From: Reichenbachiella carrageenanivorans | GTDB lineage: Bacteria > Bacteroidota > Bacteroidia > Cytophagales > Cyclobacteriaceae | Reading direction: 5' to 3' | Length of the DNA stretch: 64,000 nucleotides | Assembly: GCF_025639805.1 (NCBI RefSeq) | Contig: NZ_CP106735.1 | Span: 1,490,001 to 1,554,000, forward strand | Part shown: positions 1 through 64,000 of the stretch, in pieces | Layout: each line of letters starts with the position of its first letter | How positions within the stretch are numbered: position 1 is the first letter of the stretch | Notes under the pieces: model-generated | Told to the model about the DNA's origin: nothing | Database searches by the model: none | Seen by the model: only the letters and a program-made list of their open reading frames with translations | Translations under genes and position numbers: made by a program

Positions 1-75
1 TGGGGGGGTAGTAGAAGTACTCAACAACAAAATTTTGGTACTAGCAGAATCCATCGGAGAGTAAATCAGGTGTAA
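1..75 (+). CDS. 3' end of an unidentified protein gene (partial)
   Basis: An open frame runs from base 1 to a TAA at 73-75 and encodes about 24 residues rich in Gly, Ser, Arg and Gln. It is followed 12 bp later by a strong intrinsic terminator, as expected for the end of a real gene. The Ser/Arg-rich composition resembles the tail of the secreted protein at 38172-39548. The start and the rest of the gene lie outside the window, so the function cannot be named. Confidence 0.4.
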   Translation, partial: WGGSRSTQQQNFGTSRIHRRVNQV

Positions 76-87
76 AAAAATAGTTCA

Positions 88-119
88 AGCCATCTCAAAT
101 TTTTGAGATGGCTTTTTTT
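88..119 (+). terminator. Intrinsic terminator
   Basis: AGCCATCTCA pairs perfectly with TGAGATGGCT around a short A/T loop, and a run of T follows (114-119). It lies just after the partial reading frame ending at 75 and separates it from the gene at 224. Confidence 0.85.
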
Positions 120-223
120 GTGCCTTTACAATTTTGGAGAGTGCCGACTATGTTAATAAGTTTATGAAATTTTTGTATCTTGTTGGCTAAGTATCTAATT
201 TAAACTCTTCTAATTCGAATTTC

Positions 224-931
224 ATGTCAGGCAAAATAGCATTGATCGCAGGGGCTACCGGATTGGTAGGTCGAGAACTCCTTAACGTGGTTTTGGAGAA
301 TGATCATTACTCTAAAATTATTTTACTGGGTAGGAGTTCTCCTGGTATAAAAGACAACCGAATAGAGGAGCTGTTGATCAATTTTGATGACCTAGAACAA
401 TACAAAGAGAAAATATCTGCTCACGATTATTATTGTTGCATTGGCACCACGATGGGACAGGCCAAATCTAAAGAAGCTTTCTACAAAGTAGATTTCACTT
501 ACATCATAGAACTGGCTAAAATAGCTAAAGAAGATAGTCAGTTTGAGCAGTTTCATTTGGTGTCGTCTTATGGAGCCAATGCCAATTCAGGTCTGTTTTA
601 CAATGCAGTAAAAGGACAAGTGGAAGAGGCACTGAAAGAGTTGAGCCTTAGAGCTTTACATATCTATCAGCCTTCGTTGTTGTTGGGTTATAGAAAAGAT
701 TTTAGACTATGGGAGGAATTAGCCAAAATAGCCTCTGGCGTGTTTTCCTTTTTTATTATTGGATCAAGACTCAAGTTTTGGGCCATAGAAGGGAGCGAAG
801 TAGCAAAGGCCATGTTTTATGTAGCCCTCAGTGGGGAAATAGACATACATGTGCACAAGTCGCTTGAGATGAAAAGAATTGCACGCACCAAAGAATATAA
901 AGGTGATAATAGTATTGCAGCGAGCGTCTGA
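224..931 (+). CDS. NAD(P)-binding oxidoreductase, TIP30/HTATIP2-like atypical SDR
   Basis: A 235-aa cytosolic protein with an N-terminal Rossmann fold. The glycine-rich loop GATGLVG is at residues 10-16. A short-chain-dehydrogenase type Tyr-x3-Lys pair is at Tyr126/Lys130, in the segment YNAVKG. The phrase VSSYGANANS just before it is typical of the HTATIP2/YbjT-like atypical SDR group, which binds NADPH and whose bacterial substrates are mostly unknown. The 3' end overlaps the start of the dtd gene by 29 bp and a MazG-like gene follows, so the three are probably co-transcribed. The fold is clear; the reaction is not. Confidence 0.8.
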   Translation: MSGKIALIAGATGLVGRELLNVVLENDHYSKIILLGRSSPGIKDNRIEELLINFDDLEQYKEKISAHDYYCCIGTTMGQAKSKEAFYKVDFTYIIELAKIAKEDSQFEQFHLVSSYGANANSGLFYNAVKGQVEEALKELSLRALHIYQPSLLLGYRKDFRLWEELAKIASGVFSFFIIGSRLKFWAIEGSEVAKAMFYVALSGEIDIHVHKSLEMKRIARTKEYKGDNSIAASV

Positions 932-1355
932 GGCGTCAGTCAAAATCAATCAGGAAATAGCAGGACAAATCGATGCGGGGTTAATGATCCTTGTAGGCAT
1001 CGAAGAAGCCGATGATCAAGAAGATATCCAATGGCTTGCGCGTAAGATTTGTAATCTTAGAATCTTCGACGATGAGCTAGGCATTATGAACAAAAGTGTG
1101 CTAGACATTGGTGGAGATGTTTTACTTATCAGCCAGTTTACACTTCAGGCCAGTACCAAGAAGGGCAACCGCCCATCGTATATCAAAGCAGCTAGACCAG
1201 AAATAGCCATTCCGCTGTATGAGCAGTTGATTGAGCAGCTGGAGGCTGAATTGGGTAAGGAGATTCAGACTGGTGAGTTTGGGGCAGATATGAAAGTGAG
1301 CCTGACCAATGATGGTCCAGTCACCATTGTCATAGATTCTAAAAACAAACAATAA
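903..1355 (+). CDS. dtd: D-aminoacyl-tRNA deacylase
   Basis: Hydrolyses the ester bond of D-aminoacyl-tRNAs (and Gly-tRNA-Ala), keeping D-amino acids out of translation. The family hallmarks SQFTL (catalytic region) and NDGPVT (the cross-subunit Gly-cisPro loop is elsewhere in the fold) are present. GTG at 903 is chosen because it yields the usual N-terminus MIIVLQRASEASV and a length of 150 aa, close to the family norm near 145-150. A TTG 24 bp upstream would add an atypical leader. The gene starts inside the preceding oxidoreductase gene, and its TAA shares a base with the ATG of the MazG-like gene, implying translational coupling. Confidence 0.92.
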   Translation: MIIVLQRASEASVKINQEIAGQIDAGLMILVGIEEADDQEDIQWLARKICNLRIFDDELGIMNKSVLDIGGDVLLISQFTLQASTKKGNRPSYIKAARPEIAIPLYEQLIEQLEAELGKEIQTGEFGADMKVSLTNDGPVTIVIDSKNKQ

Positions 1356-1699
1356 TGAAGATTGAAGAGGCACAGCACTTGGTGGATGATTGGATCAAGA
1401 AAAATGGAGGCTACTTCAGTGAGTTGACCAATCTGGCAGTGCTGATCGAAGAGGTGGGCGAATTGGCACGAATCATTTCACGCAAGTATGGAGATCAGTC
1501 TTTCAAAGAGAAAGAAGGAGAAGCTGACTTGGGTGACGAACTAGCCGATGTGCTCTGGGTCGTGATGTGTCTAGCCAATCAAACAGGCATAGACCTGACC
1601 AAAGCGTTAGAAAAAAACGTGAAAAAGAAAACTAAACGCGACTCCACCCGCCACAAGGAAAATAAAAAACTCTGGAAGCAAAAGCCCCCAGAGAATTAG
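1355..1699 (+). CDS. MazG-like nucleotide pyrophosphohydrolase
   Basis: A 114-aa all-alpha NTP pyrophosphohydrolase. The MazG metal-binding signature is visible as EEVGE in helix 2 (residues about 32-36) and DELADV in helix 3 (about 60-65), the E-x2-E and E-x2-D ligand pattern of this fold. Such proteins convert (d)NTPs to NMPs plus pyrophosphate, and small single-domain forms are thought to clean non-canonical nucleotides. The C-terminal tail is basic. The ATG overlaps the dtd stop codon by one base. A pairing with dtd makes a quality-control grouping plausible, but that is inference. The specific substrate cannot be read from sequence. Confidence 0.85.
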   Translation: MKIEEAQHLVDDWIKKNGGYFSELTNLAVLIEEVGELARIISRKYGDQSFKEKEGEADLGDELADVLWVVMCLANQTGIDLTKALEKNVKKKTKRDSTRHKENKKLWKQKPPEN

Positions 1700-1801
1700 T
1701 TTCATCGTCACTTCGAAACTGAGCAGAGCGGAGTGAGAAGTTTCCAATGAACTGCAGTGCAGAAGGGGGTGCTTCCTCTCTGTCGATATGACGTCGTCGC
1801 C

Positions 1802-1825
1802 CTAGTTGGCCTTCAAACCAACTAG
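1802..1825. terminator. Small inverted repeat between convergent genes
   Basis: CTAGTTGG (1802-1809) and CCAACTAG (1818-1825) form a perfect 8-bp stem with an 8-nt loop. It sits one base beyond the stop codon of the minus-strand hydrolase and about 100 bp after the MazG-like gene. No clear T-run follows on either strand, so a terminator role is only likely from position. Confidence 0.35.
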
Positions 1826-1826
1826 C

Positions 1827-2660
1827 CTACTGTTGCTCACTCATCCACCCCAAAATTTTATCCAATACTTCTTCTTTATCAATATCATTATGCGGCTCGT
1901 GCTTGATGCCTGACCATTGATGATAAGTGGCTAAATCACCCACTTTCTCAGCGAATGTTTTGGAGGCCTCAGAAGATGTGATTTGATCCTCAGTTCCGTG
2001 ATAAATCAAGAGAGGGATCTTGTTTTTATGGGTATTTTCCAATGCCCAAAGCCCTTCTCGGAAAGTTTCGGTAAATAGCTTAGTCGATATTTTGTCATGA
2101 ACCATGGCATCCGCTTCATAAGCCTGATTCACCTGATCGTCATTCGTCAGGTGCTTGCTGTTGAGGCCATTGGACTGCGTGAGCGAGGGCAAGAAGCGAG
2201 AAAAGAACTTGGCTAGTTTCATCTGAAAAGGTGCTGGCTCAAAAGCCAGTGCCAGCCATGGCGAAGAAATGATAGCCCCCACCAGCTCATTGGTGTTTTT
2301 TCTCAGCACATAGTTGGTCACGATATTGCCGCCAAGGCTATGGCCAAATAGATAGATGGGTAGGTCGTTGTATTCGGCGCGCGCATACATGAGTAGCTCC
2401 TCCAGATCGTCGAGTAGCATCTCGTGCGAAGGGGTGTGGCCTCGTTTGCCTTCAGACTTGCCGTGCCCTCGAAGATCGGTGGCATAAAAAGAGATCTGAT
2501 GTGCGTTGAAAAATTCCGCTACATGCTCGTACCTACCGATATGTTCGCCAAGGCCGTGTACCATGCAAATAGCCGAAACGGGTTTTTCTACAAGCCACTC
2601 ACGTCCGATCAGCGAAGTACCATCTTTGGCAGTCAGGATAAAATTTTCAACTTCTTCCAT
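1827..2660 (-). CDS. Alpha/beta hydrolase, monoacylglycerol-lipase/lysophospholipase type
   Basis: A 277-aa serine hydrolase of the Hydrolase_4 family. The oxyanion-hole motif HGLGEH is near residue 35. The nucleophile elbow GHSLGG contains Ser108, the acid is Asp225 in HGTEDQ, and the catalytic His is probably His254 in GIKHEP. This triad and the TDLRGHGKSEG segment match monoacylglycerol lipases and PldB-like lysophospholipases, which release fatty acids from mono-acyl lipids. There is no signal peptide, so it is probably cytosolic. It stands alone between a plus-strand operon and dusB. Substrate identity is inference. Confidence 0.85.
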   Translation of the reverse strand: MEEVENFILTAKDGTSLIGREWLVEKPVSAICMVHGLGEHIGRYEHVAEFFNAHQISFYATDLRGHGKSEGKRGHTPSHEMLLDDLEELLMYARAEYNDLPIYLFGHSLGGNIVTNYVLRKNTNELVGAIISSPWLALAFEPAPFQMKLAKFFSRFLPSLTQSNGLNSKHLTNDDQVNQAYEADAMVHDKISTKLFTETFREGLWALENTHKNKIPLLIYHGTEDQITSSEASKTFAEKVGDLATYHQWSGIKHEPHNDIDKEEVLDKILGWMSEQQ

Positions 2661-2741
2661 TCAGAGCTATTTCGTTTTTTGTTGGCAAGATAGATACCCA
2701 CTCATACAATCCCAATACGATGAGTAAATGCAGAATAGGCA

Positions 2742-3740
2742 TCATTGATTGATCAGGCTTTCGGTATGGAATACCTCTTCGACTTCGTTGATAATAACAA
2801 GCGTGTCTTCGTAGGTGGGAGATTCTACCAATCGTGCTCTAAACGGTTTGAAACCAGGTATGCCACGGAAGTAGTTGGTGTAGTGTCGGCGCATTTCGAA
2901 GATTCCTTTTTTATCGCCTTTCCATTCTACAGAAAATTTCAAATGGCTTTTGACAGCATCCATTCGCTCTGATAGTGTAGGGGGGGCTAGTTCTTCGCCC
3001 GTTTTCATGTAGTGTTTGATCTGATTGAAAATCCAAGGATTTCCAATTGCTGCACGGCCGATCATGATGCCATCTACTCCATATAACTCTTTGTATTGTT
3101 TGGCCTTTTGGGGCGAATCAATATCTCCATTTCCAAAAATTGGGATGTGAATATCTGGGTGGTTTTTCACTTCGGCAATCGGATTCCAGTCGGCCTCGCC
3201 TTTGTACATCTGTTGTCTTGTGCGACCATGGATACTGAGGGCTTGGATGCCTACGTCTTGTAGCCTTTTAGCTACTTCTACTATGCGGATGGTACTCGTA
3301 TCCCAGCCTAGGCGTGTCTTCACGGTCACGGGTTTATTTACGCGCTTCACGATCTCCTCAGTCATTTTTTGCATCTTGGGAATGTCGAGGAGGATACCAG
3401 CACCAGCTCCTTTGCAAGCTACTTTTTTTACAGGGCAGCCATAGTTGATATCTACTAATTCTGGATTGGCTTCTTCTGCGATGGCTGCAGCTTCGCGCAT
3501 AGACTCTATTTTTTCACCAAATATCTGGATGCCAATAGGGCGTTCGTAGTCATAGATGTCGAGTTTTTGTATGCTTTTGGCAGCGTCGCGTATCAAGGCT
3601 TCGGACGAGATAAATTCCGTATACATCATGTCTGCACCATTTTCCTTGCACACCGCACGAAACGGTGGATCACTCACATCCTCCATAGGTGCCAGTAGCA
3701 GTGGAAAGTCTCCTAATTCTATATCGCCTATTTTTACCAT
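2742..3740 (-). CDS. dusB: tRNA-dihydrouridine synthase, DusB type
   Basis: A FMN-dependent TIM-barrel enzyme of 332 aa that reduces specific uridines in tRNA. The N-terminal LLAPMEDVSDPPFR, the active-site segment NYGCPVKK (catalytic Cys acting as proton donor), KTRLGWD, SIHGRTRQQMYKG and the phosphate-binding IPIFGNGDI are all in the expected order. The MEDVSD version of the N-terminal motif and the length match the DusB subfamily of Bacteroidota. It is transcribed on its own, divergent from the CPBP gene at 3822. Confidence 0.93.
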   Translation of the reverse strand: MVKIGDIELGDFPLLLAPMEDVSDPPFRAVCKENGADMMYTEFISSEALIRDAAKSIQKLDIYDYERPIGIQIFGEKIESMREAAAIAEEANPELVDINYGCPVKKVACKGAGAGILLDIPKMQKMTEEIVKRVNKPVTVKTRLGWDTSTIRIVEVAKRLQDVGIQALSIHGRTRQQMYKGEADWNPIAEVKNHPDIHIPIFGNGDIDSPQKAKQYKELYGVDGIMIGRAAIGNPWIFNQIKHYMKTGEELAPPTLSERMDAVKSHLKFSVEWKGDKKGIFEMRRHYTNYFRGIPGFKPFRARLVESPTYEDTLVIINEVEEVFHTESLINQ

Positions 3741-3821
3741 CTTGCTTTCTTTGGGTATTCGGATGCCTCTTTTTGTTTATTCCGATTATCCGAACATTTT
3801 TGCTGCAAATTTAATCCATTT

Positions 3822-4745
3822 ATGCCCAATTCACTACATAGCCAACGGAGCCCTCTTTCATTATTATTAATTCTTGTGCTCATGAGTATGGGGACCTACC
3901 TCATAGCTCCCATGGTATTTATGTTTCTGGGAGTACAAGCGCTCGGCCTTTCTTTCGAAGAATATATGATGCGCATCAGTACAGAGCAACCAGTGCCCGC
4001 CTTGCAGCTGGTGCTGGTTTTGGTTCAGGGGGTATCTGCTGTTTTAAGCTTTATAGTAGTACCTACTTTATTTATTTGGCGATTTCAGGAGAGTACATTA
4101 TCTAGTTATTTTATGAATAGGGGATTGTCAGTCCCAGTTGTACTTATTACAGCAGGACTTACGCTTTCGCTCATGGTGGTGAATAGCTTGCTGATCGAAT
4201 GGAATATGCATGTGGAGTTTCCAGAATCCTTGGCGGCTACTTTTGATCAGATGGAGGAACAGGGGCGGATAATGACAGCGTATTTAACAGACTTTTATTC
4301 GTTGCCTTATTTTTTGCTTGTGATGCTCGTAGTAGCAGTAGTACCTGCTCTAGGTGAAGAGCTTTTATTTAGAGGGCTTATTCAAAAATATTTTCAAGGC
4401 ATTTGGGGCAACCCACACGTGGCGATCTGGGCTACGGCGGTTTTTTTTAGTGCGTTCCATATGCAGTTTTATGGCTTTGTGCCTAGGATGGTGCTGGGTG
4501 CTTTTTTTGGGTACCTTTTTTATTTTTCGGGCAATTTGTGGTATGCATCTATTGCGCATTTTATCAATAATGGATTCACCTTAGTGATGATGTATTTGTT
4601 TCAGCAGAGAGTAGTAGCATACGATATTGAGGGCGCCGAATCGGTTTCGATCTGGCCGACACTTGTCTTTGCAATTATTGGAGGGTTTCTGTTTGTTTTG
4701 TTCAAAAAACAACTTCATATTACAGATAATTTGAGAAATGAGTAA
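3822..4745 (+). CDS. CPBP-family intramembrane metalloprotease (CAAX/Abi type)
   Basis: A 307-aa polytopic membrane protein with about seven or eight hydrophobic segments. The diagnostic CPBP motifs are present: EELLFRG (about residues 179-185), the second-motif His in FSAFHMQF (about 213), and HFINN (about 246). These residues bind the metal in Rce1-like glutamic/metallo proteases. In bacteria, family members have been linked to prenyl-like processing, bacteriocin self-immunity or sigma pathways, and the target here is unknown. The gene overlaps the DUF2007 gene by 8 bp, and cdsA follows, so it heads a membrane-related operon. Confidence 0.88.
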   Translation: MPNSLHSQRSPLSLLLILVLMSMGTYLIAPMVFMFLGVQALGLSFEEYMMRISTEQPVPALQLVLVLVQGVSAVLSFIVVPTLFIWRFQESTLSSYFMNRGLSVPVVLITAGLTLSLMVVNSLLIEWNMHVEFPESLAATFDQMEEQGRIMTAYLTDFYSLPYFLLVMLVVAVVPALGEELLFRGLIQKYFQGIWGNPHVAIWATAVFFSAFHMQFYGFVPRMVLGAFFGYLFYFSGNLWYASIAHFINNGFTLVMMYLFQQRVVAYDIEGAESVSIWPTLVFAIIGGFLFVLFKKQLHITDNLRNE

Positions 4746-4944
4746 CTGGCAAAAAGTATTTTCGGATAAGAACGAATACCGTGCAGAAATAGTCATTGCA
4801 GTATTGCAAGATTCTGGGCTGCAGCCAGTAATGGTCAACAAAAAGGACGCAGCGTACCAGTTTGGCCATTTTGAAGTGTTGGTAGCACCTGATCATGTAC
4901 TCAGGGCAATTAAGATAATAGAGAATGACATCGAGTTCAAGTAA
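4738..4944 (+). CDS. DUF2007-type small protein
   Basis: A 68-aa protein fitting the DUF2007 (putative signal-transducing) family: a short beta-alpha-beta unit with the DxxEA-like start (KNEYRAEIVIAVLQDSG) and the typical ending VLVAPDHVLRAIKII. No enzyme motif is visible and the role is unknown; other members are often fused to or adjacent to membrane proteins. Its ATG lies inside the end of the CPBP protease gene and its own end overlaps cdsA by 20 bp, so the three are translated as a tightly coupled set. Confidence 0.8.
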   Translation: MSNWQKVFSDKNEYRAEIVIAVLQDSGLQPVMVNKKDAAYQFGHFEVLVAPDHVLRAIKIIENDIEFK

Positions 4945-5764
4945 GTTTTCAGACTTGGCCAAAAGGCTGGTCACAGGGGTAATAGGTGCGTTCTTTGTTT
5001 TGTTTGCCATCGCTTATCACGAATATGGATTTTTCGTCGTCTTCTTACTCCTTTGTGTGCTCACCCAATGGGAATTTTACAAGCTGATCATTGCCAATGG
5101 AATTGTGCCGTTGCGGACATTTGGTACCATTATGGGAGTTATCCTTTTTACCATGATTTACTTAGTAGAAAAAGGAACTATTAGCTACGATGCTTTCTTT
5201 ATGATTTTGCCTTTTAGCTCCTGTATATTTTTCATCAAACTCTATAAAAAGGATGAAAAGAAGCCATTTACCAATATTGCATTTACCTTTCTGGGGATCA
5301 TATATGTAGCGCTGCCTTTTTCTCTGCTGAGCGTGGCAGCCTTTATTTTGGATGAATACAGTTACCAAATCATCATAGGGATATTCCTTATTTTGTGGGC
5401 TAGCGACACAGGGGCTTATTTTGCAGGTATTCAATTCGGAAGGAGGAAATTATTTGAACGCGTGTCTCCTAAAAAATCATGGGAAGGCAGTGTGGGAGGA
5501 GCCATCCTTTCTTTGGCATTTGCCGTAGGGCTTTCGTATTATTTCAAAGATCTAGCCTTGTGGCATTGGATTGTGATTTCAGTAATTACGGTTGTTACTG
5601 GTACGTACGGAGACCTAGTGGAATCTTTGTTCAAAAGGAGTATGGACATCAAGGATTCAGGACGAAAGCTACCAGGCCATGGAGGGTTTTTGGATAGATT
5701 TGACGGATTATTGTTATCCATTCCATTCATCATCATATTCTTGAAGTTTTTTGTACAAGAATGA
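4925..5764 (+). CDS. cdsA: Phosphatidate cytidylyltransferase
   Basis: An inner-membrane enzyme that makes CDP-diacylglycerol from phosphatidic acid and CTP, the branch point of phospholipid synthesis. The protein is 279 aa with about seven or eight membrane segments. The CDS signature is near the C-terminus: SLFKRSMDIKDSGRKLPGHG followed by GFLDRFDG, with its Lys-Asp and Asp-Arg-x-Asp residues. SPKKSWEG upstream is also characteristic. Phosphatidylserine decarboxylase lies two genes downstream, consistent with a phosphatidylethanolamine pathway cluster. The start ATG lies inside the preceding DUF2007 gene. Confidence 0.95.
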   Translation: MTSSSSKFSDLAKRLVTGVIGAFFVLFAIAYHEYGFFVVFLLLCVLTQWEFYKLIIANGIVPLRTFGTIMGVILFTMIYLVEKGTISYDAFFMILPFSSCIFFIKLYKKDEKKPFTNIAFTFLGIIYVALPFSLLSVAAFILDEYSYQIIIGIFLILWASDTGAYFAGIQFGRRKLFERVSPKKSWEGSVGGAILSLAFAVGLSYYFKDLALWHWIVISVITVVTGTYGDLVESLFKRSMDIKDSGRKLPGHGGFLDRFDGLLLSIPFIIIFLKFFVQE

Positions 5765-5806
5765 TCGAATATTAAGGGCATTTCCTGTTTTGATTGGATG
5801 AATGTG

Positions 5807-5814
5807 TAATTTTG
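5807..5814 (+). promoter_or_regulatory. Bacteroidota-type -7 box (TAATTTTG) before the glutamate dehydrogenase gene
   Basis: TAATTTTG matches the TAnnTTTG consensus exactly. A TTTTG lies 14 bp upstream, shorter than the usual 17-23 bp spacing, so the -33 element is uncertain. A transcript would have a leader of roughly 27 nt. Confidence 0.5.
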
Positions 5815-5847
5815 CATACCTAAAAATGACAACACAAAACACAAAAA

Positions 5848-7122
5848 ATGGGATACATAGAGCCGGCTCCGATCAAGGATAAAGAGAATCCTTTCGAGTC
5901 AATGATGTCTAGATTTCACATCGCCGCACAAGCACTAGGCCTCGACGATGAAATTTACAATGTATTAAAGTCTCCATATAAGCAGGCCATCGTTTCGTTG
6001 CCTGTCACTATGGATGATGGTTCAATCAAAGTTTTTGAAGGGTATCGAGTGATCCACTCCAATATATTAGGTCCATCCAAAGGTGGTGTGAGATATGATA
6101 TGGGAGTGAATCTGGATGAAGTAAAAGCGCTTGCTGCATGGATGACTTGGAAGTGTGCAGTAGTAGACATTCCATACGGAGGAGCCAAAGGTGGCATCCG
6201 TTGCAATCCGAGAGAAATGTCCGCAGGAGAGATCGAAAGAATGACCAGAGCTTATACCCAAAATATGCACGAAATCTTTGGGCCTGACAGAGACATACCT
6301 GCACCAGATATGGGCACTGGGCCACGGGAAATGGCGTGGATGATGGATGAGTATTCTCGTGCACAAGGAATGACCGTAAATGCAGTGGTGACAGGAAAGC
6401 CTATCGTACTAGGTGGTTCGCTAGGTAGGACAGAAGCGACTGGCCGTGGTGTGATGATCTCTGCCTTGGCAGCTATGGAAAAAATGAAAATCAATCCTTT
6501 CAACGCCAAATGTGCGATTCAAGGATTTGGTAACGTAGGCTCTTGGGCGGGTAAATTGCTTGAAGAAAGAGGAGTAAGTGTAGTTGCAGTTAGTGATATT
6601 TCAGGTGCTTACTACAATGATGGAGGCATCAATATTAATGAAGCCATTGCTTATAGAGATGAAAATAAAGGACAGTTAGAAGGCTTCCCAGGGGCAGAAA
6701 AAATTGATCCCGATGAATTACTTCTTTTGGAAGTGGACGTATTGATTCCAGCAGCGAAAGAAGATGTGATCACATTTGAAAATGCAGCGAAAATCAAAGC
6801 CAAGCTGATCGTAGAAGGGGCGAATGGCCCTACTTCTGCTAGAGCAGATGCGATCCTGCAAGAAAACGATGTGCTGGCAGTGCCTGATATTTTGGCGAAC
6901 GCTGGTGGCGTAACGGTATCATACTTTGAGTGGGTACAAAACCGACTGGGATATAAATGGACTCGAGAGAGAGTAAACCGTAGATCCGACAGGATCATGA
7001 AGACATCTTTCAACAAGGTGTACGAAATATCTCAAGAATATAAAGTATCATTGAGGATAGCTGCCTATATCGTGGCTATCGAAAAAGTATCGACAACCTA
7101 TAAATACAGAGGAGGATTCTAA
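5848..7122 (+). CDS. Glutamate dehydrogenase (Glu/Leu/Phe/Val dehydrogenase family)
   Basis: A 424-aa hexameric-type dehydrogenase that interconverts glutamate and 2-oxoglutarate plus ammonia. The N-terminal ELFV domain shows the substrate Lys102 in MTWKCA and the catalytic Lys114 in IPYGGAKGG. The C-terminal Rossmann domain contains IQGFGNVGSWAG. Length and motifs fit the small NAD(H)-preferring type (RocG/GudB-like) better than the 450-aa NADP type, but cofactor choice is inference. It has its own promoter-like box at 5807 and is followed after 22 bp by psd. Leu or Val dehydrogenase is a less likely alternative. Confidence 0.9.
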   Translation: MGYIEPAPIKDKENPFESMMSRFHIAAQALGLDDEIYNVLKSPYKQAIVSLPVTMDDGSIKVFEGYRVIHSNILGPSKGGVRYDMGVNLDEVKALAAWMTWKCAVVDIPYGGAKGGIRCNPREMSAGEIERMTRAYTQNMHEIFGPDRDIPAPDMGTGPREMAWMMDEYSRAQGMTVNAVVTGKPIVLGGSLGRTEATGRGVMISALAAMEKMKINPFNAKCAIQGFGNVGSWAGKLLEERGVSVVAVSDISGAYYNDGGININEAIAYRDENKGQLEGFPGAEKIDPDELLLLEVDVLIPAAKEDVITFENAAKIKAKLIVEGANGPTSARADAILQENDVLAVPDILANAGGVTVSYFEWVQNRLGYKWTRERVNRRSDRIMKTSFNKVYEISQEYKVSLRIAAYIVAIEKVSTTYKYRGGF

Positions 7123-7144
7123 GAATTCTCCCTTTTTCATTATT

Positions 7145-7804
7145 ATGACCATTCACAAAGAAGGATACAAGATTCTTTTCGTGCTGTTGTGTGTATTAGC
7201 TTTAGCTAATTACGCAGTGAGGTATTTTCTACCAGCGCACGAACTCGCACAGCAGCTCGCTTTGATTGCCAGTTTGATTGTTTATTTACTGGTGTTGCAG
7301 TTTTTTAGAAACCCTAAAATAACTATTCAATCAGATGAAGGCGTGATTTTGGCTCCTGCAGATGGTAAGGTAGTAGTGATAGAAAATGCTGAAGAAGACG
7401 AATATTTCAAAGGAGAGCGTAAGCAGATTTCAATATTCATGTCTCCTCTCAACGTACATGTGTGTAGGACTCCTACAGGTGGGGTTGTGAAGTTTTTCAA
7501 ATACCATGCGGGTAAATATCTAGTGGCTTGGCACCCTAAGTCAAGCACAGAGAATGAGCGTACTACTATGGTGCTGCAGCTGGCTAGTGGCACAGAAATT
7601 TTGGTTCGTCAGATCGCTGGAGCAGTAGCCCGTAGGATCAAATGGTATGTGGAAGAAAATCATAAGTTGAAGCAAGGTGATGAGTACGGCTTTATCAAAT
7701 TCGGCTCCAGACTTGATGTATTTCTGCCCTTAGATGCTGAAGTCAACGTAAAGATCGGTGATATCACTAAAGGTGGACGGACAGTTATCGCTACTTTGAA
7801 GTAA
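7145..7804 (+). CDS. psd: Phosphatidylserine decarboxylase proenzyme (archaeal/short type)
   Basis: Converts phosphatidylserine to phosphatidylethanolamine at the inner membrane. The protein has 219 aa. Two hydrophobic segments near residues 10-28 and 38-54 anchor it. The self-cleavage site is Gly187-Ser188 in IKFGSRLDVFLP, where the Ser becomes the pyruvoyl group. The length and the FGSR motif (instead of LGST) define the short Psd subfamily. It follows the dehydrogenase gene by 22 bp and ends just before a large palindromic terminator. Confidence 0.92.
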   Translation: MTIHKEGYKILFVLLCVLALANYAVRYFLPAHELAQQLALIASLIVYLLVLQFFRNPKITIQSDEGVILAPADGKVVVIENAEEDEYFKGERKQISIFMSPLNVHVCRTPTGGVVKFFKYHAGKYLVAWHPKSSTENERTTMVLQLASGTEILVRQIAGAVARRIKWYVEENHKLKQGDEYGFIKFGSRLDVFLPLDAEVNVKIGDITKGGRTVIATLK

Positions 7805-7845
7805 TTTGAATCAGATCCTTTTGGAGCAATGTATTCGACGGAACC

Positions 7846-7881
7846 TATTAAAGAACTTGTCTTAAGACAAGTTCTTTAATA
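7846..7881. terminator. Perfect 36-bp palindrome, bidirectional terminator
   Basis: Bases 7846-7881 are fully self-complementary about the centre 7863/7864, with arms ATTAAAGAACTTGTCTTA-like. The ends are A/T-rich, so each strand gives a stem closed by A-U pairs. It lies 41 bp after psd and overlaps the last codons and the stop (7862-7864) of the convergent pseudouridine synthase gene. Confidence 0.7.
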
Positions 7882-8638
7882 CCACTACTTCTCTATCCGT
7901 TAGATTTCTCCACTTGCCTTTAGGAAGCTCTTTCTTAGTGAGGGGTCCGTACATGGTACGGTCGAGTTTTACTACTTCGTATTCGAAGTGTTCAAATATC
8001 CTTCTTACAATTCTATTTTTTCCTACATGGATCTGTACGCCTATAGATCGTTTGTCGCTAGACAGGATGGCAATTTCATCGACTTTTACTTCGCCGTCTT
8101 CGAGTTTAATGCCATTGGCAATTTGTTCGAAATGAAAGGCAGTGAGTGGCTTGTCTAACTCTACTTGATAGATCTTTTTGATTTGGTAGGATGGGTGTGT
8201 CAGCTTTTGAGAAAGGTCTCCGTCGTTGGTGAATAGCAGCAGACCTGTGGTGTTTCTATCCAATCTGCCTACAGGATAGATCCTAGATTCTGTAGCTCCG
8301 TTGATCAACTGCATCACTGTTTTACGATTTTCGGGGTCATCCATCGTGGTGATGTAGTCCTTGGGTTTGTTTAGCAAGATGTAGGCGTAGTTCTGTGGTT
8401 TAATGACTTTATTGTTGAATTTCACCACATCTCCGTATTCTACTTTAGTTCCTAATTCGGTGATTACTTTGTCGTTTATTTTGATTTTACCTTCGGTAAT
8501 CAATACTTCTGCATCGCGACGAGAACAAATGCCCGCATTAGAAATGTATTTGTTTAGACGAGCTGGAAAAGTAAGTGTTTCGAGCTTTGCTGCTGGTTTG
8601 TTTTGGCTTTTTGGATTTGTTTTCTTTCGCATAGTCAT
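7862..8638 (-). CDS. rRNA pseudouridine synthase, RsuA/RluB family
   Basis: A 258-aa enzyme that isomerises uridine in large or small ribosomal RNA. A basic N-terminal extension precedes an S4 RNA-binding domain (about residues 28-75, RLNKYISNAGICSRRDAEVL). The catalytic domain carries the RsuA-family motif GRLDRNTTGLLLFTNDGDL with its catalytic Asp. Bacteroidota members with scpB next door are usually RluB-like, but the exact target position cannot be told from sequence. It is the last gene of the minus-strand unit DksA-like / scpB / this gene, with 113 bp between it and scpB. Its stop lies inside a palindromic terminator. Confidence 0.9.
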   Translation of the reverse strand: MTMRKKTNPKSQNKPAAKLETLTFPARLNKYISNAGICSRRDAEVLITEGKIKINDKVITELGTKVEYGDVVKFNNKVIKPQNYAYILLNKPKDYITTMDDPENRKTVMQLINGATESRIYPVGRLDRNTTGLLLFTNDGDLSQKLTHPSYQIKKIYQVELDKPLTAFHFEQIANGIKLEDGEVKVDEIAILSSDKRSIGVQIHVGKNRIVRRIFEHFEYEVVKLDRTMYGPLTKKELPKGKWRNLTDREVVVLKNLS

Positions 8639-8751
8639 CTTAATTCATGCAAAAGTATCGAAAAGGAGCTGAGAAATATCAATAAACGAATTTCAAATCA
8701 CAAATTAGCTCTAAACCCAGTGGCAGGCATGAGTAGGAAGGGGTGGTTGTT

Positions 8752-9312
8752 TTATTCCTGTTCCTCCCCTATTTCGTTTTCTTTCTGAACGAAATCTTTA
8801 ATTGTAGGGAGTTCGTTGAGGCTATTGATACTAAAGTAGTCGAGAAAATTTTGGCTTGTGCCGTAGATAATGGGTCTACCTACGGCATCAGATTTACCTT
8901 TGATTTCAATCAATTCTTTTTCTAGCAGTTTGTGTACGGCATAGTCGCAGTTTACACCGCGTATTTGCTCCATCTCTCCTTTAGTGATGGGTTGTCGGTA
9001 GGCAATGATCGACAGGGTTTCTAACGATGAATTCGAAAGTCTTTTCTTGGATTGTTGCTTGAGCAATATCCCAATACTGGCTTGATAAGCAGGCTTGGTT
9101 AGAAACTGAAATCCGCCTCCGCTTTTTACGGGCTCAAATGAGAACTCGTCTGCTTGGTATTTATCTTGTATCTTGACTATGGCTTCTTCTATATCTGTAA
9201 GCGGCACATCTGCTTCAAACATCTCAGTCAAGCATTCTTTGATTTCCTGATCTGTTATCGGCTTTTGCGAACAAAAAATGAGCGCTTCAATATGATTAGC
9301 CAGATAATCCAA
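8752..9312 (-). CDS. scpB: Segregation and condensation protein B
   Basis: A 186-aa subunit of the SMC-ScpAB condensin complex, forming the winged-helix dimer that binds ScpA. Recognisable features are the N-terminal IEALIFCSQKPIT, the central LSNSSLETLSIIAYRQPIT and MEQIRGVNCDYAVHKL, and the GRPIIYGTSQNFLDYF segment. The C-terminus is acidic. It begins directly after the stop of the DksA-like gene (no gap), and precedes an RluB-like gene, the common scpB-rluB order. Confidence 0.93.
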   Translation of the reverse strand: MDYLANHIEALIFCSQKPITDQEIKECLTEMFEADVPLTDIEEAIVKIQDKYQADEFSFEPVKSGGGFQFLTKPAYQASIGILLKQQSKKRLSNSSLETLSIIAYRQPITKGEMEQIRGVNCDYAVHKLLEKELIEIKGKSDAVGRPIIYGTSQNFLDYFSINSLNELPTIKDFVQKENEIGEEQE

Positions 9313-9699
9313 TTAACCGTTTTGCTTCAGTTTAGAGTCTATCGATAGCGTCGTATGAGGCACTGCTCTCAACCTTTCTTTGCTAATTAGTTTCCCGCTT
9401 TCCTTGCAAATACCATAGGTGCCGTTTTTGATTCGGATCAAGGCATTTTCCAAGTTGGTCATGAATTTTTGCTGTCTAGCAGCCAGTTGATTCAAGCTTT
9501 CTTTTTCAGCAGTATCGGCACCATCTTCTAGTGTTTTTACATTGCCAAATGTACTGTCAGTACCAGAGTCACCGCTTCTAGTCAACGATTGTTTGATATA
9601 ATTCAATTCGCTCTTTGCTTTTTCCAGCTTACCTAATATCAGCTCTTCAAACTCAGCTAGCTCTTCTTGAGAATATCTCGTTTTCTCTCCATTGCTCAT
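9313..9699 (-). CDS. TraR/DksA-family protein with degenerate zinc finger
   Basis: A 128-aa protein with an N-terminal coiled coil (about residues 10-45) and a C-terminal TraR/DksA domain, GTYGICKESGKLISKERLRAVP. Family members bind in the secondary channel of RNA polymerase and alter initiation, often with ppGpp. Only the first of the four zinc-ligand Cys is kept (CKES instead of CxxC, and no Cys pair after the helix), as is usual in the Bacteroidota subgroup, so zinc is probably not bound. It heads an operon with scpB. The regulatory role is inferred from the family. Confidence 0.85.
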   Translation of the reverse strand: MSNGEKTRYSQEELAEFEELILGKLEKAKSELNYIKQSLTRSGDSGTDSTFGNVKTLEDGADTAEKESLNQLAARQQKFMTNLENALIRIKNGTYGICKESGKLISKERLRAVPHTTLSIDSKLKQNG

Positions 9700-9885
9700 A
9701 ATTATAGCATTTTAATCCAAGGATAATTGGCGCAATCTAATTCAACGCAACTAAAAACAAAAGGAAAAATGCAGTCACCTTGAATAATTAATTATGCCTT
9801 AACGGGTTAGCTTAGTACAGGACTTTTAAACGTAATAACAGAGCAAAAAGTGTGTGTATTTGTTTCCTTGACGAAGGGTTTTTGT

Positions 9886-11424
9886 TTAGGCAGCCCAGCC
9901 CTCTCTATCTAGGCTTCTGTATTGTATGGCTTCTGCCAAATGTTCAATTTGAATGTCTTCTTTGCCCGCCAAGTCGGCAATGGTACGTGCCACTTTCAGG
10001 ATGCGATCATAGGCACGAGCAGATAGGCCTAGTTTTTCCATCGCAGTTTTCAACAGGGTTTTTCCAAGTTGGTTGATCTGGCAAATGGATTTTACCATTT
10101 GCGAATTCATCATGGCATTGTTGAATATATTAGGGTGATCTTTAAATCGCTCTTGCTGGACCATACGCGCTTTGATCACTCGATTTCGAATCTCTTCGCT
10201 ACTTTCCGTCTTGCGGTCTTCTGTGAGCTGGTCGAACGATACAGGAGTCACTTCTACATGCAAGTCTATGCGGTCCAATAAAGGGCCACTTACCTTGTTG
10301 AGGTATTTCTGAACTACGCCAGGGGCACAGACGCATTCTTTTTCGGGGTGATTATAATAACCACAGGGGCATGGGTTCATACTGGCAATCAGCATGAAAT
10401 TGGCTGGAAACTCTATGGAAATCTTCGCTCGAGAAATAGTGACTTTTCGTTCTTCTAATGGTTGTCGCATGACCTCCAATACCGTTCGTTTGAATTCAGG
10501 CAGCTCGTCTAGAAACAGCACGCCATTGTTGGCTAAAGAAATCTCACCTGGCTGGGGTATACCCCCTCCTCCTACTAGTGCCACGTCGCTGATTGTATGA
10601 TGTGGAGATCTAAACGGACGTGTGGCTATCAAGGAAGAATTTTCCTTGAGATGGCCAGCTACCGAGTGAATTTTTGTTGTTTCTAGGGATTCTTGTAGCG
10701 ATAGCGGGGGAAGAATCGATGGCAGCCGTTTGGCGAGCATGGTTTTTCCAGCACCAGGCGGGCCTATCATGATTACGTTATGACCGCCTGCTGCTGCTAT
10801 TTCTAGCGATCTTTTAATGTTTTCTTGTCCTTGTACATTGGCAAAGTCAGCATCGTATTCATTCACATGTGTGTGAAAGATGTCCCGAGTATCGTAGATC
10901 AAAGGTTCTATTAGTTGAGTGCCAGACAAGTGATCAATGGCTTCTTGAAGAGTGTCTACGCCATATACATTCAAATGGTCTACAATAGCTGCTTCAGAGG
11001 CATTTTCTTTGGGAAGGATGAAAGACTTAAAGCCTTGCTTGCGAGCTTCTATGGCAATGGGCAGTGCGCCTTTGATCGGGCGAATGCTGCCGTCGAGCGC
11101 AAGCTCACCCATGATAATGCTTTGGTCTAGTTCGTCAAGATCCAGTTGGCCAGAGGCTTTTAAGATACCTAGCGCAATAGGCAGATCGTAGGAGGAGCCT
11201 TCCTTTTTGATGTCGGCAGGGGCTAGGTTTACGATTACTTTTTGCCGAGGCATAGAGTAGCCATTTTGCTTGAGTGCAGATTCCACTCGGTGTTCGCTTT
11301 CTTTGACGGCTGAATCAGGGAGCCCTACCATAAAGAACTTCGTGCCAGCGATTACATTAGCTTCGATCGTAATGATGTGAGCATCTACTCCATATACTGC
11401 GCTACCGAAGGTTTTGGCTAACAT
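9886..11424 (-). CDS. YifB-family Mg-chelatase-like AAA+ ATPase (ComM-like)
   Basis: A 512-aa protein with three parts: an N-terminal Lon-like/ChlI domain (about residues 1-165), an AAA+ ATPase with Walker A GPPGAGKTMLAKR near residue 218 and Walker B LFLDELPEFKR, and a C-terminal Mg_chelatase_C domain. The Cys-rich insert NPCPCGYYNHPEKECVC is typical. The best-studied member, ComM, is a hexameric helicase that promotes branch migration during natural transformation. That role here is inference. It is transcribed on its own, with 186 bp of non-coding DNA before the next gene downstream. Confidence 0.9.
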   Translation of the reverse strand: MLAKTFGSAVYGVDAHIITIEANVIAGTKFFMVGLPDSAVKESEHRVESALKQNGYSMPRQKVIVNLAPADIKKEGSSYDLPIALGILKASGQLDLDELDQSIIMGELALDGSIRPIKGALPIAIEARKQGFKSFILPKENASEAAIVDHLNVYGVDTLQEAIDHLSGTQLIEPLIYDTRDIFHTHVNEYDADFANVQGQENIKRSLEIAAAGGHNVIMIGPPGAGKTMLAKRLPSILPPLSLQESLETTKIHSVAGHLKENSSLIATRPFRSPHHTISDVALVGGGGIPQPGEISLANNGVLFLDELPEFKRTVLEVMRQPLEERKVTISRAKISIEFPANFMLIASMNPCPCGYYNHPEKECVCAPGVVQKYLNKVSGPLLDRIDLHVEVTPVSFDQLTEDRKTESSEEIRNRVIKARMVQQERFKDHPNIFNNAMMNSQMVKSICQINQLGKTLLKTAMEKLGLSARAYDRILKVARTIADLAGKEDIQIEHLAEAIQYRSLDREGWAA

Positions 11425-11465
11425 TTAGATTGGTTGTCCGATAAATTAAATGAATTGACTAGGTT

Positions 11466-11849
11466 TTATTCTTCTGTTGCAGCTTCGGGTTTTTCTTCTT
11501 CAGGTTCTGTATCGGCAGCAGGAGCGGGAGTGCTGGCTACTGGAGGAGCGGGAGTTTCAGTATTAGACCTATCATAGAGTTTGGCTTTTAGATCTAGTAT
11601 TTCTATTTCTAATGATTTGATCTTGCTTCGCTTAGTCACCAAATGGATGTTTTCCACGATAATTTCTGTGATAAATAAGATAGACCCTACAGCTCCCATC
11701 TGAAGAACAAACTTGATCAATCCAGTCCATGTGCTGATCCAATCCCAGTCCCAACGCAAGACGATATCCTCATAGTTAAACGCGATGAAAGCAGAAAAGG
11801 CAAAGTACATGAGGTATATGCCGTAAAAAAAGGATTTGAATTTTTTCAT
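11466..11849 (-). CDS. Small two-helix membrane protein with coiled coil and Pro/Glu-rich tail
   Basis: Not recognised as a named family. From the ATG at 11849 the product is 127 aa: a basic start (MKKFKSF), two hydrophobic segments (about residues 6-25 and 45-68), a coiled-coil stretch SKIKSLEIEILDLKAKL, and a low-complexity tail of Pro, Ala and Glu. An upstream in-frame start at 11927 would add 26 residues without membrane-protein logic, so the shorter form is preferred. The tail and coiled coil suggest a cytoplasmic protein-interaction surface on a membrane anchor. It follows a divergent promoter region before the genes at 12015. Confidence 0.6.
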   Translation of the reverse strand: MKKFKSFFYGIYLMYFAFSAFIAFNYEDIVLRWDWDWISTWTGLIKFVLQMGAVGSILFITEIIVENIHLVTKRSKIKSLEIEILDLKAKLYDRSNTETPAPPVASTPAPAADTEPEEEKPEAATEE

Positions 11850-12014
11850 GCGTTTGAGTGTTGTGTCTTTTATAGCTGGGTAAATAATGATTGCATAATA
11901 ACTTATGGGTCTATCGACAAGCAGCAATCTTGAGACTAATTTAAATATTAAATTAATTTTTATCTATCAAAGACTCCTATTCCTTTTTTCAGTTTTGAAT
12001 TATTCTTTGAATTA

Positions 12015-12191
12015 ATGGCAACGAACCTATCTCAAGGCGCATTTAATAGGAAAGAAGAGGAAAACAATACGCAATATTTTATATTGCATATTGAGAAAAA
12101 TAATACCCTTTTTGATGTGTTCAATGAAAATGAGGTGTCAGCAGCCAAGTTATTAATGGAGTCATCAAATGTAAACATTATAGCAGCATGA
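12015..12191 (+). CDS. Very small gene (58 aa) coupled to the next gene
   Basis: An ATG at 12015 opens a frame of 58 codons ending in TGA at 12189-12191. The stop overlaps the ATG of the 501-aa gene as ATGA, the classic arrangement of translational coupling. The peptide starts MATNLSQGAFNRKEEENNTQ and continues with a beta-like segment (YFILHIEKNNTLFDVF) and a short helix; it has no signal peptide or membrane segment. No family is recognised. Its existence rests on the overlap and on the lack of another start signal for the downstream gene. It might also be a leader peptide. Confidence 0.55.
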   Translation: MATNLSQGAFNRKEEENNTQYFILHIEKNNTLFDVFNENEVSAAKLLMESSNVNIIAA

Positions 12192-13693
12192 AAGAGATTA
12201 ATAAGTTAGTGGACCTAGTCACCCATGGTCTGAAGAGTAACTTCGATGTAATCAACCTAACTGGTGATGTCGACAATCCTGGAAAAGAGCAACTGCTCTA
12301 CAATGGCGTTCTGAATGGAGATTATCCCACAGATGAAAGCGCTGCGGAAGGAATGTATCAATCAGATATATATGATCAGCGTTTTAGAATGCTGAAATCT
12401 CGATTACGACACAAACTTTACGATCTGCTTTATCACATCAATTTTGATGAACCTGGCTTTTCACATTCTGCAAAAGTGGAACTAGAGTGCAAAGAGTATG
12501 TGCATAAGGCTCATATCTTGTACAGACTGGGCGAGTTTTCTATGTCAGAAAAGCAACTTAATAAGTGTATCACGCTTGCCGAGGAAAATCAGATCACTCA
12601 TGCGCTAGTAGAAGCGTATGAGCTTAAGAGCGATATTTTGTCTTATGAATGTAAGCCTACTGATTTTGAGTTGACGATTGATAAAATCAAATCATTAAGA
12701 AAATTAAGTACAGTAGAAAAGGAAAGTCAGGATACTTTTTTAAGGATGAGGATGCTCATGTCCAAGTCTATTCATTCTAGAAACACCTGTCAGGATCACC
12801 TTTCGAAGGCTTTGGTCGAAACAGAAAAAGCTTGGAAGAGTACAAAGTCTATTAATATTTTCCTGAATTATTATCAGTTAAATGTTTGGATTTTGATGTT
12901 AGATGAAAATTATACGGGTCTGTATAAGTTTAGCCAAGAAGCACTAAAGACAATAGTAAAATCTAAGGTCAATGTAGAAAGATTTGACCAAGGTTATAAT
13001 AGCTATTTGGCAAGTAGAGCATTGCTCTCTGCGGAAAAATACAAGGAAGGGTATGCGGAGGCCAAAGTTGGGTTCAAGTTTATAGAGAAGTCTACTGAGC
13101 AGTGGTTTGACCACTCAGAAACGTACTTCCTTTTGGCCATGCACAATCAAGACTATAAGTTGGCAAACACCGTTTTGGATAGTGTGCTCAAAAACCCGAA
13201 CTATTCTAGAGCTTCAGAGCAGATTGTAGGGAGATGGAAGGTATTTAGGATATATCTAAACTTCGCTATGCCAGGCAAAGAAATGCTCAAGCGTGTTCGT
13301 TTTTCGGATGTGTACGAAGCAGCAGATTATTACTATGTAGAACTCAAGGGCTATTACCTTACCCTGCCTTTGTTGGAGTTTATTCATCATGTGAATAAAG
13401 ACAGGATGGATTTGGCTATGGCAAAGCTCGAAGAGGTGGATAATTATTTCTTTAAAAACCTGAACGAGCCAGGTAAAAATCCACGAGAAAAGCAATTTTA
13501 TAAAATGCTAAAGGTGTTAAAAGCGTCTGGTTTTGATGCTTCAAAAACTCGAACAAAAACAGAGAAGTATCTGGAAAAGATAAGAGAAAAAAGGACTTAT
13601 TTGCCTTTTTCAGATTTTGAAATCATTCCTTATGAGCACCTTTGGGAAGTGGTATTGCAAACAGTGGCTAAGATGAAGACGACTGCTGCTTAG
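12188..13693 (+). CDS. Unrecognised 501-aa protein, probably TPR-like helical repeats
   Basis: No family is recognised with confidence. The protein has no signal peptide and no membrane segment, so it is probably cytosolic. After a variable N-terminus (about 1-90), residues 95-420 look like a run of paired helices of tetratricopeptide type, for example AHILYRLGEFSMSEKQLNKC and the alanine/tyrosine-rich pairs ALLSAEKYKEGYAEAKVGF and YKLANTVLDSVL. The C-terminus is basic (KTRTKTEKYLEKIREKR). The start ATG overlaps the stop of the 58-aa gene. The 3' end overlaps the convergent nth gene by 26 bp. A scaffold role is only a guess from the repeats. Confidence 0.75.
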   Translation: MKEINKLVDLVTHGLKSNFDVINLTGDVDNPGKEQLLYNGVLNGDYPTDESAAEGMYQSDIYDQRFRMLKSRLRHKLYDLLYHINFDEPGFSHSAKVELECKEYVHKAHILYRLGEFSMSEKQLNKCITLAEENQITHALVEAYELKSDILSYECKPTDFELTIDKIKSLRKLSTVEKESQDTFLRMRMLMSKSIHSRNTCQDHLSKALVETEKAWKSTKSINIFLNYYQLNVWILMLDENYTGLYKFSQEALKTIVKSKVNVERFDQGYNSYLASRALLSAEKYKEGYAEAKVGFKFIEKSTEQWFDHSETYFLLAMHNQDYKLANTVLDSVLKNPNYSRASEQIVGRWKVFRIYLNFAMPGKEMLKRVRFSDVYEAADYYYVELKGYYLTLPLLEFIHHVNKDRMDLAMAKLEEVDNYFFKNLNEPGKNPREKQFYKMLKVLKASGFDASKTRTKTEKYLEKIREKRTYLPFSDFEIIPYEHLWEVVLQTVAKMKTTAA

Positions 13694-14336
13694 GCTGTAC
13701 GTTTTTTTCGAAGTATTTACACATCAGTGAGATCTCACATTTTTCACACTTTGGCTTTCTGGCGAGGCAGATGTACCTGCCATGCAAGATGAGCCAATGG
13801 TGTGCTTTGGGGATGTGTTCTTCTGGGATGAACTTGACTAATTGCTTTTCTACCTCTAGCGGTGTTTTGGCTGTTTGAGGGACTAGACCCAAGCGTTTGG
13901 ATACACGGAAGACGTGTGTGTCTACTGCCATCGTGGGCTGATTGAAGACTACTGAGGCTATTACATTGGCAGTTTTTCGGCCTACTCCAGGGAGTTTTTG
14001 TAGTTCTTTGATGTCTGCTGGTACTTCTGAATTGAAGTCTTCTACTAACATTTTAGCCATGCCTAGTAAGTGCTTGGTTTTGTTGTTGGGGTAGGAAATG
14101 GATCTGATATAGGGAAATAGCTCGTCGAAGTTAGAGGCTGCAAGTGCTTCTGGCGTAGGGAACGATTCGAAGATAGCTGGCGTCACCATATTCACGCGCT
14201 TGTCTGTGCATTGAGCACTAAGCGCTACAGCTACTATCAGCTGAAAGGGGTTTTCATAGTGAAGCTCAGTTTCTGCTTCTGGGTTGTGCCGACTGAAATA
14301 ATCTATAAAAAACTGATACCGCTCTTTTTTATTCAT
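13668..14336 (-). CDS. nth: Endonuclease III (DNA glycosylase/AP lyase)
   Basis: Removes oxidised pyrimidines from DNA and nicks the abasic site in base excision repair. The helix-hairpin-helix LPGVGRKTAN carries the catalytic Lys121, and Asp139 is in AVDTHVFR. The C-terminal [4Fe-4S] cluster motif is complete, Cys190-x6-Cys197-x2-Cys200-x5-Cys206. Length (222 aa) is normal. It converges on the 501-aa gene with a 26-bp overlap and lies 47 bp from the small anti-sigma-like gene on the same strand. Confidence 0.96.
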   Translation of the reverse strand: MNKKERYQFFIDYFSRHNPEAETELHYENPFQLIVAVALSAQCTDKRVNMVTPAIFESFPTPEALAASNFDELFPYIRSISYPNNKTKHLLGMAKMLVEDFNSEVPADIKELQKLPGVGRKTANVIASVVFNQPTMAVDTHVFRVSKRLGLVPQTAKTPLEVEKQLVKFIPEEHIPKAHHWLILHGRYICLARKPKCEKCEISLMCKYFEKNVQPKQQSSSS

Positions 14337-14382
14337 AGTTCGAATCTACAAAAAGGAGTGGCAATTCTTGTAAAGTCTTAGT

Positions 14383-14613
14383 TTAAATCCCAGCTGGATA
14401 ATTGGATGAAAAGTTGAAAATTTTCTCTAAGGTAAAATCCGTGGGGTCAAACAGCAACCCGTCTAAAATGGAGCTATCCAATTTCAAGTCAAAAAATTTG
14501 GCTTCGAGCTCAGCATCGCACACTAATGCGTTTTCAATACTTGTTTTTTCATTTTCCGTAGACTCTCCATATAGATAGCGGAGCAAATCATTTTCGGTAA
14601 AAGTGGTGATCAT
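14383..14613 (-). CDS. Small putative anti-sigma factor
   Basis: A 76-aa acidic protein without a membrane segment. The N-terminal half (FTENDLLRYLYGESTENEKTSIENAL) resembles the start of anti-sigma helical domains, in which a short helix pair clamps the sigma factor. Its ATG lies inside the end of the ECF sigma gene (26-bp overlap), so the two are made together. In Bacteroidota, such short soluble proteins commonly follow this sigma factor. The assignment is from context plus the N-terminal pattern, and no binding residue can be confirmed. Confidence 0.6.
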   Translation of the reverse strand: MITTFTENDLLRYLYGESTENEKTSIENALVCDAELEAKFFDLKLDSSILDGLLFDPTDFTLEKIFNFSSNYPAGI

Positions 14614-15187
14614 AAGCGATGTTCAATTTTTGCATTTTCTTACGCAAATTGATCAAGGCATATCTCATCCGACCTAAAGCTGTATTGATACTGACGTTAG
14701 TGGACTCTGCAATGTCTTGAAAACTCATTTGCATATAGTGTCTCATTATTAAAACTTCCTTTTGTACTTCGGGTAATTCCTGCACAAGTTTTTTTAATAA
14801 CGCATTAGTATCTTGTTTGATTTGGATAGACTCTACGGAGTCTTCAGCAAAAGCGAGCGTATTGAATACACCACTTCCATCTTCCATTACAATAGTTGGG
14901 TAACGTTTGTCTTTCCTAAAAAAATCAATCGCCAAGTTGTGCGCAATGCGCAATACCCATGGTAGAAATTTGCCTTCTTCATTGTATTTGCCTGACTTCA
15001 CGGTTTTCACCACTTTGATAAATGTTTCCTGAAGAAGATCTTCAGCCACATATTTATCTTTCACGATCAAGTAAATAGTAGTGAACACACGAGACTTATG
15101 TCGAGCCACCAACTCTTCAAACGCCTCTTCGCTACCGTTTTTGTAATGTGATACTAATAAGCTATCACTAACACCAAAATTATTCAT
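14588..15187 (-). CDS. ECF-type RNA polymerase sigma factor
   Basis: A 199-aa sigma-70 family protein of the extracytoplasmic-function group. Region 2 (about residues 25-95) includes AFEELVARHKSRVF, the EDLLQETFIKVV segment and the WVLRIAHNLAIDFFRK stretch that melts the -10. Region 4 (about 130-190) includes LPEVQKEVLIMRHY and an HTH with FQDIAESTNVSINTALGRMRYAL for -35 recognition. Downstream, overlapping, is a 76-aa putative anti-sigma gene. Which promoters it controls cannot be read here; no membrane anti-sigma is nearby, suggesting a cytoplasmic signal. Confidence 0.92.
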   Translation of the reverse strand: MNNFGVSDSLLVSHYKNGSEEAFEELVARHKSRVFTTIYLIVKDKYVAEDLLQETFIKVVKTVKSGKYNEEGKFLPWVLRIAHNLAIDFFRKDKRYPTIVMEDGSGVFNTLAFAEDSVESIQIKQDTNALLKKLVQELPEVQKEVLIMRHYMQMSFQDIAESTNVSINTALGRMRYALINLRKKMQKLNIAYDHHFYRK

Positions 15188-15455
15188 CTGTTTAACACTT
15201 TTGTTTAACGTACTTGTCTAGTCCATATTGTCATGTTTGGTTAAAGAATTGAGTTTTATTTTTTAGAAAGGCACTATCTCAAATGTACTAAAACCGAGAC
15301 AATTTGCAAAAAATTAAATCTTATTAAAGTTCTATTTATTATTTATATCCTTCTATAAAATTCGATCAATGTCTTAGTACATTCGATTAATAAGACAAGA
15401 AAGGAACTGTAATACCCCTAAATGGGTTAGGGTCAATATAAATTAGAGGACAAAT

Positions 15456-15737
15456 ATGAAAGCAATTTGGAATGGACATGTATTGGCGGAAAGTGCGGAT
15501 ACACTTGTAGTAGAAAACAATCACTATTTCCCTCCTTCGGCTATTAAGCAGGAGTTTTTTAAAGCTAGCCCTACACATACCCACTGCCCATGGAAAGGGG
15601 AGGCCAGCTACTATACCATAGATGCAGGAGGTAAGCAGAATATAGATGCCGCTTGGTATTATCCATCAGCTTCTGATTTAGCTAAAAATATAGAAGGATA
15701 TGTGGCCTTTTGGAAGGGTGTGGAGGTAGTGAAGTAA
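15456..15737 (+). CDS. DUF427 domain protein
   Basis: A 93-aa single-domain protein of the DUF427 family, a small beta-rich fold. Family phrases are MKAIWNGHVLAES, the HCPWKGEASYY strand containing the conserved Cys-Pro-x-Lys-Gly, and AAWYYPSASDLAKNI. No enzymatic activity is established for the family. The preceding 268 bp contain two short inverted repeats (GTCTTA/TAAGAC at 15371-15396 and CCCTAA/TTAGGG at 15416-15432), which could form 5' leader hairpins. It is followed after about 35 bp by the helicase promoter, so it is probably transcribed alone. Confidence 0.88.
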   Translation: MKAIWNGHVLAESADTLVVENNHYFPPSAIKQEFFKASPTHTHCPWKGEASYYTIDAGGKQNIDAAWYYPSASDLAKNIEGYVAFWKGVEVVK

Positions 15738-15772
15738 GCGGGGAAATAGATGGTGGTGTGCATGGGCCTGTC

Positions 15773-15780
15773 TATCTTTG
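15773..15780 (+). promoter_or_regulatory. -7 box (TATCTTTG) before the DEAD-box helicase
   Basis: An exact TAnnTTTG match ends 27 bp before the GTG at 15808. It overlaps the alternative TTG start at 15778, which therefore cannot be in the mRNA; this supports the GTG start. No clear TTG -33 element is seen at the usual distance. Confidence 0.5.
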
Positions 15781-15807
15781 TTGCTTCACATTTTTAAACA
15801 GTACATC

Positions 15808-16920
15808 GTGTCTACATTTTCAGCATTAGGTATTTCAAAGTCACTCATCAAAGGGTTGAACGAATTAGGAATTAAAACGCCTACCGAAATCCAAGAAAGA
15901 GCTATCCCTGTTTTAGTACAGGGGCAGACCGATTTTGTGGGACAAGCACAGACTGGAACAGGTAAGACGGCAGCCTTTGGTTTGCCACTTTTAGAACTGG
16001 TAGACCCTAAGGTGAGTCACATTCAGGGGCTGATTTTGGCACCTACTCGAGAATTGTGTCAGCAGATTGCCAAGCAGCTATTTAAATTCACCAAGTATTC
16101 TGACAAGGTTTTTACTGAAGCGGTATTTGGTGGTGCCAAAATAGACGAGCAGATTAGCAAATTGCAACGGCCTACTCAAATTCTAGTGGCTACTCCTGGT
16201 CGGTTGGTGGATTTGCTGGAGCGCAAAGCAGTATCGCTCGAACATGTTCAGACTGTAGTGCTCGACGAAGCAGACGAGATGTTGAGTATGGGTTTTAAGC
16301 AGGACCTCAACAAAATATTGGATCAAACAGCCTCCACTAGTAATAAGTGGCTTTTTTCAGCAACAATGCCCGAGGGGGTGAAAAAGATGATTCGCACTTA
16401 CCTTTCTCAAAACGCAGAGCGTGTAGAACTGAAAAAGAAAGGTGCTAATGAAAATATTTCTTATCAATATGTGGTTTGTGACCCTCTAGACAAGTTGAAA
16501 GTTTTATTGTCTTTTCTTAGATCACAAAAAGAAAACCGAGGATTGATCTTTTGTAATACCAAAGCAGCAGTACAAACACTGAGTAAGCAACTTCAGGCCA
16601 AAAATATCGCAGCGGATGCGCTTGAAGGAGACATGAAGCAGAAGGAACGTGACAAAGTGATGCGTGCTTTTAAAAATGAAAGTTTGCAAATTTTAGTGTC
16701 GACAGATGTAGCAGCTCGTGGTATTGATGTAAAAGGGCTGTCGTATGTGGTGCACTATCAAGTGCCTGAGCATTTGGAGTATTTTACCCACCGAAGCGGC
16801 CGTACAGGTCGAGCAGGGTTGGATGGGCTTTCGCTCTGTCTAGTCAACGAAGCAGAGGTGAAACGTATCCACTTTTATGAGCAGAATTTGAAAATCAAAA
16901 TGACGCGGATCAAGGATTGA
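15808..16920 (+). CDS. DEAD-box ATP-dependent RNA helicase
   Basis: A 370-aa core helicase. Q motif region GIKTPTEIQERAIP, motif I AQTGTGKTAA, motif Ia PTRELCQQ, motif II VLDEADEML, motif III SATMP, and motif VI HRSGRTGRAG are all present in order over the two RecA domains. There is almost no C-terminal extension, so it lacks the basic tail of CsdA/DeaD and looks like a minimal RhlE/RhlB-type helicase acting in RNA folding or decay. GTG at 15808 (MSTFSALGISKSL) is preferred to a TTG 30 bp upstream. Its stop overlaps the start of the cupin gene. Confidence 0.93.
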   Translation: MSTFSALGISKSLIKGLNELGIKTPTEIQERAIPVLVQGQTDFVGQAQTGTGKTAAFGLPLLELVDPKVSHIQGLILAPTRELCQQIAKQLFKFTKYSDKVFTEAVFGGAKIDEQISKLQRPTQILVATPGRLVDLLERKAVSLEHVQTVVLDEADEMLSMGFKQDLNKILDQTASTSNKWLFSATMPEGVKKMIRTYLSQNAERVELKKKGANENISYQYVVCDPLDKLKVLLSFLRSQKENRGLIFCNTKAAVQTLSKQLQAKNIAADALEGDMKQKERDKVMRAFKNESLQILVSTDVAARGIDVKGLSYVVHYQVPEHLEYFTHRSGRTGRAGLDGLSLCLVNEAEVKRIHFYEQNLKIKMTRIKD

Positions 16921-17414
16921 TGAAGCCGTCAGCTCAATATTGGATTGACCACCTAAGGTTATTACCTCATCCAGAGGGAGGATATTTTAAAGAAACGTAT
17001 CGCGCTGAAACAGAAGTTTCTCTACCTCAGTTTGCAGGAATTCGCCAAGTCTCTACAGGTATTTATTTTTTGCTAACACAAGGAAATTTCTCCGCCTTTC
17101 ATAGAATCCAGTCCGATGAAATGTGGCATTTCTATGCTGGAAATTCGCTCAGTATTTTTGTTATTTACCCTAATGGGGTTTTGAGTGAAATACGGCTAGG
17201 CTTAGATGTGGAAAATGGAGAAGTACCACAGGCCGTAGTGCCAGCCAAATGCTGGTTTGCCTCCCGTGTACATGAGCAGGGAGACTATGCCCTTGTAGGG
17301 TGTACGGTATCTCCAGGCTTTGATTTTGCAGATTTTGAAATGGCTGACCGGCAGGCACTTGCTGAGTCCTATCCCAGTCATTCTACCTTAATTACAACCC
17401 TCACTCATTCCTAG
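16920..17414 (+). CDS. Cupin domain protein, DUF985 (Cupin_5) family
   Basis: A 164-aa single beta-barrel protein. Conserved Cupin_5 features are LLPHPEGGYFKETYR near the N-terminus, the IYFLLTQGNFSAFHRIQSDE segment with its His and Glu, and DYALVGCTVSPGFDFADFE near the end. Yeast YML079w and Shewanella relatives have this fold with unknown substrate, possibly a sugar or nucleotide. The ATG shares its first base with the helicase TGA, so it is translationally coupled to it. A strong terminator-like hairpin lies about 200 bp downstream. Confidence 0.88.
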   Translation: MKPSAQYWIDHLRLLPHPEGGYFKETYRAETEVSLPQFAGIRQVSTGIYFLLTQGNFSAFHRIQSDEMWHFYAGNSLSIFVIYPNGVLSEIRLGLDVENGEVPQAVVPAKCWFASRVHEQGDYALVGCTVSPGFDFADFEMADRQALAESYPSHSTLITTLTHS

Positions 17415-17612
17415 CTTATTTTCTTCTAGGTATAATACCCATTTTGAATAGCTCTTTCGGGTTTTGGCACAGGAGTTGACTATTCCTCTTTGAGTTTAGA
17501 TTAGATTAATCACCACGTTGAGTGGTACTGCTCAGGTCAACACCCTTGTTGATTGGCAGTTTCTGGCAGAAGGCTGGAAGTAGATTAGTTGATTGGTTAT
17601 GTTTTGAGTTTG

Positions 17613-17641
17613 TCCCAGGGGTGGTTCCCTGGGATTTTTTG
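17613..17641 (+). terminator. Intrinsic terminator
   Basis: TCCCAGGG (17613-17620) pairs with CCCTGGGA (17627-17634) over a 6-nt loop and is followed by seven T. It would end transcription from the helicase-cupin unit. The 198 bp between the cupin stop and this hairpin hold no convincing gene, although a small RNA ending here cannot be excluded. Confidence 0.85.
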
Positions 17642-17642
17642 T

Positions 17643-18332
17643 TTATAGGATAGACTCTCCGTTGAGATCGGTGGTCAGTACCTCACTCATGTAGTCGAAA
17701 AATGGGCGAATGTGCTGAAATTGTTTAACAATTGCTAGATGAAAATCTGGGCTCAATACTTCCGCTGTAGAAAACTCATGTCTGACCCAATACTGTTTGT
17801 ATCTGAGCAAGTCGATGGCGGGATCATCTATTTCAAATCCTTTGGGAGCTCGCTTGAGCTGTTCACCCAGTAATACACCAAACTGTTTCTTAAAATTTTT
17901 GTTCGTAATGATATCGCGTAGCCTTTCGGGCTCCTGCTGTAGGTGCTTGCGGATATGCATCATGTCTTGCGAATTGGGACCCCAAAACCCGCCACCCACA
18001 TAGGTATTGCCAGGTTCTAAATGGAAATAATACCCGCCTCTTCTTTCGGCGGTAGCTCTTCTAAATCCACCCCCAAAATAGGTACTATAAGGTGTTTTGT
18101 CTTTAGAAAACCGTACATCTCTATAGATACGATATAGGCTTTTTTTGCCCGTAGGTGTTTCGATTATGTCAGTTTTGTTGAGTTCGCCTAAGAGCAAGTC
18201 TGCAAACTCAATGACTTGCTGGTGCGCTTTAAGATATTGATCTTTGTTACTGTTGAACCATTCGCGATTGTTGTTGGCACTTAGCTGGGTCAAAAATGAG
18301 AAAGGAAAAGTGAGTAGTGAGGACTTGGGCAT
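17643..18332 (-). CDS. DUF2461 domain protein
   Basis: A 229-aa protein matching the DUF2461/TIGR02453 family. The typical segments are FLTQLSANNNREWFNSNKDQY near the start, LYRIYRDVRFSKDKTPYSTYF and GGGFRRATAERRGGYYFHLE in the middle, and GGGFWGPN. The function of the family is not known; no catalytic motif is recognised and there is no signal peptide. ATG at 18332 (MPKSSLLTFP) is preferred to the one 27 bp upstream because it places the family's start at the right distance. It is divergent from the 118-aa gene at 18618 and separated from it by a palindrome-containing region. Confidence 0.85.
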   Translation of the reverse strand: MPKSSLLTFPFSFLTQLSANNNREWFNSNKDQYLKAHQQVIEFADLLLGELNKTDIIETPTGKKSLYRIYRDVRFSKDKTPYSTYFGGGFRRATAERRGGYYFHLEPGNTYVGGGFWGPNSQDMMHIRKHLQQEPERLRDIITNKNFKKQFGVLLGEQLKRAPKGFEIDDPAIDLLRYKQYWVRHEFSTAEVLSPDFHLAIVKQFQHIRPFFDYMSEVLTTDLNGESIL

Positions 18333-18389
18333 AGATTTTAATTTAAAGCAAGATAGCAAGGAATACGAGATTGAGGTTTAATAAAAAGA

Positions 18390-18432
18390 AAGTCCGACAT
18401 CTTTTGAAAGCGCTTTCAATGTCCGTCAGACT
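18390..18432. promoter_or_regulatory. 16-bp perfect palindrome in a larger hairpin, operator-like
   Basis: TTGAAAGCGCTTTCAA (18404-18419) is a perfect palindrome with the AAGCGCTT core seen in LacI/CcpA-type operators. It is nested in an outer inverted repeat (AAGTC...GACTT, GACAT...ATGTC) spanning about 18390-18432. It lies between the divergent genes at 18332 and 18618, 58 bp upstream of the DUF2461 start. A second inverted repeat, TAATATTAC/GTAATATTA, spans 18518-18570 before the plus-strand gene. Confidence 0.4.
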
Positions 18433-18617
18433 TCTAGGAAATAAGGCTCTTTGGTGGTTAAATAAACAGACTAGGTTAAGCCCTTCAGAGTTGCATGGTC
18501 TAATCTTAGAGAACGCCTAATATTACCTGATACATATTCTTCCAATTGCCATTGTCTTTTAGTAATATTAATGTTTCAGCTATGTTCAAAACATTTTTTT
18601 AATCTAAACATTGAATA

Positions 18618-18974
18618 ATGAGTGTAAAAGAAAATGCCGTCATCACGGTGTCTTTAGAAAATGGTCAGCTTGTACTGTCCGACAATGAAGGGAATCCGTT
18701 TGACCCTAAACATCCAGAAAAGTTCACCACTCAAGTGAAGCCTAACGGCAAAGCAGGATGGGTGGCTGGTAAGGGTATTTCATCTCTTCCGCTAATTAAA
18801 GTGGATGAAGGGGAAGACATTTTCAAAAAATTACCTTTTGAAAAAGACGGTGCATGGGAATGTAAGATTGATGGAAAGCATTCTGGCAGTGCCAAATATA
18901 GTATTACTTACCTTGCAGAAGGGAGTACAGAGCAGGTGACTATAGACCCAAGGCTCGACATTAAATGGCCATGA
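18618..18974 (+). CDS. Unrecognised 118-aa beta-rich protein coupled to a histidine kinase
   Basis: No family is recognised. The sequence alternates short polar and hydrophobic stretches typical of a beta-sandwich (VITVSLENGQLVLSDNEGNP, AKYSITYLAEGSTEQVTI), with two conserved-looking Trp (GWVAGKG, WECKIDG). There is no signal peptide, so it is cytosolic. Its TGA overlaps the ATG at 18971 of the TPR histidine kinase (ATGA), which suggests the two are made in fixed ratio. A partner or modulator of the kinase is possible but unproven. Confidence 0.7.
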   Translation: MSVKENAVITVSLENGQLVLSDNEGNPFDPKHPEKFTTQVKPNGKAGWVAGKGISSLPLIKVDEGEDIFKKLPFEKDGAWECKIDGKHSGSAKYSITYLAEGSTEQVTIDPRLDIKWP

Positions 18975-20902
18975 TCAGGCCATTTGTACATATCATCATA
19001 TTAGCCTACACTTTCGTAGGCTTTTTTTCATCTCCTACAAGCGCACAGGATCAGACGGCGGCGGATAGTTTGCTAAACGTTCTGCATACTGACGACACTA
19101 TTTCTGATTCAAGTCGTTGTGTTTTGTATTATGAAATTGCATTTTATTCTACCGATCCGAGTGAAAGGATTCATTACGCAGAACAAGCATTAAAAATAGC
19201 AGAAGAACTGCAAAACGATCAACTGATTGCTTTTGGGCTGAGGTACAAAGGCAATGGATTGCGCTCTCAGGGACAATTGAGTGAAGCGATCAAACATTAT
19301 TTAGACGCGGCATCTCTGTATGCTGGAAGCAATAAAGGTTTAGAAGCGGGTGTGATTTATATTGACCTAGGCGATATATATGCCATTCAAAACAATTATC
19401 AAAACTCGTTAAATTATTACCGTCAAGGGATTAATATTTTTCGTCAAAGTAAAGATTCCGTCAAGCTTGCCACCGCTTTGCTAAATGTGGGTGAGTTATA
19501 CCGAACCAATCAAAAATTAGACTCGGCTATTGTTTATTTTCAGCGTTCAAAAGCCATTTTTAGCAAAATAGGCTATGCTATTGGTTTAGCTTATAATCTA
19601 GGAAATATAGGTTTGGTGTTGGCAGAAGAAGGTAAATATGAATTGGCCGAAGAGAACATAGCTAAGGCGACGGCTATTTTGGTGAAAATAGATGACCAAT
19701 ATCCAATAGCTGTTTTTCAAACAGCATTAGCTGACATTTATGCCAATAGAGGAGCGTATGATCAAGCGCTAGTATATGGTCATACTAGTTTGAAAATAGG
19801 CGAGGAACTAGGGCTTAAAGAGCAGATTAGAGATGCCAGCCTTAAGCTTTCGGAAATTTATCAGTCGGCAGGAAATTCTGATGAAGCCTACACTTATCTC
19901 AAGCAGTATATTGCTTACAGAGATAGTATCAATAATGAAGAAACCATAAGACAAATGGCTGATCTGAGAACGGCCTATGAAGTGTCTAAAAAGCAAGCCG
20001 AAGTGGATCTGTTGCAGGAGCAAGCTTTGCTCAACAATATTGTAGTATGGTGTGCTATATTTATAATAGCTCTGTTATTGATTCTTACTGTAGCTTTATT
20101 GAAAATCTATAGGATAAAAGACCGAGCGATAAGGATCGTGAGGGAGAGAAGGAGAGTCATTGCGGCGCAGCGAAATCAGCTGGATGAAGTGAATAAAACG
20201 AAGGATCGATTTTTTTCAATCATATCACATGACATCCGCGGGCCAATTAGCAATTTTCAGGGCATTTCTGGGCTGATCAATGTCTTGGCAGAAAGCAATG
20301 ATGCGGATGGGTTGAAACAGCTTGGCAGTATGATGGAGGCTTCGGCCAAAGAAGTTTCGGTATTGCTCGATAACCTGCTGGAATGGGCATTGAGCCAAGA
20401 AGGAAAAATCCCGTATCATGCAGAGCCTGTCAAACTCAAAGAGCTTTGTCAGGCCAACCTAGGTATCATGCTCAATATGGCTATGGCCAAACAAATAGAA
20501 CTGAGAGGCAGGTTGACTCAAGAAGTAATCGTAGATGCCGATAAAAATAGTGTGTCTACCATCATTAGAAATTTGTTGAGCAATGCCATCAAGTTTACCC
20601 CCGAAGGAGGAGAAGTGAAACTGGAAATAGCAGAAGTAGATGGCATGGGGCTTGTCAGCGTGATAGACACGGGTATAGGCATACCCAAGGATAAACTAAA
20701 CGACCTGTTTCAGCTCAAAGGAATGCGTAGCAGCTGGGGTACCAAGGGTGAAAAGGGTATCGGACTAGGGCTTACCTTGGTATATGAGTTTGTACAACTC
20801 AACCATGGGCAAATAGAAGTAGAAAGTGAAGAAGGCAAGGGGACTACTTTTAAGGTGTACTTGCCATTGACAAAAAAGACAGTGCTAGCAGAGAGCAACT
20901 AG
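18971..20902 (+). CDS. TPR-sensor histidine kinase
   Basis: A 643-aa membrane kinase. A signal peptide ending near SAQD is followed by a periplasmic block of tetratricopeptide repeats (about residues 50-340, e.g. LGDIYAIQNNYQNSLNYYRQ), one transmembrane helix (about 355-378), a coiled linker, then HisKA with the phospho-acceptor His near 420 in FFSIISHDIRGPISN, and an HATPase_c domain with NLLSNAIKFTPEGG, DTGIGIP and GIGLGLTLVYEF. No receiver or DNA-binding domain is fused and no response regulator is adjacent. ATG 18971 overlaps the stop of the 118-aa gene; an ATG at 18965 is equally possible and adds two residues. The signal is unknown. Confidence 0.9.
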   Translation: MIRPFVHIIILAYTFVGFFSSPTSAQDQTAADSLLNVLHTDDTISDSSRCVLYYEIAFYSTDPSERIHYAEQALKIAEELQNDQLIAFGLRYKGNGLRSQGQLSEAIKHYLDAASLYAGSNKGLEAGVIYIDLGDIYAIQNNYQNSLNYYRQGINIFRQSKDSVKLATALLNVGELYRTNQKLDSAIVYFQRSKAIFSKIGYAIGLAYNLGNIGLVLAEEGKYELAEENIAKATAILVKIDDQYPIAVFQTALADIYANRGAYDQALVYGHTSLKIGEELGLKEQIRDASLKLSEIYQSAGNSDEAYTYLKQYIAYRDSINNEETIRQMADLRTAYEVSKKQAEVDLLQEQALLNNIVVWCAIFIIALLLILTVALLKIYRIKDRAIRIVRERRRVIAAQRNQLDEVNKTKDRFFSIISHDIRGPISNFQGISGLINVLAESNDADGLKQLGSMMEASAKEVSVLLDNLLEWALSQEGKIPYHAEPVKLKELCQANLGIMLNMAMAKQIELRGRLTQEVIVDADKNSVSTIIRNLLSNAIKFTPEGGEVKLEIAEVDGMGLVSVIDTGIGIPKDKLNDLFQLKGMRSSWGTKGEKGIGLGLTLVYEFVQLNHGQIEVESEEGKGTTFKVYLPLTKKTVLAESN

Positions 20903-20923
20903 CACGGGTGCGTTATTGAGAGC

Positions 20924-22048
20924 TTAATCAATGAATACTTTTTGAGTGATTACGTCTGTATCCCAGTGCATTTTGATCACATATATCCCTTTGGGGAAAT
21001 CTCTGGAATCGATGGTAAAATGATTTGAAACTGGCGTATCAAATACTACGTGACCTGTAAGGTTATACATCAAGCATTGTTTCGGAGCGTGAGTCACCGA
21101 TATATCGAGCATCCCTTCTCCTGTCTTTAGTATATGGATGCTGCGGTTTCGCAAGGGTTCGCTGCTGACACGTATAGGGCCATATATTTTAGCTTTTCCA
21201 TCATAGTCTATCTGTTTGAGTTGATAGTATTCTCCTTGATTAGAGTCGTCCAAAAATTGATATGTTTGTCTATTGCTTGTCGTACCAGTACCCTCCACTT
21301 TTCCAATTGTTTCGAAATAGTCTTGGTCTTCACTTCGCTGAATTTCAAAATGCGAATTATTTTGTTCTGATCCAGTTACCCAGCGTAGGGAGATTAGCTT
21401 TTTATGTAGTACACCAGTAAACGAAATCATGTCTACGGGAAGTGACGATCCTGCTTCAGTATAGGTGCCCCCACTAGAAACCGTGATATAGTCTTCCACA
21501 TCACCTGATTCGGCTTCTGATCCATTGCTGGAAAATGTGCCACCAGTTACTATGATCTGAGGTGTGCCTGTAGCAGCAGCGGGCTGGGTTTCGCATACGC
21601 GCATCAGACCAGAACTATTCGTGTTGTCTACATTGCCACCACTCATATTTATGGTTCCGCCCTTGCACAAGTTGATATCGTCTCCTGTGGTACTAGATCC
21701 CCCTTCGATAAATAGTGTAGCACCATTTCTTATAAAAAAGTCATCAGTAATGGTTATGTCAGCTTGTATGGTGAGCGTAGCGCCATTTTGGATAAATACA
21801 TCTGCTGGGCTAAAAGTAGAATTGGTCGAGATCACAGGGTGATATGTGACAATAGACCCACCATCTATGGTCACGCTTTGGGTGGTCGGTAGCGTATTGC
21901 CACTCCAGTTGGCAGCGTCGTTCCAGTTGGCACTCACATCACCTTCCCATGTTTTGGTGGCAGATCCTTGATTACAGCTGCTACAAGGCTGAGCGTAGGC
22001 GGATAAACTGGCAATAGATAAAGCGAGTGTACAAATTAAGTTTTTCAT
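20924..22048 (-). CDS. Secreted protein with T9SS type A sorting domain
   Basis: A 374-aa exported protein: signal peptide (about residues 1-19, ending AYAQ), a Cys pair CSSCNQ, then a beta-solenoid/G8-like region of short repeats about 35-170 (KTWEGDVSANWNDAANW, TIDGG, IQNGATLTIQADITITDDFF). A second part (about 200-290) has a VDMISFTGVLHKKLISLRWVTG start that is typical of a domain found before T9SS tails. The last about 75 residues are a type A sorting domain ending PKGIYVIKMHW...KVFID. It is a paralogue of the protein at 30820, which is also 374 aa. Confidence 0.85.
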   Translation of the reverse strand: MKNLICTLALSIASLSAYAQPCSSCNQGSATKTWEGDVSANWNDAANWSGNTLPTTQSVTIDGGSIVTYHPVISTNSTFSPADVFIQNGATLTIQADITITDDFFIRNGATLFIEGGSSTTGDDINLCKGGTINMSGGNVDNTNSSGLMRVCETQPAAATGTPQIIVTGGTFSSNGSEAESGDVEDYITVSSGGTYTEAGSSLPVDMISFTGVLHKKLISLRWVTGSEQNNSHFEIQRSEDQDYFETIGKVEGTGTTSNRQTYQFLDDSNQGEYYQLKQIDYDGKAKIYGPIRVSSEPLRNRSIHILKTGEGMLDISVTHAPKQCLMYNLTGHVVFDTPVSNHFTIDSRDFPKGIYVIKMHWDTDVITQKVFID

Positions 22049-22554
22049 CAGCTATGGTTTGAATGAATAATAACAGCTTAAATAAAAAGCCGTATGATTC
22101 CTGATAGCTGGATGGAGCGCTGGTTGTTCGACTGAAAGAGAGAAGCTTTTCTGCTTCAATCAGTAGTAAATATAGTCGTACGCTTGTGCTATTTCCAAAA
22201 TAATTGGCAACTAAATGAGCTTATTTGGTCTATAACAAACTGGAACGTAGTACCTTGAATAAATAACCTGGTAAATTATCCAAATTTTATTCGTAAACCT
22301 CTTAGGATTCGGTAGACGCTTGTAACAAGGGTTATTATCTACAAGAGGGAAGTGGGATGGTTTAATCTGGCTTTGGAAAGAGACCCGTTGCAACGAACCC
22401 TTTCATTTCAAAGGGGTGGCAGATTCATCGCAGCATTCAAACCGAACTATAATGTTGCAGAGAAAGTTAATAAGGCCATGCTTTTTGTTTCTCTCTGTTT
22501 ATAACTTTTAAGAAGCTAAATAGAATTGTTGGCTCCAATATTTCCCCTTAAAAC
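22049..22554. other. 506-bp non-coding stretch
   Basis: Between the secreted-protein gene and the tRNA terminator. Both strands were read: short frames occur but none has a coding-like composition or a good start. It holds the promoter region of the minus-strand gene ending at 20924 (start 22048), but no TAnnTTTG box is seen near it. Nothing else is recognised. Confidence 0.5.
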
Positions 22555-22584
22555 AAAAAAACCTTCTCAAATCAATGAAAAGGT
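22555..22584 (-). terminator. Intrinsic terminator of tRNA-Ala
   Basis: On the minus strand ACCTTTTC (22584-22577) pairs with GAGAAGGT (22568-22561) and a run of T follows (22560-22555). It lies 8 bp beyond the 3' end of the tRNA gene. Confidence 0.8.
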
Positions 22585-22592
22585 GATTATTG

Positions 22593-22666
22593 TGGAGCAT
22601 ATCGGAGTCGAACCGATGACCTCTACGCTGCCAGCGTAGCGCTCTAGCCAGCTGAGCTAATGCCCC
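22593..22666 (-). tRNA. tRNA-Ala (anticodon GGC)
   Basis: Read on the minus strand, 74 nt fold into a full cloverleaf: acceptor stem GGGGCAT/ATGCTCC, D stem GCTC/GAGC, anticodon stem CTACG/CGTAG around the loop CTGGCAG with anticodon GGC, and T stem ATCGG/CCGAT around TTCGACT. The G3:U70 wobble pair in the acceptor stem is the alanine identity element. The discriminator base is A, and CCA is not encoded. It decodes GCC and GCU. Confidence 0.97.
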
Positions 22667-22681
22667 GTTTATAGGGGTTGG

Positions 22682-22689
22682 CAAATATA
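22682..22689 (-). promoter_or_regulatory. -7 box (TATATTTG) for tRNA-Ala
   Basis: The minus-strand TATATTTG is an exact TAnnTTTG match ending 15 bp before the tRNA 5' end, leaving a short leader. No TTG -33 element is evident. Confidence 0.45.
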
Positions 22690-22702
22690 GATTTATTTTT
22701 GA

Positions 22703-22738
22703 AATTATCGCCATGTAAGAATTCACATGGCGATAATT
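22703..22738. terminator. Perfect 14-bp stem hairpin after gpmI
   Basis: AATTATCGCCATGT (22703-22716) pairs completely with ACATGGCGATAATT (22725-22738) around an 8-nt loop. It starts 5 bp beyond the gpmI stop. A T-run is weak (AATTTC on the minus strand), so it may terminate or stabilise the mRNA 3' end. Confidence 0.6.
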
Positions 22739-22743
22739 AATCT

Positions 22744-24264
22744 TTAAACAAGAATATCTCCAGTCATCTCTTTGGGAATAGAGACTCCCATTAGAGTTAG
22801 TATGGTTGGAGCTAGATCTCCTAGCTTTCCGTCTTTCACTGGCTCTTTGATGTCTTCGTCTGCGAAGATGCAAGGCACCAAATTGGTCGTGTGTGCTGTG
22901 TTTGGCGAACCGTCAGGGTTCATCATGATGTCGGAGTTGCCGTGGTCTGCGATAATGATCGGCGTGTAGCCATTGGCGATAGCCGCCTCTACGACTGACT
23001 TTGCACATCCGTCTACCGTTTCGCAAGCTTTTACTGCTGCTTCGAATACACCTGTGTGGCCTACCATGTCGGGATTGGCAAAATTCAAGCATACAAAGTC
23101 TACTTCGCCTTTTTTCAACTCAGGGATAATGGCATCGCGAATGTCAGCGGCGCTCATTTCTGGTTGCAGGTCATAAGTAGCCACTTTAGGTGAAGGGCAA
23201 AGCAATCTTTTTTCTCCTTCAAATTCTTTTTCTCTACCTCCAGAGAAGAAGAACGTCACGTGCGGATACTTTTCTGTTTCGGCTATACGGATTTGTTTTT
23301 TGCCTGCTCCTTCTAGCACTTCACCTAGTGTGTTTACCAAGTTGTCCTTGTCGTACATCACCTTCACTCCTTTGAATGTGTTGTCGTAGTTGGTCATGGT
23401 CACATAGTTGAGATCGAGCTTTTTCATTCCTACCTCCGAGAAATCAAATTGTGTCAAGGCTTCAGTGATTTGTCTGCCTCTGTCGGTTCTGAAGTTGAAA
23501 CAAATTACTACATCACCTGCCTTGATGGTGCCTAGTGGCGAGCCATTGGTATCGGTCTGCACGATAGGTTGGATGAATTCGTCGGTAACCCCTTCGGCAT
23601 AAGAGGCGTCCACTGCAGCCAATACATCCGTGGTTTTTTTGCCTTCTCCATTCACCATAGCATCATAGGCGAGCTTTACTCTTTCCCATCTTTTGTCTCT
23701 ATCCATGGCGTAGTATCTGCCAGTGATAGAGGCTATTTTGCCAGTGGTTTTGTCGAGGTGACCTTGTAGATCTTCCAAATATTTTTTTCCGCCTTTAGGG
23801 TCGGTGTCGCGTCCATCGGTGAATGCGTGGATCATCACATCTTCGAGTCCTTGTGCGGCAGCGCCGTCGCAAAGTGCCTTGAGGTGATCGATGTGGGAGT
23901 GGATGCCTCCATCAGATACCAATCCGATGAAGTGTACCGTTTTGTTGTTGCTTTTGGCGTAATCGAATGCTTCGACCAAAGTTTCATTTTTGGCTAGAGA
24001 TCCGTCTTTGGCTGCCAGGTTTAGCTTTACCAAATCCTGATACACTACGCGACCTGCGCCAATGTTCATATGGCCTACTTCAGAGTTGCCCATTTGTCCT
24101 TCTGGCAAGCCTACAGCTAGGCCAGAAGCTTCCAGTTTACTATGTGCGTATTTGGTATAGCAAGAATCGATGAAAGGAGTTTTTGCTGCTTTGATTGCCG
24201 ATACTTCTGGATTGGTGCCTATGCCCCACCCGTCCAGAATCATTAGTATTACCTTTTTATCCAT
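22744..24264 (-). CDS. gpmI: 2,3-bisphosphoglycerate-independent phosphoglycerate mutase
   Basis: Interconverts 3- and 2-phosphoglycerate in glycolysis and gluconeogenesis using two metal ions and a phosphoserine. The 506-aa length is standard. The alkaline-phosphatase-type domain is shown by MILDGWG at the start, the nucleophile Ser in GQMGNSEVGHMNIGAGR, HAFTDGRDTDP, YAMDRDKRWER, NFRTDRGRQI, NFANPDMVGHTG and IADHGNSD. ATG at 24264 lies 4 bp after an exact -7 promoter box, so the mRNA may be leaderless. A hairpin marks its 3' end. Confidence 0.97.
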   Translation of the reverse strand: MDKKVILMILDGWGIGTNPEVSAIKAAKTPFIDSCYTKYAHSKLEASGLAVGLPEGQMGNSEVGHMNIGAGRVVYQDLVKLNLAAKDGSLAKNETLVEAFDYAKSNNKTVHFIGLVSDGGIHSHIDHLKALCDGAAAQGLEDVMIHAFTDGRDTDPKGGKKYLEDLQGHLDKTTGKIASITGRYYAMDRDKRWERVKLAYDAMVNGEGKKTTDVLAAVDASYAEGVTDEFIQPIVQTDTNGSPLGTIKAGDVVICFNFRTDRGRQITEALTQFDFSEVGMKKLDLNYVTMTNYDNTFKGVKVMYDKDNLVNTLGEVLEGAGKKQIRIAETEKYPHVTFFFSGGREKEFEGEKRLLCPSPKVATYDLQPEMSAADIRDAIIPELKKGEVDFVCLNFANPDMVGHTGVFEAAVKACETVDGCAKSVVEAAIANGYTPIIIADHGNSDIMMNPDGSPNTAHTTNLVPCIFADEDIKEPVKDGKLGDLAPTILTLMGVSIPKEMTGDILV

Positions 24265-24268
24265 GGTG

Positions 24269-24276
24269 CAAATATA
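24269..24276 (-). promoter_or_regulatory. -7 box (TATATTTG) of gpmI
   Basis: Exact TAnnTTTG match on the minus strand, ending 4 bp before the gpmI ATG. No clear TTG lies 17-23 bp further upstream. Confidence 0.55.
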
Positions 24277-24408
24277 GTTTTACTCACAAGCGGATTAAAA
24301 CATAATGGCAAAAAAGGCGTCAATTTTCAATGCGTTTGGAGAAAATTTGGATTCTATTCAATGGAATGAAATTTTATTGAAAATATCCGAATTGGATGTG
24401 GGTGAATT

Positions 24409-25617
24409 TTACTTGTTGACAAGCCACTTTTCTGGATCCATTTTCACGTTGTTTTTCCAAACCTGAAATTGAATTTCGGATATGCCATCTGCGTTGGTGA
24501 ATACTTCGCCTATGTTTTCATTGGCTTGGATGACTTGTCCTTTTTTTACATTCACGGATTTGAGTTTGGCGTAGAGCGTATAGTAGTCTCCATGTTGCAC
24601 GATGACGACGCGGTTCATTCCAGGTACAAAGGCGGTGGTAGCTACTTTGCCTTCGAATACAGCTTTTACTTGTGCATTTTTCTGGGTTTGAATATCCACA
24701 CCTTGGTTTTCTACCCAGATGTTTTTGAGGACGGGGTGGGGATGTTTGCCGAATTTTTCGGAAACGAAGCCTGACTGAACTGGCCATGCCAATCTGCTTT
24801 TTTTACTTTCGAAAGCCGTGGAGATTTTAGCCATATCTGCAGATAGATTGATAGAATTGGAGGCCTTTCCTGCGTTCGATTTTTCGATTTCGGCTTTGAT
24901 GATCTTTGCCAATAAGTTGTCTAATCGAGTGACAGCTTTTTTGGTCTCGTCTACTTCTGCTTTGAGTTCTTTTTCTCGTTTGCTTAGTTCTTGTACTACT
25001 TTATTTTGTTTGGTTTTTAGCGAAAGCAGGTTTTGATTTTCTTTGATTTTGGATTTGAGCAAGATGTCTTGTTCTTCTTTTTTGAGGACAAGTGAGTTGA
25101 CCTGCTGATTCATTGCATTTTTTACTTTTTCGATTTGCTCAACTTGTACTTCTCTGGCTTTGGTGTATTGTTCTAAGTATTTCAATCGTAGAAACAGCTG
25201 ATTGAACGTTTGAGCAGAAAATAGGAAGGTCAGTTTACTGTAGCCCTGGTTGGCTTTGTACGCGTCGTAGACCATTTGTCCATATTCTTCTTTGAGATGT
25301 CCGAGGTCGGATTGGAGAGCATCTACGACCATAGACAAGTCGTTGATCTCCCCACTGAGGAGGTCAATTTCTTGAGTGATAGAGGAGATCAGAGATCGTC
25401 TTACTTCGATTTGTTTGTTGAGTGCTTGGAGTTGACCAATCGTAGCTTTTTTTTCCGTTTCTGTTTCCTTTAGAATTTTCTGTACTTCGGATATTTTGGC
25501 TAGGCTTTCTTTTTTTTCTTTTTCTATTTGGGTCTTACTTTTTTGGGCAAGTCCTTCAGAAACAAAAGAAAGGGTTGCGATCAGAAACAACCAAACAAAT
25601 ATTTTACATGGGTTCAT
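24409..25617 (-). CDS. EnvC-like murein hydrolase activator with degenerate LytM domain
   Basis: A 402-aa exported protein: signal peptide (about 1-24, ending GLAQ), long coiled coils (about 27-265) and a C-terminal LytM/M23 domain (about 285-400). The M23 metal ligands are not kept: the H-x3-D motif reads NQGVDI, and the HxH motif reads EIQFQVW. This is the state of EnvC/NlpD, which activate amidases instead of cutting peptidoglycan. It overlaps the preceding DUF4292 gene by 14 bp and belongs to a four-gene unit (flippase, TPR, DUF4292, this gene) conserved in Bacteroidota. A role in cell separation is inferred from EnvC. Confidence 0.88.
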   Translation of the reverse strand: MNPCKIFVWLFLIATLSFVSEGLAQKSKTQIEKEKKESLAKISEVQKILKETETEKKATIGQLQALNKQIEVRRSLISSITQEIDLLSGEINDLSMVVDALQSDLGHLKEEYGQMVYDAYKANQGYSKLTFLFSAQTFNQLFLRLKYLEQYTKAREVQVEQIEKVKNAMNQQVNSLVLKKEEQDILLKSKIKENQNLLSLKTKQNKVVQELSKREKELKAEVDETKKAVTRLDNLLAKIIKAEIEKSNAGKASNSINLSADMAKISTAFESKKSRLAWPVQSGFVSEKFGKHPHPVLKNIWVENQGVDIQTQKNAQVKAVFEGKVATTAFVPGMNRVVIVQHGDYYTLYAKLKSVNVKKGQVIQANENIGEVFTNADGISEIQFQVWKNNVKMDPEKWLVNK

Positions 25618-26353
25618 ACTTGTCAGGAATACTAAAAGTAAAGTTTAGGTCTTCTTTGTTGATGTTGATCCTAGAGTGTTTTATTTGCACTTTGGATACC
25701 TTTTTAGCCTTGTTTCTTTTGGATCTGTAGTTGATTTCTATGTTGATTTCAGATGGGATTACTTTATCGTTTACTTTCAAAAATTCTGCATAGTCTATGC
25801 TCATAGCATTGCCACTGGTGTCGCTTAATGCTTGTATTTTTTCTAGTTTCATAGAGTTGGAACCTATGAAATTCATTACGGTCAAGTTGTCTTGAGATTT
25901 TTTTACTTTGAAGTAGCCATCTTCTTTTTTGATGTCGTCTTCATTATTGATGGGCCAGATCAGATTGCCGATGATGATAGATTCTAGTAATTTCAAATCA
26001 AAATCAAAGTGATATTTATCTGATAGTTCGGAGACTTTTAGCACTTGATATTCTTTGTGAATTTTGTCTAGGATCACGATAGAATCCTTGGTGACGATAC
26101 CTCTGGCAGCTTCGATCCCAAGCCCAGGAGTCAAGGAAAACCAAATGATGCTGTCTTTTTTTACGCGTATGTTGGCCGAAGCCTTGAGGTCACGATTTTC
26201 ATCTTTGTATTTGATTTTGGATTTCATGGATAGGTTGTCATAATCCAAGTTGTTCAAATTCAGTTGATTCGATTTCGAAGAGAAGATTGCGAGTTTTTTG
26301 CTACAAGCAGTAAGTGCTAATAAGCCTGCGAGGCAGAGGATAAATCTATTCAT
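25604..26353 (-). CDS. DUF4292 lipoprotein
   Basis: A 249-aa protein with a lipobox LLALTAC near residue 17, so it should be lipidated and anchored to a membrane. The remainder matches DUF4292, a LolA/LolB-like half-barrel pattern: KIKYKDENRDLKASANIRV, DSIIWFSLTPGLGIEAARGI, DSIVILDKIHKEYQVL. Such folds carry lipids or lipoproteins, so a transport role is plausible but not established. It overlaps the TPR gene by 8 bp upstream and the EnvC-like gene by 14 bp downstream. Confidence 0.85.
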   Translation of the reverse strand: MNRFILCLAGLLALTACSKKLAIFSSKSNQLNLNNLDYDNLSMKSKIKYKDENRDLKASANIRVKKDSIIWFSLTPGLGIEAARGIVTKDSIVILDKIHKEYQVLKVSELSDKYHFDFDLKLLESIIIGNLIWPINNEDDIKKEDGYFKVKKSQDNLTVMNFIGSNSMKLEKIQALSDTSGNAMSIDYAEFLKVNDKVIPSEINIEINYRSKRNKAKKVSKVQIKHSRININKEDLNFTFSIPDKYEPM

Positions 26354-28091
26354 AGAGCTGTTTATCTGCTATTTTTTTGTCGAGAGTCGTGGTATCATCC
26401 GCCATGTCTCTTGCGGCTTTCCATTGTATGATGGCTTCATCTATTTTGCCAAGCTGAAACAGGGCATCGCCGTAGTGCTCTATGATTGTGCCACTTGGCT
26501 CATATTGCAAAGCCAATTTTAAATATTTTTCTGCGCCAGAAAAATCCTCCATCATATACAAAACCCATGCATGGGTATCTAGGTATGTAGAATTCTCTGG
26601 GAAGTCTGTCACCAGTTTTGATGACATTTCCTTTGCTTTGTCCAGATCTTTCTTGCGGAGCGAAAGGAAGTAGCTGTAGTTGTTGAGCACATGGTCATTG
26701 TCTGGCTTGGCTTTTAGTGCTTGCTCATAGGCGTCGTCAGACTTGCTATGATCTCCCATGCTATTATAGGCATCGCCCAGTTGGCCATGAAACAGGCTGT
26801 TCATATTGGCATCGCGTGCAGCATAGGCTTTGCCTGCATTGAATATTTTTATGGCGTTTTCATAATCGTTTTTGATCAAATAAGCGGTGCCTTCGAAATA
26901 GTAGAGTGTAGCTTGATTTGGAAAATTTTCCAAGGCCATTTTTGCATGTTCGATCACGCCATCATAGTCCTCTAGTTCTAGGTCGAGAGAAAGTATATTT
27001 TGCCATATGTTATAGTTAGACCCATCTATGGCTACTGCTTGGATGTAGTATTCGCGTCCTTTGGCTCTTTCATTGATGTTATAATACAGATCGCCTGTCA
27101 TAGCTAGGGCTTGATAGGAGTCTGGGTGGGTTTTGACTAAAGCTTCGGCCAGCTCAAGTAGCGGTTGGTTTAGTTCTTCGTTTGGCAGCATTTCCAAATA
27201 GCCTGCCATGGTTCGGATCTTTCTCGAAAGATCGAGAGTAGTGCTTTCAAAAGGGACTTTTAATACATCGATCGCGTCGGCATATTTTTTCTGCTTGCTA
27301 TATGCTTCGGACAAGAAGATGTATAGCCGTTCATTGTTTTGATAATGGTCTACTTTAGATAAAATGAATTTTTCAGCTTCTTCATATTTGTCGTTAGATA
27401 ACATCATCTGAGCGAGCGATAGTGCATGAGATGGCTCGTTGGGGTATAGAGCTACGAGTTCTTTGCCTTCTTTGATGGCTAGATCCAAACGATTCATTTT
27501 TAGATAAATCTGTTGTTTCTGAATCGTGATTTCTTCCATCGGGCCAAAATGATCTTGTGCTTTTTGGTAGCTTACCAGAGCCGCTTCATATTTCTTTTGA
27601 TAAAACTGAATAGCAGCGAGTTCAAACCAATAATTTTCTGTGTCGGGAACTTCGCTGAGCATTTCTAGGTAAGTCTTTTCGGCTGCATTCAGATCGCCCA
27701 AATTGGTTTGGACGTGAGAGACGAGCAAGTAATAATACTTGTTTTTAGGGTTATAGCTTTTGGCAAAAATGGCATGCGGTAATGCTTTAGACATGTCGCC
27801 GTTTTCACTATAGATCTGCCCGATTTTATAATGAGCCGCTGCATTTTTCTGATCCAAATCTAGTACTTTCTGAAAGGCACTCATGGCCTTTGATAAGTCT
27901 TGAAGCAGGAAATATTTTTCGCCTTCTAGAAAGTAATGATCTACTTCGGCCTGTTCTTCTTCTGTGAGAAACTGGACAGGAGCTATACTGATATTCGATT
28001 TGTTTTTTTTCTTCTTTTTTTGAGCAAACGAAGATTGACCAAAGGTGGTCAGTAGCAATAAAATAAATATGGTCCGCAGTATTGTCATCAT
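26346..28091 (-). CDS. Exported TPR-repeat protein
   Basis: About 581 aa. Two adjacent ATG codons at 28091 and 28088 give a standard signal peptide (MTILRTIFILLLLTTF...SFAQ); a TTG or ATA further up is less likely. The mature part is almost all tetratricopeptide repeats, about a dozen units of 34 residues (e.g. AMSAFQKVLDLDQKNAAAHY, SDDAYEQALKAKPDNDHVLN). There is a Lys-rich linker after the signal peptide (KKKKKNKS). It overlaps the DUF4292 gene and belongs to the same envelope operon. It may act as an envelope scaffold; its partners are unknown. Confidence 0.88.
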   Translation of the reverse strand: MMTILRTIFILLLLTTFGQSSFAQKKKKKNKSNISIAPVQFLTEEEQAEVDHYFLEGEKYFLLQDLSKAMSAFQKVLDLDQKNAAAHYKIGQIYSENGDMSKALPHAIFAKSYNPKNKYYYLLVSHVQTNLGDLNAAEKTYLEMLSEVPDTENYWFELAAIQFYQKKYEAALVSYQKAQDHFGPMEEITIQKQQIYLKMNRLDLAIKEGKELVALYPNEPSHALSLAQMMLSNDKYEEAEKFILSKVDHYQNNERLYIFLSEAYSKQKKYADAIDVLKVPFESTTLDLSRKIRTMAGYLEMLPNEELNQPLLELAEALVKTHPDSYQALAMTGDLYYNINERAKGREYYIQAVAIDGSNYNIWQNILSLDLELEDYDGVIEHAKMALENFPNQATLYYFEGTAYLIKNDYENAIKIFNAGKAYAARDANMNSLFHGQLGDAYNSMGDHSKSDDAYEQALKAKPDNDHVLNNYSYFLSLRKKDLDKAKEMSSKLVTDFPENSTYLDTHAWVLYMMEDFSGAEKYLKLALQYEPSGTIIEHYGDALFQLGKIDEAIIQWKAARDMADDTTTLDKKIADKQLYE

Positions 28092-28134
28092 GGTATCGAT
28101 CAAACGACCTGTCGCATTTATAGTTTGGGAGCAA

Positions 28135-28142
28135 CAAAATTA
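28135..28142 (-). promoter_or_regulatory. Possible -7 box (TAATTTTG) before the TPR / DUF4292 / EnvC genes
   Basis: An exact TAnnTTTG match on the minus strand 43 bp before the TPR gene start. It would allow transcription of the last three genes independently of the flippase gene. No -33 TTG is seen at the proper distance. Confidence 0.35.
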
Positions 28143-28269
28143 ACGAAAAACCTCTGTACCTGACTGGTTTTCGGTTTATTCATTTGTCCTTGATTCCCTT
28201 TTTTCAAGCTGAAGAAGAGCCCCTCTGTGTGCCCGAAGAAGCAAAGAAAAGGCCAAACCATTTGATAAT

Positions 28270-29790
28270 TTAGGGAATTTTAATTCCGAATACTATTCGG
28301 CCAGAAAGATGCTTGCGTTCTACAAAGTAGGTGGTCAATACAAAGAGTAACACACCAAGGTTCCTAATGACAAAATTCAATATCCAGTTGCCTAAGTCTA
28401 TGGTATAAAAGCAGCCTACGAGTACAGACGCATACAAAATATAGGCACCTATCCGTAGTACTTGATAGGGTACTGGGTAGTATTTTTTTCCAATAAGAAA
28501 GCTTAGGGAAGCCATGGCGAAAAATGAGATCAAAGTGACCAGCGCACTCCCAAAATAGCCGAATACAGGTATCAAGAGATAGTTGAGCACTACGGTGATT
28601 ACCGCTCCTAGTATCGTGATGATGGCACCGTAGATGGTGCGATCGGTGACTTTGTACCAGACAGAAAGATTGTAATAGATGCCATTAAACAAATAAGCCA
28701 TCAGTAAAACAGGTACTACGTATAAGCCTTCTCGGTAAGTAGGATTGGCTAGAAATACCATGCCGATGATTTCCAAATTCAGAGATATAGCGACAAAAAC
28801 AAAAGCACTGAAAATCACAAATCCCGTCATAACACTGGCAAATAGTTTGGGAGAATCTTTGTTTTCGGCATTGGAAAAGAAGAAAGGCTCTGCGGCGTAT
28901 CTAAAGGCTTGTATGCCCAGCATCATGAATACAGAAAGTTTGTAACAAGCCCCGAATATGCCGAGGGCAGCCATGCTGGTTTGGCCTGGGTAAAACCCTT
29001 CGGGTAACCAGATTTTGAGCAGTGCACGAGACAGCATTTCATTGGTAGCACCTGCCAGCCCCATGAATAGTAGCGGAGAAGCGTAGATCAAAATGGGGGT
29101 AAACCTCTTCCAATCGAAGGTGAATTTGAAACCGCCGAATTCTTTGATTAGTAAGACGATCAATAGCGAATTCGAAATCAGGTTGGATAAGAAGACATAT
29201 TTAGCTTTAAATTCGAAATCGTAGTTTTCTAGCATGAAAGGTTGCCAACTAGAAAACCAGTGCCCTTCGTAGATATTCAAACAAAAGACCAGGAAAAAGA
29301 TATTGAGCACCACAGCAAAGGTGATGTTGAAGAACCTGATGAGTGCGAATTTTTTAGCTTTTTTGCGAAAGCGAAGTCGTGCAAATGGTACAGCAGTGAC
29401 GGCATCTACACCTAGCACTGCTGCTAACCAGTAAAACACCATTTCCTTGCCTGGATATTCGAGCCAAATGGCCAAGTCTGAGGCAAACCAAAACAACAAG
29501 CCTGAGAGGATAAGACTAGAAAGAATCAGCATGCTGGTGACCAGATTGAACAAGGCGGGTTCTCCTTCAGGATTTTTATTTGCAAACCTGAAATATGCCG
29601 TCTCGAGACCGTAAGTAAAAATAGGGTACAAAAAAGCCGTATAGGCGTACAGTTCGGTGACGATACCGTATTCGCCTGGCAAAAACACAGTAGTGTAAAG
29701 GGGTACAAGCAAGTAGGATATCATCCTGCCGATGATGCTACTTAGTCCATACCACATGGTGTCTCCAGCTAATCCCTTGACTGCACTCAT
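28270..29790 (-). CDS. Polysaccharide flippase-like membrane protein (Wzx/MVF family)
   Basis: A 506-aa polytopic protein with about 12-14 hydrophobic helices and short loops, as in the polysaccharide-biosynthesis (Wzx/MATE-like) exporters that flip lipid-linked saccharides across the inner membrane. The N-terminal GLAGDTMWYGLSSIIGRMIS and the LVPLYTTVFLPGEYG stretch are typical of this family. It heads a unit with a TPR protein, a DUF4292 lipoprotein and the EnvC-like gene, a combination seen repeatedly in Bacteroidota envelopes. Its lipid-linked substrate is not predictable. Confidence 0.85.
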   Translation of the reverse strand: MSAVKGLAGDTMWYGLSSIIGRMISYLLVPLYTTVFLPGEYGIVTELYAYTAFLYPIFTYGLETAYFRFANKNPEGEPALFNLVTSMLILSSLILSGLLFWFASDLAIWLEYPGKEMVFYWLAAVLGVDAVTAVPFARLRFRKKAKKFALIRFFNITFAVVLNIFFLVFCLNIYEGHWFSSWQPFMLENYDFEFKAKYVFLSNLISNSLLIVLLIKEFGGFKFTFDWKRFTPILIYASPLLFMGLAGATNEMLSRALLKIWLPEGFYPGQTSMAALGIFGACYKLSVFMMLGIQAFRYAAEPFFFSNAENKDSPKLFASVMTGFVIFSAFVFVAISLNLEIIGMVFLANPTYREGLYVVPVLLMAYLFNGIYYNLSVWYKVTDRTIYGAIITILGAVITVVLNYLLIPVFGYFGSALVTLISFFAMASLSFLIGKKYYPVPYQVLRIGAYILYASVLVGCFYTIDLGNWILNFVIRNLGVLLFVLTTYFVERKHLSGRIVFGIKIP

Positions 29791-29828
29791 GTATTAGCTA
29801 GCCTGTTTATTGTCATATATGGGTCTGT

Positions 29829-30614
29829 TTATTCGCCTTTGAATATCGGCTTTCTTTTTTCTAAAAAGGCGGTAGTTCCTTCTTTGAAATCTTCGGTGCC
29901 GCAGCATCGTGAAAATGAATTGGCCTCGGTCTGATAGCCATTTTGACCAGTAGTATATACTGCTTTTACGCACTCTATCACCATACCTACGGCTAGTGGT
30001 GCTTTAGTTTGTATTTTGGCTAAGATCTCTTCTGCTTTGGTTATGGCATCTGCCTTGGTATCTACTTTGTAATTGATCAATCTCAGACTCAATGCTTCGT
30101 CTGCCCCGATCATGTCGCCAGTCAGCATAAGTTCTAGTGCTTTGCCTTTGCCCACGAGCTGAGTGAGCCGTTGGGTACCGCCATAGCCTGGTATCACGCC
30201 TAGGTTTACTTCTGGTTGTCCAAATTTGGCATTGGATGTAGCTATACGCATATGGCAGGCCATGGCCATTTCGCATCCACCGCCAAGGGCAAAGCCATTG
30301 ACTACGGCTATAACAGGTTTGGCCGAGCCTTCGATCAGGTCAAAAATTTCTTGACCTTTTTCTGCCAAGCTACGACTATTGACCTCATTCATAGTGGCCA
30401 GTTCGGTAATGTCTGCGCCAGCTACAAAGGCTTTTTCTCCTGCGCCAGTAATGATAATCCCTGAAATTTCTTTATTGTCAATGGCTTGCTCTATTGTGCT
30501 TTCAAGTTCAATAAAGGTTTTTTGATTGAGTGCATTAAGGGCAGATTCACGATTGATAGTGATGGTAAGAATGCTATCCGAGACATGAAGAGCTAATGTT
30601 TCCAGTTGTTCCAT
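29829..30614 (-). CDS. Enoyl-CoA hydratase/isomerase family protein
   Basis: A 261-aa crotonase-fold enzyme. Key features are ALNALNQK at the start, the oxyanion-hole Gly in AFVAGADI, the GGGCEMAMACHMRIA segment with a catalytic Glu, and GQPEVNLGVIPGYGGTQRL with the second Glu. Both Glu residues of a true hydratase (Glu in CEMA and Glu in PEVNLG) are present, so hydration of trans-2-enoyl-CoA in fatty-acid degradation is likely. The start at 30614 is chosen because an upstream ATG (30638) falls inside the -7 promoter box. The gene stands alone. Confidence 0.93.
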   Translation of the reverse strand: MEQLETLALHVSDSILTITINRESALNALNQKTFIELESTIEQAIDNKEISGIIITGAGEKAFVAGADITELATMNEVNSRSLAEKGQEIFDLIEGSAKPVIAVVNGFALGGGCEMAMACHMRIATSNAKFGQPEVNLGVIPGYGGTQRLTQLVGKGKALELMLTGDMIGADEALSLRLINYKVDTKADAITKAEEILAKIQTKAPLAVGMVIECVKAVYTTGQNGYQTEANSFSRCCGTEDFKEGTTAFLEKRKPIFKGE

Positions 30615-30635
30615 AACGGTGGTTAATGGTTTTTT

Positions 30636-30667
30636 CAAATCTATTTAATGCAGTTAAGTTAAACCAA
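30636..30667 (-). promoter_or_regulatory. Promoter (-33 TTG, -7 TAGATTTG) of the enoyl-CoA hydratase gene
   Basis: On the minus strand a TTG at 30667-30665 is followed after 21 bp by TAGATTTG at 30643-30636, matching the Bacteroidota TTG-N17-23-TAnnTTTG consensus. Transcription would begin near 30630, which supports the ATG at 30614. Confidence 0.7.
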
Positions 30668-30819
30668 GGAATGAGAGGGTTTTTCTTTTTTCATTGGATT
30701 TAGAGAGGTATGTTTTCGTTTGACCGTGGAAATACCCGCTCTCAACGAGTATTATTTATTGGTGTAAAAATTAGAATGTTCTTTGAGCTATAATCAGAAG
30801 GAACACAAATCTAATTGAT

Positions 30820-31944
30820 ATGAAAAGTAGTATTCTCGCCGTTTTGATAGTGTTTAATAGCTGGGCTGTACGGGCTCAATTTGAAACAAAAAATACCTAT
30901 ACAGGTACTTGGAGTGATACGGGGTCTTGGACTGCAGGACAACCAAACCCGTTGACTACTAATATTGATGACGAGGCCAATATCTATGGTTATATCACAA
31001 GAGAAGGTAGCCTCAGCTTTACCAATATTGGTAACAATTCTGACGAAATTATCATATATGATACCTTGGTAGTAGAAGGTAATATGACATTTGAAACTAA
31101 CTCAATCAGCCTAAAAGTAGAAACAGGGGGATTACTTGTCATATTTGGTGATTTTGTGGCCAACAATAAGGTGGATCTTGAGAACGGAGGAACGATGGTC
31201 ATTACTGGAGATATGACTCTAAGTGGGGGGCAGCAAGACTATATAGACAACGGAGGGGGATTGTATGTGGATGGAGACATCATTGGCAATGGAGATACCT
31301 CAGAAGCAGATAATGTGGATCGACCTTCGTCGGATTTGAATAGTGGTAATAGTGAAGAGCAAAGTCTTTATGAGTTTATACAGAGCGGTGGAAGTAAAGC
31401 ATTGCCGATAACCTTGGGAAAATTTGAAGTAAAATCTATAGAAAAGGGAGTGCAATTGATGTGGACTACTTTGTCGGAAGAAAACTTTGATTATTTCGAA
31501 ATATACCGTTCCGCAGATGGGTCTAATTTTGAAGTGATCGGAGAAATGAAAGGGCAAGGTTTTACCTCTGAATCGATGGATTACTTATTCGTAGACGAGT
31601 CGCCACTATACGGATTAGGTTATTACCGTCTCAATGCCATAGATTTTGACGGATCGAGTGAGATGTTTGCTGTTGTCAAAGTCTCTCACAGTCCTACATA
31701 CCTAAAGCCCTCCGTGTACCCAAACCCTACACAAGGTCAGAACCTGTCAATTCAAATGAATTATACGGAAGCACCTATAAATCAGCACCTAGTGATTTCT
31801 AATTATGAGGGAAAAGTAGTGTTTGAATCTTCGGAATCACAAAGTCTGCAAAAAATAAATCTACAAGGGCTCAAGTCAGGGTTATATTTTGTCAAAATCC
31901 AAATTGATAATTTGATTTTTAAGGAAAAACTATTGATTGACTAG
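30820..31944 (+). CDS. Secreted protein with T9SS type A sorting domain (paralogue)
   Basis: A 374-aa exported protein with signal peptide (about 1-20, ending VRAQ), a first region of short beta repeats (about 25-150; TGTWSDTGSW, IIIYDTLVVEGNMTFE, MVITGDMTLSGG) and a middle domain starting LPITLGKFEVKSIEKGVQLMWTT (about 195 onward). The type A sorting tail is clear: the VYPNPTQG motif of these tails and the ending GLYFVKIQIDNLIFKEKLLID. It is homologous over its whole length to the minus-strand protein at 20924-22048, with the same domain order and the same length. The substrate or ligand is unknown. Confidence 0.88.
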   Translation: MKSSILAVLIVFNSWAVRAQFETKNTYTGTWSDTGSWTAGQPNPLTTNIDDEANIYGYITREGSLSFTNIGNNSDEIIIYDTLVVEGNMTFETNSISLKVETGGLLVIFGDFVANNKVDLENGGTMVITGDMTLSGGQQDYIDNGGGLYVDGDIIGNGDTSEADNVDRPSSDLNSGNSEEQSLYEFIQSGGSKALPITLGKFEVKSIEKGVQLMWTTLSEENFDYFEIYRSADGSNFEVIGEMKGQGFTSESMDYLFVDESPLYGLGYYRLNAIDFDGSSEMFAVVKVSHSPTYLKPSVYPNPTQGQNLSIQMNYTEAPINQHLVISNYEGKVVFESSESQSLQKINLQGLKSGLYFVKIQIDNLIFKEKLLID

Positions 31945-32062
31945 AATGAGTCCCCTCAATGTTTAATGGGGTTTTCCATGGTTATGGAAAGGTAGCTACT
32001 GGCAACGGTAGCTATTGTCTTTTCAACCACCATATTCACTTCTTCGCTTTACGAACAAACCG

Positions 32063-32070
32063 TATATTTG
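32063..32070 (+). promoter_or_regulatory. -7 box (TATATTTG) before the small kbl-linked gene
   Basis: Exact TAnnTTTG match ending 7 bp before the ATG at 32078, so the mRNA for the operon may be leaderless. No -33 TTG is seen. Confidence 0.5.
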
Positions 32071-32077
32071 CCGAGTG

Positions 32078-32323
32078 ATGGAAAACGATATGGACTTTAA
32101 TACTTACTTAGTTTCTAAGAAAATAGACCCTGCCAAATTCAAGCAAGCAGAGGGCGATACTTACCAAAAATTGGAAGCAGCCTTTTTGCAATCTCATCCT
32201 GCCAGCTTTACTGCCCAAAAACTATTTTTGATTAACCCGATCAGAAGAAAGTACATGCTGTCAGAAGAAACAACAGAGGCGCCATCCAAACCAAAAATGA
32301 TGTTTAAACCCAAAATGAAATAA
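32078..32323 (+). CDS. Small conserved protein upstream of kbl
   Basis: An 81-aa protein without motif of known function. The core (MDFNTYLVSKKIDPAKFKQA, then HPASFTAQKLFLINPIRRKY) matches a short Bacteroidota family that sits beside kbl; its role is unknown. The start lies between the ATG codons at 32078 and 32090; a longer frame from 32015 runs through the promoter box and is rejected. The C-terminal tail is basic with Pro and Met (KPKMMFKPKMK). It ends 6 bp before kbl and likely shares its promoter. Confidence 0.75.
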   Translation: MENDMDFNTYLVSKKIDPAKFKQAEGDTYQKLEAAFLQSHPASFTAQKLFLINPIRRKYMLSEETTEAPSKPKMMFKPKMK

Positions 32324-32329
32324 ATTCCA

Positions 32330-33517
32330 ATGTACAAGTCATTAGAAGCCAAACTGAAAATTCAGTTGGAAGAAATTAAGGCAGCAGGCCTTTTTAAAAC
32401 GGAACGGATCATTACTACTCCTCAAGGAGCCGATATCAAAACCAGTGAAGGCAAAGAAGTGATCAACTTTTGCGCCAATAACTACCTTGGCTTATCCTCT
32501 CACCCTAAGGTGGTCGAGGCTGCTAAAAAGGCCATCGATACACACGGGTTTGGTATGTCATCGGTGAGATTTATTTGTGGTACGCAGGATATCCACAAAG
32601 AGCTAGAACAAAAAATATCTGAATTTTTAGGCACAGAAGACACCATCTTATATGCGGCGGCATTCGATGCAAATGGTGGTGTATTCGAACCACTCTTTGG
32701 GCCTGAAGATGCTATCATTTCAGATGCACTGAATCATGCCTCAATCATCGATGGCGTGAGGTTGTGCAAAGCTCAGCGTTACAGATACAATAATAACGAC
32801 ATGGCAGATCTCGAGGCTAAACTCATCGAGGCCAAAGATGCCAAATGCAAAATTATCGTAACAGACGGTGCTTTCTCTATGGACGGTACCGTAGCGCAAA
32901 TGGACAAAATATGTGATCTCGCTGATAAGTACGACGCACTGGTGATGTCGGACGAATGTCATTCTACAGGATTCATGGGCAAGACAGGGCGTGGTGTGCA
33001 TGAACTGTGTGGTGTGATGGATCGAGTAGACATTATTACGGGCACTTTGGGCAAAGCACTGGGAGGAGCCTCTGGCGGGTTTACTTCTGGCAAAAAAGAA
33101 ATTATAGAAATGCTTAGACAGAAGTCTAGACCTTATTTGTTTTCCAATACATTGGCTCCTTCTATCGTGGGTGCCTCTATCGCGGTGATCGATATGCTGA
33201 GCGAGACCACGGAGCTTAGAGATAAGCTCGAAGAAAACACGCTTTACTTCCGTGAAAAAATGACGGAGGCAGGATTCGATATCAAGCCAGGCTTTCATCC
33301 GATTGTGCCTATTATGCTTTATGATGCAGTACTGTCGCAGCAATTTGCGGCTAGGTTACTCGAAGAGGGGATCTATGTGATTGGGTTCTATTTTCCTGTA
33401 GTGCCTAAGGGGCAGGCTCGAATTAGAGTGCAAATGTCGGCTGTACACGATCGCCGTCATCTGGACAAAGCCATTTCAGCTTTTACTAAAGTAGGTAAAG
33501 AACTGGGTGTGATCTGA
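32330..33517 (+). CDS. kbl: Glycine C-acetyltransferase (2-amino-3-ketobutyrate CoA ligase)
   Basis: A PLP-dependent alpha-oxoamine synthase of 395 aa that condenses acetyl-CoA with glycine or cleaves 2-amino-3-ketobutyrate in threonine breakdown. The PLP Lys lies at about residue 242 in [19 protein letters not shown]-like [14 protein letters not shown] and [11 protein letters not shown] are typical of the family, and [13 protein letters not shown] starts the catalytic domain. Threonine dehydrogenase, its usual partner, is not adjacent. It belongs to the operon running from 32078 to aroK. Confidence 0.93.
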
Positions 33518-33524
33518 TAAATGC

Positions 33525-34268
33525 ATGAGGTATTTCATTGATCTTGCTTACGACGGCACGCACTATCACGGGTGGCAAATCCAAAACAATGTAGTCACCG
33601 TGCAACGTGTGCTCAACGAAGCACTGTCTACGATACTGCGAACGGAGATTTCCACAATAGGCAGTGGACGAACGGATACGGGCGTCCATGCCATGATGCA
33701 GGTGGTTCATTTCGACTATGCAAACGAAATCGTCGTGGGCCAGTTAGCCGCCAAACTCAATAGTCTGCTGCCACAGGATATAGCCGTACGGACAATCAAA
33801 CCAGTAAAAGAAGGAGTGAGTGCGAGGTTTGAGGCAGTGTCTCGTGCCTATATTTATAAAATTCACCAATACAAAAATCCGTTTTTGCAAGGACAGTCTT
33901 ATCAGTTTCATCAAGCCATTGATCTGGATCAAATGAATGCTTGCTGTGAGTTGATCAAAACCTGGAAGGATTTTGAAGCCATGAGTAAGGTAAAGACGGA
34001 GGTCAATAATTTTAATTGTGAAATATTTGATGCCTATTGGAAAAAACATAACGGTGAGATTCATTTTCACGTAAGTGCCAATAGATTTTTGAGAGGGATG
34101 GTTCGTGCCTTGGTGGGTACCATGCTAGATGTGGGTCAGGGCCGAATGACAGTTGAAGCTTTTCAAGCTGTATTAGAAAGTCGAGATCGCAAAAAAGCAG
34201 GGCGATCTGTTCCTGCGCATGGTCTATATTTGCGCGACATTATCTACCCAAAAGACATTTATCTTTAA
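33525..34268 (+). CDS. truA: tRNA pseudouridine synthase A
   Basis: Modifies uridines 38-40 in the anticodon stem-loop. The motif GSGRTDTGVHA holds the catalytic Asp. MRYFIDLAYDGTHYHGWQIQ starts the protein and RFLRGMVRALVGTMLDVGQGRM closes the catalytic domain. The 247-aa length is normal. It begins 7 bp after kbl and is followed 23 bp later by the ABC transporter gene. Confidence 0.96.
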   Translation: MRYFIDLAYDGTHYHGWQIQNNVVTVQRVLNEALSTILRTEISTIGSGRTDTGVHAMMQVVHFDYANEIVVGQLAAKLNSLLPQDIAVRTIKPVKEGVSARFEAVSRAYIYKIHQYKNPFLQGQSYQFHQAIDLDQMNACCELIKTWKDFEAMSKVKTEVNNFNCEIFDAYWKKHNGEIHFHVSANRFLRGMVRALVGTMLDVGQGRMTVEAFQAVLESRDRKKAGRSVPAHGLYLRDIIYPKDIYL

Positions 34269-34291
34269 TTTCAATTCACAGCTAGATTAGT

Positions 34292-36064
34292 TTGGAAAAA
34301 GAAAAACCCGACGGTAAAATACTGGATATGAAAGTTCTGAAAAGAATTTTCGTATTCGTCAAACCGTATATGACGCAGTTTTGGTTATTGGTATTGCTCA
34401 CCTTTGCATTGGCAATATTGGTGCCCATTAGGCCCTATCTGATACAAGTCGCCATAGACAACGACGTGGCCAATGGCGATTTCGACGGATTGGTGCATAT
34501 GATCATTTTACTGATCGGGTTGCTGCTGGCACAAGCAGTGGTGCAGTATGGCCATACTTACTTGTCGAGTTGGCTGGGGCAGTATATCATTCGAGATATT
34601 CGTACGAGCCTTTACGAGCATATTCAAAAACTCAAACTCAAGTTTTTTGACAAAACGCCCATCGGTCGATTAGTCACTCGCAACATTTCGGATATTGAGA
34701 CGCTGGCCGATGTGTTTAGCCAAGGCATTGCTATGATGATAGGCGATTTGCTGCAGCTAGTAGTGATTCTAATTTTTATGTTTTATACTGATTGGAAGCT
34801 TACGTTGGTGAGTTTGTCCACATTGCCAGTGCTCATATTCGCTACTTATATTTTCAAAGAAAAAATTAAAGTATCCTTTAACAGTGTCCGTACGGCAGTG
34901 TCCAATCTCAATTCTTTTGTACAGGAGCATATCACAGGGATGAGTATCGTACAGATTTTCAATAGTGAAGATCGAGAACATGAAAAATTTAAAGCCATCA
35001 ATCGAGAACACCGAAAGGCTAACATTAAATCGGTTTTGTATTATTCCGTATACTTTCCTGTCGCAGAAGTTATTCAGGCTATTGGTATTGGCCTAGTAGT
35101 TTGGTACGGTGCGGTAAAGATGATTGATGCCGAATATCAACCTGGCGTATTGATTGCCTTCATCATGTATATTCAGATGTTTTTTCGTCCGATTAGGATG
35201 ATTGCGGACAAGTTCAATACCCTGCAACTAGGCATTGTGAGTTCTAATCGACTTATCGATTTACTAGAAAACGATGAGCACATCTCCAACGAAGGTTCGT
35301 TTAACCCTGCCCAGCTCGAGGGCTATGTGTCTTTCAAAGACGTGTGGTTTGCCTATAATGATGAAGATTATGTACTAAAAAACATCAATTTCGAAGTAGC
35401 AGCAGGGCAGACCATTGCCTTGGTGGGAGCTACTGGTGCGGGCAAGTCTTCGGTAATCAACCTACTGAGTCGATTTTATGATATCAATAAAGGCAGTATA
35501 ACCGTAGACGATCATGATATTCATGACTATGAGTTGAGTGCTTTGCGTCAAAATATTGGAGTGGTGCTTCAGGATGTGTTTTTGTTTTCCGATACCATCG
35601 AAAAAAATATTACGTTGGGTAACGTAGACATCACTCGACAGCAAGTGATGGATGCTGCGGAGCTAGTAGGTGCGCGTGAGTTTATCGAGCGGTTGCCAGG
35701 AGGCTTGGATTATAATGTGATGGAGCGAGGAGCAACCTTGTCTGTAGGGCAGCGACAGTTGATTTCCTTTGTGAGGGCTATGGTTTACAATCCTAAAATC
35801 ATTGTGCTCGATGAGGCTACGTCTAGTGTAGATACAGAGACCGAAGAGTTGATTCAACAGGCCATAGATCGTATGATGAAGGGGCGTACGTCTATTGTGA
35901 TTGCCCATCGATTATCTACAATACAGCACGCTGACAAGATATTGGTGCTAGAGCGGGGGGAGATAAAAGAAACTGGCTCGCACGACGAATTGCTTGCAAA
36001 AGACGGTTATTATGCACAACTTCATAAAATGCAATACAAGGAAGTCACTAATAAGAGCGCTTGA
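34292..36064 (+). CDS. ABC transporter, ATP-binding/permease fusion (MsbA-like half transporter)
   Basis: A 590-aa exporter with six transmembrane helices (about residues 20-325) fused to an ATPase. Walker A is GATGAGKSS, the Q-loop follows in GVVLQDVFLFSD, the signature is LSVGQRQ, and Walker B is IIVLDEATSSVD, with the His in IVIAHRLSTIQ. It functions as a dimer; the substrate (lipid or drug) is unknown. TTG at 34292 (MEKEKPDGKILDMKVLKR) is used; the ATG at 34328 would shorten the start by 12 residues. Its stop overlaps the TTG of aroK. Confidence 0.9.
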   Translation: MEKEKPDGKILDMKVLKRIFVFVKPYMTQFWLLVLLTFALAILVPIRPYLIQVAIDNDVANGDFDGLVHMIILLIGLLLAQAVVQYGHTYLSSWLGQYIIRDIRTSLYEHIQKLKLKFFDKTPIGRLVTRNISDIETLADVFSQGIAMMIGDLLQLVVILIFMFYTDWKLTLVSLSTLPVLIFATYIFKEKIKVSFNSVRTAVSNLNSFVQEHITGMSIVQIFNSEDREHEKFKAINREHRKANIKSVLYYSVYFPVAEVIQAIGIGLVVWYGAVKMIDAEYQPGVLIAFIMYIQMFFRPIRMIADKFNTLQLGIVSSNRLIDLLENDEHISNEGSFNPAQLEGYVSFKDVWFAYNDEDYVLKNINFEVAAGQTIALVGATGAGKSSVINLLSRFYDINKGSITVDDHDIHDYELSALRQNIGVVLQDVFLFSDTIEKNITLGNVDITRQQVMDAAELVGAREFIERLPGGLDYNVMERGATLSVGQRQLISFVRAMVYNPKIIVLDEATSSVDTETEELIQQAIDRMMKGRTSIVIAHRLSTIQHADKILVLERGEIKETGSHDELLAKDGYYAQLHKMQYKEVTNKSA

Positions 36065-36570
36065 GTAATTCATCAAAAATATTTTTAGTGGGCATGCCTG
36101 GGTCGGGCAAATCCACCTTTGGTAAAAAATTGGCTGAAAAGCTCAATAGAAATTTCTTTGACTTGGATGTAGAAATTGAGCGTATGGCTGGCTGGGTGAT
36201 TCCAGATATTTTTGCTCAAGTGGGTGAGAATTATTTTCGAGAGTTGGAGCAGAGTGTATTGCTGATGCTCATCAAACTCAATGAGCCGTCAGTGATAGCT
36301 ACAGGTGGAGGGGCACCTTGCTTCTTCGATAATATGGATCAAATGAATAAGGCGGGAGTTTCTATTTTTTTGGATACACCGTTAGATACCATTGTGGAGC
36401 GAGTAAAAGAGGCCAAAAGTACTCGCCCTTTGGTCAATCAAATGGCTGACGGCACTATTGCAAGCGACATGCAGGCCTTATACGCGAAGAGACTTCCTCA
36501 TTATAAGAAAGCCTCATTCACTACCAATTCGAATCTTGAAGACATCATCCTGTTCTTGGAGGCGCTTTAA
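36061..36570 (+). CDS. aroK: Shikimate kinase
   Basis: Phosphorylates shikimate in the chorismate pathway. Walker A GMPGSGKST is at residues 11-19. The shikimate-binding Asp33 and Asp35 are in FFDLDVEIE, Arg in FRELE, and the TGGGAP Walker B-like turn follows at residues about 81-86. The 169-aa length fits the family. The start codon is TTG, overlapping the ABC transporter TGA by a few bases, so expression depends on translation of that gene. Its end overlaps the convergent OMPP1 gene by 4 bp. Confidence 0.93.
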   Translation: MSNSSKIFLVGMPGSGKSTFGKKLAEKLNRNFFDLDVEIERMAGWVIPDIFAQVGENYFRELEQSVLLMLIKLNEPSVIATGGGAPCFFDNMDQMNKAGVSIFLDTPLDTIVERVKEAKSTRPLVNQMADGTIASDMQALYAKRLPHYKKASFTTNSNLEDIILFLEAL

Positions 36571-38141
36571 AAATTGACCCCGAAAGTCACCGAAACATTT
36601 AAATTCTTATTTTTTATAAATGCCGTTGGGCTAATGTCTTGAGTGGGCGCTTCAAATGAATAGATAGTATAAGGGCTTCTGGAGGTGGTCCACGTAGCGT
36701 GCACTGCAGAAAGATCTATAAAAAATTCCTTGTTTCGATAACCAACCCCTCCAGAGATTTTACGAATACTATTGTCGATACTGCTCTTGACAAACGGATC
36801 TCCATCATAGCTATAGCCTGCTCGTATTCTAAATTTGGATACGCGAATTTCACTACCTACCCTCCAGTTGATTGTGCTTTGGTAAAGAGAATCTATGGCG
36901 TGGTTGTCGGCCGAGACATCAAAATCATCGGATTTGATTTTGGCAGTAGAGTAGTCGATAAAGTCTACATCTGCAGAGATAAACCCTAACTTACCCAAAA
37001 AGATAGCAGCCCCAGTAGTCAGTTTGAAGGGCGTGGTAATACTGTATTTGGAGTCTGTAAAATACTGATCGTAAAAGTCTTCTAAGGTTGTGGTTGTGGA
37101 GTCGGCGGGATTGTAATAGTCCCAGTTGTTGTATGACGTGAATAGGTCCTCGGAACTTTCTTCGTTCATCCAATAGTAGGTAGGTGTGGTGGCCGATATA
37201 CCAATTCTGAAAAAGTCGACGGGCCGAGCTATTATTCCGAATGTGCCTCCTACTCCTGTGCCTGTAATATCAAGTGTAGTTTGAGTACTCACTTCGTTGA
37301 TCACATCATCGTTTTGATTGTTGTATAAAAACTCTGACTCGGAATAGGTATTTTCATTGGAATATTTGATGGAGTTAATGTTGAGACTGGCGCCAAAATA
37401 AAAGATGTCGTTGTAGTTGGCGCCTCCTGCGAAATCCCAAGAGTATTGGCTGCCTTTGTTTTTTAGTGTTTCGTACTGTCTTGGATAGTCGCCTAATTCT
37501 CTTACGGAACCATCCTGATTGAAACCCATATATTTATCGTATCTAGTGAATTTAGGGTTGCTAGGGTCGTAATAATCACTGATCAAGTATTGATAATAGG
37601 CATCATAAGGGAGTCCAAGTTCTCCGAGTTGTTCCACAGGAGTGCCCCATGCTTGGTCTATCCACGAATCTACAATAGAGGTTTTGCCTAGTTCTTGATT
37701 GTTGTAACCGTCGTAGGTTATGTTGCTATGAAAATTGTTTTCTCGGGTCATGGTGATGGCAAACGATCCTCCTTTGAATTTGCTGGTTTCTATATCACTT
37801 GCCGCAAAACTAAAAATCACACCCATGTTGGCAATATTGAAATTGGCTTTGCTGTCGTCTGTCGTTACGCCGAAATATTCTGCTTCACTGTTGTAAAAAT
37901 TAATTGAAGGCGTGAATGTGAATACTGAACTTCTATTGAATCCTAATCCTGCGGGGTTGGCATAGGCTGAATTGATATCTCCTCCCAAAGCAGCCTGAGC
38001 TCCTCCGATAGCCTGAGTCCGAGCTGAGCCTATAGCGCTAGTACGGCTGTACTTCAGGGCGTCGTTGTAGTATCCGATTTGAGCCACAGAGCCCGAGGCA
38101 CATACCACGATTGTAAAAACTAATAAAGTCAGTCTTTTCAT
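36567..38141 (-). CDS. Outer-membrane transport protein, OMPP1/FadL family
   Basis: A 524-aa beta-barrel protein. A signal peptide ends at VAQIG (about residue 20). The segment YNDALKYSRTSAIGSARTQAIG followed by ANPAGLGFNRSS is the FadL-family N-terminal hatch signature, and alternating aromatic beta-strands run to a C-terminal phenylalanine (SVTFGVNF), a typical outer-membrane insertion signal. FadL relatives import long-chain fatty acids or other hydrophobic compounds; the substrate here is unknown. It is followed 30 bp upstream on the same strand by the Ser-rich secreted protein gene, with which it may be co-transcribed. Confidence 0.88.
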   Translation of the reverse strand: MKRLTLLVFTIVVCASGSVAQIGYYNDALKYSRTSAIGSARTQAIGGAQAALGGDINSAYANPAGLGFNRSSVFTFTPSINFYNSEAEYFGVTTDDSKANFNIANMGVIFSFAASDIETSKFKGGSFAITMTRENNFHSNITYDGYNNQELGKTSIVDSWIDQAWGTPVEQLGELGLPYDAYYQYLISDYYDPSNPKFTRYDKYMGFNQDGSVRELGDYPRQYETLKNKGSQYSWDFAGGANYNDIFYFGASLNINSIKYSNENTYSESEFLYNNQNDDVINEVSTQTTLDITGTGVGGTFGIIARPVDFFRIGISATTPTYYWMNEESSEDLFTSYNNWDYYNPADSTTTTLEDFYDQYFTDSKYSITTPFKLTTGAAIFLGKLGFISADVDFIDYSTAKIKSDDFDVSADNHAIDSLYQSTINWRVGSEIRVSKFRIRAGYSYDGDPFVKSSIDNSIRKISGGVGYRNKEFFIDLSAVHATWTTSRSPYTIYSFEAPTQDISPTAFIKNKNLNVSVTFGVNF

Positions 38142-38171
38142 AGGTGTTAATTATTTTGAGTGAGCCTATAT

Positions 38172-39548
38172 TTATCGACCTCTTGACGATGACCTACTAG
38201 ACCCAGAAGACCTGCTTGGAGTACTGGATGATCGACTCGGGGAGCTGCTTCTGATATTGCTAGATCTAGATGGCGAAGCGTATGACCTCGAAGGGGTAGA
38301 TGTACGACTGTTGGAATAAGAGCTTCTGTTGGTGTTTGAAGAAGAAGTCCCTGAACTGTATCTTCTGGAATTGCTAGAAGAAGAGCTGTTGCTTCTTACT
38401 GCAGAGCTTCTGGATGAAGTACTTGTTGTGTTGGATTGATAAGAGCTTCGACTATTGGAGGCAGTAGAGGAAGACCTAGTGTTGCTGATATAACTGTTGC
38501 TAGACGGAACGGTGTTTCTTGAAGTCGTTCTACTAGATACATCTGCCAGCCTAGATCTAGATGTACTTACATTGGCCTTTCTTAGGTATTCGTTTTGTGT
38601 GTTGGTTTGGTTTTGAGGTGCTCTTGTCGTAGAAGAGGACGTACGTGTTCGGCTACTACCACTAGTACTTGATGCTACACGGGCTGTACCACTGACTGCC
38701 GTAGCCGAGCTGGTAGATCGAGTAGGTCTGGTAGCCGTCATCCTAGAAATGTTTTCGCTTGGTGCAATGTTAGAGCCTCTGCTGTAGCGTGCGCCACGGG
38801 TTACGTTTTTGGCATAATTACCATCCCCTCCACTAGCCATATAGTAGCCATATCGGTATCCATTGTAGAACCCTCGATCATAGCCATAGTATGGGCTGTA
38901 CCACCTGTAGCTGTTGTAGCTATAGGGACAATAGAACGGGTCATAGTAGCCGCCATATCCTCCACCCCAGCCGTAGCCGAAGCTTAATCCATAGGACCAC
39001 CCCCCCCAGTTATTGTAGCTCATGTTGTAGCTAGGTCCCCAAGCGTTGTATCCACCACCGTAAGGGTTTCCATACCCTCCGCCATAGTAGTTGTTGACTA
39101 CAGTAGATTCATTTTGTCTGTTGTATTTGGGGTCGTTGTAGAAGGCCTGATCGTCATACTGTGGAACACCTTCTCCTTCTACATAATAGTCCTGACTGCT
39201 GTAAGTTTGGTTTTGATCATTTGTATTTGTTACTGCTTCAGTCTGGCTAGAATAGTCAGCTCCATTAGAAGATTCACGTGCTTGTTGCTTATACTTTTCT
39301 ATATATTCTGGGTTTACTTCTTTGGCAGAATATGAGGCATTATTGTAGGTGTTATTCGAATAGGATTGGTAGGCTGTACCTGCGTCAGTAGGAGCAAAAG
39401 ATTCGTTGTCTGCGTATTTGATTTTTTCACGGTCGTTTTTCGAGAAGTACATATCGTCATATTCTTCTTGTGCCCATGCAGCATGGGACATGCTTAGAAG
39501 AATAACTAAGGCAGAAAGGGCAGCGAATTTGTAGTATCTGTGTATCAT
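38172..39548 (-). CDS. Exported low-complexity protein: Gly/Tyr-rich centre, Ser/Arg-rich tail
   Basis: A 458-aa protein not matched to a named family. Signal peptide about 1-26 (ending AWAQ). After an acidic, Asn/Tyr-rich stretch (28-150) comes a Gly/Tyr/Trp-rich block (about 150-250; repeated YGGGY, GYGWGGGYGGYYD). Residues 265-458 are dominated by Ser, Thr and Arg (e.g. SSSRGR end). Such composition suggests a cell-surface or adhesive protein; no T9SS tail is seen. A strong ribosome-binding site precedes its ATG, which is rare in this phylum. The last residues resemble the partial gene ending at base 75. Confidence 0.65.
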   Translation of the reverse strand: MIHRYYKFAALSALVILLSMSHAAWAQEEYDDMYFSKNDREKIKYADNESFAPTDAGTAYQSYSNNTYNNASYSAKEVNPEYIEKYKQQARESSNGADYSSQTEAVTNTNDQNQTYSSQDYYVEGEGVPQYDDQAFYNDPKYNRQNESTVVNNYYGGGYGNPYGGGYNAWGPSYNMSYNNWGGWSYGLSFGYGWGGGYGGYYDPFYCPYSYNSYRWYSPYYGYDRGFYNGYRYGYYMASGGDGNYAKNVTRGARYSRGSNIAPSENISRMTATRPTRSTSSATAVSGTARVASSTSGSSRTRTSSSTTRAPQNQTNTQNEYLRKANVSTSRSRLADVSSRTTSRNTVPSSNSYISNTRSSSTASNSRSSYQSNTTSTSSRSSAVRSNSSSSSNSRRYSSGTSSSNTNRSSYSNSRTSTPSRSYASPSRSSNIRSSSPSRSSSTPSRSSGSSRSSSRGR

Positions 39549-39552
39549 GACG

Positions 39553-39559
39553 ACCTCCT
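39553..39559 (-). promoter_or_regulatory. Strong Shine-Dalgarno sequence (AGGAGGT)
   Basis: The minus strand reads AGGAGGT 4 nt before the ATG at 39548 of the Ser/Arg-rich protein. Genes in this phylum usually lack such sites, so this one is noteworthy and fixes the start. Confidence 0.75.
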
Positions 39560-39577
39560 AGTTTAAATGGGATGACA

Positions 39578-39611
39578 TTGATTTTTATTACTGGACAACC
39601 TATTATATTTG
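39578..39611 (+). promoter_or_regulatory. Promoter of proS (TTG-N23-TATATTTG)
   Basis: TTG at 39578-39580 is followed by 23 bp and TATATTTG at 39604-39611, matching the Bacteroidota consensus. The predicted leader of about 60 nt before the proS ATG contains a 5-bp GTCCA/TGGAC stem. Confidence 0.65.
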
Positions 39612-39676
39612 TGTCCAATTTTTTCTGGACTTGGCTTGTAAAAAAGCAATATCCATACCAAAATTAACGAATCAAG

Positions 39677-41161
39677 ATGAGTAAAGGATTACCAAAGCGG
39701 AGCGAAGATTATTCTTTGTGGTATAATGAATTAGTGAAAAGGGCAGATCTTGCTGAAAACTCAGCAGTACGTGGTTGTATGGTCATCAAACCATATGGCT
39801 ATGCCATATGGGAAAAGATGCAAGCCACCTTGGACGAGATGTTTAAAGACACGGGTCATTCCAATGCCTATTTCCCTCTGTTTATACCTAAATCTTACTT
39901 GAGCAAAGAAGCTGCTCACGTAGAAGGTTTTGCTAAAGAATGTGCGGTAGTTACTCATTATCGTTTGAAAAACGATGAAAACGGGAAAGGCGTAGTTGTA
40001 GATCCCGAAGCCAAACTAGAAGAAGAGTTGATTGTAAGACCTACTTCAGAGACGGTGATATGGAATTCTTATAAAAATTGGATTCAGTCTTATAGAGATT
40101 TGCCTTTGCTGATCAATCAGTGGGCCAATGTAGTGCGCTGGGAAATGAGAACGCGTTTGTTTTTAAGAACGGCAGAATTTCTATGGCAAGAAGGCCATAC
40201 CGCTCATGCTACCAGGCAAGAGGCTATTGACGAGACTGTACAGATGATGAATGTCTATGCGGACTTTGCCGAAAACTATCTCGCTTTACCTGTACTTCGC
40301 GGTGTGAAAACGGAGAGCGAGAGGTTTGCAGGTGCAGAAGACACGTATTGTATCGAAGCTTTGATGCAAGATGGCAAGGCTTTGCAAGCAGGGACGTCTC
40401 ACTTCTTAGGGCAGAATTTTGCGAAAGCATTTGATGTGAAATTTGCAAATGCAGAAGGCGGAGCCATGGAATATGTATGGGGTACGTCTTGGGGGGTGAG
40501 TACACGATTGATGGGAGCACTTATTATGGCACATTCTGACGATCAAGGATTGGTGTTGCCTCCTAAATTGGCACCCTTTCAGGTGGTGATTGTACCTATT
40601 TTCAAAAGCGACGAGCAGCTAGCCGAAATAGCTGAAGTAGCTTTGAAAATAAAAGAAGATTTGAAAAGAATTGGCATCAGTGTGAAGTTTGATAATCGCA
40701 AGACACACAAGCCAGGATGGAAATTTGCAGAGTACGAACTCAAAGGAACGCCTGTGAGAATTGCGATCGGACCAAAAGATTTGGAAAACAATACAGTGGA
40801 GGTGGCACGTAGAGATTTGCTTGAAAAGAACGTGATGCCATTGGATGATAGTTTTGCGCAAAGCATATCTGAATTGCTTGATAACATCCAAGAAACGATT
40901 TACAAAAAGGCTTTGGATTATAGAACTTCGCGGTCGTTTGAAGTAGATACATACGATGAGTTCAAAAAGATCATCAACAGCGAAGAAGGTGGATTTGTAT
41001 ATGCACATTGGGATGGCACTGCCGAAACAGAGGAGAAGATCAAGAACGAAACAAAAGCGACGATTCGTTGTATTCCCATTGATCAGAAGGAAAAAGAAGG
41101 TAAATGTGTCTATTCGGGCAAACCGTCTAAAGGTCGAGTAGTATTTGCAAAAGCATATTAA
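39677..41161 (+). CDS. proS: Prolyl-tRNA synthetase (archaeal/eukaryotic type)
   Basis: Charges tRNA-Pro. At 494 aa it lacks the INS editing domain of the bacterial type and has the short class II core of the archaeal/eukaryotic type, which many Bacteroidota use. Motif 2 appears as [17 protein letters not shown], with the eukaryote-like RPTSET motif before it, and [17 protein letters not shown] is motif 3. The C-terminal domain ends in the zinc-like region with IKCVYSG-type sequence ([12 protein letters not shown]). A clear promoter precedes it and a stable hairpin follows 5 bp after the stop. Confidence 0.95.
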
Positions 41162-41166
41162 TAACC

Positions 41167-41194
41167 ATAGGGTTGGGGAAATACCCAACCCTAT
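41167..41194 (+). terminator. Hairpin after proS
   Basis: ATAGGGTTGGG (41167-41177) pairs perfectly with CCCAACCCTAT (41184-41194) over a 6-nt loop. The following TTTCGTATATT is only moderately T-rich, so it is a likely but not certain terminator. Confidence 0.65.
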
Positions 41195-41230
41195 TTCGTA
41201 TATTAGAATTCTCATATTAAACCACCCAAA

Positions 41231-41701
41231 TTGCTGGACTACTTTCTTATAGCGTTTATAATCCTTTCAGGTATTGCACTGATTATCGTGGAGATCATTT
41301 TTGTGCCAGGCACTACGGTGGTAGGTGTTTTAGGCCTTTTGATAGGTCTTTATGGAGTGTATAGAAGTTATGAATTGTATGGTAGCGAAACGGGGCACTG
41401 GGTATTGGCAGGGTCTATGGTTTTGGGACTTGTAGTTACCATTTTCAGTTTTAAATCTGGTGCTTGGAACAAATTTTCGAATAAGAGTGTAATGAAGACG
41501 CCCGTAAACGAAGGGCTGACGTCAGGATTGGAAATAGGGAAAGAAGGCTTTTCTATCTCTTCATTGAAACCAATAGGCAAAGCCGAATTTGACAATAAAA
41601 CATACGAAGTGACTTCGCTTGGAAATTTTGTAGAGGAAAACAAAACTGTTAGAATTATCAAAGTAGAGCGAAATAAAATATTTGTTGAACCAATAAACTA
41701 A
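41231..41701 (+). CDS. NfeD-family membrane protein
   Basis: A 156-aa protein with three hydrophobic helices (about residues 3-70) and a C-terminal OB-fold (about 95-150; [40 protein letters not shown]), the two-part structure of NfeD. NfeD proteins pair with flotillin/SPFH proteins at membrane microdomains; here floA follows 7 bp later, the same order as yqeZ-yqfA in Bacillus. The start is a TTG at 41231 (MLDYFLIA). The gene has no separate promoter box before it. Confidence 0.88.
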
Positions 41702-41708
41702 TACCTTG

Positions 41709-42701
41709 ATGAGTAGTATGATGATGATTTTTGCGCTTTTTGGAGCCATAATCTTATTTTTCACCTTTCTGTATTTTGTTCCAGTCAACCTCTGGATCAC
41801 AGCAGTATTTTCTAATGTGCGTGTAGGGCTGGCAGAGCTGGTTTTTATGCGAATCAGAAAAGTACCGCCTTCATTGGTGGTTAATTCTTTGATTACTGCC
41901 ACTAAAGCAGGTCTCTCTGTGACTTCCAATGAATTGGAAACGCACTATTTGGCTGGCGGAAATGTGCCTAGTGTAATTAAAGCTTTGATTTCTGCAGATA
42001 AAGCAAATATTGCTTTGGAATTCAACCAAGCAGCAGCTATCGATTTGGCAGGTAGAGATGTATTCGAAGCCGTTCAGATTTCGGTAAACCCTAAAGTAAT
42101 CACTACACCAAGAGTGGCTGCAGTAGCTTCGGACGGTATTCAGCTGATCGCAGTAGCTAGAGTCACCGTGAGAGCCAACTTGGCACAACTTGTAGGTGGA
42201 GCAGGGGAAGATACTATTTTGGCTAGAGTGGGAGAAGGTATTGTGACCTCTATCGGTTCGGCAGTGACCCACAAAGAAGTACTAGAAAACCCAGATAAAA
42301 TCTCGAAATTAGTACTTACTAGAGGTTTGGACGCAGGTACAGCTTTCGAAATCTTGTCGATCGATATTGCAGACGTAGATGTAGGTAAAAACATTGGTGC
42401 GGACTTACAAATAGATCAAGCGGCGGCAGATTTGAAAGTAGCCGAAGCTAAAGCAGAAGAACGTAGAGCCATGGCGGTAGCCGTAGAGCAAGAGATGAAA
42501 GCCAAGGCACAAGAAGCTAAAGCCAAAGTAATCGAAGCGGAAGCAGAGATACCAAAGGCCATGGCACAAGCCTTCATCGATGGTAATTTAGGAATCATGG
42601 ATTATTACAAAATGGACAATATCAAAGCCGATACGGAAATGAGAGAGTCTATTTCTAAACCTAAAAGCTCAGGATCGGCTAGCAAGAAGCCTTCCAAATA
42701 A
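41709..42701 (+). CDS. floA: Flotillin-like protein FloA
   Basis: A 330-aa membrane protein of the FloA/YqfA (UPF0365) group. A single N-terminal helix (about residues 3-26) is followed by the SPFH domain (about 45-235; [39 protein letters not shown]) and an alanine/glutamate-rich coiled region [20 protein letters not shown]. FloA organises membrane microdomains. ATG at 41709 is preferred over the TTG at 41706 in the same frame. It is coupled to nfeD upstream, and its end is followed by an unusual terminator-like structure. Confidence 0.93.
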
Positions 42702-42720
42702 GTGTTAAAAAAATAAGTTG

Positions 42721-42801
42721 ACGGGCATCTTCTGGTACCTCCATGGCATTAGTGTTATAATGCAGATAAAGTCATGGATATCGAGGATGCCCGTTTTTTT
42801 T
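42721..42801 (+). promoter_or_regulatory. Long-range terminator-like RNA structure over the start of the next gene
   Basis: ACGGGCATC (42721-42729) pairs perfectly with GATGCCCGT (42786-42794), followed by a T-run to 42801. The 56-nt loop contains two nested stems, CCATG/CATGG (42741-42745 with 42773-42777) and GCATTA/TAATGC (42746-42751 with 42758-42763). It begins 20 bp after floA and covers the likely start codon (42760) and signal-peptide codons of the following gene. It may simply terminate floA, or it may control the next gene. Confidence 0.5.
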
Positions 42802-43557
42802 GTGCCCAATTTTCTGCTTTTGGGGCTGTTGGTCATAGGGATAAGCACAGTCAGTTGGGCTCAAAAAGTGACTATTCACGGTCAGGTATTGGACGGAATG
42901 AGCCTCGAAGAATTAGAAAATGTTCATGTCTATTTAGAAGAACACGTAGGGACTACCACGACTATTGAAGGGCGGTTCGAATTTGAAGTACAGCATCTAG
43001 ATACACTTCATTTTTCATTGGTCGGCTATGATTCCCTTTCATTAGTCATCACCAGTGTAGAAGAGGTACAGAAAGTCATCTTGGCGATGCACCGTAGTAC
43101 GATCATACTAGAAAGTGTGGAAATTGCCTCAGACTATCAAGCGAACACCATCATCAAACAGCCCGAAAGGCAAGTGTACCACGTTCCAGGTGTCAAATAT
43201 TCTACTCAGCTAGCAGAAAAAAACTATCATATGGGAATGGCTGCTGTAGCGAGCCCAATGACGGCTATGTACCGTGCTTTTAGCAGGAAGTACAAAGAAG
43301 AAAAAAAGCATCACCTATACATGAAAGAAAAGCAAACTGAAGATGAGGTGTACAACAAAGCCAAAGAAAACCTAGACAATGCTTTCAATCACATTGAAGA
43401 ATATTTTGACGATTACTATTATAGAGATTTTATGCAGTATACAGGTCTTTCGGTTCGGTACGTGTCCTCATGTTCTATGTACGAGCTGATCAAAATCCTG
43501 CCTCAGGCAGTCAAAAGATATCAAACACATCTGGAAGAGGAAGGAGCAGAGGAGTAG
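42760..43557 (+). CDS. CarboxypepD-regulatory-like domain protein
   Basis: About 265 aa. ATG at 42760 gives a good signal peptide with basic residues (MQIKSWISRMPVFFVPNFLL, cut near SWAQ); a later ATG at 42787 would lack positive charge, and a TTG at 42718 would add 14 residues. After it comes a single beta-sandwich carboxypeptidase-regulatory-like domain (about 35-110; VTIHGQVLDGMSLEELENVH). The rest (about 130-265) is helical and acidic, with unknown function. It resembles the protein at 59137 in having one such domain plus a unique tail, and may be part of the surface nutrient machinery. Its start is embedded in a strong RNA hairpin. Confidence 0.75.
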   Translation: MQIKSWISRMPVFFVPNFLLLGLLVIGISTVSWAQKVTIHGQVLDGMSLEELENVHVYLEEHVGTTTTIEGRFEFEVQHLDTLHFSLVGYDSLSLVITSVEEVQKVILAMHRSTIILESVEIASDYQANTIIKQPERQVYHVPGVKYSTQLAEKNYHMGMAAVASPMTAMYRAFSRKYKEEKKHHLYMKEKQTEDEVYNKAKENLDNAFNHIEEYFDDYYYRDFMQYTGLSVRYVSSCSMYELIKILPQAVKRYQTHLEEEGAEE

Positions 43558-43583
43558 TCTTTCATATTGTCCCCAATAAAAGC

Positions 43584-43617
43584 AAAAAGCACAAAACTCG
43601 ATGTTTGTGCTTTTTTT
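43584..43617. terminator. Bidirectional intrinsic terminator
   Basis: AGCACAAA (43588-43595) pairs with TTTGTGCT (43604-43611) over an 8-nt loop, with A-run 43584-43588 and T-run 43611-43617, so it can terminate on both strands. It sits between the plus gene ending at 43557 and the small minus gene ending at 43639. Confidence 0.85.
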
Positions 43618-43638
43618 AATGATCAACATTGTTAGCGG

Positions 43639-43788
43639 TTAGTTTTTGAGATTTTTCAAAAACTGCTGACATGCTTGATCATTGCCAAGATATTTTTTTC
43701 GCTCTCCAATGACGGCGTACCAAACATTCTCTTCGCTGCTGAAGAGTAATTTAATTCCTTTTGATACTAAAGATTGCGAAATACTCAT
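43639..43788 (-). CDS. Very small unrecognised gene (49 aa)
   Basis: An ATG at 43788 (minus strand) opens a 49-codon frame ending in TAA at 43639-43641, just before a bidirectional terminator. The peptide begins MSISQSLVSKGIKLL and contains SEENVWYAVIGERKKYLG and a helical end (ACQQFLKNLKN). The mixture of aromatic, charged and hydrophobic residues looks coding. It lies 128 bp downstream of the giant surface-protein gene, same strand, with no other gene between, so it may be a separate small gene or part of that operon. Function unknown. Confidence 0.5.
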   Translation of the reverse strand: MSISQSLVSKGIKLLFSSEENVWYAVIGERKKYLGNDQACQQFLKNLKN

Positions 43789-43916
43789 AGCTGGTGAGTG
43801 TTACTGATCTTGTGAATAGCAAATTTGCTTTAAATGTGGTAAAGTTGAAATAGAGTAATAACTTAATTGACTACTAGGGGATTCTCTTATAAATGAAATT
43901 TTTTAATATTAAAATC

Positions 43917-46900
43917 CTAAAACCGAGCACCTAATACTACCGTCTCTTTTTGGATGGATTTATTACCGTCTCCGTCGAAGGTTTCGAATACTACCAAGTA
44001 GTAACCCACCGTAGCTAGTCTGCCGTTATCGGTAGTGCCGTCCCAAGTATAAAAGCCAGAAATTGAGAGCAGCTCTCCCTCCGCAAGGGTTTTAACAATA
44101 TACCCCGCCGTAGAGTAGATATGTACATTGGCGAAGTATCCAGACTGATCTAGCTGGTAGCTGATGGTGGTGTAGTCATTCATCCCAGTGTTGTCTGGTA
44201 CAAAAACCTTCGGGTCGATGGAGACCGTAGCGGACGACTGTATGTGAGCTTGAAATTGAGAATTGACAACACCAGGAGTGGCATAGCCTGCCGTACTGGC
44301 GGCAGATTTCCAGCTGTCAGGATTAAAACTCTCCGCCTCGAAGGAAACGCGCTCAAGAGATACGCCTTCGTCGTCGTCGAGCAGATTGAAATGGTAATCG
44401 TCTTGGTATTCCATTTGATCAATAATCAAAAGGTCATCGTTGACCAGAATTACGGAGTCGCCAGTGTCTGCAAAATTAGGAAAGCTCCCCATAGCAATCA
44501 TACGCTCAGCATCCCCTTTAGGATATTCAATGATGAGAATATCTGGCTCTGGTGTGAGCGCTAGATATTCCGCGGGGTTGATGACGAGGTGATCCGTGCT
44601 GATTAGTTTTAGGTCACTTGTTTTATCACCTAGACCCCAGTTTTTTAGATTAATAGCTTTGTCAGAATTATTGTAAATTTCGACAAAATCCACTCCGCCA
44701 GATCTCGGGTTAAATAACACCTCGTTGATCACAATGTCATTTGCCTCGGCTGCTTCGGGTAGTCTCAGAGAGGCGGTATTATGATCGCTCTGGATGATAT
44801 TGAGATTGCAGTCTGCCACATTTGAAAGTGTGACTTTGTAAGATTCGCCCCCACTTAATGCTTCAGCGAGTTTTACTTCTATTTGAGCATTTTGTGGATC
44901 TAGGAGAGTCAGATCTGCGATGGTTCGTGCCGGCGCAATGGTCAGGCTTGTATGGGCAAATGATGCTGGATTTAGTTTTTCATTCAGGGTCAGCTCCAGT
45001 GTTTGGGCATCTGCCGCAAGGGCACTGAGTAGCTGAGGTCCGAAGTTGTCGGGGTTAGATGCCTGTACCGAATTGGCTAGGCCAGGCGTACCTCCTTTGA
45101 TATTTGAGGAGGCGATCCAGTTGCTCTTTTCGCCACATGGGTTGCTTGTGTCTATCATCTCTAGTGACCACCCACCGTCTTCTTTTTCACTGTCCTTGTA
45201 CCAGCTGGTGTTGTACGAAGTACTGAAAATTTGTTTGGAATCAGCATAGATAGAGATGGTTTCTCCTGTATTGTTGAACGAGGGAAAACTGGTAACTCCC
45301 ATGACAGAAACGCCAGGAAAATCACTCGCATTAGAAGTGGAGGTAAGTACCATGTATCCACCACTAGGCACTTCTCCCGATAGGAGCGTGGTGCTACCGC
45401 CTTCATCTACGAGGCTCAGGCCAATCAAAGAAATGGATTGATCTGTGGTATTAAATATTTCTAAATATTCGGCATCTGTGAGCCCTACTTCTGGTGTAGG
45501 ATCTGCCATGATTTCGGTAATGATCAAATCTCCAAAGTCGGGCACATTAGGCGCCGTAAATGTGAAAGGTATTATGTGACTAGTGAGTGCATTGTCCGAT
45601 AGATCTTCTATGTTTTCTAGAGAAAGGTTATAGTCTTCTCCTTCTTGAAATTCACTATTAAATGCTAATAATACCGATGAGTCGGCTAGTGTGTACTTGG
45701 CGTCGATGGGTTCGCCTATATTGGGTATTACTCGGTAGTTACTCAAAAATTCTGCAGAATTTTCATTTAAGGGTTCCGAGTATTGTAGCCAGATGGAATT
45801 GGTATTTACGATGAGGTAGTCTGATACCGCTGGAGCTGTTTGGTCGTTGGTCACTGTAGTGAAATAATCAGGCAAGCGATGACCGAATACATTGCTGAGA
45901 TCTTTCCAAGAAATGGTATGAGCTACGTCGGCAGCCAATGCTTGCTCAAAGGTAAGCCTCAAAGTCTCAGGGTCGTCGGCATCTACGACAGCAGCTAGAC
46001 AGTTGCCCAGCGAGGGATTGGAGCTGAAGTTGGAAAGTAGGAGTGTTTGTCCCTGATCTAGCGCCACATCAAAGGCAATAGCCACAGAACGATCTCCTAC
46101 TACAGAGCCAACAGATACTCGGCTATCAAAGTCAAAAGAGTAGTCGGTTACAGATAAGGCATTTAAGTTGACATCATTCACATTCACCACTTTTAGTGTA
46201 TAAGTGGTCTCGTCTTCAAAGCCAATATCAAAGGTCACAGTAGTGACTCTTGGGGTACTAAATGTAATGGAACTGGCGGGTTTGCCATTGAGTGTGTAGT
46301 TGGCCAGTACATCTTTTGAAGTGACATTAGGCGTCTTATTAAATTCTATTTGAAGACTCTGTGCACTGAGCGGGTTTATTGTCGAGACATAAAATACGTT
46401 ATAATCAAAATTGGTGTCGATTGCCGATGAGAGTGTATTGCTTCGGACATCACTGATGTTAGAAATACGAAGGGGAATATTAGCCACTTCTGGTAAGCTA
46501 GATGACAGGTGGAGATAGACAAGATGCGGATACTCTAAGTTCAAGGTTGCCGAAGTAGGCAATGCCCCGTTTACGGTGTAATTAGCCGCATTTTCAGCAG
46601 AGGTTTGATCTACACTTTCGTTAAACCAAAGTATAATCCGATCTGCAGATTGGACAATCACGCTGTCTAGTTCAGGCGCAAATATGTCGTAGACAAATGT
46701 TTCTCTAATTCTGGTTCTAATCTCGTTGGCATACAAATCTTTGACCTCGTCGATATACAAATCAAATTCGACTTCTCGCTCAAAGTCTTGAGCAAATTGC
46801 AGGGTAACCGTTTTCTGATCTGCCGCCAGTGTGGCTTTGGAGGGAAATATATCCTCGTACTCATAGTTTTCTTTTGATTCAGCAGATTGCTTCCCCACCT

Positions 46901-49238
46901 TTTCGGTAAAAATGATTTCGAGAGAGGAGGCAGATGTTACGGTCAGCACATCTAGCTTGGGAGGCGACGTATCATACTCAAAAGTAATATCGGGTGTGGT
47001 CAAAAAATCGAGAGTGGTATTCTGAACATTGGCTACTGACAGTATCAGTTCTTGATTGTCATCAAAATTATTGGCGAAAGCCAAATGAACCAACCTCGAA
47101 TTGGAGCCGTCCAAAAAGGCAGTGACAGGATGATCCACACCGTCGTTGACAAAGTAATTGGCTGCAGTGCTGGCACTAATGGGCTCAAGGTTTTGTTTGA
47201 AATAGATGTCGAGTAGGTTGATGCCCATGACGTGCACGGTATCTATTTGCTGAGATAGGGTAAAGGGTGCCATGATCGGAGTTGCAAGTGCGTTGCCTTG
47301 GAGGTCTTCGAGTAGGCTGATGGTGAGGGTGTTTTCTACATTTAGCACAAAATCATCTGCAAACGTAAGGCTGACAATAGACGGGTCTGTGTCGTTGCGT
47401 ATGGCTTGGGTGGGATGAGGCCCACCGTGATCTGATGAATAATTGGATTCTGTTTCGGCAGTAGATTCATTCAAATCTTCATTGAAGATGACTTCTATCG
47501 TGTTGGCGGTTTTCACCAAAATTCTGTCTAATACAGGTGGATTGGTGTCGTAGGCAAATGATAAACTATTGGCGTGTATGGCGTTGCCTGCGCAGTCGGT
47601 TACTCCTGTGGCCGTTACGGTATAGATTACCCCATTGGCGAGGGCTGGCGTCACACCCACAGTAGTGGATAAGAAGCCTGGGCCTATCGGGCTAATGCCG
47701 TTTTCGGAGAGGCCGTTGTCGAACGAATAAGTGCCGTTGGTGAGTGAAGTTTCATCCATGGGCTCGTCGAACGTGAGCTTGAAGGTATTGGCATCTGTGG
47801 CGATAAAATCGATGAGGTTGGGTGCAGTGAGGTCTGGGCTGTTGTCATACACGGCATTTTGTGTGCCAGGCGTGCCGCCATCTACACTCGACGAAACGAT
47901 CCAGTTGCTTTGGTAGCTACAGGCTAGCATAGGGTTGATTTGCTCTAGGGAGTAGCCCCCACTGGATTTGTCCGAATCCTGATACCAGCTGTCTGTGTAG
48001 GATACGCTATCTACTAAATTGCCTAAGTTGTCGGTAAGCTCAAGGGATTCCCCTGAGTTGCTGAGAGAGAGCCCACTCAGCCCCAATACATTTCCTGAAA
48101 AATCTCCTGCATTGGCGGAAGCGGTAAGTGTCACATATTCATAGGCGCCAAGCGTAAAGTCACCTAATGTTCGTCCATCGATTTCGAAGTTGCCTATGTT
48201 GATGGCTTGCCCAGTGGTGTTATACAGTTCTAAATATTCTGCATCTGGTAGGACCACGGTCGGGTTGGGGTCAGCCATGATTTCATTAATTACGATGGTT
48301 CTAAAAGGAGTTTGTAGAGGCACATTAAGCGTTCGCTCTTCATCGTCAATGGTTTCGTCTTGGGCTTCATTTTTTACTTGATCGATATGGAGTGTGTAGT
48401 TGTTGTTCACAAAACCATCTGCAAAAGTCAACAGCACTTCGTCTAAGTGGGTAGCGTCTCTTTGGGCAGATTGGGGATTGCCAAAGTCATAGTCGAGTGT
48501 GTAGTTGCTCAGCGTTTGGGCGGTGGTTTCGTCTACATTTTGATTGAATTTTAGACGAATGCCGTTAGTACCTTCTTTGGTGAGCGAGGAGATACCAAAT
48601 CCTGCCGCTGCGGTAGAGATGGAGATGTCGTCGAAGTAGATTTTATCCTTTCTAGTATCGGTATACACACACCTTATGCCAGTATGTGAAGTAGCTGTAT
48701 GGTCATTATCCGCTATAGCGCCTTCGAGTGTAAAGCTACTGCCTCCGCTTGTGTCTGAGTAAAGAGACCAGTTTGCAGAGGCATCTCTAGTAATCCGAAC
48801 CCTAATCTGTACTGGATCTCCAGCCAATGCTGCCGAACCGTCTATGATGACTGATTTGGTGTTGCCTGTTTGTTTGTTTAAACTGATTTTATCACCCGTA
48901 CTTCCTAAAGACACGTAGTATCCATTTAGCGAGCCAGATAAATCAGATTGGTCAGATACTAGATAGAAAAAAGCATGATTGGAAGTGGTAACATTAAATG
49001 CGAAGTCAACTAAAAACTCCCAAGTAGTCTCCCCTAGCTCCGTTTGTGATGTAGATAAGTAGGAGCTACCTGCGGCCGCAGCATCTAAGCGCAACTGAAA
49101 GCTTGAAGCATTGAAGTCTGCAATATCTCCTGTCCAAGCAGGATTAGCGGTAAAATCGCCATCCGTAAAATCATCAGAGACTTGGGCAGTAGCCACCTGA
49201 AACAGAAAGAGTGTGATGAGTGCAAACAAATATCTCAT
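43917..49238 (-). CDS. Giant secreted protein with lamin-tail domains and Ig-like repeats
   Basis: About 1773 aa from the ATG at 49238 (a TTG at 49247 would add three residues). A signal peptide ends near TAQV. Residues about 25-210 resemble a concanavalin/LamG-like lectin fold. Three lamin-tail (LTD) domains start at about 317, 1241 and 1503, marked by INEIMADPNP, ITEIMADPTP and INEVLFNPRS; between them are about nine Ig-like/Big_5 modules that share TFADDF, ANNFDD and similar strands. The C-terminus from about 1678 (VFVPDNTGMNDY) is a gliding-motility/CHU_C-like sorting region for T9SS. Probably a surface or extracellular adhesin or enzyme scaffold; no catalytic residues are recognised. Confidence 0.85.
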   Translation of the reverse strand: MRYLFALITLFLFQVATAQVSDDFTDGDFTANPAWTGDIADFNASSFQLRLDAAAAGSSYLSTSQTELGETTWEFLVDFAFNVTTSNHAFFYLVSDQSDLSGSLNGYYVSLGSTGDKISLNKQTGNTKSVIIDGSAALAGDPVQIRVRITRDASANWSLYSDTSGGSSFTLEGAIADNDHTATSHTGIRCVYTDTRKDKIYFDDISISTAAAGFGISSLTKEGTNGIRLKFNQNVDETTAQTLSNYTLDYDFGNPQSAQRDATHLDEVLLTFADGFVNNNYTLHIDQVKNEAQDETIDDEERTLNVPLQTPFRTIVINEIMADPNPTVVLPDAEYLELYNTTGQAINIGNFEIDGRTLGDFTLGAYEYVTLTASANAGDFSGNVLGLSGLSLSNSGESLELTDNLGNLVDSVSYTDSWYQDSDKSSGGYSLEQINPMLACSYQSNWIVSSSVDGGTPGTQNAVYDNSPDLTAPNLIDFIATDANTFKLTFDEPMDETSLTNGTYSFDNGLSENGISPIGPGFLSTTVGVTPALANGVIYTVTATGVTDCAGNAIHANSLSFAYDTNPPVLDRILVKTANTIEVIFNEDLNESTAETESNYSSDHGGPHPTQAIRNDTDPSIVSLTFADDFVLNVENTLTISLLEDLQGNALATPIMAPFTLSQQIDTVHVMGINLLDIYFKQNLEPISASTAANYFVNDGVDHPVTAFLDGSNSRLVHLAFANNFDDNQELILSVANVQNTTLDFLTTPDITFEYDTSPPKLDVLTVTSASSLEIIFTEKVGKQSAESKENYEYEDIFPSKATLAADQKTVTLQFAQDFEREVEFDLYIDEVKDLYANEIRTRIRETFVYDIFAPELDSVIVQSADRIILWFNESVDQTSAENAANYTVNGALPTSATLNLEYPHLVYLHLSSSLPEVANIPLRISNISDVRSNTLSSAIDTNFDYNVFYVSTINPLSAQSLQIEFNKTPNVTSKDVLANYTLNGKPASSITFSTPRVTTVTFDIGFEDETTYTLKVVNVNDVNLNALSVTDYSFDFDSRVSVGSVVGDRSVAIAFDVALDQGQTLLLSNFSSNPSLGNCLAAVVDADDPETLRLTFEQALAADVAHTISWKDLSNVFGHRLPDYFTTVTNDQTAPAVSDYLIVNTNSIWLQYSEPLNENSAEFLSNYRVIPNIGEPIDAKYTLADSSVLLAFNSEFQEGEDYNLSLENIEDLSDNALTSHIIPFTFTAPNVPDFGDLIITEIMADPTPEVGLTDAEYLEIFNTTDQSISLIGLSLVDEGGSTTLLSGEVPSGGYMVLTSTSNASDFPGVSVMGVTSFPSFNNTGETISIYADSKQIFSTSYNTSWYKDSEKEDGGWSLEMIDTSNPCGEKSNWIASSNIKGGTPGLANSVQASNPDNFGPQLLSALAADAQTLELTLNEKLNPASFAHTSLTIAPARTIADLTLLDPQNAQIEVKLAEALSGGESYKVTLSNVADCNLNIIQSDHNTASLRLPEAAEANDIVINEVLFNPRSGGVDFVEIYNNSDKAINLKNWGLGDKTSDLKLISTDHLVINPAEYLALTPEPDILIIEYPKGDAERMIAMGSFPNFADTGDSVILVNDDLLIIDQMEYQDDYHFNLLDDDEGVSLERVSFEAESFNPDSWKSAASTAGYATPGVVNSQFQAHIQSSATVSIDPKVFVPDNTGMNDYTTISYQLDQSGYFANVHIYSTAGYIVKTLAEGELLSISGFYTWDGTTDNGRLATVGYYLVVFETFDGDGNKSIQKETVVLGARF

Positions 49239-49560
49239 AGTAGTCAAATTTCAATGTCTAAAATACTGATTATTACCCAACCAGCGCTGCCTTCGAGCTG
49301 GTGTTTGGATTATCGTATTATTATTTCTTGAGAACCTTCTTTCTAAGACAGAGAAATGTGATGGGTTTTGTCCAATTATTTCCTTTATTCTCAATTTAGC
49401 TTTTCAGAAATTTGTTAGAAATTCATAATGCGAATTTTTATTGGTTAATAATTTAACATTAATATCAATTCATTAACAATAATTAAGAATTTTGGTATTT
49501 CAGCCTTCGAGATGTCCATGGAATTAATGTAATTTTGAAGCCTCATTAAAAGTACAAAAA
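49239..49560. other. 322-bp AT-rich intergenic region between divergent genes
   Basis: Lies between the giant secreted gene (minus) and asd (plus). No coding frame is convincing. It contains the asd -7 box at 49530 and an A/T-rich segment (about 49430-49490) that may hold promoter or upstream elements. No TAnnTTTG box is seen for the minus-strand gene. Confidence 0.5.
49530..49537 (+). promoter_or_regulatory. -7 box (TAATTTTG) before asd
   Basis: Exact TAnnTTTG match 23 bp before the GTG start of asd. No TTG lies 17-23 bp further upstream. Confidence 0.5.
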
Positions 49561-50553
49561 GTGAAGTTAGCAGTAGTAGGAGCCACGGGCTTGGTAGGAT
49601 CGGAAATCCTAGAAGTCCTCAAAGAAAGAAATTTTCAGTTTGACGAATTGTTGTTGGTAGCCTCTGCCCGATCTGCGGGTAAGGTGGTAGAATACCAAGG
49701 CAAGTCATATACCGTTATTGGTTTGGAGGATGCCGTAGCGGCTAAGCCAGACATCGCTATTTTCTCAGCAGGAGGAGGTACTTCACTAGAGTGGGCACCT
49801 AAGTTTGCTGAAGTAGGTACGATCGTAATCGACAACTCTTCAGCTTGGAGAATGGATCCTAGCAAAAAACTAATCGTACCAGAGATCAACGGATCTGCGA
49901 TCATGATAGACGATAGAATTATCGCTAACCCTAACTGCTCTACTATCCAAATGGTATTGGTATTAGGTCCATTGCATGAGCGATATGGTATCAACCGTGT
50001 GATTGTGTCTACCTACCAGTCGGTGACGGGATCGGGCAAAGGCGCAGTAGATCAGATGATGGCTGAGCGAAACGGCGAGACTCCTACGATGGTGTATCCG
50101 CACAAAATTGACATGAATGTATTGCCTCACATCGATGTATTCCAAGACAATGGATATACCAAAGAGGAAATGAAAATGACCAATGAAACAGTGAAAATAT
50201 TGGGTGACGAAAACGTGAAAGTATCTGCTACTTGCGTTCGTATCCCTACCATGGGCGGTCACTCAGAGGCAGTCAACATAGAATTTGACAATGCCTATGA
50301 TTTGGACGAAGTCAAAGAAATACTGTCTAAAGTGCCAGGCTTAGTGATTCAGGATGATGTGGCTAATAATGTGTATCCTATGCCATTGACTGCACATAAA
50401 AAGGACGAAGTGTTTGTAGGCAGAATCAGAAAAGACGAGTCTAAAGAGAACGCATTGAACCTCTGGATCGTGGCGGACAACTTGAGAAAGGGTGCGGCTA
50501 CCAATGCGGTACAAATCGCTCAGTATGTGACCGAACACAACTTGGTACTCTAA
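49561..50553 (+). CDS. asd: Aspartate-semialdehyde dehydrogenase
   Basis: Makes aspartate semialdehyde from aspartyl phosphate, feeding lysine/diaminopimelate, threonine and methionine synthesis. The Rossmann loop VGATGLVGSE is at residues 5-14. The catalytic Cys126 lies in ANPNCSTIQ, and VTGSGKGAVDQ and GGHSEAVNIEF mark the dimer and catalytic domain. The 330-aa length is typical. The start is GTG at 49561, with an in-frame upstream stop excluding a much longer form. A strong terminator follows, directly before the next gene. Confidence 0.96.
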   Translation: MKLAVVGATGLVGSEILEVLKERNFQFDELLLVASARSAGKVVEYQGKSYTVIGLEDAVAAKPDIAIFSAGGGTSLEWAPKFAEVGTIVIDNSSAWRMDPSKKLIVPEINGSAIMIDDRIIANPNCSTIQMVLVLGPLHERYGINRVIVSTYQSVTGSGKGAVDQMMAERNGETPTMVYPHKIDMNVLPHIDVFQDNGYTKEEMKMTNETVKILGDENVKVSATCVRIPTMGGHSEAVNIEFDNAYDLDEVKEILSKVPGLVIQDDVANNVYPMPLTAHKKDEVFVGRIRKDESKENALNLWIVADNLRKGAATNAVQIAQYVTEHNLVL

Positions 50554-50608
50554 GGAAGAAACCTATTTTAGTTATTCGTGCGAAATGCCATTCGCACACA
50601 GATAAAGG

Positions 50609-50644
50609 CTGGCTCGAATGTTTTACATTTGAGCCAGTTTTTTT
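50609..50644 (+). terminator. Intrinsic terminator abutting the next start codon
   Basis: CTGGCTCGAATG (50609-50620) pairs with CATTTGAGCCAG (50626-50637) over a 5-nt loop (one G-U pair), followed by seven T (50638-50644). The ATG of the methyltransferase gene is the very next base (50645). Confidence 0.85.
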
Positions 50645-51838
50645 ATGTCCCAATCACTCATAGATATCCTCCGCACGCCAGAGGCGCGCACTTTCATTCA
50701 GACACATCTGAGCGAAGATCCAGTGGCGCTGGTACTACAGGCGCGGCGATATCCAGATTTGCCCATTCGGGAAATAGCCGCTCAAATCCAATCCAGAAAA
50801 AAGGCCGAAAAGAAGTTGCCCGAGTGGTTTGCACAGGAGGGTATCCTGTTTCCTCACGGCGTATCGATGGAGCAGTGCTCGTCGGAAGACACCGCCAAGT
50901 ACAAGGCTACTTTGGTGAGTGGCAAGACGGTGACGGATCTAACAGGCGGATTTGGCATAGACCTATATTACCTATCGCAGCATTTTGCCGAAGCACACTA
51001 CATTGAGCGCTCCGAGGAGCTGGTTGCGCTGGTCAAGTACAATTATGAACAATTGGGGTGCGATCAGGTGTCGTTTTTCAACACCACGGCTGAGGACTAT
51101 CTGGCCGCTGATCAGCAGCCCGCCGATTTGTATTTCATCGATCCGGCTCGTCGAGATGAGTCCAACCAAAAGGTGTTTGAGATCGGCGACTGCACACCAG
51201 ATTTGCGTTTGATCATTCCCATTTTGCTCCAGCGAAAAGCTGAAATATTGATCAAAATGTCGCCGATGCTAGATATTCGTCAGGCATTGGATGCCCTGCC
51301 TCATGTCGAAGAAGTGCATGTGGTGTCGGTCAGGAATGAGTGTAAGGAATTGCTGTTTCGTATTGTGCCTAGTCATAGCGGTGAGGCCAAGCGCATCACG
51401 GTCAACTTCGCTACAGAAGGCCCAATGCAGTTCGTGTTTGACGCAAGCGACGAGCAAGAGCAGCCCACATTTAGTGAGCCACTGACTTACCTTTACGAAC
51501 CCAACGCATCGATCATGAAAGCTGGCGGCTTCAATGCCGTCGCCAGGGCCTTTGGCGTAAGCAAGCTGCAGCGCAATTCGCATCTATATACCTCGACAGA
51601 GTTAGTGGAAGATTTCCCGGGTCGTGTATTTCGCATACAGGCGCAGACTGTGGTCAACAAGAAGAAACTAAAGCCCTTTTTGCCGCAAGGCAAAGCCAAC
51701 ATAGCGGCAAGAAACTACCCCATGTCCGTCAAAGAAATTCGAAACAAAACGGGTATCAAAGAAGGTGGTGAGGTGTATGTGTTTGCCACTACGTTGATGG
51801 ACGGGCGTTTGGCGGCGTTGGTCTGTGGCAAGGTGTAG
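50645..51838 (+). CDS. THUMP-like, class I SAM-dependent methyltransferase
   Basis: A 397-aa protein. An N-terminal THUMP-like/helical part (about 1-90) precedes a Rossmann methyltransferase core: VTDLTGGFGIDLYYLS is motif I (SAM binding, about residues 98-112), YIERSEELVALVKYN motif II, and YFIDPARRDE motif IV (about 158-167). DPARR resembles the DPPY-type catalytic motif but with Ala-Arg-Arg. The C-terminal part (about 260-397) is a further THUMP-like/OB domain. RNA modification is likely but the target is unknown. Its last 14 codons (ending LMDGRLAALVCGKV) are repeated downstream at 54070. Confidence 0.85.
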   Translation: MSQSLIDILRTPEARTFIQTHLSEDPVALVLQARRYPDLPIREIAAQIQSRKKAEKKLPEWFAQEGILFPHGVSMEQCSSEDTAKYKATLVSGKTVTDLTGGFGIDLYYLSQHFAEAHYIERSEELVALVKYNYEQLGCDQVSFFNTTAEDYLAADQQPADLYFIDPARRDESNQKVFEIGDCTPDLRLIIPILLQRKAEILIKMSPMLDIRQALDALPHVEEVHVVSVRNECKELLFRIVPSHSGEAKRITVNFATEGPMQFVFDASDEQEQPTFSEPLTYLYEPNASIMKAGGFNAVARAFGVSKLQRNSHLYTSTELVEDFPGRVFRIQAQTVVNKKKLKPFLPQGKANIAARNYPMSVKEIRNKTGIKEGGEVYVFATTLMDGRLAALVCGKV

Positions 51839-51840
51839 AC
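51797..51840 (+). repeat. 44-bp direct repeat, copy 1 (3' end of the methyltransferase gene)
   Basis: From ATGGACGGG to GTAGAC, including the stop codon. It matches 54070-54113 in 43 of 44 positions (G/A at the ninth base). The two copies are 2273 bp apart and bracket the BspA-type gene. See findings. Confidence 0.95.
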
Positions 51841-52191
51841 TCTATAGCTTTTTTATTCCCGTATCTTTGGATCAATGAGGCTTCATCTTCATTGTAAACA
51901 TTCGCTTTACTTTTCCTTCTTAGCATAATCACTACATCCAATCTTATCTCCCCATGTACAAATGCACCAATATCCATATTATGCGTCTGTCTACTAGCCT
52001 CTAGAAATTTATACGCTTGTTTGCTTGTGATAATGGATGGGTATGATTTTTTTTGGATAAAATATGAAATAATTAAGTTTATATGCCTTCTAATTCCTCT
52101 AGCCTGTGCTTTTTGTTTTGCATGTGAGGTGAGGGAACCAAGATTTTCTTTTTAATTGAAATAAGTACTTTGTAATCTTTTAAAATCAACT
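51841..52191. other. Intergenic region with a stray promoter box and a gene remnant on the minus strand
   Basis: 351 bp. An exact -7 box TATCTTTG (51862-51869) is followed 5 bp later by ATG, but the frame ends after 17 codons. On the minus strand an open frame runs from about 52152 to 51789 without stop; the part 51850-51977 (MDIGAFVHGEIRLDVVIMLR and following) has a coding-like look but no good start for the upstream part. It may be a decayed gene. No promoter for the BspA-type gene was recognised. Confidence 0.35.
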
Positions 52192-53979
52192 ATGAAAAAC
52201 CTATTACTCGCCATGAGTGCATGGCTCATGCTACATACTGCCCAGGCGCAGCTGGATCCTTCGGCTTTTGTTACCACCTGGCGAACCACCGGAGACAATG
52301 AGTCCTTTACCATACCCGCCCTCGAAGACACTAATAATGATGGGACCGTAGACGAAAATGATGTGGCCTTTAGTTATAGCGTAGACTGGGGCGATGGTAG
52401 TACAGATACTAATGTCTATACCGGGCCAGCTTCCCATACCTATAGCGTAGCAGGAGATTATCAAATCTCGATCACTGGAACTTTCCCAAGGATTAGGTGT
52501 AAGGCTGTTGGCGAACAAATTCAATCCATAGACCAATGGGGGGACATAAAATGGGAAAACATGTACCAAGCTTTTTTTTCATGTACCAACCTAATATATG
52601 CGGCCACCGATGCACCTGACTTGTCGAATGTTACTGACCTGGGGAGTATGTTTGGCTATTCTACTAAATTCAACGGTGATCTGAGTAACTGGGACGTGAG
52701 CGGTGTGACTGATATGTCAGGGATGTTTGCGGGCACTTCGTTCAACAGTGATTTGAACACTTGGGACGTGAGTAGTGTGACGGATATGGGTCATATGTTT
52801 GTTGACGCATCTTCATTCAAAAGTGATGTGAGTAGCTGGGATGTAAGTAGTGTGACTACTATGATTTATATGTTTTATAACGCTACTTCATTCAATGGTG
52901 ATGTGAGTAGCTGGGATGTGAGTAGTGTGACTAAAATGGATTTTATGTTTTATAACGCTACTTCATTCAATAGTGATTTGAATAATTGGGATGTGAGTAA
53001 AGTGACTAGCATGGGTGAAATGTTTTCTAAGGCATCTTCATTCAATGGTGATTTGAGTAGTTGGGATTTGAGTGCTGTTAATAACCTATGGAAAATGTTT
53101 TATAATGCTAGTTTGTCTATGACTAACTATGATAAGCTGCTCGAAGGCTGGAGTACGCTAGACGAGGGGGAAACTAAGGTGCCTACCTATATCGATTTAG
53201 GCACAGTCAGTTCAACTTATTGTCAGGGAGAGGCTGCTAGGACACGATTGATCGATGAATATGGTTGGTCGATTGCTGGGGACGAGAAGGCTTGTCCACC
53301 TGCAGCAGATTTAGCTGCCCTGCCAGAGTTGGTGGCATGTGATGAAATGGCTGAGCTTACAGCCCCTACCGCCGATAATGGAACCATTACCGGTCAGACC
53401 ACCACTACATTCCCGATCACCACTCTGGGAGAAAACACGATACAATGGGTGTTTACATCAGCCAAAGGAAAGGAGTCGGTACAGACACAGATCGTATGGA
53501 TAGGAGACTATGTAGTCCCCGATACCCATGAACTGGCTGATGTGTCGGGAGTGTGTTCAGTCGCATCCTTGGTCCTGCCGACTGCTACCAGTGGGTGTGG
53601 TGGTGAGATTACAGGTGTTCACGATGCTACATTGCCCATCACCGAGACCACGACCGTGACATGGACTTATACCAGTGAGTCAGACGAAAGTGCCACACAA
53701 ACTCAGAAAGTGGTGATTGCCCCTTGCGTGGGCAGTGTGACAAGTGTAGCGCCAGATCAGACCGCAAGCGCCATCTACCCCAATCCTGCGACAAACAGTT
53801 TTCAGTTGTCGGGGCTCCCAGCCGATGAGCTCACGCTCGTAGATATGAATGGCAAAGTCCTTAGTAGGTTTGAGTCGCCACAGACATCTTACTACATTGG
53901 CTCGCTCGAAGCAGGGATCTATACGGTGATGATCCGTTTTGGCCAGCAGGTACGCTATACCAAGCTACTCAAAAGATAA
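52192..53979 (+). CDS. BspA-family repeat surface protein with PKD domain and T9SS tail
   Basis: A 595-aa secreted protein: signal peptide about 1-19 (ending AQAQ), a PKD-like domain (about 58-105; SVDWGDGST, HTYSVAGDYQISI), six DUF285/BspA-type repeats of about 25 residues (about 160-308; core FNGDLSSWDVSSVTDM..MF), then two HYR/Ig-like domains (about 380-520) and a type A T9SS sorting tail from about 523 (AIYPNPATNSFQLSGLPADE to YTKLLKR). BspA-type repeats mediate binding to host or matrix proteins in other species. The gene sits inside a segment flanked by 44-bp direct repeats, so it may have arrived by insertion. Confidence 0.92.
   Translation: MKNLLLAMSAWLMLHTAQAQLDPSAFVTTWRTTGDNESFTIPALEDTNNDGTVDENDVAFSYSVDWGDGSTDTNVYTGPASHTYSVAGDYQISITGTFPRIRCKAVGEQIQSIDQWGDIKWENMYQAFFSCTNLIYAATDAPDLSNVTDLGSMFGYSTKFNGDLSNWDVSGVTDMSGMFAGTSFNSDLNTWDVSSVTDMGHMFVDASSFKSDVSSWDVSSVTTMIYMFYNATSFNGDVSSWDVSSVTKMDFMFYNATSFNSDLNNWDVSKVTSMGEMFSKASSFNGDLSSWDLSAVNNLWKMFYNASLSMTNYDKLLEGWSTLDEGETKVPTYIDLGTVSSTYCQGEAARTRLIDEYGWSIAGDEKACPPAADLAALPELVACDEMAELTAPTADNGTITGQTTTTFPITTLGENTIQWVFTSAKGKESVQTQIVWIGDYVVPDTHELADVSGVCSVASLVLPTATSGCGGEITGVHDATLPITETTTVTWTYTSESDESATQTQKVVIAPCVGSVTSVAPDQTASAIYPNPATNSFQLSGLPADELTLVDMNGKVLSRFESPQTSYYIGSLEAGIYTVMIRFGQQVRYTKLLKR
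52669..53115 (+). repeat. Tandem 72/75-bp repeats encoding the BspA-type units
   Basis: Units start at 52669, 52741, 52816, 52891, 52966 and 53041, each with TTCAA(C/T/A)(G/A)GTGAT. The first is 72 bp, the others 75 bp. Units 3 to 5 are nearly identical at the nucleotide level (shared TGGGATGT(A/G)AGTAGTGTGACT), suggesting recent duplication and a chance of length variation. Confidence 0.9.
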
Positions 53980-54010
53980 CAGGAGCCTACTTCGCTACAT
54001 AATAACAATA

Positions 54011-54046
54011 AAAACAAGGGGGCAGTTTCGACTGCTTTCTTGTTTT
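54011..54046 (+). terminator. Intrinsic terminator after the BspA-type gene
   Basis: AAAACAAGGGGGCAGT (54011-54026) pairs with ACTGCTTTCTTGTTTT (54031-54046), a 16-bp stem including three G-U pairs, closed by the tetraloop TTCG. It lies 32 bp after the stop codon. Confidence 0.8.
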
Positions 54047-54069
54047 GTACCATGAGCCTTTATCCGCTA

Positions 54070-54113
54070 ATGGACGGACGTTTGGCGGCGTTGGTCTGTG
54101 GCAAGGTGTAGAC
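54070..54113 (+). repeat. 44-bp direct repeat, copy 2
   Basis: Copy of the methyltransferase 3' end (43/44 identical to 51797-51840). It is in frame with an ATG at 54052, giving a 19-codon frame (MSLYPLMDGRLAALVCGKV) that ends at the copied stop (54109-54111). It lies between the terminator of the BspA-type gene and the promoter of the exonuclease gene. Confidence 0.95.
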
Positions 54114-54179
54114 AGGCTTCCTTGGCGGAATAGAAAAGAGAAACCTTTTGATACTTGTGGTAAGGTCATTATTAATCCC

Positions 54180-54212
54180 TTGGTGAGTTTTTGAAAAGCA
54201 TCTATATCTTTG
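54180..54212 (+). promoter_or_regulatory. Promoter of the exonuclease/GIY-YIG gene (TTG-N22-TATCTTTG)
   Basis: TTG (54180-54182), 22 bp, then TATCTTTG (54205-54212). The ATG at 54219 follows after 6 bp, so the mRNA may be leaderless. This also excludes a TTG start at 54210. Confidence 0.7.
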
Positions 54213-54218
54213 GCGCAT

Positions 54219-55592
54219 ATGCCTCAGGAATATGCCATCATAGATATAGAAACCACTGGTAGGAGTGGTGCAGGACAGAAAGTTACAGAGATCGCCATCA
54301 TCATTCACGATGGCAAAAAAGTAATTGACGAATATCAAACTTTGGTCAACCCTGAGACCTCCATCCCCTACTCCATCACGCAGCTTACGGGCATTCACGA
54401 CGAGATGGTGATGCACTCACCCAAGTTTTTTGAAATTGCAAAAAAGGTGTATAAAATGACCGAAGGGCGCATTTTTGTTGCCCACAATGTGGCGTTCGAT
54501 TATGGCGTGCTTCGAGGTGAGTTTGCTAGTCTGGGTGGAACATTTGAGCGAAAGCAGCTCTGTACCGTCAAGCTGGCCAGAAAGCTCCTGCCCGGCCATG
54601 GCTCCTATAGTCTGGGCAAGTTATGCACCGATCTAGGGATTTCTATCCATGGCCGCCATCGCGCTTTTGGAGATGCCGAAGCCACGGTGAAATTGCTGGA
54701 GATTATGTTTGGCAAAGCGGAGGATCTGGGCATGGAAGACCTGAGTTTAGAAAGTGTGGCCAACATACCTAAAATTCCACCGCAGCTCGACCGAGACACC
54801 TATCGCAGTCTGCCCCAAGCCACAGGTGTCTATTACATTTATGACGCTTCTCAAACCTTAGTGTATATAGGTAAGGCCAAAAATATCCGCCAACGTATGT
54901 TGTCGCATTTCAACGACAAAAGCCGAAAAGAAAAGAGCTTGTTTGAAGCCACAGCTGATATACGCTATGTACTGACAGGTAGCGAACTTATCGCACTATT
55001 GATGGAGTCTGATGAGATCAAAAAACACCAACCCAAATTTAACCGTGCTCTAAAGCAAACCAAAGCGACATATGGCTTGTACGCCTATGAAAACCAGAAG
55101 GGTGTACTCCAGCTTAGCGTGGCCAAACTTCAGGCGGGCAGTCTAGCGTTAAATACTTTTGTGGGACTGGCACGAGCCACCAAGTTTCTAGAGCAGGCCG
55201 TAGCGTCTTATCGGCTCTGTCCCAAATACTGTGGATTAGAAAAGACCCAAGACAGTTGCTTCGCTTCCAAAATCAAGAAGTGTAATGGCGTGTGTGCAGA
55301 CAGAGAATCAGTGGTAGATTATAACGTCAGAGTAGAAGAACTGATCGACGATCTGATACTCAAAAGGGAAGATTTCTATATTGAAGAACCTGGCCGTACC
55401 GCCGACGAAATTGGTATTGTACAGATTAAACAAGGCGAGTACCAAGGTTATGGCTATGTGTCGAGCTCAGATCAAAATACGGGCTACGAAGGGTATGAAA
55501 ATTGTATCGAAAAAAAGGATAATGACTCAGATGCTTCGAAGATTATATTGGGTTATTTAAAAAAACAAAGAGAACATAATGCGTCGAGATGA
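54219..55592 (+). CDS. DnaQ-like 3'-5' exonuclease fused to GIY-YIG nuclease
   Basis: A 457-aa fusion. The N-terminal DEDDh exonuclease domain (about residues 1-175) has its ligands in AIIDIETTG (motif I), FVAHNVAFDYGVLRG (motif II) and HRAFGDAEATVKLL (motif III, His and Asp). A GIY-YIG domain follows (about 200-285; ATGVYYIYDASQTLVYIGKAKNIRQRM). A Cys-containing C-terminal part (about 330-365, CPKYCGLEKTQDSC...C) resembles the UvrC family's Cys-rich region. The overall order (epsilon-like plus UvrC-like) recalls Cho-type and fused DNA-repair nucleases; a role in nucleotide excision repair is an inference. It follows the 44-bp repeat. Confidence 0.9.
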   Translation: MPQEYAIIDIETTGRSGAGQKVTEIAIIIHDGKKVIDEYQTLVNPETSIPYSITQLTGIHDEMVMHSPKFFEIAKKVYKMTEGRIFVAHNVAFDYGVLRGEFASLGGTFERKQLCTVKLARKLLPGHGSYSLGKLCTDLGISIHGRHRAFGDAEATVKLLEIMFGKAEDLGMEDLSLESVANIPKIPPQLDRDTYRSLPQATGVYYIYDASQTLVYIGKAKNIRQRMLSHFNDKSRKEKSLFEATADIRYVLTGSELIALLMESDEIKKHQPKFNRALKQTKATYGLYAYENQKGVLQLSVAKLQAGSLALNTFVGLARATKFLEQAVASYRLCPKYCGLEKTQDSCFASKIKKCNGVCADRESVVDYNVRVEELIDDLILKREDFYIEEPGRTADEIGIVQIKQGEYQGYGYVSSSDQNTGYEGYENCIEKKDNDSDASKIILGYLKKQREHNASR

Positions 55593-55669
55593 CCCTGTAG
55601 AGGTTGAAATCAGCAACAATTAGCACTGAATAGTAGCCGTCTATCCATGCAGCTTTTAGGAGCTTATGC

Positions 55670-56434
55670 CTATTCTACCAATTTTAGAAACTGTGCTTGA
55701 AGCCTTTCATCTCCCCCCAGTTGTTCTATTACTGCTTGCTGTAGGTATTTAGGAATGGTTTGCTGCGTGGCTAGCTTTTGTGTAATGTCTTTGATCATCA
55801 TGGCGAGGTCGTCGCTGTAGAGATCTTTGGCTTTTACGTCGGAGATGAAAGACTCCATATTGGCCGAAGGCATTACTTCTACAGGCTTTGATATTTTAGG
55901 ACTGTTTTTTTGCTGGTCGTCTATACAGGTATCGAAGACTTCGAATATTTTTTTTAATTCCGTCTTTTTGAGTTCGCCAGATTCTATCTGATCACTCACA
56001 GCAGGACAGTCGGAGAAGTACTCACCCAATCGTTTTTTGGACACTAGGTTGCTAAATTTGAACTGCTCTCCTTGCCAGTTGACCAATAGCCTTAGCGAAT
56101 AATTTGAACCACTGTTGCTATTGTCTACATAGAGATATTCAGAGAAGTATTTGCTTTTGAAAACGACCTTTACAAACTGATAGCGTTCGTCTATTTTCAA
56201 TACTTCAAACTCTTCGTCTTTGGCTAAATGTACCAATCGTACTTGGTAGCATTTATAGCTATTTTTTTCTTTGCCTATTTTCGTTCGGACTTCATCCACC
56301 CTGTACTGTCCTCCATGATCTAAAAATATTTTGCCACGGATGGTGTCCATTTGGGCAGTCACGAGCCACTGATCTTGTCCATGGGCCAAAGTGAATATTA
56401 GGGATAGAGCAGCTGATAAGAAAATAGTACGCAT
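55670..56434 (-). CDS. Unrecognised exported protein (254 aa)
   Basis: No family is recognised. ATG at 56434 gives a signal peptide (MRTIFLSAALSLIFTLAHGQ, cut near GQDQ), whereas a start at 56518 would put 28 polar residues before it. The mature part is mixed alpha/beta with charged segments (YKCYQVRLVHLAKDEEFEVL; IVKVVFKSKYFSEYLYVDN), a Cys pair (DCPAVS and DTCIDD), and a helical C-terminus. It is probably periplasmic or outer-membrane associated. It stands alone, divergent from a histidine kinase gene. Confidence 0.7.
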   Translation of the reverse strand: MRTIFLSAALSLIFTLAHGQDQWLVTAQMDTIRGKIFLDHGGQYRVDEVRTKIGKEKNSYKCYQVRLVHLAKDEEFEVLKIDERYQFVKVVFKSKYFSEYLYVDNSNSGSNYSLRLLVNWQGEQFKFSNLVSKKRLGEYFSDCPAVSDQIESGELKKTELKKIFEVFDTCIDDQQKNSPKISKPVEVMPSANMESFISDVKAKDLYSDDLAMMIKDITQKLATQQTIPKYLQQAVIEQLGGDERLQAQFLKLVE

Positions 56435-56587
56435 AGCTTTTATTTGATATGTGGCTAAGTAAATGAAAATATCTGATTTTTTGCAAAGATCAGACCACCA
56501 ACCTTGTCTTTTGGACAAATCGAAAGAATCTTATTTAGGAGAACAAAAGAGTCATCCGATTGGAGCAAATGGTCGTTGGTATTCTGA

Positions 56588-56620
56588 TTGGGCTAATCAT
56601 GAGGCTAAATCGTATATTTG
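56588..56620 (+). promoter_or_regulatory. Promoter of the LytS-type kinase gene (TTG-N22-TATATTTG)
   Basis: TTG at 56588-56590, 22 bp, TATATTTG at 56613-56620. The ATG at 56626 follows after 5 bp, implying a leaderless mRNA and ruling out upstream starts at 56560 and 56599. Confidence 0.75.
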
Positions 56621-56625
56621 TTTCG

Positions 56626-57687
56626 ATGGGAAATATTGAATCCAAAATCAAAGAACTATTCAAAAACAGGCTCTTCTGTCATGTCTTTTTTTGGGTGAGT
56701 TATGTCCTTTTTCATGCGGTATTGTGGGGCAGCTACAAGAGCGAGTGGAGGCTGGCTTTTATCGACCAGATTATCTACCTGCCCGTCAAGATACTGATCA
56801 CTTATTATACCATCTACATCCTATTGCCCAAATATGTGCTCAAAGGCAAGTGGCTCTCATTTGCCTTCTTGCTTATGGCCTCTGCACTTACGGGTGGGGT
56901 ATTGTATCGTCTCATCATGTACTATGTGGAGTATCCGCTTTTTTATCCTCAGTACATGGGTGACCCTTTGTTGAAAATATTCAAGATATTCAAAGGAATT
57001 GTTCAGATCTATCCAGTTGTATTTTTAGCTACTACGATCAAAATCCTGAAGCACTGGTATGTGAACCAGCAAGACAAGCAAATCCTAGCACACGAGAAGT
57101 TGGAGGCTGAGTTGAAGTTTTTAAAAACACAGATACATCCACATTTTTTATTCAATACACTTAACAACCTTTATGCGCTTACGCTAAAAAAATCCGATAA
57201 GGCACCAGAGATGGTACTCAAATTGTCCGAACTGATCAACTATATGCTTTATGAGTGTAATGCTCCAAAAGTGCCTCTCGACAACGAATTGAATTTTATC
57301 AAAAACTATATAGAGATCGAACGTATGCGCCATGGAGACGATCTCGACATCCGTGCTATGATCACTGGAGAGACAGCAGGTGTGCATGTAGCACCGATGA
57401 TTATTTTACCTTTTTTGGAAAATAGTTTTAAACATGGAGTAAACGAAGAACTGGACAAGTCGTGGGTTTACTTGGAGCTCTCATTGAATGAAAATACACT
57501 CAAACTCAGCATAGAAAACAGCAAAAGTGAAACACAGCGACTCAATGATAGAGAGCATGGTATCGGGCTTAAAAATGTGAAGCGTAGGCTGGATTTGCTT
57601 TATCGAAACGACTACCGACTCGAAATCATCGATGGCGCAAGAACCTTTACGGTACTGATGGAAATAAATTTTAGAAAAACGGCATGA
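56626..57687 (+). CDS. LytS/YehU-type sensor histidine kinase
   Basis: A 353-aa membrane kinase with four hydrophobic segments in residues about 15-155, no extracellular sensor domain, then the His_kinase domain with the phospho-acceptor His in KTQIHPHFLFNTLNNLYAL (about residue 190) and an HATPase domain marked by PFLENSFKHG and GIGLKNVKRRLDLLY. The next gene is a LytTR response regulator with a 4-bp ATGA overlap, forming one two-component system. Related systems respond to cell-wall or nutrient signals; the signal here is unknown. Confidence 0.93.
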   Translation: MGNIESKIKELFKNRLFCHVFFWVSYVLFHAVLWGSYKSEWRLAFIDQIIYLPVKILITYYTIYILLPKYVLKGKWLSFAFLLMASALTGGVLYRLIMYYVEYPLFYPQYMGDPLLKIFKIFKGIVQIYPVVFLATTIKILKHWYVNQQDKQILAHEKLEAELKFLKTQIHPHFLFNTLNNLYALTLKKSDKAPEMVLKLSELINYMLYECNAPKVPLDNELNFIKNYIEIERMRHGDDLDIRAMITGETAGVHVAPMIILPFLENSFKHGVNEELDKSWVYLELSLNENTLKLSIENSKSETQRLNDREHGIGLKNVKRRLDLLYRNDYRLEIIDGARTFTVLMEINFRKTA

Positions 57688-58397
57688 AATGTATAATAAT
57701 AGACGATGAGCCGCTGGCTATAGAAGTCATAGAATCGTATGTAGATCGTATCGAGTCACTAGAGCTGGTGGGCAAATTTAGAAATGCTATCAAGGCTTTT
57801 GATTATATCCAATCTGGCGAACCTGTCGACCTGATATTTTTGGATATTCAGATGCCAAAGTTGACGGGCATCGAGTTTTTAAAAACACTACATCAGCCAC
57901 CTCAGGTGATTTTCACTACCGCTTATCGCGAATATGCACTGGAGGGTTTTGAGCTCGAAGTGCTAGATTATTTGCTCAAGCCTATTTCGTTTGATCGATT
58001 CATGAAGGCCGTGTCCAAAGCCTTACATCAGCAGCAATCGTTGACCAAAGAAGTGGGAGTGACCACGACTGTGGAAGGAGATGATTTCATCTTTTTCAAA
58101 TGCGACAAGAAAATGATCAGGATCTGTCTCAAAGACATTCTCTATATAGAAAGTGTAAAGGACTATGTGAAGATCAAAACGGCAGAGAAAGAAATCGTTA
58201 CGCACGAAAAAATCAGTGTGTTAGAAACCAAATTGCCTACCCCGTATTTCATTCGAGTTCACCGGTCGTTTATTGTAAATATTCCCAAAATAGAAAGTTA
58301 TTCTGCTAGTGAGATTGAGCTCAACCAAGAGAGTATCCCTGTTGGGAGAAATTACAAACTCGACGTGATGGAACGCTTAGGTAAGATCGTGCTTTAG
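57684..58397 (+). CDS. LytTR-family response regulator
   Basis: A 237-aa regulator with a receiver domain (about residues 1-115; phospho-acceptor Asp54 in LIFLDIQMPKLTG) and a C-terminal LytTR DNA-binding domain (about 135-237; FFKCDKKMIRICLKDILYIES and HRSFIVNIPKIESY). It overlaps the kinase stop by 4 bp, and its stop overlaps the convergent lipB gene by 4 bp. LytTR regulators bind direct repeats near target promoters; none is predicted here. Confidence 0.93.
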   Translation: MKCIIIDDEPLAIEVIESYVDRIESLELVGKFRNAIKAFDYIQSGEPVDLIFLDIQMPKLTGIEFLKTLHQPPQVIFTTAYREYALEGFELEVLDYLLKPISFDRFMKAVSKALHQQQSLTKEVGVTTTVEGDDFIFFKCDKKMIRICLKDILYIESVKDYVKIKTAEKEIVTHEKISVLETKLPTPYFIRVHRSFIVNIPKIESYSASEIELNQESIPVGRNYKLDVMERLGKIVL

Positions 58398-59116
58398 CTT
58401 TCTTGCAGATCAAATTCGAATAGGTCTACGAGGTGCTGTTTGAGTTTACCCTGTACTTCCTGCAAGTTTGGCTTTTCACCCAATTCAAATTCTAGAGAGG
58501 TTACGGCCTTGTCGTCGATTCCACATGGGATGATGTTTTGAAAATAATTCAAATCAGTGAGTACATTGAAGGCAAAACCGTGCATGGTTACCCATCGGCT
58601 GGATTTCACGCCAAGTGCACAAATTTTGCGTGCTTTTATGGGATTGTCGATGTCTATCCAGACACCAGTCAAGCCATCTATTCTGCCAGCTGCTATATTA
58701 TAGTCGGCCAGCGTGAGAATGACGGCTTCCTCCAAAAAACGCAAGTATTTATGAATATCTGTAAAAAAGTTATCTAAGTCCAGAATTGGATAGCCCACGA
58801 TTTGCCCTGGGCCATGATAGGTAATGTCCCCTCCTCGATTGATCTTGTAAAATGAAGCGTGTTTTTCTGCTAGTCCTTTGTCGTCTAGCAGCAGATTGGC
58901 TTGATCGCCAGATTTGCCCAGCGTGTACACATGAGGGTGCGAGCAAAAAATCAGGTAGTTAGGTGTCAGGGTTTGTTCGGCGGATTCCTTTTTTCGGTTT
59001 TCTATTTTGAGGGCTACGGTCTTGTCAAATAATTCCGTCTGATAGTCCCAGGCCTCTTGATAGTCGATCAAACCCAGATCGATAAATTTTGTTTGCTTGT
59101 TCAGTACTTGATTCAT
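58394..59116 (-). CDS. lipB: Octanoyltransferase
   Basis: Transfers octanoyl from acyl-carrier protein to lipoyl domains, the first step in lipoate synthesis. The catalytic Cys198 is in IIPCGID, and Lys171 is in GVKSSRWVTMHGFAFNV. RGGDITYHGPGQIVGYPI carries the conserved His-Gly-Pro-Gly loop. The 240-aa length fits LipB. It is convergent with the LytTR gene. No lipA was seen in the window. Confidence 0.94.
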   Translation of the reverse strand: MNQVLNKQTKFIDLGLIDYQEAWDYQTELFDKTVALKIENRKKESAEQTLTPNYLIFCSHPHVYTLGKSGDQANLLLDDKGLAEKHASFYKINRGGDITYHGPGQIVGYPILDLDNFFTDIHKYLRFLEEAVILTLADYNIAAGRIDGLTGVWIDIDNPIKARKICALGVKSSRWVTMHGFAFNVLTDLNYFQNIIPCGIDDKAVTSLEFELGEKPNLQEVQGKLKQHLVDLFEFDLQES

Positions 59117-59136
59117 TACCCTTTTTAGCGTACTCG

Positions 59137-59769
59137 TTATTTCTTTTTGTGATCACCCCGTTTCAGCGACTTGATGAATTCGCCCCAAGCAAAAGGGTTT
59201 AGCAGAGGAATCGATGTGGTTTGAAACCTAGCATTGTAGGTCGTCATCTGTTGGGTCATATAAAATTGATAGTTGTTGGCTCCGCTCATTGGTAGATTCT
59301 TGTACATCTTATTTAGCATGGCCTGATCCATGCTTTGCTGCATGTTTTTGTACTGATATTGGTAAGGGACCTGCATAGCCAGGATGGCCTCTTTGAGCAG
59401 TTCCTCTGTAGGGAAAGGGTAAATTTCCAATTCAGGCAGGTAGGTGGTGTCGGCGAGCAGTTCGATGATTACGGTGTAGTTGTCGCTTTTTCCTTCAGGA
59501 ATGATCAAATGCATTTTTTCATAACCGATCGCACTGATGATTAAGCTGTCATTTTCCAATACGGGCATTGAGAAGTATCCGTAGGGGTTGGAGGTGGTGC
59601 CTCTCCCTCCTTTGGGAGTAAATATGTGAACACCCGGTACGCCAGAGGTACTATCTTCACCCACCACAATTCCAGAAAACTGGATGATTCGCTTGTCCGT
59701 TTGTCCGAAAGAGACAAAAGCGTAAGACATAAATATGATACTGAAGAGGCCTGCTAAAATGTGCTTCAC
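59137..59769 (-). CDS. Exported protein with CarboxypepD-regulatory-like domain
   Basis: A 210-aa protein: signal peptide about 1-22 (ending SFGQ), a carboxypeptidase-regulatory-like beta-sandwich (about 30-105; FSGIVVGEDSTSGVPGVHIFT, YGYFSMPVLENDSLIISAIGYE) and a unique C-terminal tail (about 120-210) rich in Met, Gln and Tyr (YQYKNMQQSMDQAMLNKMYK). The carboxypeptidase domain usually precedes TonB-dependent receptors; here there is none, so it may be a surface lipid-free partner. It shares domain order with the protein at 42760. It begins 20 bp before lipB on the same strand, so they are probably co-transcribed. Confidence 0.8.
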   Translation of the reverse strand: MKHILAGLFSIIFMSYAFVSFGQTDKRIIQFSGIVVGEDSTSGVPGVHIFTPKGGRGTTSNPYGYFSMPVLENDSLIISAIGYEKMHLIIPEGKSDNYTVIIELLADTTYLPELEIYPFPTEELLKEAILAMQVPYQYQYKNMQQSMDQAMLNKMYKNLPMSGANNYQFYMTQQMTTYNARFQTTSIPLLNPFAWGEFIKSLKRGDHKKK

Positions 59770-59821
59770 TAATTCTTTTTCTTTAATTAATGCTAATTTG
59801 CATTTGATAGTTTGCTAGTAG

Positions 59822-59829
59822 CAAAACTA
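59822..59829 (-). promoter_or_regulatory. Possible -7 box (TAGTTTTG) for the 59137-59769 gene
   Basis: An exact TAnnTTTG match on the minus strand 52 bp before the ATG at 59769. No -33 TTG at 17-23 bp. Confidence 0.3.
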
Positions 59830-59892
59830 CACAATTATTCAGCAATCCTTTAGGGCTGGTTTGGTCTCCTATAATTTATAAACTAACAATAC

Positions 59893-60267
59893 ATGCAGCT
59901 AAAGCATTTTAACCTTCAATTTGGCTCTCAGATATTTAAGTCTTTTTCTGAAGAAGCTCGCGTGCGTATCATGTTTTTATTGTTTCATCAAAACGAACTG
60001 AGTATTTCAGATATCGAACATGTATTGGATTTTACACAGACCAAAACGTCGAGACATATTTCCTACCTCAAACATGCTGGTTTATTAAACTCACGAAAAA
60101 AAGATCAGTGGGTTTTTTATCAAATCAAGGAAGAAGTGATGGGAATGGTTTCACAAATTTTCAAATTTCTAAATAAAGACCAGCAACTACAGAAGGATCT
60201 CGAAACGCTCAAAGTACTCGAATCAAATAGAGAATTATCTATCAATAAAAAACCAATGCCCTATTGA
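59893..60267 (+). CDS. ArsR-family winged-helix regulator
   Basis: A 124-aa DNA-binding protein: winged helix with FKSFSEEARVRIMFLLFHQN (helix 1), then the recognition helix TQTKTSRHISYLKHAGLL and the wing SRKKDQWVFYQI. No Cys metal-binding motif of ArsR/SmtB (ELCVC) is present, so it is probably not a metal sensor. Its stop overlaps the start of the YjjG-like phosphatase (TTGA), so the two are translationally coupled. Its ligand is unknown. Confidence 0.85.
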   Translation: MQLKHFNLQFGSQIFKSFSEEARVRIMFLLFHQNELSISDIEHVLDFTQTKTSRHISYLKHAGLLNSRKKDQWVFYQIKEEVMGMVSQIFKFLNKDQQLQKDLETLKVLESNRELSINKKPMPY

Positions 60268-60977
60268 AAACTTATAAACATCTGTTTTTTGATCTTGATC
60301 ACACGCTTTGGGATTGGGATGCTAATGCTTCTGAAACCCTAATCGAGCTGTATCATCGGTATGACTTGGGCAAATACGGTGTGTTGAATGCTGATTTGTT
60401 TAGAGACGTATTTTTTCATGAAAATACAATTTTGTGGAAAGAGTTGGATGCTGGCAGGATAGACAAGTTTTACTTGCGTAACCACCGATTTAGGATCGTG
60501 ATGGAGGCCGTCAATGCCAATATGAAAAGTATCAAGGAAGATCTGCTAGTGGATATCAATGCTAATTTTCTCAAGGAGTGTTCTCAAAAAAAGCGAGTGA
60601 TAGAAGGTGCTTTTGAGGTGTTAGATTATTGTAAAGACAAATTTGATTTGCACATTATTACTAATGGATTCGAAGAAGTGCAATCCATCAAAATGGAATA
60701 CTCAGGGTTGGATAAATATTTTGATAAAATTATCACTTCAGAAAAAGCGGGGCATAAAAAACCAAATGCAGGCATTTACCAATATGCCATCAAGCACACT
60801 GGTGCAGTGCTAGAGGATTCTTTGATGATTGGCGATAACCTGATGACCGACATCAAAGGCGCTAGAGACTATGGAATGGATCAGGTCTATTATAATCCTC
60901 TAGGTCAGGCATATTCAGATGATGTTACCCTTGAAATCACCGAATTGAGACAAATCATACCCTTTTTGGAAGGCTAG
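60264..60977 (+). CDS. HAD-family noncanonical pyrimidine nucleotidase, YjjG type
   Basis: A 237-aa HAD hydrolase. Motif I is FFDLDHTLWDWD (nucleophile Asp and acid Asp), motif II is HIITNGF, and motif IV is MIGDNLMTDIKGA. The DLDHTLWD version and helical cap (about 20-100) are typical of YjjG, a 5'-nucleotidase that removes aberrant pyrimidine nucleotides. The start is TTG at 60264, overlapping the ArsR gene's stop. Coupling to an ArsR-like regulator is unusual. Confidence 0.88.
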   Translation: MKTYKHLFFDLDHTLWDWDANASETLIELYHRYDLGKYGVLNADLFRDVFFHENTILWKELDAGRIDKFYLRNHRFRIVMEAVNANMKSIKEDLLVDINANFLKECSQKKRVIEGAFEVLDYCKDKFDLHIITNGFEEVQSIKMEYSGLDKYFDKIITSEKAGHKKPNAGIYQYAIKHTGAVLEDSLMIGDNLMTDIKGARDYGMDQVYYNPLGQAYSDDVTLEITELRQIIPFLEG

Positions 60978-61025
60978 TGGGGAGTTAAAATTGGTTAAAT
61001 GCAGACCGATACATACTCAAAACCG

Positions 61026-61033
61026 TAAATTTG
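61026..61033 (+). promoter_or_regulatory. -7 box (TAAATTTG) before the RprX-like kinase
   Basis: Exact TAnnTTTG match ending 4 bp before the ATG at 61038, implying a leaderless mRNA. No TTG at 17-23 bp upstream. Confidence 0.5.
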
Positions 61034-61037
61034 AAAC

Positions 61038-62648
61038 ATGAATAAAATGGCTATTCGGGGGTTGATAGTGGCTATGGGGCTTTCGCTTCTAGGGTTGGTG
61101 GTCTTTCAGGTGTATTGGATTGGCAGTATCGTTAGTGCCAATGAGGAGGCTTTTAAGCGAAATGTGCAAGATGCTCTGACGACCGTGGCACAAAAGCTGG
61201 AAAAGAAGGAGGCTCTGATTGTGGCAGTGGATAATTTTCACACCAATTTTGCTTTTAAAAGCCCTTCTGAAAATGACTCTACGCAGTTTGAGTTGATCGA
61301 AAGCACGTTTGAGAAGAAGGTCATTCAAGTGCAGGATTATGCTAAGGACACGGCTCGTCGACCAGAGTGGCTGAGTTTTTACTTTGACTCTGAAAAAGGG
61401 AATGCCAAAAATATGGCAGTAAAGTTTACCGAAGAGTCTTCTGATGAGCATAATGTCAGCATTTTCATCAAAGAAGATGAAATGGATTCTATCATCACCA
61501 ACAATTTAGAATATCAAAAGCGGTTGAAGCGAATTGCTAAAAAAAGCGAATATGTGCAATTGGCCATGCATGAGCTATTTGCCGGAGTGAAATCTCTCAA
61601 AAGCCGAATCAATGAAGAAGAAACAGATTCCCTACTAAAAGTCACTTTGCTAGACGAAGGGATCGATTTGGCGTATGATTTTGGGATATTTGATCCATTG
61701 GAAGAAAAGTTCACTATTCAACAGATCGTAGACAGCAAGTCGGCATTGCAATCCTCAGATCTCAGAGCGTCTTTGTTTCCCAACGACATTATGGGTGCTG
61801 CGGGCTATTTGGTGGTCAGATTTCCAGGTCAGCACACTTATCTGTTGGGCAAAATATGGTTCACCTTGCTGTCGTCTGTAGTATTTATTGTGATTATACT
61901 GGTATGTTTTTCTTATGCCATCCACACCATATTTCAACAAAAAAAATTGTCTGAGATCAAAAATGATTTCATCAACAACATGACCCACGAGTTTAAAACG
62001 CCTATTTCTACAGTATCATTGGCCTGCGAGGCCTTGCGCGATGAGCAAATCAGGAATACAGAGGGACTTAAAGAACGATATTTGAGCATTATCCATGATG
62101 AAAACAAGCGACTAGGCTTGCAAGTAGAAAAAGTGCTACAAATGGCTGTGATCGAGCGAAACGACTTCAAACTTAAATTGGAAGAAGTAAACGTGCATGA
62201 AATCATCGAAAAAGCGATAGCCAATATCATGATACAAGTAACTAATAAAGGGGGAGAACTCACCAAGGACCTCAAAGCGATTAATCAAACTCTAGTAGCG
62301 GATCAGATGCATTTGACTAACATTGTTTATAATCTATTGGACAATGCAAATAAATATTCGGCCGAGGAGCCGTCGATCAAGGTAACGACACTTGACTATG
62401 CTCATGGCATCATGATCAAAATAACAGATCATGGTATAGGGATGTCCAAGGACTTGGTCAGTAAAATATTCGATAAATTTTACCGAATTCCTACGGGCAA
62501 CCTGCACGATGTCAAAGGCTTTGGCTTGGGGCTGGCTTATGTAAAAAGCATGGTGGAGGCTCACGGAGGGTCGATAGAAGTAAAAAGTGAATTGAAAAAA
62601 GGCAGCGAGTTTACGGTCTTTTTGCCGTATCACCTAAACGAACAATGA
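61038..62648 (+). CDS. Sensor histidine kinase (RprX-like)
   Basis: A 536-aa kinase with an N-terminal membrane helix (about 5-28), a periplasmic region (about 30-270), a second helix (about 275-300), HisKA with the phospho-acceptor His near 317 in NNMTHEFKTPIST, and HATPase with NLLDNANKYSAE, DHGIGMS and GFGLGLAYVK. The OmpR-type regulator follows after one base. The arrangement resembles the RprX-RprY pair of Bacteroides, so that parallel is suggested but not proven. An ATG at 61047 is also possible, giving three fewer residues. Confidence 0.92.
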   Translation: MNKMAIRGLIVAMGLSLLGLVVFQVYWIGSIVSANEEAFKRNVQDALTTVAQKLEKKEALIVAVDNFHTNFAFKSPSENDSTQFELIESTFEKKVIQVQDYAKDTARRPEWLSFYFDSEKGNAKNMAVKFTEESSDEHNVSIFIKEDEMDSIITNNLEYQKRLKRIAKKSEYVQLAMHELFAGVKSLKSRINEEETDSLLKVTLLDEGIDLAYDFGIFDPLEEKFTIQQIVDSKSALQSSDLRASLFPNDIMGAAGYLVVRFPGQHTYLLGKIWFTLLSSVVFIVIILVCFSYAIHTIFQQKKLSEIKNDFINNMTHEFKTPISTVSLACEALRDEQIRNTEGLKERYLSIIHDENKRLGLQVEKVLQMAVIERNDFKLKLEEVNVHEIIEKAIANIMIQVTNKGGELTKDLKAINQTLVADQMHLTNIVYNLLDNANKYSAEEPSIKVTTLDYAHGIMIKITDHGIGMSKDLVSKIFDKFYRIPTGNLHDVKGFGLGLAYVKSMVEAHGGSIEVKSELKKGSEFTVFLPYHLNEQ

Positions 62649-62649
62649 G

Positions 62650-63345
62650 ATGAGCAAAATCAAAATACTTTTGGTAGAGGACGACCCTAATTTAGGACAG
62701 ATTCTCAATGAATATTTACAACTCAAAGGCTACGAAACTGTTTTGTGTCAGGATGGAGAAGCTGGTTTTGCAGCTTTTCAGCAGGGCGGTTTTGATTTTT
62801 GTATTCTTGATGTGATGATGCCCAAGAAGGATGGTTTTTCCCTTGCTCGTGATATCCGAGCCATGGACAAGCAGACGCCTATGATATTTCTTACGGCCAA
62901 GTCCATGAAAGAAGACACCATCGAAGGCCTGAAAATAGGAGCCGACGATTACTTGACAAAGCCCTTCAGTATGGAAGAGCTACTTCTGAGGATACAGGCC
63001 ATTTTGAAACGCACACACACGGGCGGAAACTCAAAAAGTACGACCACGGCTTACGAACTTGGATCCTTGGTGTTTAGGTATGACAAAAGCGTGCTAGAGC
63101 GACCTTCTGGCGATGTAAAGCTCACTTCTCGTGAAAACGAATTGCTCAAGTTATTCTGTGACCATATGAACGAAACTCTGGATCGTAGTGTGGCACTTAT
63201 GGCAATTTGGAAAGACGATAGTTATTTCAATGCCAGAAGTATGGATGTGTACATTGCCAAGCTTAGAAAATACATAAAAGAAGAAGAAGGAATCCATATT
63301 TTGACTGTGCATGGGCAGGGTTTTAAGCTTGTGAAAATCGACTAA
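62650..63345 (+). CDS. OmpR-family response regulator (RprY-like)
   Basis: A 231-aa regulator with a receiver domain (about residues 1-120; Asp near 53 in CILDVMMPKKDG, Lys in YLTKPFSMEELLLRI) and a C-terminal winged helix for DNA binding (about 132-231; LTSRENELLKLFCDHMN, SMDVYIAKLRKYI). It starts one base after the kinase stop and is the last gene of the unit. The next gene, hisA-like, is 152 bp away. Confidence 0.94.
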   Translation: MSKIKILLVEDDPNLGQILNEYLQLKGYETVLCQDGEAGFAAFQQGGFDFCILDVMMPKKDGFSLARDIRAMDKQTPMIFLTAKSMKEDTIEGLKIGADDYLTKPFSMEELLLRIQAILKRTHTGGNSKSTTTAYELGSLVFRYDKSVLERPSGDVKLTSRENELLKLFCDHMNETLDRSVALMAIWKDDSYFNARSMDVYIAKLRKYIKEEEGIHILTVHGQGFKLVKID

Positions 63346-63497
63346 ATTTCTTATCTTGGCTATCAGCCTAATCTCCATTTGGGCTTCGCTTGACTGATTC
63401 AATTCGATTGTCGTAGAATTAACAATTCTTTAAAACCTGCAAAGGGCAAAGTCATTCTACAATAGCTTTATTTGTTTACCCGAAAACCCAAAAATGT

Positions 63498-64000
63498 ATG
63501 CAACTAGTACCTTCTATATCAATCAAAGATGGTAAAGTAACCAGACTGACCAGAGGCGATTATGCCACAGGTAAAATTTATAATGAAAGCCCAGTAGACT
63601 TGGCTCGTCAGTTTGAAGATCATGGAATCAAAAGACTACATGTGATTGATTTGGATGGTGCTAAAAAAGGTGCGCCAGTTAACTACCATATACTAGAAAT
63701 GATGGCTGGCTATTCCAATATTTCTATCAACTTCTCTGGAGGAATCCATACAGATGGCGATGTGACTAAGTCTTTTGAGTTTGGAGCGGAAAGCATCACT
63801 TCTGCGACGATGGCGGTATATAAGCCCGATTTGTTTACTTCTTGGATGATGTCATATGGCAGAGAAAAGATAGCTCTAGGGGCAGATGCCTTGGATGGAT
63901 TGTTGCGAGTAGGAGGTTGGCAGAAGGGTACTAAAGTGGACTTGATGGAACACATCGAATATTTTTATTCTCGAGGATTGAAATATTTGAAAACAACAGA
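63498..64000 (+). CDS. HisA-like phosphoribosyl isomerase (3' end outside the window)
   Basis: The first 167 codons of a protein of the HisA/HisF TIM-barrel family; HisA isomerises ProFAR to PRFAR in histidine synthesis. Family segments are QLVPSISIKDGKVTRLTRGDY at the start, KRLHVIDLDGAKKG, a phosphate-binding INFSGGIHTDGDV, and LGADALDGLLRVGGWQ with the conserved Asp. The usual first catalytic Asp (VPAID-like, residue 8) is Ser8 here. The ATG at 63498 is used. A 152-bp gap with a small AGAATT/AATTCT stem (63415-63429) precedes it. No other histidine gene is in the window. Confidence 0.8.
   Translation, partial: MQLVPSISIKDGKVTRLTRGDYATGKIYNESPVDLARQFEDHGIKRLHVIDLDGAKKGAPVNYHILEMMAGYSNISINFSGGIHTDGDVTKSFEFGAESITSATMAVYKPDLFTSWMMSYGREKIALGADALDGLLRVGGWQKGTKVDLMEHIEYFYSRGLKYLKTT

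What the first reader, a model, noticed from the sequence alone, without database searches (positions are those of the whole stretch)
51797..54113. 2.27-kb segment with a BspA-type gene bracketed by 44-bp direct repeats of a gene 3' end
The last 14 codons, the stop and two more bases of the methyltransferase gene (51797-51840) recur at 54070-54113 (43/44 identical). Between them lie only intergenic DNA and a T9SS/BspA-type surface gene with its own terminator. The codons just before the repeats differ synonymously (TTG versus CTA for Leu, then GGG versus GGA for Gly), which suggests copy 2 or copy 1 came from a diverged allele and not a simple local duplication. Duplicated gene 3' ends are the usual scar of elements that insert there and restore the gene, yet no recombinase is present. 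The segment may be a small mobilisable surface-protein cassette, mobilised in trans, or a recombination scar.
Basis: partly seen in the sequence, partly recalled or inferred. Interest (0 to 1): 0.7.

Follow-up and report, generated by a model that had tools for sequence, protein, structure and literature searches.

The report
Scar joining two gene-neighbourhood variants
A surface-protein gene in this bacterium sits between two copies of the tail end of its neighbour gene, most likely the scar of an ordinary recombination event that joined two strain versions of the same spot, not a jumping cassette.

Summary
The last 13 codons, stop and two bases of a methyltransferase (MTase) gene (51797-51840) recur at 54070-54113 (43/44) and nowhere else in the 4.81-Mb genome. 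Between them lie one DUF285/PARCEL-type T9SS surface gene and intergenic DNA, with no recombinase recognised. In five of seven genus mates (Reichenbachiella) the MTase adjoins a convergent gene, a distant homologue of the one at 55670 here. In the window that slot holds the surface gene plus an exonuclease gene; the two nearest mates hold other genes. No mate duplicates the MTase end. All three differences between the copies are synonymous, so both were probably once working gene ends. In 924 kb of this genome (566 genes) no other displaced gene end was found. Best explanation: a one-sided homologous (homology-facilitated illegitimate) recombination scar merging two versions of a variable slot. 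A cassette mobilised in trans is not supported but not excluded; no close strain was available to show parental sites.

The parts
50645..51838 (+). Methyltransferase gene with PG_1098 ferredoxin-like and THUMP-like domains (class I SAM-dependent type recalled); the gene whose 3' end is duplicated
   Evidence: Pfam PF22013, PF18096; matches in 50 of 59 genomes searched, own genome included
51797..51840 (+). Copy 1 of the 44-bp repeat, in frame as the gene's own 3' end (similarity extends to 51792)
51841..52191 (.). AT-rich intergenic stretch (32% GC); only chance-level matches in the other seven genus genomes (best E 0.035)
51843..52151 (-). 103-codon open frame without recognisable relatives; possible gene remnant, unexplained
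52192..53979 (+). 595-aa BspA-type surface protein: DUF285/PARCEL repeats in 75-bp units plus T9SS C-terminal sorting domain; the cargo
   Evidence: best match outside itself in 59 genomes is the genome's own 1538-aa gene near 3.707 Mb
53980..54069 (.). Intergenic DNA downstream of the surface gene with a small hairpin (54022-54035); ends at the inferred non-homologous join
   Evidence: join position inferred from the end of similarity
54070..54113 (+). Copy 2: displaced MTase gene 3' end, alone in intergenic DNA (similarity extends to 54065)
54187..55565 (+). Block alignable to the exonuclease locus of genus mate G001 (75% nt); includes about 30 bp upstream of the start codon
54219..55592 (+). 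DnaQ-like 3'-5' exonuclease + GIY-YIG nuclease gene; second newcomer in the slot
   Evidence: no full-length match in G003, G004, G005; in other neighbourhoods in G001, G002, G006, G007
55670..56434 (-). Convergent neighbour; a homologue (23-36% identity) directly follows the MTase in G001, G002, G004, G006 and G007

Best explanation
The 44-bp pair marks the join between two alternative versions of one variable gene slot. One version was MTase + surface gene, the other MTase + exonuclease. Donor DNA from a close relative paired with the recipient by ordinary homology on one side (in the MTase gene, or in the genes beyond the exonuclease). On the other side it was joined without homology, a few dozen bases inside the other version's MTase gene. 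The gene stays intact, ending in one version's tail followed by its cargo, and the other version's truncated tail is left stranded in front of its own downstream gene. This is the outcome expected of homology-facilitated illegitimate (one-sided) recombination. Shown: the two tail copies, their synonymous differences, the variable slot in the genus, no recombinase recognised between the copies, and parallel cases in other genomes. Inferred: the mechanism, the donor, which copy is native, and the direction of transfer.
For: Slot variable: MTase next to a homologue of the 55670 gene in 5 of 7 genus mates; different genes between in G003, G005 and here. All 3 differences between copies are synonymous (chance about 0.015, or 0.054 if only transitions are considered), so both tails were probably under selection as gene ends. 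Both copies share residues not seen in the seven mates at those positions (R after LMDG; G in CGKV), so the donor was probably very close. Exonuclease and surface gene have different nearest relatives. Parallels: L200, a Bacteroidaceae MAG, MTase 160 bp duplicated at 95% with a four-gene operon (sigma factor and DUF4252 protein identified) between; L162, the only other of 80 loci with this operon beside the MTase, has no second tail and shares the last codons and stop of L200's intact gene, not of the stranded copy, as expected if gene end and cargo arrived together. L160, pnuC tail about 142 bp (91.5%), Fic gene between. L291, decayed MTase fragment about 290 bp past the gene end with a 92-aa frame between. 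Repeat lengths vary, unlike a fixed att core. Process described in PMC2884548 (passages) and proposed for T6SS immunity arrays in PMC5361080 (passages).
Against: No strain with either parental version was found, so the fusion is not demonstrated. The 3 differences cluster in the first 16 of 49 bases, leaving 33 identical bases, which would also suit an att core. The non-homologous junction cannot be checked for microhomology without the donor. Competence or conjugation in this species was not tested. In L200 the stranded copy is, over most of its length, slightly closer to L162 (132/158) than the intact gene end is (134/164); only the last codons favour the intact end. The L291 fragment lacks the gene's last roughly 37 bases, so it is a weaker parallel.
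Confidence: 0.6

Rival explanations
1. A small integrative element (or its relic) inserted site-specifically at the MTase 3' end. It carries an attP that mimics the gene tail and restores the gene; the tyrosine recombinase acts in trans or has been lost.
For: Gene 3' end duplicated and frame restored; 33-bp identical core with flanking mismatches; 13 Phage_integrase matches elsewhere in the genome; MTase ends also duplicated in L200, L214 and (fragment) L291.
Against: Only one gene and no recombinase recognised in 2.27 kb; repeat only twice in the genome; no second displaced gene end in 924 kb; no inverted-repeat core better than shuffles (155 and 218 of 500 shuffles reach it); parallel cases have repeats of about 44, 90, 142 and 160 bp; no genus mate has the duplicated end or, in the listed matches, a surface gene of more than 59% identity over any stretch.
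Confidence: 0.17
2. Relic of a local tandem duplication: a segment from the MTase tail through the surface gene was duplicated and the second copy then deleted down to 44 bp.
For: Simple tandem duplications of this gene end do occur: L214 has one of about 309-bp period.
Against: Sequence after copy 2 does not resemble that after copy 1; needs two events; purely synonymous differences are unlikely in a neutral copy (about 0.015-0.054).
Confidence: 0.1
3. Another history, such as insertion-sequence traffic since lost, or a Campbell-type single crossover of a circular molecule carrying a diverged MTase tail.
For: A single crossover of a circle gives the same arrangement; 44 bp is above the roughly 30 bp that PMC2884548 quotes as the threshold for RecA-dependent exchange in E. 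coli (passage); the slot has turned over repeatedly.
Against: No inverted repeats bracket the segment; no mobile-element gene recognised among the window's slot genes; 44 bp is still short homology.
Confidence: 0.13

Closest known systems
Homology-facilitated illegitimate recombination (HFIR): PMC2884548 and PMC5361080 (passages read), PMC3240628 (abstract start in a listing)
   Same: Intact gene with new cargo behind it, old 3' end displaced downstream, no recombinase, donor tail diverged from recipient tail
   Different: Here inferred from one genome plus parallels in other species; donor and recipient versions not seen; the target is a methyltransferase gene and the cargo a surface protein, not an effector-immunity module
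Genomic islands integrated at gene 3' ends by tyrosine integrases (e.g. SGI1 at trmE, PMC8409611; Islander, PMC4383910; abstract starts in a listing only)
   Same: Target gene regenerated and a displaced gene fragment marks the far end
   Different: No integrase recognised, single cargo gene, repeat found only at this site, displaced fragment lengths differ between parallel cases
PARCEL / DUF285 repeat proteins (PMC2996958, abstract and passages)
   Same: Surface gene has 75-bp repeats of this family (TIGR02167); the paper suggests horizontal spread and, in some taxa, ORFs associated with mobile elements
   Different: The repeats lie inside the gene and have nothing to do with the 44-bp flanking repeat; dyad symmetry in the window's six units is weak (8-12 of 14-16 positions, no control run)

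Membership tests
HFIR / one-sided recombination scar | Intact gene plus truncated second copy of its end flanking foreign cargo, no recombinase | tested here: met
   the gene between has DUF285 and a sorting domain only
HFIR / one-sided recombination scar | The two gene ends are diverged alleles | tested here: met
   3 of 3 differences synonymous; supportive, small number
HFIR / one-sided recombination scar | Parental versions exist in relatives | tested here: inconclusive
   Slot variable in the genus but no conspecific or close strain available
HFIR / one-sided recombination scar | Short microhomology at the non-homologous junction | not testable with these tools
   Needs the donor sequence
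Integrase-mediated genomic island | Encodes or neighbours a site-specific recombinase | tested here: not met
   None recognised between the repeats; nearest PF00589 match at 1.683 Mb, locus at 1.542 Mb
Integrase-mediated genomic island | Attachment core with inverted arms | tested here: not met
   Best imperfect inverted repeat reached by 155 and 218 of 500 shuffles
Integrase-mediated genomic island | Empty site or same element elsewhere | tested here: inconclusive
   44-bp core only twice in own genome; no strain to show an empty site
Insertion sequence / transposon | Terminal inverted repeats bracketing the segment | tested here: not met
   None of 8 inverted-repeat pairs of at least 14 nt in 51000-55000 lies at the segment's two ends; target duplication not tested
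PARCEL/DUF285 T9SS surface protein | DUF285 / TIGR02167 repeats and T9SS sorting domain above cut-off | tested here: met

The most novel reading that the evidence does not exclude
The 3' end of this Bacteroidota-wide methyltransferase gene is a recurrent entry point where single genes or operons are inserted and the old gene end displaced, by an unrecognised machinery acting in trans. Displaced or duplicated MTase ends were seen in four genomes (this one, L200, L291 as a decayed fragment, and L214 as a tandem duplication) among about 180 loci examined (and the window).
Probability: 0.07. Interest if true: 0.6.

Novelty: new member of a known kind. Interest (0 to 1): 0.25.

Why it matters
It is a worked example of how an accessory surface gene can enter a conserved gene neighbourhood in Bacteroidota without recognisable mobile-element machinery. 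It also shows that a duplicated gene 3' end alone is not proof of an integrative element. The signature (intact gene, cargo, stranded gene end) can be scanned for and may help count one-sided recombination events.

Tried and rejected
Mobile-cassette system in this genome: scanned gene ends in 45 pieces of own DNA (window plus 44 fetched stretches, 924 kb, 566 genes of at least 100 aa), dropping copies that lie inside another open frame; only the window MTase scored. A later, looser scan gave four further hits, in own-genome stretches L225, L237 and L248 (two); all are ends of neighbouring paralogous genes, not stranded ends.

MTase end as hotspot: in the first scan (1183 genes of at least 150 aa, 110 loci, 20 rows returned) I dropped rows inside other frames (neighbouring related genes) and inverted rows (L143, one in L214), which left L200, L214, L160 and the window. 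Taken as 3 of 99 MTase against 1 of 1084 other genes, Fisher p is 0.002; without the window 0.02; without window and tandem case 0.16 (the denominators 99 and 1084 are my own split, not a count by the call). In the uniform scan 2 of 150 MTase against 4 of 1548 other genes, p 0.09, without the window 0.37. That scan missed L291 (its locus starts inside the gene) and L160 (probably hidden by an overlapping 102-aa frame), and the 4 others are the paralogue ends above. Not established. One search also listed weak or inverted matches in L154, L202 and L217, not counted. One search also listed one 37-bp match of another gene's end in L263 (600 genes), not examined.

Surface gene as recent copy of the 3.7-Mb paralogue: DNA similarity mostly 64-77% (one 34-bp match at 97%) and confined to the coding part; rejected.

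Third tail copy behind the exonuclease: none above shuffles. Minus-strand 103-codon frame: 15 of 2000 simulated sequences reach that length, but no family or homologue; the E 0.005-0.008 matches in two genus mates align at 25% to a long frame that looks like an aminotransferase (name recalled; frame printed for one of them) and look like chance. G016 contig forks: only a 141-bp assembly overlap, not usable.
Full report
OBSERVATION. The repeat exists at the stated coordinates (43/44; 46/49 in the longer register). A search of the whole genome (one contig, 4,812,735 bp) with the flanking 71 bp finds only these two places, and the best other ungapped match in the window is 25/44. Copy 1 is the MTase gene's own end (13 sense codons, TAG, AC). 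Copy 2 stands alone in intergenic DNA between the surface gene and the exonuclease gene. The copies differ at three sites: TTG/CTA (two changes) and GGG/GGA. Both read LMDGRLAALVCGKV followed by a stop.

GENES. The MTase has PG_1098 ferredoxin-like and THUMP-like domains. The cargo is a 595-aa protein with DUF285 and TIGR02167 PARCEL repeats and a T9SS sorting domain, whose units recur every 72-75 bp. The next gene is a DnaQ-type exonuclease with a GIY-YIG domain. The genus is Reichenbachiella: the R. agariperforans DSM 26134 contig has the same length and coordinates as the contig of handle G007, which is listed as same genus.

THE SLOT IN RELATIVES. In G001, G002, G004, G006 and G007 the MTase is followed directly by a convergent gene that is a homologue (23-36% identity) of the one at 55670-56434 here. 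In the two nearest mates, G003 and G005 (69-70% MTase identity), two genes lie between (a 1243/1248-aa gene in both, plus one further gene in each). In the window the surface gene and the exonuclease gene lie between. No mate has a duplicated MTase end. The exonuclease has no full-length match in G003, G004 or G005 (best E 1e-14 to 1e-16). The window's copy is 83% identical to that of G001, which lies in another neighbourhood there, and the nucleotide alignment to it starts about 30 bp upstream of the start codon. The exonuclease is therefore probably itself a newcomer in this slot. The surface gene's best match in 59 genomes is the same genome's 1538-aa gene near 3.707 Mb (47-62% protein identity in pieces; mostly 64-77% DNA identity, coding part only). 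A search of about 5.8 billion proteins, limited to proteins of similar length, listed 120 of 6431 hits, none above 56% identity, that one over about half the protein.

WHAT THE TWO COPIES SAY. If copy 2 were a neutral duplicate, the chance that three changes would all be synonymous is about 0.015, or 0.054 counting transitions only. Three differences are few, but they suit two alleles that were both working gene ends. Both copies carry residues that the seven mates lack at the same positions, so the source was probably a very close relative.

PARALLELS. Of 98 MTase loci from other genomes (100 loci given, two without a match; one species present twice), L200 and L214 had a same-strand duplicate of the gene end of 150 bp or more. 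L214 is a tandem duplication with a period of about 309 bp. In L200 (a Bacteroidaceae MAG) 160 bp are duplicated 3,176 bp apart at 95% identity, with four genes on the opposite strand between; a sigma factor and a DUF4252 protein were identified, one further gene had no Pfam match and one was not searched. L162, the only other of the 80 loci with this operon beside the MTase, has no stranded tail and shares with L200's intact gene, not with the stranded copy, the last codons and stop. That supports gene end and cargo arriving together and the old end being displaced; over the rest of the tail the stranded copy is slightly closer to L162 (132/158 against 134/164), so the support rests on the last codons. 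Of 80 further MTase loci one, L291, has a decayed MTase fragment of about 90 bp starting 290 bp past the gene end, without the gene's last bases, and a 92-aa frame between. Among other genes, a pnuC gene (name recalled) in L160, a Dysgonamonadaceae MAG, shows the same pattern with a Fic gene between.

NOT A CASSETTE FAMILY HERE. I took 40 stretches of 20 kb around T9SS sorting-domain matches, four further stretches and the window: 924 kb, 566 genes. The window MTase was the only gene whose end recurs in its stretch outside another open frame. Thirteen Phage_integrase matches exist in the genome, the nearest about 140 kb away. No inverted-repeat core is evident, and the only tRNA or Rfam match in the window is a tRNA-Ala at 22.6 kb.

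MECHANISM. The simplest account is one-sided homologous recombination between two versions of a variable slot. PMC2884548 (passages read) describes how homology on one side of incoming DNA may start integration while the other end is joined illegitimately, and argues that illegitimate recombination explains much small-scale diversity. PMC5361080 (passages read) proposes it for displaced immunity genes and a shifted-back effector 3' end in Vibrio cholerae, and notes that it is rare compared with ordinary homologous recombination. PMC3240628 (title and abstract start in the listing only) reports it at low efficiency in E. coli conjugation. Direction and donor are open: copy 2 may be the recipient's displaced end, or the donor's end brought in with the exonuclease. 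The cargo class has been suggested to spread horizontally (PMC2996958, abstract and passages).

LIMITS. No closely related strain is in the collections searched, so the empty or parental sites could not be shown. The hotspot statistics are weak once the window itself is removed. I made four paper searches that were answered, none of them for this locus itself, so I make no claim that it is unpublished.

Noticed in passing
L122 (G000:C1:3697001-3717000) at 410-451, 3656-3697, 9731-9772: A 42-bp intergenic repeat, 83-98% identical, containing two ATTGCAAC boxes 20 bp apart, lies upstream of a sensor/response-regulator pair and of two large T9SS genes, one of them DUF285; the exact two-box motif was not seen in the 43 other fetched own-genome stretches or the window. 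It may be a binding site for that regulator.
   Followed up: partly
L248 (G000:C1:2590001-2610000) at 14096-17050: Array of related genes (one searched: ankyrin repeats) alternating with two similar 140-aa frames (one searched: GH-E, HNH/EndoVII nuclease domain), which looks like stranded polymorphic-toxin ends with immunity genes.
   Followed up: partly
window 51843-52151 (-): 103-codon stop-free frame in a 32% GC intergenic stretch, reached by 15 of 2000 simulated sequences, no relatives found; possible remnant of a lost gene.
   Followed up: partly
L237 (G000:C1:1705001-1725000) at about 5750-5795 and 9097-9142: Two consecutive genes with similar T9SS-type ends share about the last 30 bp of coding sequence and the start of the downstream DNA although the sequence just upstream differs, suggesting local conversion of gene ends.
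   Followed up: no
L160 13702-15736: pnuC gene (name recalled) with a Fic-family gene behind it and a stranded about 142-bp end of it beyond that: same scar type with different cargo.
   Followed up: partly
G000:C1:4735912-4737259 and 4743537-4744884: Two pairs of tyrosine recombinase matches with identical scores, 7.6 kb apart: probably a duplicated recombinase pair.
   Followed up: no
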